DNA from: a virus
Strand: one strand, 5' to 3'
Virus record (IMG/VR): IMGVR_UViG_3300014501_000074
Coordinates: 1-23,845 of that record
Length of the DNA stretch: 23,845 bases
The position numbers and the translations under genes were made by a program. Every line of letters begins with the position of its first letter. Positions within the stretch are counted from its first letter, which is position 1. The notes beneath the pieces were generated by a model. The model was not told the DNA's origin and ran no database searches. It saw only the letters and a list, made by a program, of their open reading frames with translations. Positions 1 to 23,845 of this stretch are shown piece by piece.

Positions 1-221
1 CCATCCATCCATCCATCCACGGCAGCGAGCAAATCTGCCACTGCTATGCGTAGCCTGTCAAAATCAAGCACCGCCCGATCGGAGTCCCAGGCGACCTTAT
101 GTGCTTTGCGCCATTCGACGGCACAGTGGATTACCAACGCGGCTCGGTCTTTAGAACCCACCGCCGTGAGATCAGCCCCCCGAGCGTCCGTCTGAAAGTG
201 TTTCCGCTGGCGCTTACGCAT
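1..221 (-). CDS. Hypothetical phage protein, C-terminus cut by window edge
   Basis: The frame opens with ATG at 221 and stays open to base 1, giving at least 73 residues with no stop. The start has a weak AGGCGAAC-like ribosome site and lies 23 bases after the previous gene's stop. The protein begins very basic (MRKRQRKHF) and continues as amphipathic helix (ALVIHCAVEWRKAHK, then FDRLRIAVADLLAAVDGW). No family was recognised. The CCAT tandem at bases 1-18 encodes its last visible residues (DGWMD), so it is a coding repeat. Its place after the terminase small subunit suggests a packaging-region or late accessory gene. Confidence 0.5.
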   Translation of the reverse strand, partial: MRKRQRKHFQTDARGADLTAVGSKDRAALVIHCAVEWRKAHKVAWDSDRAVLDFDRLRIAVADLLAAVDGWMD

Positions 222-243
222 CACGTTCGCCTGTGCCGCTCTG

Positions 244-534
244 TCATTTGGTTCTCCGATGCCGTTCTTGGCGGGCTATATCAAGCTGCCGCCGATGATC
301 GCAATGGATGCACTGTCCCGGAGGTGCCAGCGACTTGAGCGGTTTGGTTTTGACCGTATCGGACTGCTTAAAGCTTTCAGCCAAACCCATCGATCGCGCT
401 TCTTCGGGAACAGTTGCCATTGGAATGTCGATGTATGGTTCCTCGACGACGAGAGTGCTACGGGATTGCCGTGGCTGAGGACATGGCCCAAGCCGATGCC
501 GTGTTTTGCATATCCTGCAAAGCTGCTCATCCAT
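244..534 (-). CDS. Small Cys-rich hypothetical phage protein
   Basis: 96 residues with a Cys pattern at each end: CRICKTRHRLGPCP near the N-terminus and CIHCDHRR near the C-terminus. This could form one split zinc knuckle. The tail is strongly basic (ARQERHRRTK), which fits nucleic-acid binding. It follows the terminase small subunit on the same strand, separated by a 40-base spacer carrying three short palindromes. No named family was recognised. Other open frames overlap it, so the coding call rests on the Cys pattern, the strand and the spacing. Confidence 0.6.
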   Translation of the reverse strand: MDEQLCRICKTRHRLGPCPQPRQSRSTLVVEEPYIDIPMATVPEEARSMGLAESFKQSDTVKTKPLKSLAPPGQCIHCDHRRQLDIARQERHRRTK

Positions 535-537
535 TCC

Positions 538-579
538 GTAACGTTATCACGTAACGTTACGGTGTATCAATAACGTTAC
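538..579. promoter_or_regulatory. Three TAACGTTA palindromes
   Basis: The 8-bp palindrome TAACGTTA occurs at 539-546, 552-559 and 571-578. The middle copy extends to a 12-bp perfect palindrome (CGTAACGTTACG, 550-561). The cluster spans the terminase small subunit stop and the spacer before the next gene. Three copies in 40 bases suggest an operator or a structured intergenic element, but the binding factor is unknown. Confidence 0.45.
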
Positions 580-1178
580 GCCGTCTCCCCATCCTCTCCC
601 TCAGAACCATCCTCTCCCTCAGTCGCCTCACCCTCGATCACCTTCGTAGACCCGCCAATCCCCCGTAGCTGATCTAATCGCTCCCGTGCGCGCGCGACCA
701 AGTCGAACATCTCAGCCGCACGCTGATCTCCCGGCATCTCCGTGAGACGCTGCGCTAGCGTCAACTCGTGCCGCTCCACAAACATCCCGATCTCTCGGCC
801 CAACAACTCCAAGGCTTTGTTGGCGACGAAGCCATTGTATTGGTATTCGCCGGTCGGATTGCCGTCTTTATCAAGTACAGGCTTCAACGTCATCGCGCGC
901 TCTACGTTTTCTTTCAAGCGTTCGAGAATCCAGGTCTTCGAAACCGTGGCTTTATCTACCGCAAGCGCCACCGATTTGCGGTTTATTTCCTCGCGTTCAC
1001 GCAGGAGTTCGGCAACACGCGCCGTTATATCGGTGGCCTTAGCTAGCTTTGCGGGCGCTGATCGGTTTCTGACTGGAACGTAGGTGTAGCCGGCGTCTCT
1101 GTAGGCGTCGGTTTGCATTTTACCGCTCGCCAATCCCTGGGCGAAGAGTTCTCGGCGTGGGTTCTTGATGGCTGGCAT
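576..1178 (-). CDS. Phage terminase small subunit
   Basis: 200 residues. The family role is to bind the packaging site and deliver phage DNA to the large terminase and portal. An N-terminal helical DNA-binding part (about 8-60, with a QTDAYRDAGY segment like a HTH entry helix) is followed by a central helical region and the motif FVANKALELLGREIGMF (about 118-134), typical of terminase small subunits. The tail is acidic and repetitive (EGEATEGEDGSEGEDGE). The ATG at 1178 lacks a strong ribosome site. The large subunit is not in the window; it may lie past base 1. A split winged-helix gene lies immediately upstream. Confidence 0.8.
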   Translation of the reverse strand: MPAIKNPRRELFAQGLASGKMQTDAYRDAGYTYVPVRNRSAPAKLAKATDITARVAELLREREEINRKSVALAVDKATVSKTWILERLKENVERAMTLKPVLDKDGNPTGEYQYNGFVANKALELLGREIGMFVERHELTLAQRLTEMPGDQRAAEMFDLVARARERLDQLRGIGGSTKVIEGEATEGEDGSEGEDGETA

Positions 1179-1207
1179 GGTGCTTTACGCCGCTATGACA
1201 CATTTGG

Positions 1208-1392
1208 TCATTTGCGGCGGCTTTCCTCGGTTTCCTGGAGCCCCTCATAGGGGACTGGCTGCCGCACCGCTTTCTCGAACACGCGCGTTAGGGCCTGCCG
1301 CCCTTCTGGGGTGATGTAGACGTGGCTCTCTCCTGCCCCATTTCCGGCATTGTCTATCCACCCACGTTTAGCACACGCGGACATCGTGCTCT
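1208..1392 (-). pseudogene. 3' half of a winged-helix gene split by the tnpB element
   Basis: This piece encodes STMSACAKRGWI, then a spacer, then VYITPEGRQAL, the recognition helix and wing of a winged-helix protein with no N-terminal half. The missing half lies at 2807-2960. Both halves end at the same 9-bp sequence (AGAGCACGA on the minus strand), and joining there restores one frame of about 109 residues. The fragment could still be translated from the ATG at 1384 or a TTG at 1414, but would lack its first helices. It sits just upstream of the terminase small subunit, so the intact protein may have been a local regulator (inference). Confidence 0.65.
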
Positions 1393-1399
1393 CGCGATC

Positions 1400-1414
1400 A
1401 TTGCTTTTGCTCAA
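1400..1414. repeat. Left 15-bp inverted repeat of tnpB element 1
   Basis: ATTGCTTTTGCTCAA is exactly complementary to 2785-2799. The tnpB stop codon (1411-1413) lies inside this repeat, so the element ends within a few bases of its gene. Confidence 0.8.
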
Positions 1415-2730
1415 AGCGGAGCATCCACAACATTCGAAGGTGGCCCGTCGTGACTAACCAAGGCACCGGCCTCGATCCCGTCAGCGCGCGGCAAAGCTCC
1501 TCGCTTTCGCCCGAACGCGCGGGCAGGTTCGCGCCTTGCTGGCGCTACCCCGGCGGCTCTCACCACCGTCGCATCCCGAAGGATCACCCGGCTTGCGGCG
1601 TGGTCGCGATCATGGATCACGCCGCACCCTCCGCACGTCCAGGTGGCGATCCCAGGCCGAAGCCTGGGACCTATCCAACCGCAGCCTTCTTCGGGACAGA
1701 CGCCCGTGCTGCGCTGAAATCGTCCGATGACGCGCCATTCCCGACACGCCCATTCGCTCTTGTAGCGAAGCATCCGCAGAAGCTCGCCCAGACTGGCGTC
1801 GGCGAAGGACTTCGCCAACCTCGTCTTCATCAGACCTTTCAGGTTCAGGTCTTCGACCGCAAACCCCTCGAAAGTGTCCACCATCCTGCACGTCAGTCTG
1901 TGCAGAAAGTTCTGTCTCAGGTCGCGCACGCGACGATGTGTCTTGGCCAGTCGCATTACGGTGCGGCGGCGGTTCACGCCCCCTTTGCGGCGCCGATCGC
2001 GCTCCCGGTTCAAACGTCGAACGCGCTTTTCAGCCTTCCTGGCATAGCGCGGCGGCGCGATCTTCTCGGCGTCGGACCAAGCTGCCAACGCGGTCAGGCC
2101 ATGGTCGATGCCGATCGTGGGCCGGGTCGGCGTCTTGTATTCCTTCGGGTTGGCGTCGAACTGGATCGACACATGCCATCCGTCCGGTTCCTGGGTCAGC
2201 GCAACTTGTTTCAACGCCGCGCCCCGAGGCACCTCAAGCCCCCGCACGCGCACCCAGCCAATCTTCGGCAGACGCACCCGGCGCGGCTCGATCCGGCATT
2301 CGCGGCCAACGAACGAGAAGGCGTCGGCATGGTCATCGCGGCGCTTGAACTGCGGAATACCGGATTTCTTCGGCTTCAGCGGCGGCAGCCCCGAGGCCAC
2401 CCGCGCCGCGCTTCGCGCTTTTCGTTTCGCGTCGATGCGCTGAAACTCGACCTTGTTGCGGATGTAGTTCTTCAGTGTCCGATCGAAGTTCTGCGCTGTC
2501 ATTTGTGCCGCCCGATGGGGCAGCCCACGGAGCTTGTCGTCCTCTTTCAGCAACTTCGGCAGCATGGCGGACAATTCGGCATAGAAGACGAACTTTCCCT
2601 CGGCCTTCATCCGCGCGTTGTTCATCGCGGTGAACAGGTTCCAGAGATAACGGGTCTGGCCGCCGAACCGCGCACACGCCTTTACGCCAGCGCCCAGCAC
2701 CTTGCCCTTGCGCGCCTGGGTGACTGGCAT
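1411..2730 (-). CDS. tnpB: TnpB-like RNA-guided nuclease (IS200/IS605 OrfB), element 1
   Basis: About 439 residues from the ATG at 2730 (a GTG at 2784 would add 18). The RuvC-like catalytic set is complete: Asp in IGIDHG (~209), Glu in FAVEDLNLKGL (~293) and Asp in HDRDHAAS (~376). A zinc ribbon lies between the last two (CPEEGCGW, then CGGCGV). Known TnpB proteins use an omega RNA from the right end of the element to cut matching DNA beside a short motif. Here the omega RNA would come from the minus strand around 1650-1400. A 6-bp hairpin (2736-2750) sits just before the start codon and could limit translation. Sequence similarity to the second TnpB is low outside the motifs, so the two arrived separately. 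Confidence 0.9.
   Translation of the reverse strand: MPVTQARKGKVLGAGVKACARFGGQTRYLWNLFTAMNNARMKAEGKFVFYAELSAMLPKLLKEDDKLRGLPHRAAQMTAQNFDRTLKNYIRNKVEFQRIDAKRKARSAARVASGLPPLKPKKSGIPQFKRRDDHADAFSFVGRECRIEPRRVRLPKIGWVRVRGLEVPRGAALKQVALTQEPDGWHVSIQFDANPKEYKTPTRPTIGIDHGLTALAAWSDAEKIAPPRYARKAEKRVRRLNRERDRRRKGGVNRRRTVMRLAKTHRRVRDLRQNFLHRLTCRMVDTFEGFAVEDLNLKGLMKTRLAKSFADASLGELLRMLRYKSEWACREWRVIGRFQRSTGVCPEEGCGWIGPRLRPGIATWTCGGCGVIHDRDHAASRVILRDATVVRAAGVAPARREPARAFGRKRGALPRADGIEAGALVSHDGPPSNVVDAPL
1650..1669 (-). other. UUCG-capped hairpin inside the tnpB 3' region
   Basis: On the tnpB sense strand a perfect 8-bp stem (TCCCAGGC / GCCTGGGA) closes a TTCG loop, the extra-stable C(UUCG)G type. It lies about 240 nt before the stop codon, a distance at which omega RNA scaffolds of other TnpB systems begin. 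It may be part of the guide scaffold. Confidence 0.5.
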
Positions 2731-2735
2731 GGTCA

Positions 2736-2750
2736 CGCGAACAGTTCGCG
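2736..2750 (-). other. Hairpin next to the tnpB start codon (element 1)
   Basis: CGCGAA-CAG-TTCGCG is a perfect 6-bp stem ending five bases before the ATG at 2730. It could mask ribosome access or be a subterminal palindrome of the kind TnpA recognises in IS605 ends. The sequence alone does not decide which. Confidence 0.35.
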
Positions 2751-2784
2751 CAGCCGGAGCCGCCCATGCTGACCGATCAAGCAC

Positions 2785-2799
2785 TTGAGCAAAAGCAAT
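2785..2799. repeat. Right 15-bp inverted repeat of tnpB element 1
   Basis: TTGAGCAAAAGCAAT is the exact complement of 1400-1414. It is followed by seven bases and then the right copy of the 9-bp direct repeat (2807-2815). Confidence 0.8.
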
Positions 2800-2806
2800 A
2801 GGTCCC

Positions 2807-2960
2807 TCGTGCTCTTGTAGACCCAGGAGGGCGTGGATGGGGGATTCCTACACAAGGCCAGAAGCACCTCGAATTGCGCGTGCGTGGGAAGACGCTTACG
2901 CTTGCGCCTGCCTTGAGGTAAATCCCGCGCTCTTTGCCATCCCTCGATTGCATCGGCCAT
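2807..2960 (-). pseudogene. 5' half of the winged-helix gene split by the tnpB element
   Basis: The ATG at 2960 has a good AGGAG site. The product has a basic lead (GRRKRKR), then LPTHAQFEVLLALCR, a typical first helix of a winged-helix domain, and stops being gene-like at VYKST, where the 9-bp direct repeat begins. Past that point the frame runs 72 bases into the element and ends at 2733. Joined to 1208-1392 it gives a coherent protein (WVYKST then MSACAKRGWI). Function unknown; probably a small DNA-binding regulator. Confidence 0.6.
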
Positions 2961-3049
2961 GTGCTCTCCTAAAAAGTTGGCACGGTCTGGGGCATCTGTC
3001 CTAGCGTAGGCGCCGGGCAGTTTTACCTTCTGCCCCCGTGTTCCTAGAA

Positions 3050-3250
3050 TTACTCCGACTGAGTTTGGTCTGATTGATGTTCGGCTGCGCCCGTGATGTC
3101 CGCGTCGCCGGGAATTTCCTGATACAGAAGCCTGTTTAGCTGCAAGATTTTGATCAGTCGATCAAACCCATGCTCATCAGCCAGCACGGCGTTCACCTCG
3201 AACGTACCGTTAGGCGCATTACTCGCGCGGATGCTGTTGGTCTCTGGCAT
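3050..3250 (-). CDS. Small hypothetical phage protein
   Basis: 66 residues starting at ATG 3250, six bases after the previous stop. The middle (EHGFDRLIKILQLNRLLY) is predicted helix; the C-terminus is polar (HQSDQTQSE). No Cys, no membrane segment, no recognised family. Its short spacing from the upstream genes places it in the same leftward transcript. A GGGCAG/CTGCCC hairpin 15-35 bases after its stop could mark a transcript end but lacks a T run. Confidence 0.6.
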   Translation of the reverse strand: MPETNSIRASNAPNGTFEVNAVLADEHGFDRLIKILQLNRLLYQEIPGDADITGAAEHQSDQTQSE

Positions 3251-3255
3251 TGGCG

Positions 3256-3669
3256 TTATCGTTCCATAGAGGTGCGGCGACCCGGGACACTCGGGTGTGG
3301 ATTAACCCCCGTCTGCCGTTTGTAGGCGTTCTTATAGCTCGCGATGACCATGACGACGTGATCGTAGCGGGCATTCACGCCTAGAGCGATCTCGCTGATG
3401 CTCTCGCCTGCGACGCGCCTACGCCAGATACGGTGGTCGCGGTCTCGCTCGGCTTGGGTCTTAGCGGCCATCTTGAAGCCCCCATGCACTATTGCACCGA
3501 CACTTTGACATCGCGAATAAGGCCGATTGGAAAACTGAGGCAGCAGCACTAGGGACAACCCGGCATTAAATTCATTGGCGAGTTGGTTGGCGAGGAAGGC
3601 GATGTCTGCCTCGAATGCATCCTTTTCAGCGGCGATGAGGGTGCCGACCACGATGCGCTTGATCCTCAC
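3256..3669 (-). CDS. Hypothetical protein with C-terminal HTH-like region
   Basis: The chosen start is GTG 3669, whose GTG overlaps the TGA stop of the small membrane-protein gene before it (GTGA), giving 137 residues. Residues ~1-60 are predicted helical (TLIAAEKDAFEADIAF). The last ~70 (KTQAERDRDHRIWRRRVAGE, then SISEIALGVNARYDHVVMVI) look like a small helix-turn-helix domain. An internal ATG at 3471 would make that domain alone, so this could also be two products. The same frame is open further upstream, but that part overlaps the membrane-protein gene and is not protein-like. Confidence 0.55.
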   Translation of the reverse strand: MRIKRIVVGTLIAAEKDAFEADIAFLANQLANEFNAGLSLVLLPQFSNRPYSRCQSVGAIVHGGFKMAAKTQAERDRDHRIWRRRVAGESISEIALGVNARYDHVVMVIASYKNAYKRQTGVNPHPSVPGRRTSMER

Positions 3670-3791
3670 CAGATGCGCTCCGCGAGGTTGAAGCCGGCCG
3701 CGATAGCCAGGTAGAAGCCGGCGGCGAACATCGCACAGCCAATGGCCATGAGGCAGCCAGCACCAAGCAGCAGGATCAGTTCTCGCCACAT
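3666..3791 (-). CDS. Small membrane protein, 41 residues
   Basis: ATG 3791 preceded by AAAGG. The product is almost entirely one hydrophobic stretch (residues ~4-35, for example LILLLGAGCLMAIGCAMFAA) with a charged end (NLAERIW). It overlaps the upstream gene by 16 bases, and its stop overlaps the next gene's GTG. Short single-span proteins like this are common in phage early operons. Function unknown. Confidence 0.6.
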   Translation of the reverse strand: MWRELILLLGAGCLMAIGCAMFAAGFYLAIAAGFNLAERIW

Positions 3792-4045
3792 GACGCCTTT
3801 GTCCCATTGCTGGTTTCGCTCATGAGCAACTTTAGCTGCCGAACCAAACCCATTGCCACAGCGCCAGCCTTAACACCGTTCTCAGCCAACCATTTGTTCA
3901 GATCGGCCTCAAATTGCTGCGCCGCTTCTGCGTGCTCAGGACTTTTGGCCGTGACCTTGACGCTCAACGGCACGGCCGAGGCTTCCTGATAGAGCCTGTT
4001 CATCGCCTCGGCCATTTCGCGGTGCGTGGGGTGTCGTTCAGCCAT
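3776..4045 (-). CDS. Hypothetical phage protein
   Basis: 89 residues from ATG 4045. This start overlaps the upstream gene's stop (ATGGCTGA), which is why it is preferred over the longer frame beginning at 4090. The product is helical and mildly charged (REMAEAMNRLYQEASAV, then EHAEAAQQFEADLNKWLAE), with no known motif. Translation is probably coupled to the upstream gene. Confidence 0.65.
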   Translation of the reverse strand: MAERHPTHREMAEAMNRLYQEASAVPLSVKVTAKSPEHAEAAQQFEADLNKWLAENGVKAGAVAMGLVRQLKLLMSETSNGTKASCGEN

Positions 4046-4442
4046 CTTGCGGCTCGTCGTACAGAGCGCGGTAGATCGCCGCCGCGCCACGCCTCATAGC
4101 CGGTCCTGTCGCAGCAGCGCCATCTTGCGCCTCGCCTCTCGCTGCGCGTTCGGCCAATTCTGCCGGGTGCATAGGAAAAACTGGCGGCTCGAACACCGAA
4201 CGCCGGATGGCGATACCGATGCGGGATTGAAGGATCGCCGTTGCACGCGCCCATTCTGCGACCGTGAGACGGATGTTGAGTTGCCGGCTCATGTCCTCAG
4301 CGCAATCCTTGGCGACGGCCTGCGCGACCTCGTCAATCTCCGGGAGCCAGCGCTCAGCATGATCGGCTTTAGCTGCGGCGCGGATGGCCGCGTAACGCTC
4401 CGATTGTTGTAGATACTCCGATTGTTGTAGATAACGAGCCAT
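4038..4442 (-). CDS. Hypothetical phage protein with tandem YLQQSE repeat
   Basis: 134 residues from ATG 4442, preceded by AAAGGAA. Residues 4-15 are a perfect duplication of YLQQSE, made by an 18-bp tandem repeat at 4398-4433. The rest is helical, with a Trp/charge pattern (HAERWLPEIDEVAQAVAKDC) and a C-terminal Ala-rich part. No family recognised. The identical DNA copies imply a recent slippage event. Confidence 0.65.
   Translation of the reverse strand: MARYLQQSEYLQQSERYAAIRAAAKADHAERWLPEIDEVAQAVAKDCAEDMSRQLNIRLTVAEWARATAILQSRIGIAIRRSVFEPPVFPMHPAELAERAARGEAQDGAAATGPAMRRGAAAIYRALYDEPQDG
4398..4433. repeat. 18-bp perfect tandem duplication
   Basis: Two head-to-tail copies of CTCCGATTGTTGTAGATA, in frame within the N-terminus of the 134-residue protein. 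Because 18 is a multiple of three, copy-number change would add or remove six residues without breaking the gene. Confidence 0.9.
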
Positions 4443-4453
4443 CACGGTTCCTT

Positions 4454-4747
4454 TCAGAATTCTTCAAGAACGCGGCGGGCAACCTCCAGCTTGCACTGAT
4501 ATTTGTTGGCCTGGCAGCCGTACATACAGACACGATCATGGCTTGGCTTCACATCAAATTGCCAGTGCTGACCATCCCAAACCGACATCGTATCCGTAGG
4601 CCGGGCATACCACGCCTCGCCGCAGTTACACACCCGCCGATCATCCTTGTACCGTTCGACAAGCTGCTCCCAGGCATGAGTCGTAGCGGCCTGCGCTGCT
4701 TCGGCTCTTTGGTAGATTTCGAGCACTTCTTTTGGAAACCGGCTCAT
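4454..4747 (-). CDS. Cys-rich hypothetical phage protein
   Basis: 97 residues from ATG 4747 (GGGAG eight bases upstream). An N-terminal helix (FPKEVLEIYQRAEAAQAA) precedes two Cys clusters, VCNCGEAW and VCMYGCQANKYQC, consistent with one zinc-binding fold. The start overlaps the stop of the small membrane protein before it (ATGA). No family name can be assigned. Confidence 0.65.
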   Translation of the reverse strand: MSRFPKEVLEIYQRAEAAQAATTHAWEQLVERYKDDRRVCNCGEAWYARPTDTMSVWDGQHWQFDVKPSHDRVCMYGCQANKYQCKLEVARRVLEEF

Positions 4748-4851
4748 CCGAGAAACTCCCACAGAGCATAGGCGACCAGCCACAGCATCGCGCCTAGGGC
4801 TATGCCGTTGATGATACCGCGAACCGGGTCAAGGTTGTCGTCACGATCCAT
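4744..4851 (-). CDS. Small membrane protein, 35 residues
   Basis: ATG 4851 shares its A with the TGA of the upstream gene, and its own TGA overlaps the next ATG (GGATGA). The product has an acidic N-terminus (MDRDDN) and a single hydrophobic span, IINGIALGAMLWLVAYALW (~13-31). The tight coupling on both sides is the main evidence that it is translated. Function unknown. Confidence 0.6.
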   Translation of the reverse strand: MDRDDNLDPVRGIINGIALGAMLWLVAYALWEFLG

Positions 4852-5192
4852 CACGACTCCTTGGTCCAATCCTTCGAGTCGTACATCTCGACCTTGCGTT
4901 TGCCAAGGTTCCCGTCAGCGTTGAACAGGGTCAGCACCGGACGTGTTCTGCCGTTGCGCGTCCCGAACTCCGTGACCTGACCGCGCTGTTCTATCCTCCT
5001 CGGCTTCCATCTAAATACTATGTTCTTCGAGAGCACGTAGATTTCCCCAATCTTAACGGGAGACGCCTCAATGCTCGCCAGCCTCAGCGTTTCCAAAGCA
5101 TCGTTCAGTTTCAGTTTGGCGACTACCACACGTGCATTGGCTTCATCTAAGGTCATTAGTTCTGTCCAATCCGGAACGGGCGGTTCGAGCAA
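4851..5192 (-). CDS. Hypothetical phage protein
   Basis: The frame opens with TTG at 5192 (113 residues); the first ATG is at 5156 (101 residues). Neither has a good ribosome site, so the start is uncertain. A helical N-terminal part (DEANARVVVAKLKLNDALET) precedes a beta-rich region (KIGEIYVLSKNIVFRWKPRR) that suggests a small SH3-like or barrel fold. It is the first gene of the leftward group that starts in the 5.2-5.3 kb divergent region. Confidence 0.55.
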   Translation of the reverse strand: MLEPPVPDWTELMTLDEANARVVVAKLKLNDALETLRLASIEASPVKIGEIYVLSKNIVFRWKPRRIEQRGQVTEFGTRNGRTRPVLTLFNADGNLGKRKVEMYDSKDWTKES

Positions 5193-5216
5193 GGGCGCTT
5201 GAGAGCGAACATAATC

Positions 5217-5240
5217 GTCATCCTACCACAGTCATCCTAC
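5217..5240. promoter_or_regulatory. Tandem GTCATCCTAC motifs upstream of the rightward promoter
   Basis: Two copies of GTCATCCTAC at 5217-5226 and 5231-5240, 14 bases apart, directly against the -35 box at 5241. A third copy in the opposite orientation lies at 23044-23053, inside the other divergent promoter region. Probably binding sites for a phage regulator. Confidence 0.5.
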
Positions 5241-5269
5241 TTGAAATACCCCCGTATAGCACGTAGGTA
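5241..5269 (+). promoter_or_regulatory. Putative sigma70 promoter of the rightward operon
   Basis: TTGAAA (5241-5246), a 17-base spacer and TAGGTA (5264-5269). The -10 resembles the TAGGTT of the rightward promoter at 23.1 kb. It would drive the operon starting at 5331, leaving a leader of about 55 bases. Confidence 0.5.
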
Positions 5270-5330
5270 AGGGGTGGCGCGAATTGCGTCCATAGCGCGC
5301 GCCTCGGCGAGACAGGGGCGGAGACAGAAG

Positions 5331-5669
5331 ATGCGTTTCATGGAAAAGATCATCGCCAAGCGCTGCATCGGCGATTTGCTCAAAGCCGGATATTCGATTT
5401 CGGTCAACGACGGCGAAGAAACCACGTTGCGCCGCTCGACTGACCGCAGCGCGATTTTCGCAGCGATGGCTACTACCGACGAAGACTGGCTCTGCGTTCA
5501 CAAAGCCGAGCAGCCGATCTACCCCGAAGATGACGATACCCGTCGCTCGTTTGGTTGGGTGCGTTTCATCTACGGGAACGAAGGGCCATACGTGATCAAC
5601 GACTACACGACAAATCTCGAAAGTGACATGGCTGGCGTGCTCGCTCTTGCCGACAAGATGGACGCCTGA
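5331..5669 (+). CDS. Hypothetical phage protein
   Basis: 112 residues from ATG 5331, with GGAGA upstream. The product is acidic (FAAMATTDEDWLCVHK, then YPEDDDTRRSFGWVRFIYGN) and ends MDA. The compact mix of strands and acidic surface resembles small phage accessory proteins, but no family was recognised. It is the first gene of the rightward operon, reading away from the leftward genes at 5.2 kb. Confidence 0.7.
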   Translation: MRFMEKIIAKRCIGDLLKAGYSISVNDGEETTLRRSTDRSAIFAAMATTDEDWLCVHKAEQPIYPEDDDTRRSFGWVRFIYGNEGPYVINDYTTNLESDMAGVLALADKMDA

Positions 5670-5672
5670 GCG

Positions 5673-6014
5673 ATGGTCAACCATCCCCGTCGTGGTGGGC
5701 GCGCCTTCTACAAGGCGCGCGTCACCTGGGATTACCGGCGCGGCGACGAAGACGGGATCACGCTCAGCATCAATGAGAAGGATTTCGGCACGTGGGCGCA
5801 AGCTCGCCTTTGGATCGAAGCCGAAATCCCGAAGCGCGATTACCGCCATCCGAGCGACAAAGAGCTTGATCTTGATGTCGTCTATCTCGATGAACTTGGC
5901 AATTTCGCGGACGCCGAAGGCGAACCTTGCGAGAGCCGCCGCATTGCGATGTATGAGCGCGGCCCGCAAGAATGGACGTGGGCTGATGAGAGTAACGGGG
6001 GAGGGGCGCGATGA
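5673..6014 (+). CDS. Hypothetical phage protein
   Basis: 113 residues from ATG 5673, three bases after the previous stop. A basic N-terminus (MVNHPRRGGRAFYKARVTWD) is followed by an acidic helix/strand body (ELDLDVVYLDELGNFADAEG). The stop overlaps the next ATG (GATGA). Bases 5946-5966 are repeated exactly at 9116-9136 inside an unrelated gene. No domain identified. Confidence 0.7.
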   Translation: MVNHPRRGGRAFYKARVTWDYRRGDEDGITLSINEKDFGTWAQARLWIEAEIPKRDYRHPSDKELDLDVVYLDELGNFADAEGEPCESRRIAMYERGPQEWTWADESNGGGAR

Positions 6015-6265
6015 GTTCATATTCATGCGACTGCGCTTCGCCCGAAGACGGCAAGTGGGCTGATATCCATAGTTCGCAGTGCGCCATCTTTAAGTGCGGC
6101 TCGCGTGGCAAGCAGGCGGCGGTATCGCCTCCGGGTGACGTAGAGCCGACCTACTGCGAAGAATGCTGCCCCGACCATGAATATGAATACGAGCGGGGCG
6201 AAGGTCATCGGTGCAAGACGTGCCATGCCGAGCCTCCGCGCGACTGGTTTGATGTCGAGTGCTGA
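6011..6265 (+). CDS. Cys-rich small phage protein
   Basis: 84 residues with nine Cys: CDC near residue 6, QCAIFKC, YCEECC, RCKTC and a C-terminal Cys. This suggests one or two zinc sites of ribbon type. Very acidic between the clusters (DHEYEYERGEG). Start overlaps the upstream stop. A zinc-binding adaptor or anti-host factor is possible, but nothing in the sequence fixes the function. Confidence 0.65.
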   Translation: MSSYSCDCASPEDGKWADIHSSQCAIFKCGSRGKQAAVSPPGDVEPTYCEECCPDHEYEYERGEGHRCKTCHAEPPRDWFDVEC

Positions 6266-6268
6266 ACC

Positions 6269-6355
6269 ATGCCGCAGCCTGACATCTTCGACCGCGAAGA
6301 CCTGCCGTTTCCAAGCAGCCTGCCCGATTTGGTGCTCTTGTTGCGCGCCGACTGA
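6269..6355 (+). CDS. Possible very small phage protein, 28 residues
   Basis: ATG 6269 opens three bases after the previous stop and runs to TGA 6353-6355. The peptide begins MPQPDIFDREDLPFPSSL and ends in a Leu-rich tail. No clear ribosome site. The distance fits the operon and the composition looks coding, but it could be a truncated remnant of a longer protein. Confidence 0.35.
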   Translation: MPQPDIFDREDLPFPSSLPDLVLLLRAD

Positions 6356-6358
6356 TCC

Positions 6359-6372
6359 GTTCCACGCGGAAC
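6359..6372. promoter_or_regulatory. parS-like 14-mer, copy A
   Basis: GTTCCACGCGGAAC. The same 14-mer, as its reverse complement, recurs at 8666-8679 and 22459-22472. It resembles the chromosomal ParB site (GTTYCACGTGRAAC) with one central base changed. It lies between the last Cys-rich gene and a terminator. Confidence 0.5.
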
Positions 6373-6383
6373 ATTAACCCATC

Positions 6384-6415
6384 AGCCCGTATGGTTCGTC
6401 GCCCAACGGGCTTTT
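6384..6415 (+). terminator. Intrinsic terminator within the rightward operon
   Basis: AGCCCGT (6384-6390) pairs with ACGGGCT (6406-6412) and is followed by TTT. The 7-bp stem encloses a 15-base loop. The next gene of the same strand starts 28 bases later, so this is an internal, possibly leaky or antiterminated, stop. Confidence 0.6.
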
Positions 6416-6442
6416 GAGGTGCCAATCAAAGGAGGATATCAG

Positions 6443-6655
6443 GTGGCCGATGATCTGCCAAACGAAGGTTGGGCCTATTTGCTCAACGCGAGGAAATGGC
6501 ACTACTTCCGCGCCAATGGCCGCTCGCTTTGCGGGAAGTGGTTGCGTTTCGGGAAGAGCGGCGCAGAGCAAGGCAACAATGACAGCGCGGACAACTGCGC
6601 AGCATGTCGGCGCAAGATTCTCACCAATATCGTTCCGCCGAAGGAGGCCGCATGA
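6443..6655 (+). CDS. Hypothetical zinc-binding phage protein
   Basis: 70 residues. The start is taken as GTG 6443 because GGAGG lies seven bases before it; the open frame also extends a few codons further upstream. The protein has NEGWAYLLNARKWHYF, then SLCGKWLRF and DNCAACRRKI. The three Cys in C...CxxC form suggest a small zinc site with an aromatic beta sheet. Stop overlaps the next ATG (GCATGA). Confidence 0.7.
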   Translation: MADDLPNEGWAYLLNARKWHYFRANGRSLCGKWLRFGKSGAEQGNNDSADNCAACRRKILTNIVPPKEAA

Positions 6656-6822
6656 CCGAGAACAGCAAAGACGTAGCCGCCGACATCGCGGCCTTGCTCC
6701 GCGCCCGCCGTCTCTACGCCACCGGGAGCGCGCTGGCGCTGCAAGCCATCGCCCGGGCAACAGCTTGCCGGACGCTCCGTGGACCGCCAGGCGGTCGCGC
6801 AGGGGCATCACAGCCACGATAA
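6652..6822 (+). CDS. Small hypothetical phage protein
   Basis: 56 residues from ATG 6652, overlapping the previous stop. An amphipathic N-terminal helix (DVAADIAALLRARRLYATG) is followed by a Gly/Arg/Pro-rich tail that looks less ordered. No family. The tail could reflect a frame change relative to an ancestor. Confidence 0.5.
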   Translation: MTENSKDVAADIAALLRARRLYATGSALALQAIARATACRTLRGPPGGRAGASQPR

Positions 6823-6857
6823 CGGGGCGACCTGGCACACACACAAAGGATAGCACC

Positions 6858-7238
6858 ATGACAGACCGGGAAAGGGCGACGGGAATGGCCGGCCAGGTTC
6901 AGCTAGCCATCGGAAGCGGGAATTGGGGTCGGAGCGCCATAGTCGATATGCTGGTGGATTTCGCTTCTACGGCGCGGGCTGAAGAGCGCGAGCGGTACGC
7001 CGGCAAAGCCGAGGTCGAGCGCGACGACTACATGCACGCGCTCGACGACATCGCGAACATCATCCGCGCGGTAGACAATCGTTGCATGGTAGCGGATGGG
7101 CCGGTCACGCCAACGCTCAAGGAGATGACACAGGCAGAGATCAGCCGCATCTATGAGCTTGCATGCCTGCCGCAGCAACGCGAGGACGAACGACGCCGAG
7201 CCGAAAGCGACGCCGATGTTGGCGAGTGGCGCATATGA
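6858..7238 (+). CDS. Hypothetical helical phage protein
   Basis: 126 residues from ATG 6858, with AAAGGA nine bases upstream. Mostly helix, with a charged coiled stretch (STARAEERERYAGKAEVERD) and a C-terminal basic/acidic mix. TGA 7236-7238 overlaps the ATG of the HTH gene (ATATGA). No catalytic motif visible. Confidence 0.7.
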   Translation: MTDRERATGMAGQVQLAIGSGNWGRSAIVDMLVDFASTARAEERERYAGKAEVERDDYMHALDDIANIIRAVDNRCMVADGPVTPTLKEMTQAEISRIYELACLPQQREDERRRAESDADVGEWRI

Positions 7239-7429
7239 CGGGTGCAGAGCTAAATGCGTGGAGGAAAAGGATGGGTCTCACGGTCGCCGAGGCGGCCGAA
7301 GCCCTGATGATCTCCCAAACCCGCCTCATCGATAACCTCTACGTCCATGATCGTCCGCCCTCTCACCGTACCTCGGAGATGGCGATCCGCCTTGAAGTAG
7401 CAAGATTCAACGAGAGGGCAAAGTCATGA
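7235..7429 (+). CDS. Small HTH DNA-binding protein
   Basis: 64 residues. MTGAELNAWRKRMGLTVAEA continues AAEALMISQTRLIDNL, the layout of a lambda-repressor-type helix-turn-helix with the turn around LTVAEAAEAL. The C-terminus is short, with no dimerisation or protease domain, so it resembles a Cro or excisionase-sized regulator. Start overlaps the upstream stop and its own stop overlaps the next ATG. Targets could include the palindromes and repeated 10-mers reported here (inference). Confidence 0.7.
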   Translation: MTGAELNAWRKRMGLTVAEAAEALMISQTRLIDNLYVHDRPPSHRTSEMAIRLEVARFNERAKS

Positions 7430-7653
7430 AACTCCCCTACGCTCCCATCGGCCGCAGCTACAGGAATGGGTTCTGGTCCGGTGCCTTTGTCGGGAACGCA
7501 GCGGCCGTTTTCTTCCTGCGCCCCGCCTCATGGTTTACCGTCGTCGCACTTTTATTCGCTGCGGTGGTTCTCGATTTCAGGGCCTCGCTTTGGGAAGCCC
7601 TGGTTTGCGACGCGCCGCAGCCAGAACCCCACGAAGGAGGTGATGCTCGATAA
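7426..7653 (+). CDS. Small membrane protein
   Basis: 75 residues with two hydrophobic stretches, about 16-31 (WSGAFVGNAAAVFFL) and 36-52 (WFTVVALLFAAVVLDF), then an acidic Pro-rich tail. Start overlaps the HTH gene stop (TCATGA). Last recognised gene of the rightward operon. A two-span protein of this size could be a holin-like or inner-membrane accessory protein, but there is no lysis context here. Confidence 0.6.
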   Translation: MKLPYAPIGRSYRNGFWSGAFVGNAAAVFFLRPASWFTVVALLFAAVVLDFRASLWEALVCDAPQPEPHEGGDAR

Positions 7654-7856
7654 CTCCCAACTCCGCGTCGTCGCCTCGGTGCCGGGCAGCGCCAGGAGGC
7701 CAGCCGTTCCATCGCCGCAGGACAGAGCATCGCGAAGTGCTGCGGACGAAGGGACACAGCCGATTAGTCGAGCCAAGCGTAAGCGAATAAGCCGCCCGAG
7801 GCGACGGCTCCGAGGCTCGATCCGCCCGCAGCACGCGCAGGCTAACATAAGATCCG
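7654..7856. other. About 200 bases without a supported gene
   Basis: A GGAGGTG sits against an ATG at 7643, but the frame it opens is Arg/Pro-rich, not protein-like, and runs through a strong terminator. No convincing gene was found on either strand, and no repeat. Confidence 0.5.
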
Positions 7857-7888
7857 GCCCCGTCAGAGCAATCTGGCGGGGCTTTCTT
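7857..7888 (+). terminator. Strong intrinsic terminator of the rightward operon
   Basis: GCCCCG (7857-7862) pairs with CGGGGC (7877-7882), with inner CAGA/TCTG pairing and a GCAA loop, followed by TTTCTT. It separates the rightward operon from the convergent leftward genes. The left half of the stem also contains the stop codon of the small minus-strand gene. Confidence 0.8.
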
Positions 7889-7964
7889 CTTCCACAAGCG
7901 CGTCCGCCGGGACAACGAGCGCCAGGAGCAGAAATAGGCAACAGCCGAGCGCGACCAGGCTCAC
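7863..7964 (-). CDS. Possible signal-anchored small protein, 33 residues
   Basis: GTG 7964 overlaps the upstream TGA (GTGGTGA). The peptide is strongly hydrophobic (LVALGCCLFLLLALVVPADA, residues 3-22) and ends polar. A signal-anchor or one-span membrane protein. It ends inside the convergent terminator stem. Support comes from the coupled start and the hydrophobic content only. Confidence 0.45.
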   Translation of the reverse strand: MSLVALGCCLFLLLALVVPADALVEEESPARLL

Positions 7965-8176
7965 CACAGTTCCGGAATGCCATCATTGAACGGCGCCGGC
8001 TCCGCGTCATAAGCCGCTATCGCTGACTTCGCCTGTGCCCGGGTCCACTTCTTGACCGCATCGCTGGCGTTGCTCCAAACGGGCGATGGTCGTTGACCAC
8101 CATCAAGGTCGGGCACCCTCCAGTGCGTCATGTAAATGGCCTCAGCGACCCGCTCTATGTCGTCGTCGTGGTTCAT
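7961..8176 (-). CDS. Small hypothetical phage protein
   Basis: 71 residues from ATG 8176. It has an acidic start (MNHDDDIERVAEAIYMTHW) and a second helix (DAVKKWTRAQAKSAIAAYDA), a layout seen in many short phage proteins of unknown function. Divergent from the small membrane-protein gene at 8211, with only about 35 bases between the two starts. Confidence 0.7.
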   Translation of the reverse strand: MNHDDDIERVAEAIYMTHWRVPDLDGGQRPSPVWSNASDAVKKWTRAQAKSAIAAYDAEPAPFNDGIPELW

Positions 8177-8210
8177 GGTATATTCCCGTCGTCAAAGGAG
8201 GGCAAATGCC

Positions 8211-8384
8211 ATGGTTTTGATCTGCGAGGTTCTCTTCATCGTCTGCATGTTCCTGTGGCTCCTGACCGCGTTACCCTTCCCGCAGGCTGCGCCCTATAGC
8301 TCGGCGCGGAATTTCCTAGCCTGGTTCGCGGTGCTGTTCCTCGGGCTCATCGTCTTTGTCCAGGCGCCGGGAGCGTTTCGCTAA
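8211..8384 (+). CDS. Small two-span membrane protein on the opposite strand
   Basis: 57 residues from ATG 8211, with a strong AAAGGAGGG upstream. An out-of-frame ATG at 8206 opens only a four-codon peptide. Two hydrophobic spans: about 3-21 (LICEVLFIVCMFLWLLTAL) and 34-52 (FLAWFAVLFLGLIVFVQ). It is an isolated plus-strand gene in a leftward region, and its 3' end overlaps the end of the convergent gene at 8347. Possible holin-like or moron gene; unproven. Confidence 0.55.
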   Translation: MVLICEVLFIVCMFLWLLTALPFPQAAPYSSARNFLAWFAVLFLGLIVFVQAPGAFR

Positions 8385-8643
8385 TCTGTTCGCCGCGCGG
8401 AACGGGTTCGGTATCCGGGTCGAAACCCCGGCGCGCGCCCTCCTGAGTAGCCTCCGCGTTAGCGATGGCTTCCTGAATGGCCATCTCGATCGCCTGGGGA
8501 AGCTTCTCCAGCACATCGGCGATCCGCTTCAAGGAGATCGCTGCCGAGGCGTAGAAAGCGCCGGGATCGATCATGTGGATATCCGGTTCGAGCCGATTCA
8601 CCGTGCCGAGATAGCCTTCGACGCGCTCTTTCTCGCCAGCCAT
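8347..8643 (-). CDS. Hypothetical helical phage protein
   Basis: 98 residues from ATG 8643. The central helix (FYASAAISLKRIADVLEKLP, then QAIEMAIQEAIANAEA) looks like a dimerising coil. The C-terminus is polar and disordered. A parS-like 14-mer lies 23 bases upstream of its start. The last 38 bases overlap the convergent membrane-protein gene. No family recognised. Confidence 0.65.
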   Translation of the reverse strand: MAGEKERVEGYLGTVNRLEPDIHMIDPGAFYASAAISLKRIADVLEKLPQAIEMAIQEAIANAEATQEGARRGFDPDTEPVPRGEQISETLPAPGQRR

Positions 8644-8665
8644 TTCAGTCTCCGTTGTGGGGGTT

Positions 8666-8679
8666 GTTCCGCGTGGAAC
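8666..8679. promoter_or_regulatory. parS-like 14-mer, copy B
   Basis: GTTCCGCGTGGAAC, the exact reverse complement of the 14-mer at 6359. It lies in the 42-base gap between the PP-loop gene stop and the start of the next gene, so it could affect expression of that gene. Confidence 0.5.
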
Positions 8680-8685
8680 CGAGTT

Positions 8686-9474
8686 TCAAACACCGCAAAC
8701 CCCTTCGCACTCGTTGGCGAAGAGATCACCCTGGCGATTTCTTCGCGCCACAATTGCTGCAAAATCGATCTCAACGAGCGGCTGGCAAGACGAATGAAGG
8801 AATAGGCGCCCTCGGAACCGAGCGACATTTGCATTGCTGCGCAGCGCAGTATCGACGCCGCAGGCATACCCAAAATCGGCCGGCGAATTCACCTGGCGAG
8901 AGAGCCACTGCTCTGGCGATTGAAACGCACAATAGACGCATGACGACTTCGGAGCACGTCGGCGATACCGATCCCACAGCCACCTGGCGCAAGCCGCACG
9001 ATCTAGCCGGGCCTCGATCAGCGGCCAACGGTTGACCATGAACGCGACGCCAGCCGGCTTCATCCGATCGGCCTCGTCAATCGAAATGCCGATCCATTGC
9101 TCGACGCTGCCGGGCGCGATGTATGAGCGCGGCCCGGCGCCGAGCAGTCTCCTAACCTCGCGCCGTATCGGCCTAATCTTGAAATTTCGCGTGCATTGGC
9201 GCTTCGCTAAACCCGATCCTTCGACGAAGGCTGGAATGCGCGCCTCATCGTCGCCACCGAGCATTGCCTCGCTCAGTCGCCCGCGCGTCGGCCGATAAAC
9301 CGGAAACGGCAGAACGCCGCAAAGCCATTCGAGGTGCGCGTAAGTTTCGGCACCCTCGTCCTGGGTGTCGGCGAATATCGCGCAGTCCGGCATAGGCCCG
9401 ATCTCGCCATGAGCGGCCATCAGCGCGAGCGTCGTGCTTTGGACTCCTGCACCGAGGGAAAGGACGCGCATCAT
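8686..9474 (-). CDS. PP-loop / PAPS reductase-like phage protein
   Basis: 262 residues. The PP-loop nucleotide site SLGAGVQSTT (6-15) is followed by CAIFADTQDEGAETYAHL. Cys residues in KRQCTRNFKI (~94) and CVYC (~179-182) could hold a metal or Fe-S cluster. The C-terminus is NECEGVCGV. This is the phage form of the phosphoadenosine phosphosulfate reductase superfamily, related in fold to adenylating enzymes such as DndC. A role in sulfate metabolism is unlikely in a phage; nucleic-acid modification is more plausible but unproven. Start overlaps the upstream stop. Confidence 0.8.
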   Translation of the reverse strand: MMRVLSLGAGVQSTTLALMAAHGEIGPMPDCAIFADTQDEGAETYAHLEWLCGVLPFPVYRPTRGRLSEAMLGGDDEARIPAFVEGSGLAKRQCTRNFKIRPIRREVRRLLGAGPRSYIAPGSVEQWIGISIDEADRMKPAGVAFMVNRWPLIEARLDRAACARWLWDRYRRRAPKSSCVYCAFQSPEQWLSRQVNSPADFGYACGVDTALRSNANVARFRGRLFLHSSCQPLVEIDFAAIVARRNRQGDLFANECEGVCGV

Positions 9475-9857
9475 CCCTTCGGCCCCGGACAGGGTTGCGC
9501 CGCCAGGAAGGTATTCCGTCCGTGCCCGCAGTCCTTACATGACCCGTCACTTCCCCATGAATGCTGGCGCTCCTTCCGCTCGCGCTGGAGTTCCTCGATA
9601 CGCTTCCTGATCTCGGCGCTGTCGTCGGCGGCTCTGGCGTTGTCGTTGATCCGCGCTGGTTCTGGCATATCCAAGATGCGGTGGGCGGCTTCAAGCGCGG
9701 CCTCGATGCTTCCGAAGTATGCGATCACCTCCGGGGTGATGACCAGCCGGCGACCACGCGCCACATAGTCCGTCGTCGGATCGACTGCCCTGATCTGCTG
9801 AATCAAATTCTCGATCGCCGCTTCGTCCAAATCGCTTGCTACCTGACCAAACATCAC
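9471..9857 (-). CDS. Hypothetical phage protein with C-terminal Cys cluster
   Basis: 128 residues. ATG at 9857 or 9854; the second overlaps the upstream stop. A helical acidic N-terminus (LDEAAIENLIQQIRAVD) leads to a charged coiled coil (AEIRKRIEELQRERKERQH, ~83-101), then CKDCGHGRN and a final Cys. It sits between the replication initiator and the PP-loop gene, so it may act with DNA replication. Confidence 0.65.
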   Translation of the reverse strand: MMFGQVASDLDEAAIENLIQQIRAVDPTTDYVARGRRLVITPEVIAYFGSIEAALEAAHRILDMPEPARINDNARAADDSAEIRKRIEELQRERKERQHSWGSDGSCKDCGHGRNTFLAAQPCPGPKG

Positions 9858-10681
9858 TCTCCCCCTTCCCTTGCGGCCGCAGCCTGGCTGGCCAGGAGCC
9901 TCTGTCCGTGCAGGTGCTTATCATACCCGTAGCGGTCGATCCAGTTCGGTTCGGTCGCGTTCCGGGCTCGGGCTACCCATTGGATCCACGTTTGATGCCA
10001 ACCTTTTTCATCCCGTGCCGTGTTTCGCCCCTTACCCTCAGTCCAGTATCCGACAAAGAGGTCCGATTGGGTATAGCCGTCAACCTTCGGATACGATCGG
10101 TAGGTCTCCCCGATCCAGTCCATCGACACCGGATATCCAGCCTTCCACCTATACCGCGGCGCGGTTTCTTTCTGACCCATATCGTCAGATATGGGTTCTT
10201 TCTTTCCTTTAACTTTAACTTTGAATGCTTTGCCATCGGGTTCCGTCTGGGTTCCGTCTGGGTTACCCGGTTGCCCCCCCTGCCCGTTAACCTGATCGGA
10301 ACCTGTAGGTTTACCTCTGGGTTCGCTAGGTATTTGATTTTGTTCATTTCCAGATGGCCTGCCACCAAATTTTCCGTTCTCCCGACTCCGCTCCATTCGT
10401 TTAGCGACATCGGCCCATACCGTTTCAAGTTTTTGATTCCGCCAGGAGCGTTCAGAGAGATCAAAAAATCCTTCAATGCGAGGGCGGATTTTGATCCATT
10501 GGCCGGACGATAGCCCGAGTAGGCGTGCCAAATCCTTATTGTTGTCGGGGAAAGGAGTGCAATTGCGGAGCCACGTTTTAGCCAGCAGCTTGGCGTAGGC
10601 CCACTGTTCGGCATTTGAGAGGTGGTCGGTCTTGTTGAAGAAATCGCCCCACCACATAGGCATGCTAGGTAGTTGGCTCAT
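9854..10681 (-). CDS. DUF1376-type phage replication initiator
   Basis: 275 residues. The N-terminus MWWGDFFNKTDHLSNAEQWA continues AYAKLLAKTWLRN, the DUF1376 winged-helix signature of phage O-like initiators. The middle (~100-160) is polar and repeat-coded (PSGNEQNQIPSE, then NPDGTQTEPDGK). The C-terminal ~80 residues (WIGETYRSYP, then WHQTWIQWVARARN) are typical of the family. Start overlaps the dnaB stop (ATGA), so the initiator and helicase are coupled. By analogy with lambda O it would bind an origin, possibly inside its own gene, and recruit the DnaB homologue. Confidence 0.75.
   Translation of the reverse strand: MSQLPSMPMWWGDFFNKTDHLSNAEQWAYAKLLAKTWLRNCTPFPDNNKDLARLLGLSSGQWIKIRPRIEGFFDLSERSWRNQKLETVWADVAKRMERSRENGKFGGRPSGNEQNQIPSEPRGKPTGSDQVNGQGGQPGNPDGTQTEPDGKAFKVKVKGKKEPISDDMGQKETAPRYRWKAGYPVSMDWIGETYRSYPKVDGYTQSDLFVGYWTEGKGRNTARDEKGWHQTWIQWVARARNATEPNWIDRYGYDKHLHGQRLLASQAAAAREGGE
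10175..10275. other. Candidate replication origin inside the initiator gene
   Basis: Three features cluster. A perfect 9-bp hairpin (ACCCATATC-GTCA-GATATGGGT, 10175-10196) is followed by an A/T-rich pyrimidine tract (10197-10232, TTTAACTTTAACTTT core), then two tandem 11-bp copies of GGGTTCCGTCT (10238-10259) and the start of a third. Iterons, a helically phased period and an unwinding tract inside an initiator gene match the layout of the lambda origin. Function is inferred. Confidence 0.45.
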
Positions 10682-12123
10682 ACAGCAAGATTCTCAAAGC
10701 GTTGCCGTTCACCCGACCACGCCGCCGTGACGGTGCCGGTGCGGCCATGGCGGTTTTTGGCGATGATGATCTCGGCCAAGCCGCGCACTCGATCCATGTC
10801 GGAATTCCAGTCAGCTTCGCGCGCTCGGTAGGCTTCTTCGGTGTCGGTAGCGCTTCTTCGCCGGGGGTTGGAGCGCTCGACGTAGTATTCTTCGCGGAAC
10901 AGGAACAGGACAACATCGCTGTCTTGTTCCACGTCGCCAGATTCTCGAAGATCAGAGAGTTGCGGCCGCTTGTCCTCGCGCTGCTCGACCGAACGGTTTA
11001 GCTGGGACAGCACCAATATCGGCACGCCAAGCTCCTTGGCGGTCATCTTGATCATGCTGGTGGCGTCGCCGATCTCCAGGCGCCGGTTCTCCTGCTTCCC
11101 GCCCTGCCGGATAAGCTGGAGGTGGTCGATGATGATCAGTTCGAGGCCAAACCTTCGTTTGTGCCGGCGCGCGCGCTGGCGCATCTGGGCGACGCTGAGG
11201 CGGGGTTGGTCGTCAACGTCTATGGGGAGGGTCGCGAGGTACTGTTGGGCCTCTACCAGCCTTCCCCACTCGTCCGCCGCGATGTTTCCCAAGCGCTGCT
11301 GGTCCGTGGTGATCCCGGAGATACCCGCAAGCCAGCGCTGGGCTAACTCTTCCTTGGTCATTTCGAGGGAGAAGAACAATGATCGTTTGCCGGCCTGGGC
11401 AGCGTTCAGTGCAACGGTCGCGGCGAATGAGGACTTGCCCATAGATGGTCGCGCCCCGAGCACGATCATCTCGCCCGGCGCCATGCCCCGGAGTATCCGA
11501 TCGAGGTCCACAAGGCCGGTCTCGAACAACACGATGCCGCCAGCCTGGTACGCCGCCTCCGCGCGTCGGATCGCGGCATAGGAAACCGAGCCGATGTTCT
11601 CCGGCCCCCCTGACGTAGCGGCCTCGGCGATTTCGAACAGTTTCTGTTCGCCATCCTCGATCACCAACGCAGCGGAACGAGCCGGGTCGACCGTCGCGGC
11701 GTCCCGGATCAGTGCTTGCGCGGCGATCACGATCTCCCGCCGGCGCGCTAGCTCACCTATCGTCTTGGCATAGTCCGGCGCGTTGAGCACGGTAACGACC
11801 GATTGAGCGAGGCGGCTGAGGTAACTCGCGTCAATGCCGTTGGTGATAAAGACCTGGTCGCTCTTGATGATCGGCCACAGGGTCACCGGGTTGGCGCTGC
11901 GACTCTCGGTGATTAGTTGGCCGATGAGGAAGAACAGTCTTCCATGCGCCGGATGCGCGAAGTCCGATGGCACCACGAGGTCTACGACATATTCGTAGGC
12001 CCGGTTGTTGAGCATGATCGCGCCGAGTAGCTGTTGTTCGGCGTCGAAGTTTGAGAGATTGGCGAAAGGATCAGGTGGGCTCTCTTGCCCACGTAGCGGC
12101 GTAATACGGTTTTCGAATGGCAA
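10678..12123 (-). CDS. dnaB: Replicative DNA helicase, DnaB family
   Basis: 481 residues when started at TTG 12123, which has AGGGGGG seven bases upstream. The frame is open further, but that part covers a terminator-bearing RNA and is not protein-like. N-terminal DnaB domain (NFDAEQQLLGAIMLNNRAYE, ~25-45). RecA-like core with Walker A GARPSMGKS (~223-231) and Walker B LELIIIDHL (~328-336), then GDATSMIKMTAKELGVPILV and the LSQLNRSVEQR arginine region. It unwinds DNA ahead of the phage fork as a hexamer. It overlaps the initiator gene downstream. Length is normal for a full phage DnaB. Confidence 0.93.
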   Translation of the reverse strand: MPFENRITPLRGQESPPDPFANLSNFDAEQQLLGAIMLNNRAYEYVVDLVVPSDFAHPAHGRLFFLIGQLITESRSANPVTLWPIIKSDQVFITNGIDASYLSRLAQSVVTVLNAPDYAKTIGELARRREIVIAAQALIRDAATVDPARSAALVIEDGEQKLFEIAEAATSGGPENIGSVSYAAIRRAEAAYQAGGIVLFETGLVDLDRILRGMAPGEMIVLGARPSMGKSSFAATVALNAAQAGKRSLFFSLEMTKEELAQRWLAGISGITTDQQRLGNIAADEWGRLVEAQQYLATLPIDVDDQPRLSVAQMRQRARRHKRRFGLELIIIDHLQLIRQGGKQENRRLEIGDATSMIKMTAKELGVPILVLSQLNRSVEQREDKRPQLSDLRESGDVEQDSDVVLFLFREEYYVERSNPRRRSATDTEEAYRAREADWNSDMDRVRGLAEIIIAKNRHGRTGTVTAAWSGERQRFENLAV

Positions 12124-12156
12124 GTCGCAACCCCCCTGGAAGTTGCTTGCCCAAGC

Positions 12157-12251
12157 TAAAAACGGGGCGGTCACTGAACCGCTGCGCTGCCAGGGTAAGC
12201 TCGTCCCGGTCAATAACTCGCGGAGATCAACCCACGAGCCGTGACCGCCCC
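12157..12251 (-). ncRNA. Putative free-standing small RNA upstream of dnaB
   Basis: Read on the minus strand, GGGGCGGTCAC (12251-12241) pairs perfectly over 11 bp with GTGACCGCCCC (12174-12164), followed by G and TTTTT, an intrinsic terminator. The closed stem holds a long arm (GCTCGT/ACGAGC, 12239-12234 with 12204-12199, extended by GGTTGAT/ATTGACC with two G-U pairs) and a second G/C-rich segment. A promoter-like TTGACC...TGTACT places the transcript start at the first stem base. About 95 nt. No known RNA family was recognised. It could instead be a dnaB leader attenuator. Confidence 0.55.
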
Positions 12252-12260
12252 ATCGAGGGG

Positions 12261-12288
12261 AGTACACCGAGCGCTAAGGGAGGGTCAA
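12261..12288 (-). promoter_or_regulatory. Putative promoter of the small RNA
   Basis: On the minus strand TTGACC (12288-12283), a 16-base spacer and TGTACT (12266-12261). Initiation six to ten bases later falls on the first base of the closing stem. Only four of six -10 bases match consensus. Confidence 0.4.
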
Positions 12289-12306
12289 CGGCAATTAAGA
12301 GGTAGT

Positions 12307-12553
12307 CCACAGCATTTTATTAGGCTGTGGAAAACCTTTCCCTAGTGGGTAGGGGCTGGGCTAACACACTAGATGTTGGTCCCGTCGCCTGGCCGTTTGG
12401 GGGAACGAGCCAGGGCAACCGATGGGCCAGCCTGCAGGGGCGAGGGGCGCTGGCGAATCGACTTATCGCCGGCGCCTTCCCGCTTCCCAAGAGGGGTAAC
12501 CCCTCTGCGGTACGTCTAACGGGGAGTGTGCTGGCGGCTCGACACGCCAGCAC
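12307..12553. other. Array of six hairpins between methyltransferase and dnaB
   Basis: Six consecutive stems in 247 non-coding bases: CCACAGC/GCTGTGG (12307-12330); CTAGTG/CACTAG (12342-12372); CCTGGCCGTT pairing with a bulged partner (12388-12414); GGCGCTGGCGA with TCGCCGGCGCC (12446-12476, one G-U on the plus strand); AGAGGGG/CCCCTCT with a TAA loop (12490-12506); GTGCTGGCG/CGCCAGCAC (12528-12553). The fourth and third stems pair better as plus-strand RNA. No open frame is convincing. Candidates are a structured RNA or a replication or strand-initiation site. Confidence 0.55.
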
Positions 12554-12558
12554 CATCT

Positions 12559-13650
12559 TCATTCGAAAAGCGGCCCCGGACTGGTCTTCGCGCGGTTGCG
12601 GTTCTTGGCGTTCACAGCGTGACGGTCGCCACCTTCGTAGTAGGCCAGACGCTCCCGTATATCGGCAACGTATTCTGCCTCGCGCTCGATAAGGATGGCG
12701 TCAAATCCCTCAGCGAGCGCGGCGACGCCCGCAGTACCGGAGCCAGCGAAGGGATCGAGAACTAGACCCCTCGGTGGCGTCACGAGGCGCATGAGCCAGC
12801 GGATTAGTTCTACCGGCTTTACGGTGGGATGCTTGCTACCCCATCTGTCCTCGCGTCCCGCCTTCGCCGAGAAAAAGAATCGGGATGCCGAACCGCTGTC
12901 TCCATACCACGTCACCGTTTCACCGGAAGAACGACTCTCTGCACCGTAGACGTTTCCCTGATGGCCTTTGCCGGTATCGCGCCGACTGACTTCCTTGCCG
13001 CTTGACCGTGTTCCAGCCTTGTCAAAAACCCCAATTACCTCTTCCGAGCTATCCGTGATGATATTGGCCGGCCAACGGCCACGGTCGGAAGGTATCGGGG
13101 CAGGGGTTGTGCCAGTGCGGTATTGATCTCGCGGGCGATCTCCAGGTATGCGCTCAAATGTGACGTTGTCCGCGACCTCGACCCTGCAGCCATCTATATT
13201 GAGGAATCGTGGCGCACCCGGATTGTAGGCCATCACAATCGGTTCATAGGCTGGTTTCAGCATATCTCGACGCTTCGGCCACCCTTGGCCAAACAGCCAC
13301 ATGATGCAGTCCTGGATGACAAAACCAGCATCCTCGATGGCGCATGCGAGGCGGTGGTGCGATCTTGGCGCGCCGAAGGCGAGCAGGAAGCCGCCCGGCC
13401 GAAGAACCCGTTTGAGGGCAATCCATGTCTCCGGATCGAAGGCGACACCCGATCCATCCCATTCGGTCTGCATGAACCCGCGCGCTATGCGCTGGTGATC
13501 GGCGCTCTTGGCGGGGGCCGCATTTGCTGCGCCGAACCGCTTGGTCATCGCTACTAGGTGATATGGGGGATCTGTTATAATTGAGTCGATGCTGTCGTCG
13601 GCGAGGGTCTTGATGACCTCGCGGCAATCGCCATGCTCTACGCGGATCAT
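12559..13650 (-). CDS. DNA methyltransferase, N6-adenine or N4-cytosine type
   Basis: 363 residues. Catalytic motif IV DPPY (27-30) precedes the AdoMet motif DPFAGSGT (~299-306), the beta-class order. An N-terminal IRVEHGDCREVIKTL and the KHPTVKPVELIRWLMRLV segment fit N6_N4_Mtase. The ~150-residue middle insert (~140-270) would be the target-recognition part. No endonuclease partner is nearby, so it is an orphan enzyme that may protect phage DNA or mark a regulatory site. Stop is followed by a hairpin. The start overlaps the previous stop (GATCATTT). Confidence 0.9.
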   Translation of the reverse strand: MIRVEHGDCREVIKTLADDSIDSIITDPPYHLVAMTKRFGAANAAPAKSADHQRIARGFMQTEWDGSGVAFDPETWIALKRVLRPGGFLLAFGAPRSHHRLACAIEDAGFVIQDCIMWLFGQGWPKRRDMLKPAYEPIVMAYNPGAPRFLNIDGCRVEVADNVTFERIPGDRPRDQYRTGTTPAPIPSDRGRWPANIITDSSEEVIGVFDKAGTRSSGKEVSRRDTGKGHQGNVYGAESRSSGETVTWYGDSGSASRFFFSAKAGREDRWGSKHPTVKPVELIRWLMRLVTPPRGLVLDPFAGSGTAGVAALAEGFDAILIEREAEYVADIRERLAYYEGGDRHAVNAKNRNRAKTSPGPLFE

Positions 13651-13973
13651 TTTGGGGCCGGGAGCGTGCGGAACTCGACTGGAATCCCAGAGTCCTTCGC
13701 GAACCCTATGCCAAAGTTCATCCCGTCGCTTATTCCGTGGTCGGTGTAAACGACGATAGCCTCGGCAACCTCAGCCCAGGCTAGGCCGGCCCTAATACCA
13801 AGAAGACGCTCATCTGGTTTCGTGTCATCTAGGATGCCGGGCTGGGTGTAGAGAAGGTGGCTGGCGATCGGTGCCTCGCCTCGCTGCAGGCAATCGCGGA
13901 CGCAGAGGCTCGCATAGGCGAGGTGGGCCTCGATGTCTCCCGCGAAGGGTGACTCTAGTAGGACCCGCCTCAT
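13647..13973 (-). CDS. Nucleoside deoxyribosyltransferase-like phage protein
   Basis: 108 residues. RRVLLESPFAGDIEAHLAYA continues to CVRDCLQRGEAPIASHLLYT, then ERLLGIRAGLAWAEVAEAIV and GISDGM. This is the compact phage family (DUF7768-like) related to nucleoside 2-deoxyribosyltransferases, with a beta-alpha nucleotide-binding fold. A nucleotide-metabolism or ligand-sensing role is suspected. It overlaps genes on both sides by four bases. Confidence 0.7.
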   Translation of the reverse strand: MRRVLLESPFAGDIEAHLAYASLCVRDCLQRGEAPIASHLLYTQPGILDDTKPDERLLGIRAGLAWAEVAEAIVVYTDHGISDGMNFGIGFAKDSGIPVEFRTLPAPK

Positions 13974-14995
13974 CCCTGCAACTCGATGATCTTCGCCGAC
14001 AGCACGGCCTCGACGATCGCCCTGGGGAGATCCGGGTTGATCCCAAAGGCGAACTGCATCCCCGGCTTCTTGAGGGCCACGCGCCAGGTGCCATTGTCTT
14101 CCTCGCTGATCGAGAAGCGCCAGCCCCCGCTGCGGAGGCCCAAGGCGAGAGTGATATCAGCAAAAGGATTGCCGTAAACTGTCACGCCGAGCGCGACATC
14201 GAGCCTCGATATAATATCTAGCAAACCGATCTCAGCCTCCTTTTGGAGGAGGGCGATCACCTCGCGAGCGTACCTGATTTGCTCGTCCAGGACGGTCGTG
14301 GAACGGAGCGGTTGACCGTCGCTCGCCGACCAGCCGCAATCGTTACAGACCTGTTCGCGCTCCCCGCTCGCGTCAAAACGGACATCGAAGGAACCGCAGG
14401 ATGGGCAGGTTTGTTCGGGCATCCCCGGCTCACGTTTGGACGCTATCTTAAGTCCAGGCGCCGCCAAGATATCATTGTCAGGGTCAATATCAACGTCGAT
14501 ATCAATAGCTGTAACTGGTGGCGTAACGACAGGCGCGACAGCGGGGCCGCCGTTTTTCGGCCACGTTCCCGACCCGCGCGCTTTGGCCGCTCGTGCTAAT
14601 CCCACCTCATACGTCAACTGCTTAACCGTCCACTTGCCGGCCTCGGCGCGCGCCAGCCAATACTCCTGCTGCTCGTCATCGAAAGACGCAATTTCGCGGT
14701 GCAGGCTCCAGCTAAGGATATCCGGGTCTCGGCGGCGCTCCTTAGATATCTTGCGCGCGACCCACAGCTTTTCACGGTGCTGCTCGATGAACTTCTCGTC
14801 GATAGCTTGGGAGAAGCCTTCGAAGTTTTCGCCAAAAAGTAGGCAGTCCCCGATTCCCCAATTTATCATCTTATGCGTGGCCGTGACCTGCTGAAACACT
14901 TCAAGCCATTGCTCGAACGTCGCGCCTGGGGCGATCGTAACGCCGGTGGGGGTCCAGGTCGCGACCTGATCGGTATAGATGTCCGCGTCCGTCAT
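13970..14995 (-). CDS. Phage protein with central zinc ribbon
   Basis: 341 residues from ATG 14995, chosen because it overlaps the upstream stop (ATGA); the longer frame into the neighbour is not needed. Residues ~10-150 are a helical block (FEQWLEVFQQVTATHKMINW, then GIGDCLLFGENF), known in phage proteins of unknown role. An acidic stretch IDIDVDIDPDND follows, then a zinc ribbon CPSCGSFDV...CNDCGW (~225-260), a coil (DEQIRYAREVIALLQKEAE) and a beta-rich C-terminus. It lies between the resolvase group and the nucleotide-modifying genes. Confidence 0.65.
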   Translation of the reverse strand: MTDADIYTDQVATWTPTGVTIAPGATFEQWLEVFQQVTATHKMINWGIGDCLLFGENFEGFSQAIDEKFIEQHREKLWVARKISKERRRDPDILSWSLHREIASFDDEQQEYWLARAEAGKWTVKQLTYEVGLARAAKARGSGTWPKNGGPAVAPVVTPPVTAIDIDVDIDPDNDILAAPGLKIASKREPGMPEQTCPSCGSFDVRFDASGEREQVCNDCGWSASDGQPLRSTTVLDEQIRYAREVIALLQKEAEIGLLDIISRLDVALGVTVYGNPFADITLALGLRSGGWRFSISEEDNGTWRVALKKPGMQFAFGINPDLPRAIVEAVLSAKIIELQG

Positions 14996-15219
14996 GCCGC
15001 GTTGCCTCCTGGCGGCTTCTCGTCGTCGTAGATCGGCGGCGCGGCCTTGGCCGAAAGATGGACCAGCCGGGCGTGTTGGGCATCCGATAGCTTGTAGCGC
15101 TTCAATAGCCATTCCATTTCAGCCACTCCCGCAAGCGAGTTGTGATCGTAGGGCGGCGGACTCGCGCAGGCCCGGTTGTGTGGCATGCTGACGTAACGGG
15201 CGCGCTCAATCTTCTTCAT
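14992..15219 (-). CDS. Small hypothetical phage protein
   Basis: 75 residues from ATG 15219, which overlaps the end of the resolvase gene by 14 bases; the stop overlaps the next ATG. Basic N-terminus (MKKIERARYV), then GVAEMEWLLKRYKLSDAQHA, a helical pair. No family recognised. Confidence 0.6.
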   Translation of the reverse strand: MKKIERARYVSMPHNRACASPPPYDHNSLAGVAEMEWLLKRYKLSDAQHARLVHLSAKAAPPIYDDEKPPGGNAA

Positions 15220-15655
15220 GCGCGTCCCCCTCGGGCAGAGGCATGTCGTAGCCAGGAGCACCGCAGAACTCAACGTGCCGAGCGAGCCTCTCCAGTACCT
15301 GCGCCATCGGCGCGATCTGTACCCGGCATTTCGTGGCTGAGGCATCCCGATAGACATGGAGGGCCACCATTTTGGAATCGTCCTCGGTGATGCCTAGCGA
15401 ATGGCGGCGGCGTGGACCAACCGGCCCCAGCAAATCTGGCACGCATTTTACGTTGTCCAGGTCAATGCCCGGCGGAAGCCAGATCGTCAACTCGAAAGGC
15501 CCGGTTATGGTTTGGCCTTTGGCCTGTAATTTGGCCTCCCAGCCGGCGTCCTCGCGCCACTTGATATAATGCACCGAGGGAACGCGATGCCTTCCGACTG
15601 TAGCGTAGAGATTGTTGGTCGATGGTGGTCGAGGAAGGAGCAGGGTGATTGTCAT
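15206..15655 (-). CDS. rusA: RusA-type Holliday junction resolvase
   Basis: 149 residues from ATG 15655 (coupled to the upstream TGA). The RusA pattern is clear: PPSTNNLY (10-17), Asp-rich catalytic GIDLDNVK (63-70) with a further Asp at ~74, and ITEDDSKM (89-96). RusA is a homodimer that cuts four-way DNA junctions made during recombination and replication. It fits the neighbouring exonuclease, annealing and HNH genes. The upstream part of the open frame overlaps the HNH gene and is not counted. Confidence 0.88.
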   Translation of the reverse strand: MTITLLLPRPPSTNNLYATVGRHRVPSVHYIKWREDAGWEAKLQAKGQTITGPFELTIWLPPGIDLDNVKCVPDLLGPVGPRRRHSLGITEDDSKMVALHVYRDASATKCRVQIAPMAQVLERLARHVEFCGAPGYDMPLPEGDAHEED

Positions 15656-16062
15656 TTTGGCATTCCCTGGTGGAGCAAGATCGACTGCCGCGCACGCATG
15701 ATCGCCCGGATGCCGGCCTCGCGGTTTCCCGTCACTGACCAGAGGCGCAGACTCAGGTCGAGAGCGTCGATGCCGAGCCTGGCCCAAAACGCTCCCTCGC
15801 CCTCTTTCGTGTGCTGGTCCGCCCGATGGCACCGCGCGCACAATGCAACGGTGTATTTGTCGTCAGGCTTCTGGCCCATCGCGTTGAGCTTCTTGAGCAA
15901 GGCATCGCTCTTTCTGACATGGGCCGCGTCGCAGGGACCGTCGCTGTCGCACGCGACGCACGGCAAGGTGCGTATCCACGCAAGGTGCCGGGACCGCAAG
16001 CCTTCCTTGGGTGCTCGGCGGTGCAGCCCGGTCTCTCGCGCTATCCGGGGGAGAGGTCTCAT
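15652..16062 (-). CDS. HNH/DUF968-like nuclease-fold protein
   Basis: 136 residues from ATG 16062, with GAGG upstream. A zinc-binding nuclease fold: CVACDSDGPCDAAHVRKSD (~35-53) and CARCHRADQH (~75-84), with His residues in AAHVR and the CH/QH pair. It resembles the small HNH (DUF968) proteins found beside RusA in recombination regions of lambdoid phages. The C-terminus is a helical tail (AIMRARQSILLHQGMPK). Overlaps the RusA start (ATGA). Confidence 0.75.
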   Translation of the reverse strand: MRPLPRIARETGLHRRAPKEGLRSRHLAWIRTLPCVACDSDGPCDAAHVRKSDALLKKLNAMGQKPDDKYTVALCARCHRADQHTKEGEGAFWARLGIDALDLSLRLWSVTGNREAGIRAIMRARQSILLHQGMPK

Positions 16063-16069
16063 GCCGGCC

Positions 16070-16267
16070 TCAATTGGCCCGGCGCATCGCCGATAGTGCC
16101 CGCGACAAATCCATGCTCGCTCGCTTCACGGCTCCGGTTTCCTTGGTGCCTGAAATGGGCCACGACCAATCTCCCGTATTGTCGGTAAGCGTGACGGCAA
16201 GCCGGTTACACGCCTCCACAAACCTTTGGGCCGTCCTCATCGCCTCATTGAACGTGTCCCGGTTCAT
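16070..16267 (-). CDS. Small hypothetical phage protein
   Basis: 65 residues from ATG 16267, overlapping the stop of the annealing-protein gene. An N-terminal helix (FNEAMRTAQRFVEACNRLA) and a basic C-terminal helix (KRASMDLSRALSAMRRAN) flank a Trp-containing loop. No family recognised. Its location suggests an accessory role in recombination. Confidence 0.65.
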   Translation of the reverse strand: MNRDTFNEAMRTAQRFVEACNRLAVTLTDNTGDWSWPISGTKETGAVKRASMDLSRALSAMRRAN

Positions 16268-17841
16268 TGACCACCCGCCAGCCGCTTGCCGATCTCCATG
16301 AACTTCGTCGTCACGAGGGTTTCATAGCTGGGGAAGGCGTCCTTGAGTCGGCGCAGATGCACCTCGTTGTCGGCGGCGAACTTGGCCAACTCCACCGCGC
16401 TGTCGACCTGCTCCACCAACATCATGAGTGTATCACGGAGAAGTTGGAAGTTCGGTGCGCCGCCCTGCTTGGTCGGGAGATCGATCTGAAAGGTCGCCCG
16501 GCTCCAGAAATCATTCCGCTCGACTGGCATTGCTTCGGCCTCGGTCTCCGGCTCGGTCGCGCCGGGCTCTTCCTGCTCCACTTCCGGGGATGGCCCAGGC
16601 TGTTGCTCGGGCTGCTGCGCCTCCTGGGGCGTCTCCTGCTGCGGTGCGGCCTTCTTCCTCTCGGCCTTGGGCTTGGCCTCGGCCGCCTTCTTGGCCGCAA
16701 CCTGTGCCGCCGCCGCCTCGCGCGCCTCGGCATAGGCCGGCCCAAGCTCAACCGACAGATCGGTGTGCCCTTGCGTGTCCAGCGCCTCGAACAGTCGCGT
16801 GTTGTTCTCCATGACCGCCCTAACGGCGGCCTCGGGGTCAGCTTGCTTCAATGCGACGACCAGGTTGTCCTGGTAGATGCGTGCGGCCCAGCCCGGCTTC
16901 TCCGAAGAAACCGAGGTTTCCTCGCCCTCGTGATCCGCTACGATAAACGGCTCGAACGCCACGTCCGTCGTCTTTCCCGAGGCGTATTTCTGCTCGAACT
17001 TGTCGAGCTTTGCCCCCGCTGCCCGAGTCGGAGCGGCGATCGGGTCGAACCAGTCGTCCGCGTCGCTCATACCGTCCTTCAACGACGCGTGGATCTTCCG
17101 CAGTTGGATGACCTGCGCCGGCCGGATCGCCTCCAAGCGGCACTGACAGCGCGCCTCGATCTGTTCACGGCTCACGCCGAACATGGAGAACACGTTGACC
17201 ATCTTGAGCAGCGCGGCCGGCGACGTATCTGCCGTCGCCTTGAGGGTTTCCTCGCACTGATCTTGTGCGGCTTGGACGACATCTCCGGGCATCACCGTCA
17301 GGAGCACGGCGCGCTTCCGGCGCTGTCCCATATTCGCAATTAATTCATACAAGTCGCGCTCGTCGGTGAGTTGGTAACCGCCCTTCTTGGTATCGCGCCA
17401 GTGACGAACCTGGAACTGCCGCTCGTCATAGTAGCCAGTCTCTAAATCCCAGGCATAGGCAACGCACTCGCTATAGCCGTTCTTCTGGCGGCTCAGTTCC
17501 TTGATGCCCGAGGCGATGTTGCCCCAACGGCGCGCAATATTTTCGGCGAGCCTGATCGATGGACCGGAGATAGCAGAACCGCCACGGCTGTACTGGTAAA
17601 GGGCACTCTCGGCCAAGCCGACCCGTGTGCAGTCCTGCAGGATCAGGTCCATGCAACGGATCACGTCACGGGGGTTGGCGCGAGCGATCATCATCCGCGC
17701 CTGGACCTCTGCGACGGCGCGCTGCTGCTCGACGCTTATCAGCCCACCCCCAACGGCAGGCGCGACCTCGCCCCTTGCGCCAAATGGGTTGGAAACCTGT
17801 TTCCCAACCACAACGCCGTCTTCGTCGTGCGTGTCGCTCAT
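16264..17841 (-). CDS. Putative phage single-strand annealing/recombination protein
   Basis: 525 residues from ATG 17841, chosen for GAGG seven bases upstream; ATG 17853 is also possible. The N-terminal ~300 residues carry a conserved phage block: MMIARANPRDVIRCMDLIL, GSAISGPSIRLAENIARRWG, YECVAYAWDLETGYY-like aromatics, RDLYELIANMGQRRKRAVLL and the hinge KIHASLKDGMSDADDWF. The middle (~370-450) is Ala/Lys then Gln/Pro/Glu-rich linker. The tail is a helical domain. The family is usually unnamed. The call as an annealing protein rests on its place beside the YqaJ exonuclease and resolvase. Confidence 0.6.
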   Translation of the reverse strand: MSDTHDEDGVVVGKQVSNPFGARGEVAPAVGGGLISVEQQRAVAEVQARMMIARANPRDVIRCMDLILQDCTRVGLAESALYQYSRGGSAISGPSIRLAENIARRWGNIASGIKELSRQKNGYSECVAYAWDLETGYYDERQFQVRHWRDTKKGGYQLTDERDLYELIANMGQRRKRAVLLTVMPGDVVQAAQDQCEETLKATADTSPAALLKMVNVFSMFGVSREQIEARCQCRLEAIRPAQVIQLRKIHASLKDGMSDADDWFDPIAAPTRAAGAKLDKFEQKYASGKTTDVAFEPFIVADHEGEETSVSSEKPGWAARIYQDNLVVALKQADPEAAVRAVMENNTRLFEALDTQGHTDLSVELGPAYAEAREAAAAQVAAKKAAEAKPKAERKKAAPQQETPQEAQQPEQQPGPSPEVEQEEPGATEPETEAEAMPVERNDFWSRATFQIDLPTKQGGAPNFQLLRDTLMMLVEQVDSAVELAKFAADNEVHLRRLKDAFPSYETLVTTKFMEIGKRLAGGQ

Positions 17842-17882
17842 GGATTGCCTCATCTTTCTCTGTGGTAATCAGCGGTTAGGCG

Positions 17883-18938
17883 TTAAGCGGCGAGCGGCGC
17901 TAACTCCAGCCATTGCGCGCCTGGTGCCCCCATATCAACCAATACTTGCACAACCGCTTCAGCGGTTTGGGCAAGTTCATTATCGCTGGCTGCGTCGCTG
18001 GCTGCGTAGCTGGCTGCGCTGGCTGCTGCGCTGGCTGCGCGGGCTGCGCTGGCTGCGCTGGCTGCTGCGACGCTGGCTGCGTCGCTGGCTGCGCTGGCTG
18101 CTGCGACGCGGGCTGCGCGGGCTGCGCTGGCTGCTGCGCTGGCTGCGTAGCTGGCTGCGTCGCTGGCTGCGCGGGCTGCGTTGGCTGCGCTGGCTGCTGC
18201 GACGCTGGCTGCGTCGCTGGCTGCTGCGACGCTGGCTGCGTCGCGGGCTGCGCTGGCTGCGCTGGCTGCGTCGCTGGCTGCGCTGGCTGCGTCGCTGGCT
18301 GCGCTGGCTGCGTTGGCTGCGCTGGCTGCGACGCTGGCTGCGCTGGCTGCTGCGACGCGGGCTGCGCGGGCTGCGCTGGCTGCGCTGGCTGCGCTGGCTG
18401 CGCTGGCTGCGCTGGCTGCGACGCTGGCTGCGCTGGCTGCTGCGACGCTGGCTGCGTCGCTGGCTGCGTAGCTGGCTGCGCTTAAACTTTCGGCCCGCTC
18501 GCACTTAATGGCGGCTTCTTCCAGCGCCTGAGAGTGCTTTGCGGGCATCTTCATTGACGCCGCTATCCTAAGCGCTCGCGGGACTGTCTTGTTAATAGTG
18601 AGCAAGGAAAGGCGCTTCGCGAATTCGATATCGTCGAGCGCGCCCTTGCTGCCGAGTTGAGCTAGCGCGAGCCGTTCGAGACCCTTCGCGCGCGCCTCAT
18701 TGGACGACCAGCCGGCATCGTTCAGCGTGATTTTGAAGGCTCGCAGCGCTGGCGACACGCATGACGGTTCGTCGCCATGCGGTTCGCCTAGCGCAAAGCA
18801 CACGGCCGCCTCGACACACATCTGCCCAGCGATCGGGTTTCCGATGCCAAATACCAAGCCCGCGCGGACGATTTCCAGAACCTTGCGCGCAACCGTGATG
18901 TCTACTGGCGCGCCGTACTCTGAGCGACTTGTTACCAT
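17883..18938 (-). CDS. Alanine/serine-repeat phage protein
   Basis: 351 residues from ATG 18938 (a TTG at 18998 is the longer option). The N-terminal ~130 residues are a conserved phage domain (ITVARKVLEIVRAGLVFGIG, then GQMCVEAAVCFALGEPHGDE). The next ~165 are near-perfect (A-A-S/D/R/Y/N) triplet repeats, probably one long Ala-rich helix. A conserved C-terminal cap follows (EAVVQVLVDMGAPGAQWLEL). Such N-cap/repeat/C-cap proteins occur in many phages without known function. It sits between the annealing protein and exonuclease genes. Confidence 0.75.
   Translation of the reverse strand: MVTSRSEYGAPVDITVARKVLEIVRAGLVFGIGNPIAGQMCVEAAVCFALGEPHGDEPSCVSPALRAFKITLNDAGWSSNEARAKGLERLALAQLGSKGALDDIEFAKRLSLLTINKTVPRALRIAASMKMPAKHSQALEEAAIKCERAESLSAASYAASDAASVAAASAASVAASAASAASAASAASAARAARVAAASAASVAASAANAASAASDAASAASDAASAASAARDAASVAAASDAASVAAASAANAARAASDAASYAASAAASAARAARVAAASAASDAASVAAASAASAARAASAAASAASYAASDAASDNELAQTAEAVVQVLVDMGAPGAQWLELAPLAA
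17980..18481. repeat. 500-bp tandem repeat of GCTGGCTGC units
   Basis: On the plus strand the sequence is built from GGCTGCGCT and variants with GTC, GAC, GTA or extra GCT steps, in steps of 9 and 3 bases. All are multiples of three, so copy number can change without a frameshift. As the unit lacks stop codons in most frames, it creates long false open frames on both strands. Confidence 0.9.
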
Positions 18939-18979
18939 GGCGAGATATGTCCTCTGTAAGAGTGCGGAAATATTAAGGT

Positions 18980-19486
18980 TCAGCGATTCTCGCGCCAAAC
19001 ACGGATAAGTTCTGTTAGCAGCGCATCAGCTTTGTGGCGACTGACCGAAATGCAGAAGATATTTCCAGCGACTGTTTTCGCCACAATCGCCGTGGGTGCG
19101 GCGCTCGCTGCAAGCCAATGCGGCGAAGCCCGTAGGATCGGATAGTTCGTCCAGTGCTTATGAGGTGCCGCGCCAGTATGATCGACGAAGATGCTCTCGG
19201 TGTATATCGCGGGGAATTCTACGCCGCCATATTTTATAAAAGGCGACATGGCGGATGGAACGACCGAGACCTCCGGAACCCATGTACGAGATTCCGCTGC
19301 GTCGGCATTATCAGCAGCAATGAAGTCAGTCAGGATTTGTTCCTGCTCGGCCTCCAAGACGGCGCGTTCCTCATTTTCTTGTTTATGTTTCTGTTCATCG
19401 AACATAGGAAAGGTAAGTCGTTTTGGTTTGTTTTCTGGGTTAACCGTCAGCGGTTTTTCGCTAACCGGCGACTTGAACGGCCACAT
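18980..19486 (-). CDS. Hypothetical phage protein
   Basis: 168 residues from ATG 19486, which overlaps the exonuclease stop; a GTG one codon earlier is also possible. The N-terminal third is charged coil (EQKHKQENEERAVLEAEQEQ). The C-terminal half is a mixed alpha/beta domain (TAIVAKTVAGNIFCISVSRH, then KADALLTELIRVW). No family recognised. It is positioned like accessory recombination genes. Confidence 0.65.
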   Translation of the reverse strand: MWPFKSPVSEKPLTVNPENKPKRLTFPMFDEQKHKQENEERAVLEAEQEQILTDFIAADNADAAESRTWVPEVSVVPSAMSPFIKYGGVEFPAIYTESIFVDHTGAAPHKHWTNYPILRASPHWLAASAAPTAIVAKTVAGNIFCISVSRHKADALLTELIRVWRENR

Positions 19487-20406
19487 CACTTTTCCCCGCC
19501 TTCTGCCTTGGCCTTCTTCTCGGTGACGCGGAATGAACGATATTCGCGCCGGTCATACTCGATGTGAGCCCCGGCCACCATCTTACAAGATACCGAGAAG
19601 CCGCCAATCAGCGCTCGCTCGGCGGAGTCGATGATGGTCAGAAGCTCAGCCTTAGCCGCATCTTTCTGTTCCGCCGCCGCCTTCTCAACCTGCGCCGCAG
19701 CCTTGTAGGTCGCCACTAGATCGCAGGCCCGGTTGTTCTCTCCGAGGTCGATGACCCGGCCATCCTCGACCTTGTTATACAGTTTGGAAATCGTTTCGCC
19801 GTCCTCTTCCCAATTGGGTGTGGGGGGCTTGTTGTCGGCGATCGACTGCCAGAAGGCGCGGACTTCGGCAGAGATCGCGTCTATGGTTTTCGGCCGTCGC
19901 TCGTATTCGAAGAGACGAAGATCGTTGCCGCCGACCAGGACCGCCATCACGCCCCAGGAGCGCCCGGTCAAGGCCAACTGGTGTTGCAGTTGAAGCTCGT
20001 AGGAAAGTGGAGGCTCCCCGTCCACCCAATTGCGTGTGACCAGCCAATCAGCGGTCTTGATCTCCAGGACGCCGGGGCCACGCTCGTTGGCGATGATTTC
20101 AAAATCAAGAGACGCGCCCGAGCGCGTGTCGGGGTCTGAGTAATAGCGGTGAACCTTCTGGACCTTCCATCCGGTCTTGACCGCGACGCCCTGGGCGATG
20201 GCTGGCTCCAGCAACGTACCCCACAGAACGCGACTATTATCCGACAGATCAGGCTCCGAAATCTTCCCGGCCTTCCGGTTCCAAAGCTCGAACTTGGTAA
20301 AATTTTGATGCTCGCCGAATAAGGCCGCCACTTCGGAACTCCCTACGTGCTCCGCCCGTAACGAATGCCAATGCGCCTCATCGCGGACCGTGATCGTGTT
20401 AGCCAT
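19486..20406 (-). CDS. YqaJ/lambda-exonuclease family recombination nuclease
   Basis: 306 residues. Motifs of the PD-(D/E)XK viral recombinase fold are in order: VGSSEVAALFGE (21-32), LWGTLLEPAI (61-70), GASLDFEI (97-104), LEIKTADW (114-121) and ELQLQHQLALTG (137-148). It would degrade one strand from DNA ends to give 3' tails for the annealing protein. The C-terminal ~60 residues are extra, with a coil (AAAEQKDAAKAELLTIID). GGAAAG nine bases before ATG 20406. The second tnpB element ends 26 bases upstream, so its insertion may have separated this gene from its original leader. Confidence 0.9.
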   Translation of the reverse strand: MANTITVRDEAHWHSLRAEHVGSSEVAALFGEHQNFTKFELWNRKAGKISEPDLSDNSRVLWGTLLEPAIAQGVAVKTGWKVQKVHRYYSDPDTRSGASLDFEIIANERGPGVLEIKTADWLVTRNWVDGEPPLSYELQLQHQLALTGRSWGVMAVLVGGNDLRLFEYERRPKTIDAISAEVRAFWQSIADNKPPTPNWEEDGETISKLYNKVEDGRVIDLGENNRACDLVATYKAAAQVEKAAAEQKDAAKAELLTIIDSAERALIGGFSVSCKMVAGAHIEYDRREYRSFRVTEKKAKAEGGEK

Positions 20407-20432
20407 TGCTTAAACTTTCCGATGGAGAATTA

Positions 20433-20457
20433 GGGGATTTATATACTTGACTACCCG
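20433..20457. repeat. Left 25-bp inverted repeat of tnpB element 2
   Basis: Perfect complement of 21722-21746. It reads GGGGATTTATATACTTGACT and five more bases, and ends three bases after the tnpB stop codon (20461-20463, minus strand). Confidence 0.9.
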
Positions 20458-20460
20458 ACA

Positions 20461-21624
20461 TCAGGCGGCCTCGCATATCTTTCCGGTCGCACGCTCGGGC
20501 CACTGCTCCACGTTAAGCGACCCCGGACCAATCCCGGCCCGGTGCAGAATCACCTTAGCTGCGGCAACATCGCGATCAAGGACACAGCCGCACGGGCACC
20601 GATGCACCCGTTCCGACAGTGTCTTTTTCTCGATGACGCCGCAATCAGGGCATGTCTGACTCGTGTATCGCGGGTCCACCTCGATCAGCTTGCCACCGGC
20701 TCTCTCGGCCTTGTAGCGGAGCATCGCGATCAGGCGACCCCAAGCGGCGTCGTTAACCTCCTTCGCCAGCATCCCACCGGCCAACCCCTTGATGTTGAGT
20801 TTTTCGACCGCGATCACGCCGAAGCGACGGGTCAGATCAGCGGTGATCTGATGCAGATGAGTATCCCGTGTCCGTGCGATATGCGAGTGCAGAGCAGCAA
20901 CTCGCGCCTTGGCCTTGCGGCGTCGCCGCGAGTTATGTTTGCATCTCGCCAGCGCGCGGGATCTGTGCCGCAGTTGGCTTTCGGCCCGGCGCGACGGCCT
21001 TACATTCTCAATCAACTCGCCGGTCGAGAGCGCGGCCAGCGTCGATATGCCTACGTCGATCCCGATAGCTGGCCCGTTGTGTTCGGTCGCGCACGGAACC
21101 TCGACGGTCAACAAGGCGTACCAGTGGCGTCCCTCGCGCTTGACCTTGCAAGCGATCGGCTCGCTAGGCAGCGCCCGATGAAGATGCAACCGGATACGCC
21201 CGATGCCTTTCATCCGCAGACGTTTGCCGGCAACCGCCCATCCGCTGCGATCAGAAAAGCCGAACGTCTTGAACCAATCGCGGCCCTTGAACCGCGGGAA
21301 GCCCGCCTTCAATTTGCTGACCTTAACGCGCCGGAAGAAGGCGGCAAACGCGAGGTCAACCTGTTTCAGCGGCCAACGTTGCAGCGTGACTGGATAGACG
21401 GCCCACGCAGAATCAGCGCGCAACTCGGTTAGGCTGCGATACTGGTCCTGCCAGGATCGACCTTTGCCGGTCCTCCGGTAGCAATCAATCCGCTCGGCGA
21501 GACTGGCGTTGTAAAGGTCGCGAGTGTGGGAAAGGGCCGCACGCAGTTGATCGTGCTGGGCCTTCGTTGGCAACAGTCGCACCTTGAACGTGAGGATTTG
21601 TGTCGGTACGCTGTGGTCAGCCAA
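20461..21624 (-). CDS. tnpB: TnpB-like RNA-guided nuclease (IS200/IS605 OrfB), element 2
   Basis: The frame is open to 21732, but a promoter inside it (21689-21716) and the TnpB-like N-terminus (ILTFKVRLLPTKAQ) favour a later start. The only in-frame near-standard start codon there is TTG 21624, giving 387 residues. Catalytic residues are complete: Asp in IGIDVG (~190), Glu in AVEKLNIKGL (~274), Asp in LDRDVAAA (~352). Zinc ribbon CPDCG...CPCGC. The N-terminal OrfB part and long basic helix (SRRRRKAKARV) are intact, so it should be active. Start codon uncertain. Different lineage from the first TnpB. Confidence 0.9.
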   Translation of the reverse strand: MADHSVPTQILTFKVRLLPTKAQHDQLRAALSHTRDLYNASLAERIDCYRRTGKGRSWQDQYRSLTELRADSAWAVYPVTLQRWPLKQVDLAFAAFFRRVKVSKLKAGFPRFKGRDWFKTFGFSDRSGWAVAGKRLRMKGIGRIRLHLHRALPSEPIACKVKREGRHWYALLTVEVPCATEHNGPAIGIDVGISTLAALSTGELIENVRPSRRAESQLRHRSRALARCKHNSRRRRKAKARVAALHSHIARTRDTHLHQITADLTRRFGVIAVEKLNIKGLAGGMLAKEVNDAAWGRLIAMLRYKAERAGGKLIEVDPRYTSQTCPDCGVIEKKTLSERVHRCPCGCVLDRDVAAAKVILHRAGIGPGSLNVEQWPERATGKICEAA

Positions 21625-21650
21625 AGCCGGGGTCCGTCCGGTTGCGGTCA

Positions 21651-21684
21651 GGGTCGGCGAAGCGTTGCAAGCGCTTCCCGACCC
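21651..21684 (-). other. Stem-loop in the tnpB leader of element 2
   Basis: GGGTCGG (21651-21657) pairs with CCGACCC (21678-21684), continued inward by GAAGCG/CGCTTC, 13 bp with a single unpaired base and a 7-base loop. It lies right at the predicted transcript start. It may be a subterminal structure of the kind TnpA binds, or a 5' stabiliser of the tnpB mRNA. Confidence 0.5.
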
Positions 21685-21688
21685 GCCG

Positions 21689-21716
21689 ATTATACCGGAA
21701 ACGCGGCGTCGATCAA
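21689..21716 (-). promoter_or_regulatory. Putative tnpB promoter (element 2)
   Basis: On the minus strand TTGATC (21716-21711), a 16-base spacer and TATAAT (21694-21689), a consensus -10. It lies inside the element, just past the 25-bp repeat, and would make tnpB independent of the phage operon. Confidence 0.55.
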
Positions 21717-21721
21717 GGGTA

Positions 21722-21746
21722 CGGGTAGTCAAGTATATAAATCCCC
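21722..21746. repeat. Right 25-bp inverted repeat of tnpB element 2
   Basis: Perfect complement of 20433-20457. The TGA stop of the small early gene upstream (21729-21731) is contributed by this repeat, so the insertion changed that gene's last residues. Confidence 0.9.
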
Positions 21747-22019
21747 CTCAATGCAGTGCTCGATTACCTCGCAGGCCGAGGCAAGGGTCCTACCCAAACC
21801 GTCGAAGTCGCAAGGCGGTATGGCGTCAGCAACCTTCTTCGCGCTCTCGGCCTGTTCTTCGCTGATTTTCCCGTTCGCGCAGGCCATCAGCACGTCGATG
21901 AACGCGTCACAGGTCGCGCTGAGCGGTGCCAGGACTGCTTGCAGTTGCACGATATCCTTGATGGCGCTGCGGATCGCCCTGCGCGCCTCAGGGGTGAGGT
22001 TAACGACCAGTTCGGTCAT
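21729..22019 (-). CDS. Small early phage protein, C-terminus altered by element 2
   Basis: 96 residues from ATG 22019, which overlaps the upstream stop. A helical protein (TPEARRAIRSAIKDIVQLQAVL, read in two parts: TPEARRAIRSAIKDIV and QLQAVLAPLSATCDAF). The last residues (GDLYT and the stop) are encoded by the inverted repeat of the tnpB element. The original end is unknown; deleting the element would put TAA close to the same place. No family recognised. Confidence 0.6.
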   Translation of the reverse strand: MTELVVNLTPEARRAIRSAIKDIVQLQAVLAPLSATCDAFIDVLMACANGKISEEQAESAKKVADAIPPCDFDGLGRTLASACEVIEHCIEGDLYT

Positions 22020-22279
22020 GCGGCACCTCGTGGACAGGGAAACGGGATCGGCCCCAGGCGCAGGCAATTATCAGCCAGCCAGCGCACCGGGCCACTAGGA
22101 TAGCCGTCGATCTGCACCTCTACGAAGACCACGCCGCGTTCCATCGTGTAGTAGCCGGTCATCCGGCCTACCCCGCGTAGGTAGCGGTGCTGGACACGAC
22201 CGCCGAACATCATCTCCGCGTACTGGCGAAAGGGCCGGTCCCGCGTGGCGATGGGGAGGGGGTGAACCTCAGCACTCAT
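22016..22279 (-). CDS. Small hypothetical phage protein
   Basis: 87 residues from ATG 22279, which lies inside the end of the upstream gene; its stop overlaps the next ATG. Beta-rich composition (GRVQHRYLRGVGRMTGYYTM, then VVFVEVQIDGYPSGPVRWLA). No Cys pair, no membrane span. Function unknown. Confidence 0.6.
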   Translation of the reverse strand: MSAEVHPLPIATRDRPFRQYAEMMFGGRVQHRYLRGVGRMTGYYTMERGVVFVEVQIDGYPSGPVRWLADNCLRLGPIPFPCPRGAA

Positions 22280-22754
22280 TGTCCATTCCTGCCTTGGGAA
22301 CGAGAACGCGAATGCGGGCAAGCTCGTCAACCGCTAGACCGACGTGATCGCCGACCTGGTGCGGACCAGGGTACACGCTCAGCTTCTCCAGCGCTTTCAC
22401 CGCGATGTGCAGGGCACGCTCGGTCGCGGACTTGACCGGCGCGTTCAGGTAGCCGCTGGTTCCGCGTGGAACGGTAGCGGCATCGGCCTTGGCGAGCACG
22501 TCGCGCGCAATGTTGATGTGTTGACCGATTACGTTGCGAGCCAGCGACGGAAAATTAGGCGCAATGATTTTCGCGCATTCTTCAAGTGCAACCACCGAAA
22601 GTGCAACCGCCGATCCGCGCCACGCCGCGATCAATTCGTCGCGTTCTGCCAAGGCCACCAAGGCCATTTCAAGCCTGTGAAGATCGCTCCCAACAACAAA
22701 CGGATCGCCCTTCAGGCGCTCGCGCAGACCATCAGACCAGCGTCTCGTGCTCAT
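22269..22754 (-). CDS. Hypothetical helical phage protein
   Basis: 161 residues from ATG 22754, which overlaps the upstream stop (CATGA). Mostly helix: DGLRERLKGDPFVVGSDLHR, LVALAERDELIAAWRGSAVA, ERALHIAVKALEKLSVY and DHVGLAVDELARIRVLV. A parS-like 14-mer (22459-22472) lies within it and encodes VPRG. No family recognised. Confidence 0.65.
   Translation of the reverse strand: MSTRRWSDGLRERLKGDPFVVGSDLHRLEMALVALAERDELIAAWRGSAVALSVVALEECAKIIAPNFPSLARNVIGQHINIARDVLAKADAATVPRGTSGYLNAPVKSATERALHIAVKALEKLSVYPGPHQVGDHVGLAVDELARIRVLVPKAGMDNEC
22459..22472. promoter_or_regulatory. parS-like 14-mer, copy C (inside a gene)
   Basis: GTTCCGCGTGGAAC, identical to copy B and the reverse complement of copy A. 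Being inside a coding region argues that the DNA sequence itself, not a promoter, is what has been kept. Confidence 0.45.
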
Positions 22755-23002
22755 GGGGTCACCACATAACAAAGCACGAACACCGCCACGACCACGATCA
22801 TGATGGCGGTGTACCCGAACCCCCGCCGCACATAGCGCTTGCGAATCGGCGGCGGCATGAAGATCGCGGCGCGTGGCGTCACGACATAGGAATCTTCGGA
22901 GAGGTCAAAATCCCACTCCGACTCGCGCTGGGCGAGGTCTTCGGGCCAGGACGGTATCTCCACATCGGGAGCGAGCGGGTAACGGGTTAGGCTATTGGTC
23001 AT
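22751..23002 (-). CDS. First leftward early gene: C-terminal-anchored membrane protein
   Basis: 83 residues from ATG 23002, with GGGGGAG upstream. The N-terminal ~60 residues are polar and acidic (EDLAQRESEWDFDLSEDS), then a basic cluster (RKRYVRRGF) and a single C-terminal span (YTAIMIVVVAVFVLCYVV). Basic residues on the near side suggest the N-terminus is cytoplasmic. It is first in the long leftward operon, about 30 bases after the predicted start of transcription, and may be a superinfection-exclusion type protein (inference). Confidence 0.65.
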   Translation of the reverse strand: MTNSLTRYPLAPDVEIPSWPEDLAQRESEWDFDLSEDSYVVTPRAAIFMPPPIRKRYVRRGFGYTAIMIVVVAVFVLCYVVTP

Positions 23003-23040
23003 TGATCTCCCCCTTCGTATCTCCAATAATCCGTGGCCCA

Positions 23041-23069
23041 AATGTAGGATGACGCGATCAGATAGTCAA
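23041..23069 (-). promoter_or_regulatory. Putative leftward early promoter
   Basis: On the minus strand TTGACT (23069-23064), a 17-base spacer and TACATT (23046-23041). It precedes the long leftward early operon. The -10 overlaps a copy of the GTAGGATGAC motif (23044-23053). Confidence 0.6.
23044..23053. promoter_or_regulatory. GTAGGATGAC motif, third copy
   Basis: Reverse complement of the two motifs at 5217-5226 and 5231-5240. Here it overlaps the -10 of the leftward promoter, a position where a bound protein would block transcription. Confidence 0.45.
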
Positions 23070-23079
23070 GCGGCTTGAC
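23065..23079. promoter_or_regulatory. Palindromic operator joining two -35 boxes
   Basis: GTCAAG-CGG-CTTGAC is a perfect palindrome with a 3-base centre. Its halves are the -35 elements of the divergent leftward and rightward promoters, so one bound dimer would cover both. The YdaS/Cro-like protein encoded at 23368 is the obvious candidate ligand. Confidence 0.55.
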
Positions 23080-23103
23080 AGTGCGAAATCCCATCCCTAG
23101 GTT
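23075..23103 (+). promoter_or_regulatory. Putative rightward promoter, near-leaderless
   Basis: TTGACA (23075-23080), a 17-base spacer and TAGGTT (23098-23103). The ATG of the first gene is at 23111, so transcription would start at or next to the start codon. Confidence 0.6.
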
Positions 23104-23110
23104 AAAGAGC

Positions 23111-23371
23111 ATGAACGGCCCCGGATTCTGGATGTACGAAACAAGCGGCACACTGCGCCCGGCTGTCGAAGCCTATCTATACAATAGGCCCATGACGACC
23201 GGGCAGATCACCAAGATGCGCCAGTATCTCGCGCAGTGGATCAACGCTCCTGTCTGGAGCGATGGGCCGGACATTGACCATCTTCGTGAGGGGATCGACG
23301 GCCTGACGACGCGTGAAGCCATCCGCGACTGGCTCGACGCGGCCGAAGACGTGGGGATCGATCCATTATGA
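23111..23371 (+). CDS. First rightward gene, hypothetical
   Basis: 86 residues from ATG 23111; the frame opens earlier, but that part overlaps the promoter. A helical protein with RPMTTGQITKMRQYLAQWIN and DHLREGIDGLTTREAIRDWL. No HTH is evident, though the first stretch could be one. The stop overlaps the ATG of the repressor-like gene, so the two are co-translated. Confidence 0.65.
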   Translation: MNGPGFWMYETSGTLRPAVEAYLYNRPMTTGQITKMRQYLAQWINAPVWSDGPDIDHLREGIDGLTTREAIRDWLDAAEDVGIDPL

Positions 23372-23583
23372 ACGTGGGCGAACTCATCGACGCGCTGGGC
23401 GGCCGGGTCCTGATCGCAAACGCGCTCGGCAAAACCCACCAAGCCGTCTCGAACTGGCGCAAGTTTAACGCCATCCCGCCAGAGCACGCGCTTGATTTTC
23501 AGGTGCTATGCCAGGACCACAGGCTGCGGTTTGATCCGGCGTGGTTTAAGCGACTGACAAATGCCGAACGCGCGCAAGTTTAA
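23368..23583 (+). CDS. YdaS/Cro-like HTH repressor
   Basis: 71 residues. The segment ELIDALGGRVLIANALGKTH continues QAVSNWRKFNAIPPEHAL, the YdaS/Cro layout where the recognition helix QAVSNWRK follows the turn. No C-terminal cleavage domain, so it is a Cro-sized regulator. It lies beside the divergent promoters and the 15-bp palindrome. Start overlaps the preceding stop (TATGA). In temperate phages such genes help choose between the lytic and lysogenic programs. Confidence 0.8.
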   Translation: MNVGELIDALGGRVLIANALGKTHQAVSNWRKFNAIPPEHALDFQVLCQDHRLRFDPAWFKRLTNAERAQV

Positions 23584-23603
23584 TGCAGGAGGACATATAA
23601 TTT

Positions 23604-23845
23604 ATGGCGGCGAATCTCGAAGGCGGGTCAATGTTAAGGGTCAAGGTAGAAACAGTGAGGCCAGGGATGCATCCGAGCGAGGTCATCGTGGCTGTCACTA
23701 CCGCTGACGGATCGAAGGAGGGGCTTATCGTTGACAGACGATCGCTGCGTAGCAATAGCGTTCGTATTGGATATCCCGTAGGGGGTGATGACCAAAATAA
23801 CTTGCTTGTAGAACTACCACGCGAGACATTCCGGGGCGAGAGACG
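23604..23845 (+). CDS. Hypothetical protein, cut by right window edge
   Basis: At least 80 residues from ATG 23604, preceded by GGAGGA. Beta-rich (SMLRVKVETVRPGMHPSEVI, then GYPVGGDDQNNLLVELPRET). The first codons contain a basic/acidic alternation and no recognised motif. It lies downstream of the repressor on the same strand and is slightly less GC-rich than its neighbours. It continues past the window. Confidence 0.6.
   Translation, partial: MAANLEGGSMLRVKVETVRPGMHPSEVIVAVTTADGSKEGLIVDRRSLRSNSVRIGYPVGGDDQNNLLVELPRETFRGER

What the first reader, a model, noticed from the sequence alone, without database searches (positions are those of the whole stretch)
20433..21746. Second tnpB unit bounded by perfect 25-bp inverted repeats
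The repeats at 20433-20457 and 21722-21746 are exactly complementary over 25 bases and enclose only tnpB, its promoter and a stem-loop. The left one begins three bases past the tnpB stop. A 25-bp perfect match by chance is negligible. Together with the first element this suggests a class of TnpB elements with terminal inverted repeats. The long repeats could also pair in the transcript, placing an omega RNA end in a duplex.
Basis: seen in the sequence. Interest (0 to 1): 0.8.

Follow-up and report, generated by a model that had tools for sequence, protein, structure and literature searches.

The report
tnpB riding in IS1595-type phage transposon
A gene for an RNA-guided DNA-cutting enzyme (TnpB) in this phage sits between the ends of a different kind of jumping gene (IS1595 type) than the ones TnpB is known to travel with in bacteria, which suggests that prokaryotic TnpB, like its eukaryotic relatives, can change transposon partners.

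Summary
A perfect 25-bp inverted repeat (20433-20457 / 21722-21746) encloses only tnpB, its promoter and a leader hairpin.

It is not an accident. 22 bp of each arm exactly match a terminal inverted repeat (TIR), GGGAWTTATATASWTGACTMCC, that I recovered from about 70 other IMG/VR contigs. There it bounds elements of 0.3-3.5 kb. 55 of these have an abutting 8-bp target duplication (54 exact), and 26 of those 55 carry an IS1595-family DDE transposase. So the element is best read as a transposase-less IS1595-family insertion cassette whose passenger is tnpB. The three closest TnpB homologues (69-74%) sit in different phage loci, two with the same TIRs at both ends and one with the right TIR only. 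All three have 8-bp duplications.

The window's first tnpB (1393-2807; 8-bp duplication CGTGCTCT) is a different IS1595-type lineage. A 95%-identical copy (L229) holds tnpB and an IS1595 transposase between the same ends.

The right TIR is predicted to fold with the end of tnpB into the last hairpin of the guide RNA, as reported for eukaryotic Fanzors. The finding's own element has no target duplication, so its last move is not shown. I found no published bacterial example, but the literature search was limited.

The parts
20434..21745 (-). transposase-less IS1595-family element carrying tnpB (E2); no target-site duplication visible at this copy
   Evidence: ends defined by the TIR family
20434..20455 (+). 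right terminal inverted repeat (3' side of tnpB), GGGATTTATATACTTGACTACC
   Evidence: exact match to family TIR; part of 25-bp perfect arm 20433-20457
21724..21745 (-). left terminal inverted repeat (5' side of tnpB), same sequence
   Evidence: part of perfect arm 21722-21746
20461..21624 (-). tnpB, 387 aa from TTG (same start context as ATG/GTG TCG GCT GAC in homologues); RuvC D, E, D motifs and CxxC...CxC zinc motif present
21643..21688 (-). conserved leader hairpin between promoter (-10 TATAAT at 21689-21694) and tnpB start
   Evidence: similar hairpin, different sequence, in L102, L018, L019, L024
20435..20542 (-). predicted omega-RNA scaffold: stem 20523-20542, covarying stem 20485-20522, terminal hairpin 20435-20484 that contains the right TIR
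   Evidence: prediction and covariation; transcript not shown
1393..2807 (-). first tnpB element (E1): transposase-less copy of an IS1595 transposase + tnpB element
   Evidence: 95% nt identity to L229 starts and ends exactly here; about 1.4 kb with the transposase missing
1385..1392 (+). 8-bp target-site duplication CGTGCTCT, copy 1 (E1)
2808..2815 (+). 8-bp target-site duplication CGTGCTCT, copy 2 (E1)

Best explanation
E2 (20434-21745) is a non-autonomous cut-and-paste-type transposon of the IS1595 (Merlin-like, DDE) family in which tnpB is the only gene. Its TIRs would be recognised in trans by an IS1595 transposase, and insertion would give an 8-bp duplication. tnpB is transcribed from its own promoter. 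Its mRNA 3' end folds into an omega-RNA scaffold whose last hairpin is made of the tnpB 3' end and the right TIR, so that the guide would begin outside the element and be renewed at each insertion. TnpB would then cut the matching empty or donor site and favour retention, as for IS605 TnpB and as proposed for TIR-borne Fanzors. Shown: TIRs, family identity, target duplications in relatives, a transposase in members with the same TIRs, and a transposase + tnpB pair between shared ends for the window's other tnpB. Inferred: trans-mobilisation of E2, omega-RNA boundaries, nuclease activity and its purpose.
For: Ends: exact TIR match, 0 expected. Transposase is IS1595: NCBIfam NF033547 E 3e-56 to 9e-62 and Pfam PF12762. 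Closest TnpB homologues L102 (73%), L018 (74%), L019 (69%) in unrelated loci with 8-bp duplications AACGAAAG, CTCCGGAA, CTCCCTAA; joining the flanks of L102 gives a plausible ORF end. A more distant TnpB, L144 (38%), lies between the same TIR type. E1: duplication CGTGCTCT, and L229 has tnpB (96%) plus IS1595 transposase (PF12762 E 5.7e-37) between the same ends; L320 keeps the pair at 63% and 59%. Hairpin of right TIR with tnpB 3' end: 15-16 pairs in E2, L102, L018, L019, L144, against mean 4.3 and 7 of 102 at or above 15 in other ends of the family; L018 changes both sides.
Against: E2 itself has no target duplication, and no IS1595 transposase is in the window (the record is a fragment). 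No element with an E2-type tnpB plus a transposase was found. L018 keeps only the right TIR; its left end is diverged. The hairpin is prediction; for L018, E1 and L229 it is not better than shuffled upstream sequence, and only four homologous E2-clade copies exist, so those counts are not independent. No guide target or TAM could be identified. All E2-clade copies come from metagenomic viral contigs.
Confidence: 0.88

Rival explanations
1. An ordinary IS605/IS1341-type tnpB element (no TIRs of its own) that inserted next to a TTGAC motif in the loop of a pre-existing palindrome GGGGATTTATATAC-TTGAC-GTATATAAATCCCC; the long repeat is the split palindrome.
For: A TTGAC motif stands where an IS605 TAM would, and the joined target would fold well as single-stranded DNA, z -5.2.
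Against: The same 22-bp sequence bounds dozens of elements without tnpB, with IS1595 transposase and 8-bp duplications, and it travels with homologous tnpB into unrelated loci.
Confidence: 0.03
2. A tnpB fixed as a phage gene (domesticated), its flanking repeats being regulatory or accidental in this copy.
For: Homologues at 54-61% identity (L003/L020, L004/L021, L022) sit in phage operons with no repeats; E2 lacks a target duplication.
Against: Exact TIR match with 0 expected, and target duplications in the three nearest homologues. It may still be true that this copy is now immobile.
Confidence: 0.06
3. The right TIR is itself the guide: the scaffold ends inside tnpB and the omega RNA guide is the TIR, so that TnpB targets other copies of the same transposon family.
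For: The covarying stem ends about 30 nt before the TIR; an 18-22-nt TIR is about guide length.
Against: The TIR is predicted paired in a terminal hairpin in L102, L019, E2 and L144, and the partner strand changes with it in L018; a fixed guide would give up programmability.
Confidence: 0.1

Closest known systems
IS1595 insertion sequence family (related to eukaryotic Merlin; PMC8101967)
   Same: TIRs with GG at the tip, 8-bp target duplication in relatives, same ends as elements with a DDE_Tnp_IS1595 transposase
   Different: E2 has no transposase; its only gene is tnpB; no duplication at this copy
Mobile insertion cassettes (transposase-less IS with a passenger gene; general knowledge)
   Same: IS ends around a passenger gene, moved in trans
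   Different: the passenger is an RNA-guided nuclease whose guide RNA appears to include the IS end
IS200/IS605, IS607 and IS1341 tnpB elements (PMC9956272)
   Same: TnpB protein, omega-RNA-like structure at the tnpB 3' end, tnpB-only layout as in IS1341
   Different: those have no TIRs and no target duplications (IS605 from general knowledge; IS607 also in the abstract of PMC6188088)
Fanzor elements of eukaryotes and their viruses (PMC3627910, PMC10711439)
   Same: TnpB homologue as sole gene between TIRs with target duplications; TIR predicted to be part of the guide RNA scaffold
   Different: Fanzors descend from IS607 TnpB with rearranged active site; here it is a prokaryotic TnpB in phage DNA with an IS1595-type transposon

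Membership tests
IS1595 family element (transposase-less) | TIRs shared with elements that encode an IS1595 transposase | tested here: met
IS1595 family element (transposase-less) | 8-bp target-site duplication | tested here: inconclusive
   absent at E2; present in L102, L018, L019, E1 and 54 other family members
IS1595 family element (transposase-less) | GG at the outer tip of the TIR (given for Merlin, PMC8101967) | tested here: met
   GGGATTT at both ends of E2
IS1595 family (autonomous) | encodes DDE_Tnp_IS1595 transposase | tested here: not met
   none in E2 or in the window; present in L229 for the E1 lineage
TnpB (RNA-guided nuclease) protein family | OrfB_IS605 and TNB domains, RuvC D/E/D and zinc motif | tested here: met
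TnpB (RNA-guided nuclease) protein family | omega RNA at the 3' end and guided cleavage | not testable with these tools
   structure predicted with covariation; no expression or cleavage data
IS200/IS605 or IS607 element | no TIRs, no target duplication, TAM-adjacent left end | tested here: not met
   TIRs present; target duplications in relatives
Fanzor-bearing element | Fanzor-type RuvC active site (DPG at RuvC1, shifted Glu) | tested here: not met
   E2 has GIDVG and a canonical AVEKLN; definition from PMC10711439

The most novel reading that the evidence does not exclude
Prokaryotic TnpB has been taken up by DDE/TIR transposons at least two or three separate times (E2 clade and E1/L229/L320 lineage in IS1595-type elements, Bosea plasmid elements with other TIRs), forming a third class of TnpB-bearing transposon in which the omega-RNA scaffold has absorbed the right TIR: a prokaryotic counterpart of what has been described for Fanzors.
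Probability: 0.6. Interest if true: 0.85.

Novelty: new variant of a known kind. Interest (0 to 1): 0.74.

Why it matters
TnpB is the ancestor of Cas12, and its biology is understood only in IS605/IS607 elements, whose chemistry (no TIR, no duplication, TAM-adjacent ends) sets where the guide starts. A DDE-transposon partner changes those rules: the transposase fixes the end sequence and duplicates the target. How the guide RNA copes is an open question posed by Fanzors, and these short phage and plasmid elements would make it testable in bacteria. It also means that tnpB-only loci (IS1341-like) should be checked for DDE-type ends before being called decayed IS605 elements.

Tried and rejected
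Hairpin-target model for an IS605-type insertion: rejected when the same sequence turned up as TIRs of tnpB-less elements. Exact 21-mer search of the E2 TIR in viral contigs: 0 hits because variants exist. Empty site for E2: RecE neighbour has no relative found by viral scan, and phage DNA similarity gives only an 86-bp RecB-like match in Burkholderia phages. Genome-wide relatives of the host could not be drawn for a virus record. The first inverted-repeat script missed E1 because of an off-by-one frame; corrected. TAM search in flanks by eye: no consistent motif; left as unresolved. Rfam and tRNA scans of the window: nothing. Actinobacterial IS1595 loci: the 12 fetched have no adjacent tnpB. 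IS1595 transposases of this group are nearly absent from 50,697 isolate phage records (3 matches, identity at most 37%).

Full report
OBSERVATION. The 25-bp inverted repeat is real, perfect, and the longest perfect inverted repeat in the window. It encloses a single gene on the - strand. That gene encodes a TnpB with OrfB_IS605 and TNB domains (NCBIfam guided_TnpB, E 6e-74). RuvC and zinc motifs are intact. The window is an IMG/VR virus record of 23,845 bases with DnaB, RecE, methyltransferase and other phage genes, plus a second, only 34% identical tnpB at 1411-2784.

HOMOLOGUES. In viral contigs the closest TnpB homologues are L018 (74%), L102 (73%) and L019 (69%); other full-length ones are at 61% or less. 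Those at 54-61% (L003/L020, L004/L021, L022) are packed into phage operons without repeats. The three close ones are in unrelated loci. L019 and L102 have the E2-like sequence at both ends. L018 has it at the right end only; its left end is diverged. All three have 8-bp direct repeats abutting the element: CTCCCTAA (L019), AACGAAAG (L102), CTCCGGAA (L018). In a joint test (flanking direct repeat plus inverted-end matches) over about 60 TnpB loci, with 2,439 mismatched-pair controls, the control maximum was 22. L019 scored 27, L102 26, L014 26, L038 25 and the window's first element E1 25. E2 (20) and L018 (20) did not exceed the controls: E2 has no duplication and L018 has a diverged left end. 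Joining the flanks of L102 over one copy of the repeat gives an ORF end...RRDIDERKETP*, overlapping the next start codon.

WHAT THE REPEAT IS. In 72 of them the sequence occurs in inverted pairs 0.07-5.7 kb apart (some pairs are spurious). 55 elements of 0.3-2.5 kb have matching 8-mers directly outside both ends, 54 exact; a few are the same element in two contigs. 26 of the 55 carry a transposase, which is IS1595 family by NCBIfam and Pfam. The others carry cargo; several read as DNA methyltransferases (sequence reading only) or show no gene. E2's ends match the 22-bp TIR exactly, at no other place in the window, with 0 expected. A more distant TnpB, L144 (38% identity), also lies between such TIRs, without duplication. 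IS1595 elements usually have 8-bp duplications and the DDE_Tnp_IS1595 domain, and the related Merlin elements have GG tips (PMC8101967).

THE WINDOW'S OTHER tnpB. A scan with E1's repeat found one true pair, L229. L229 and the window align at 95% over 1,395 bp from window 1393, and again over the 24 bp ending at 2807; about 1.4 kb in between is missing from the window. In L229 that stretch encodes an IS1595-family transposase (PF12762, E 5.7e-37) directly upstream of tnpB, plus a 146-aa ORF. The window copy is flanked by CGTGCTCT on both sides. L320 keeps transposase (63%) and TnpB (59%) adjacent. So E1 is a deletion derivative of a two-gene IS1595-tnpB element. Third, two Bosea plasmid TnpB elements (L014, L318; 45% TnpB identity to E2) have other GG-tipped TIRs and 8-bp duplications CTTACAGC and CTTTGTTA; no transposase was identified for these.

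MECHANISM. In the E2 clade the end of tnpB carries a stem whose pairs change on both sides between homologues, as expected for an omega-RNA scaffold. After it, the right TIR pairs with the tnpB 3' end: 15 (E2), 16 (L102), 15 (L018), 16 (L019) and 15 (L144) pairs, against a mean of 4.3 over 102 other ends of the TIR family, 7 of which reach 15. L018, whose right TIR has diverged, shows compensating changes (GTGCGG/CCGTAT for ATATGC/GTATAT). Swapping upstream and TIR parts mostly weakens the fold. Against: shuffling the upstream part shows clear excess for L102, L019, L318, moderate for E2 and L144, and none for L018 and E1. For Fanzors in TIR elements, TIR and TSD were predicted to be part of the guide RNA scaffold, with the RNA running about 15 nt past the TSD (PMC10711439). 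By analogy the guide here would begin outside the element and be renewed by each insertion. This is inference: no transcript, TAM or target is shown.

KNOWN OR NEW. TnpB in bacteria is described in IS605, IS607 and IS1341 elements (PMC9956272; PMC10711439). TIR/DDE elements with TnpB homologues are described for eukaryotic Fanzors (PMC3627910). Full-text searches for TnpB with IS1595, passenger genes, TIRs or DDE transposases gave no bacterial case (judged from titles, abstracts and the passages read). The library lacks most subscription papers, so absence is weak evidence.

LIMITS. E2 has no target duplication, so its own last transposition is not shown; about a fifth of paired-TIR loci also lack it. 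The record is a fragment. E2-clade copies come only from metagenomes.

Noticed in passing
L104-L223: A large family of IS1595-type elements in uncultivated phage contigs, many transposase-less with cargo such as DNA methyltransferase-like genes; the transposase is nearly absent from 50,697 isolate phage records.
   Followed up: partly
L124:7107-8583: Nested insertion: a 476-bp element (7127-7602, duplication CTTGAATA) lies inside the end of another element of the same TIR family.
   Followed up: no
window 21643-21688 (- strand): Conserved leader hairpin between promoter and tnpB start; similar fold with different sequence in L102, L018, L019 and L024. Possible regulatory leader.
   Followed up: partly
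L014, L318 (Bosea plasmids): TnpB elements with TIR GGCTATCCGKCATYSGAGGTTGATCC and 8-bp duplications CTTACAGC and CTTTGTTA; the right TIR of L318 forms a long perfect hairpin. Mobilising transposase unknown.
   Followed up: partly
L038:1458-2700: Another viral tnpB with TIR-like ends (GCCATGCGTGACTCCTTAAGCC) and a CCCGTCGA flanking repeat; family not identified.
   Followed up: no
L144:2751-3928: tnpB (38% to E2) between IS1595-type TIRs; no duplication, instead the inverted repeat continues outward by AGAAT/ATTCT.
   Followed up: no
window 17972-18482: Dense in-frame repeats of CGCTGGCTGCG-type units, about 0.5 kb.
   Followed up: no
window 4398-4433: Perfect 18-bp tandem duplication CTCCGATTGTTGTAGATA.
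   Followed up: no
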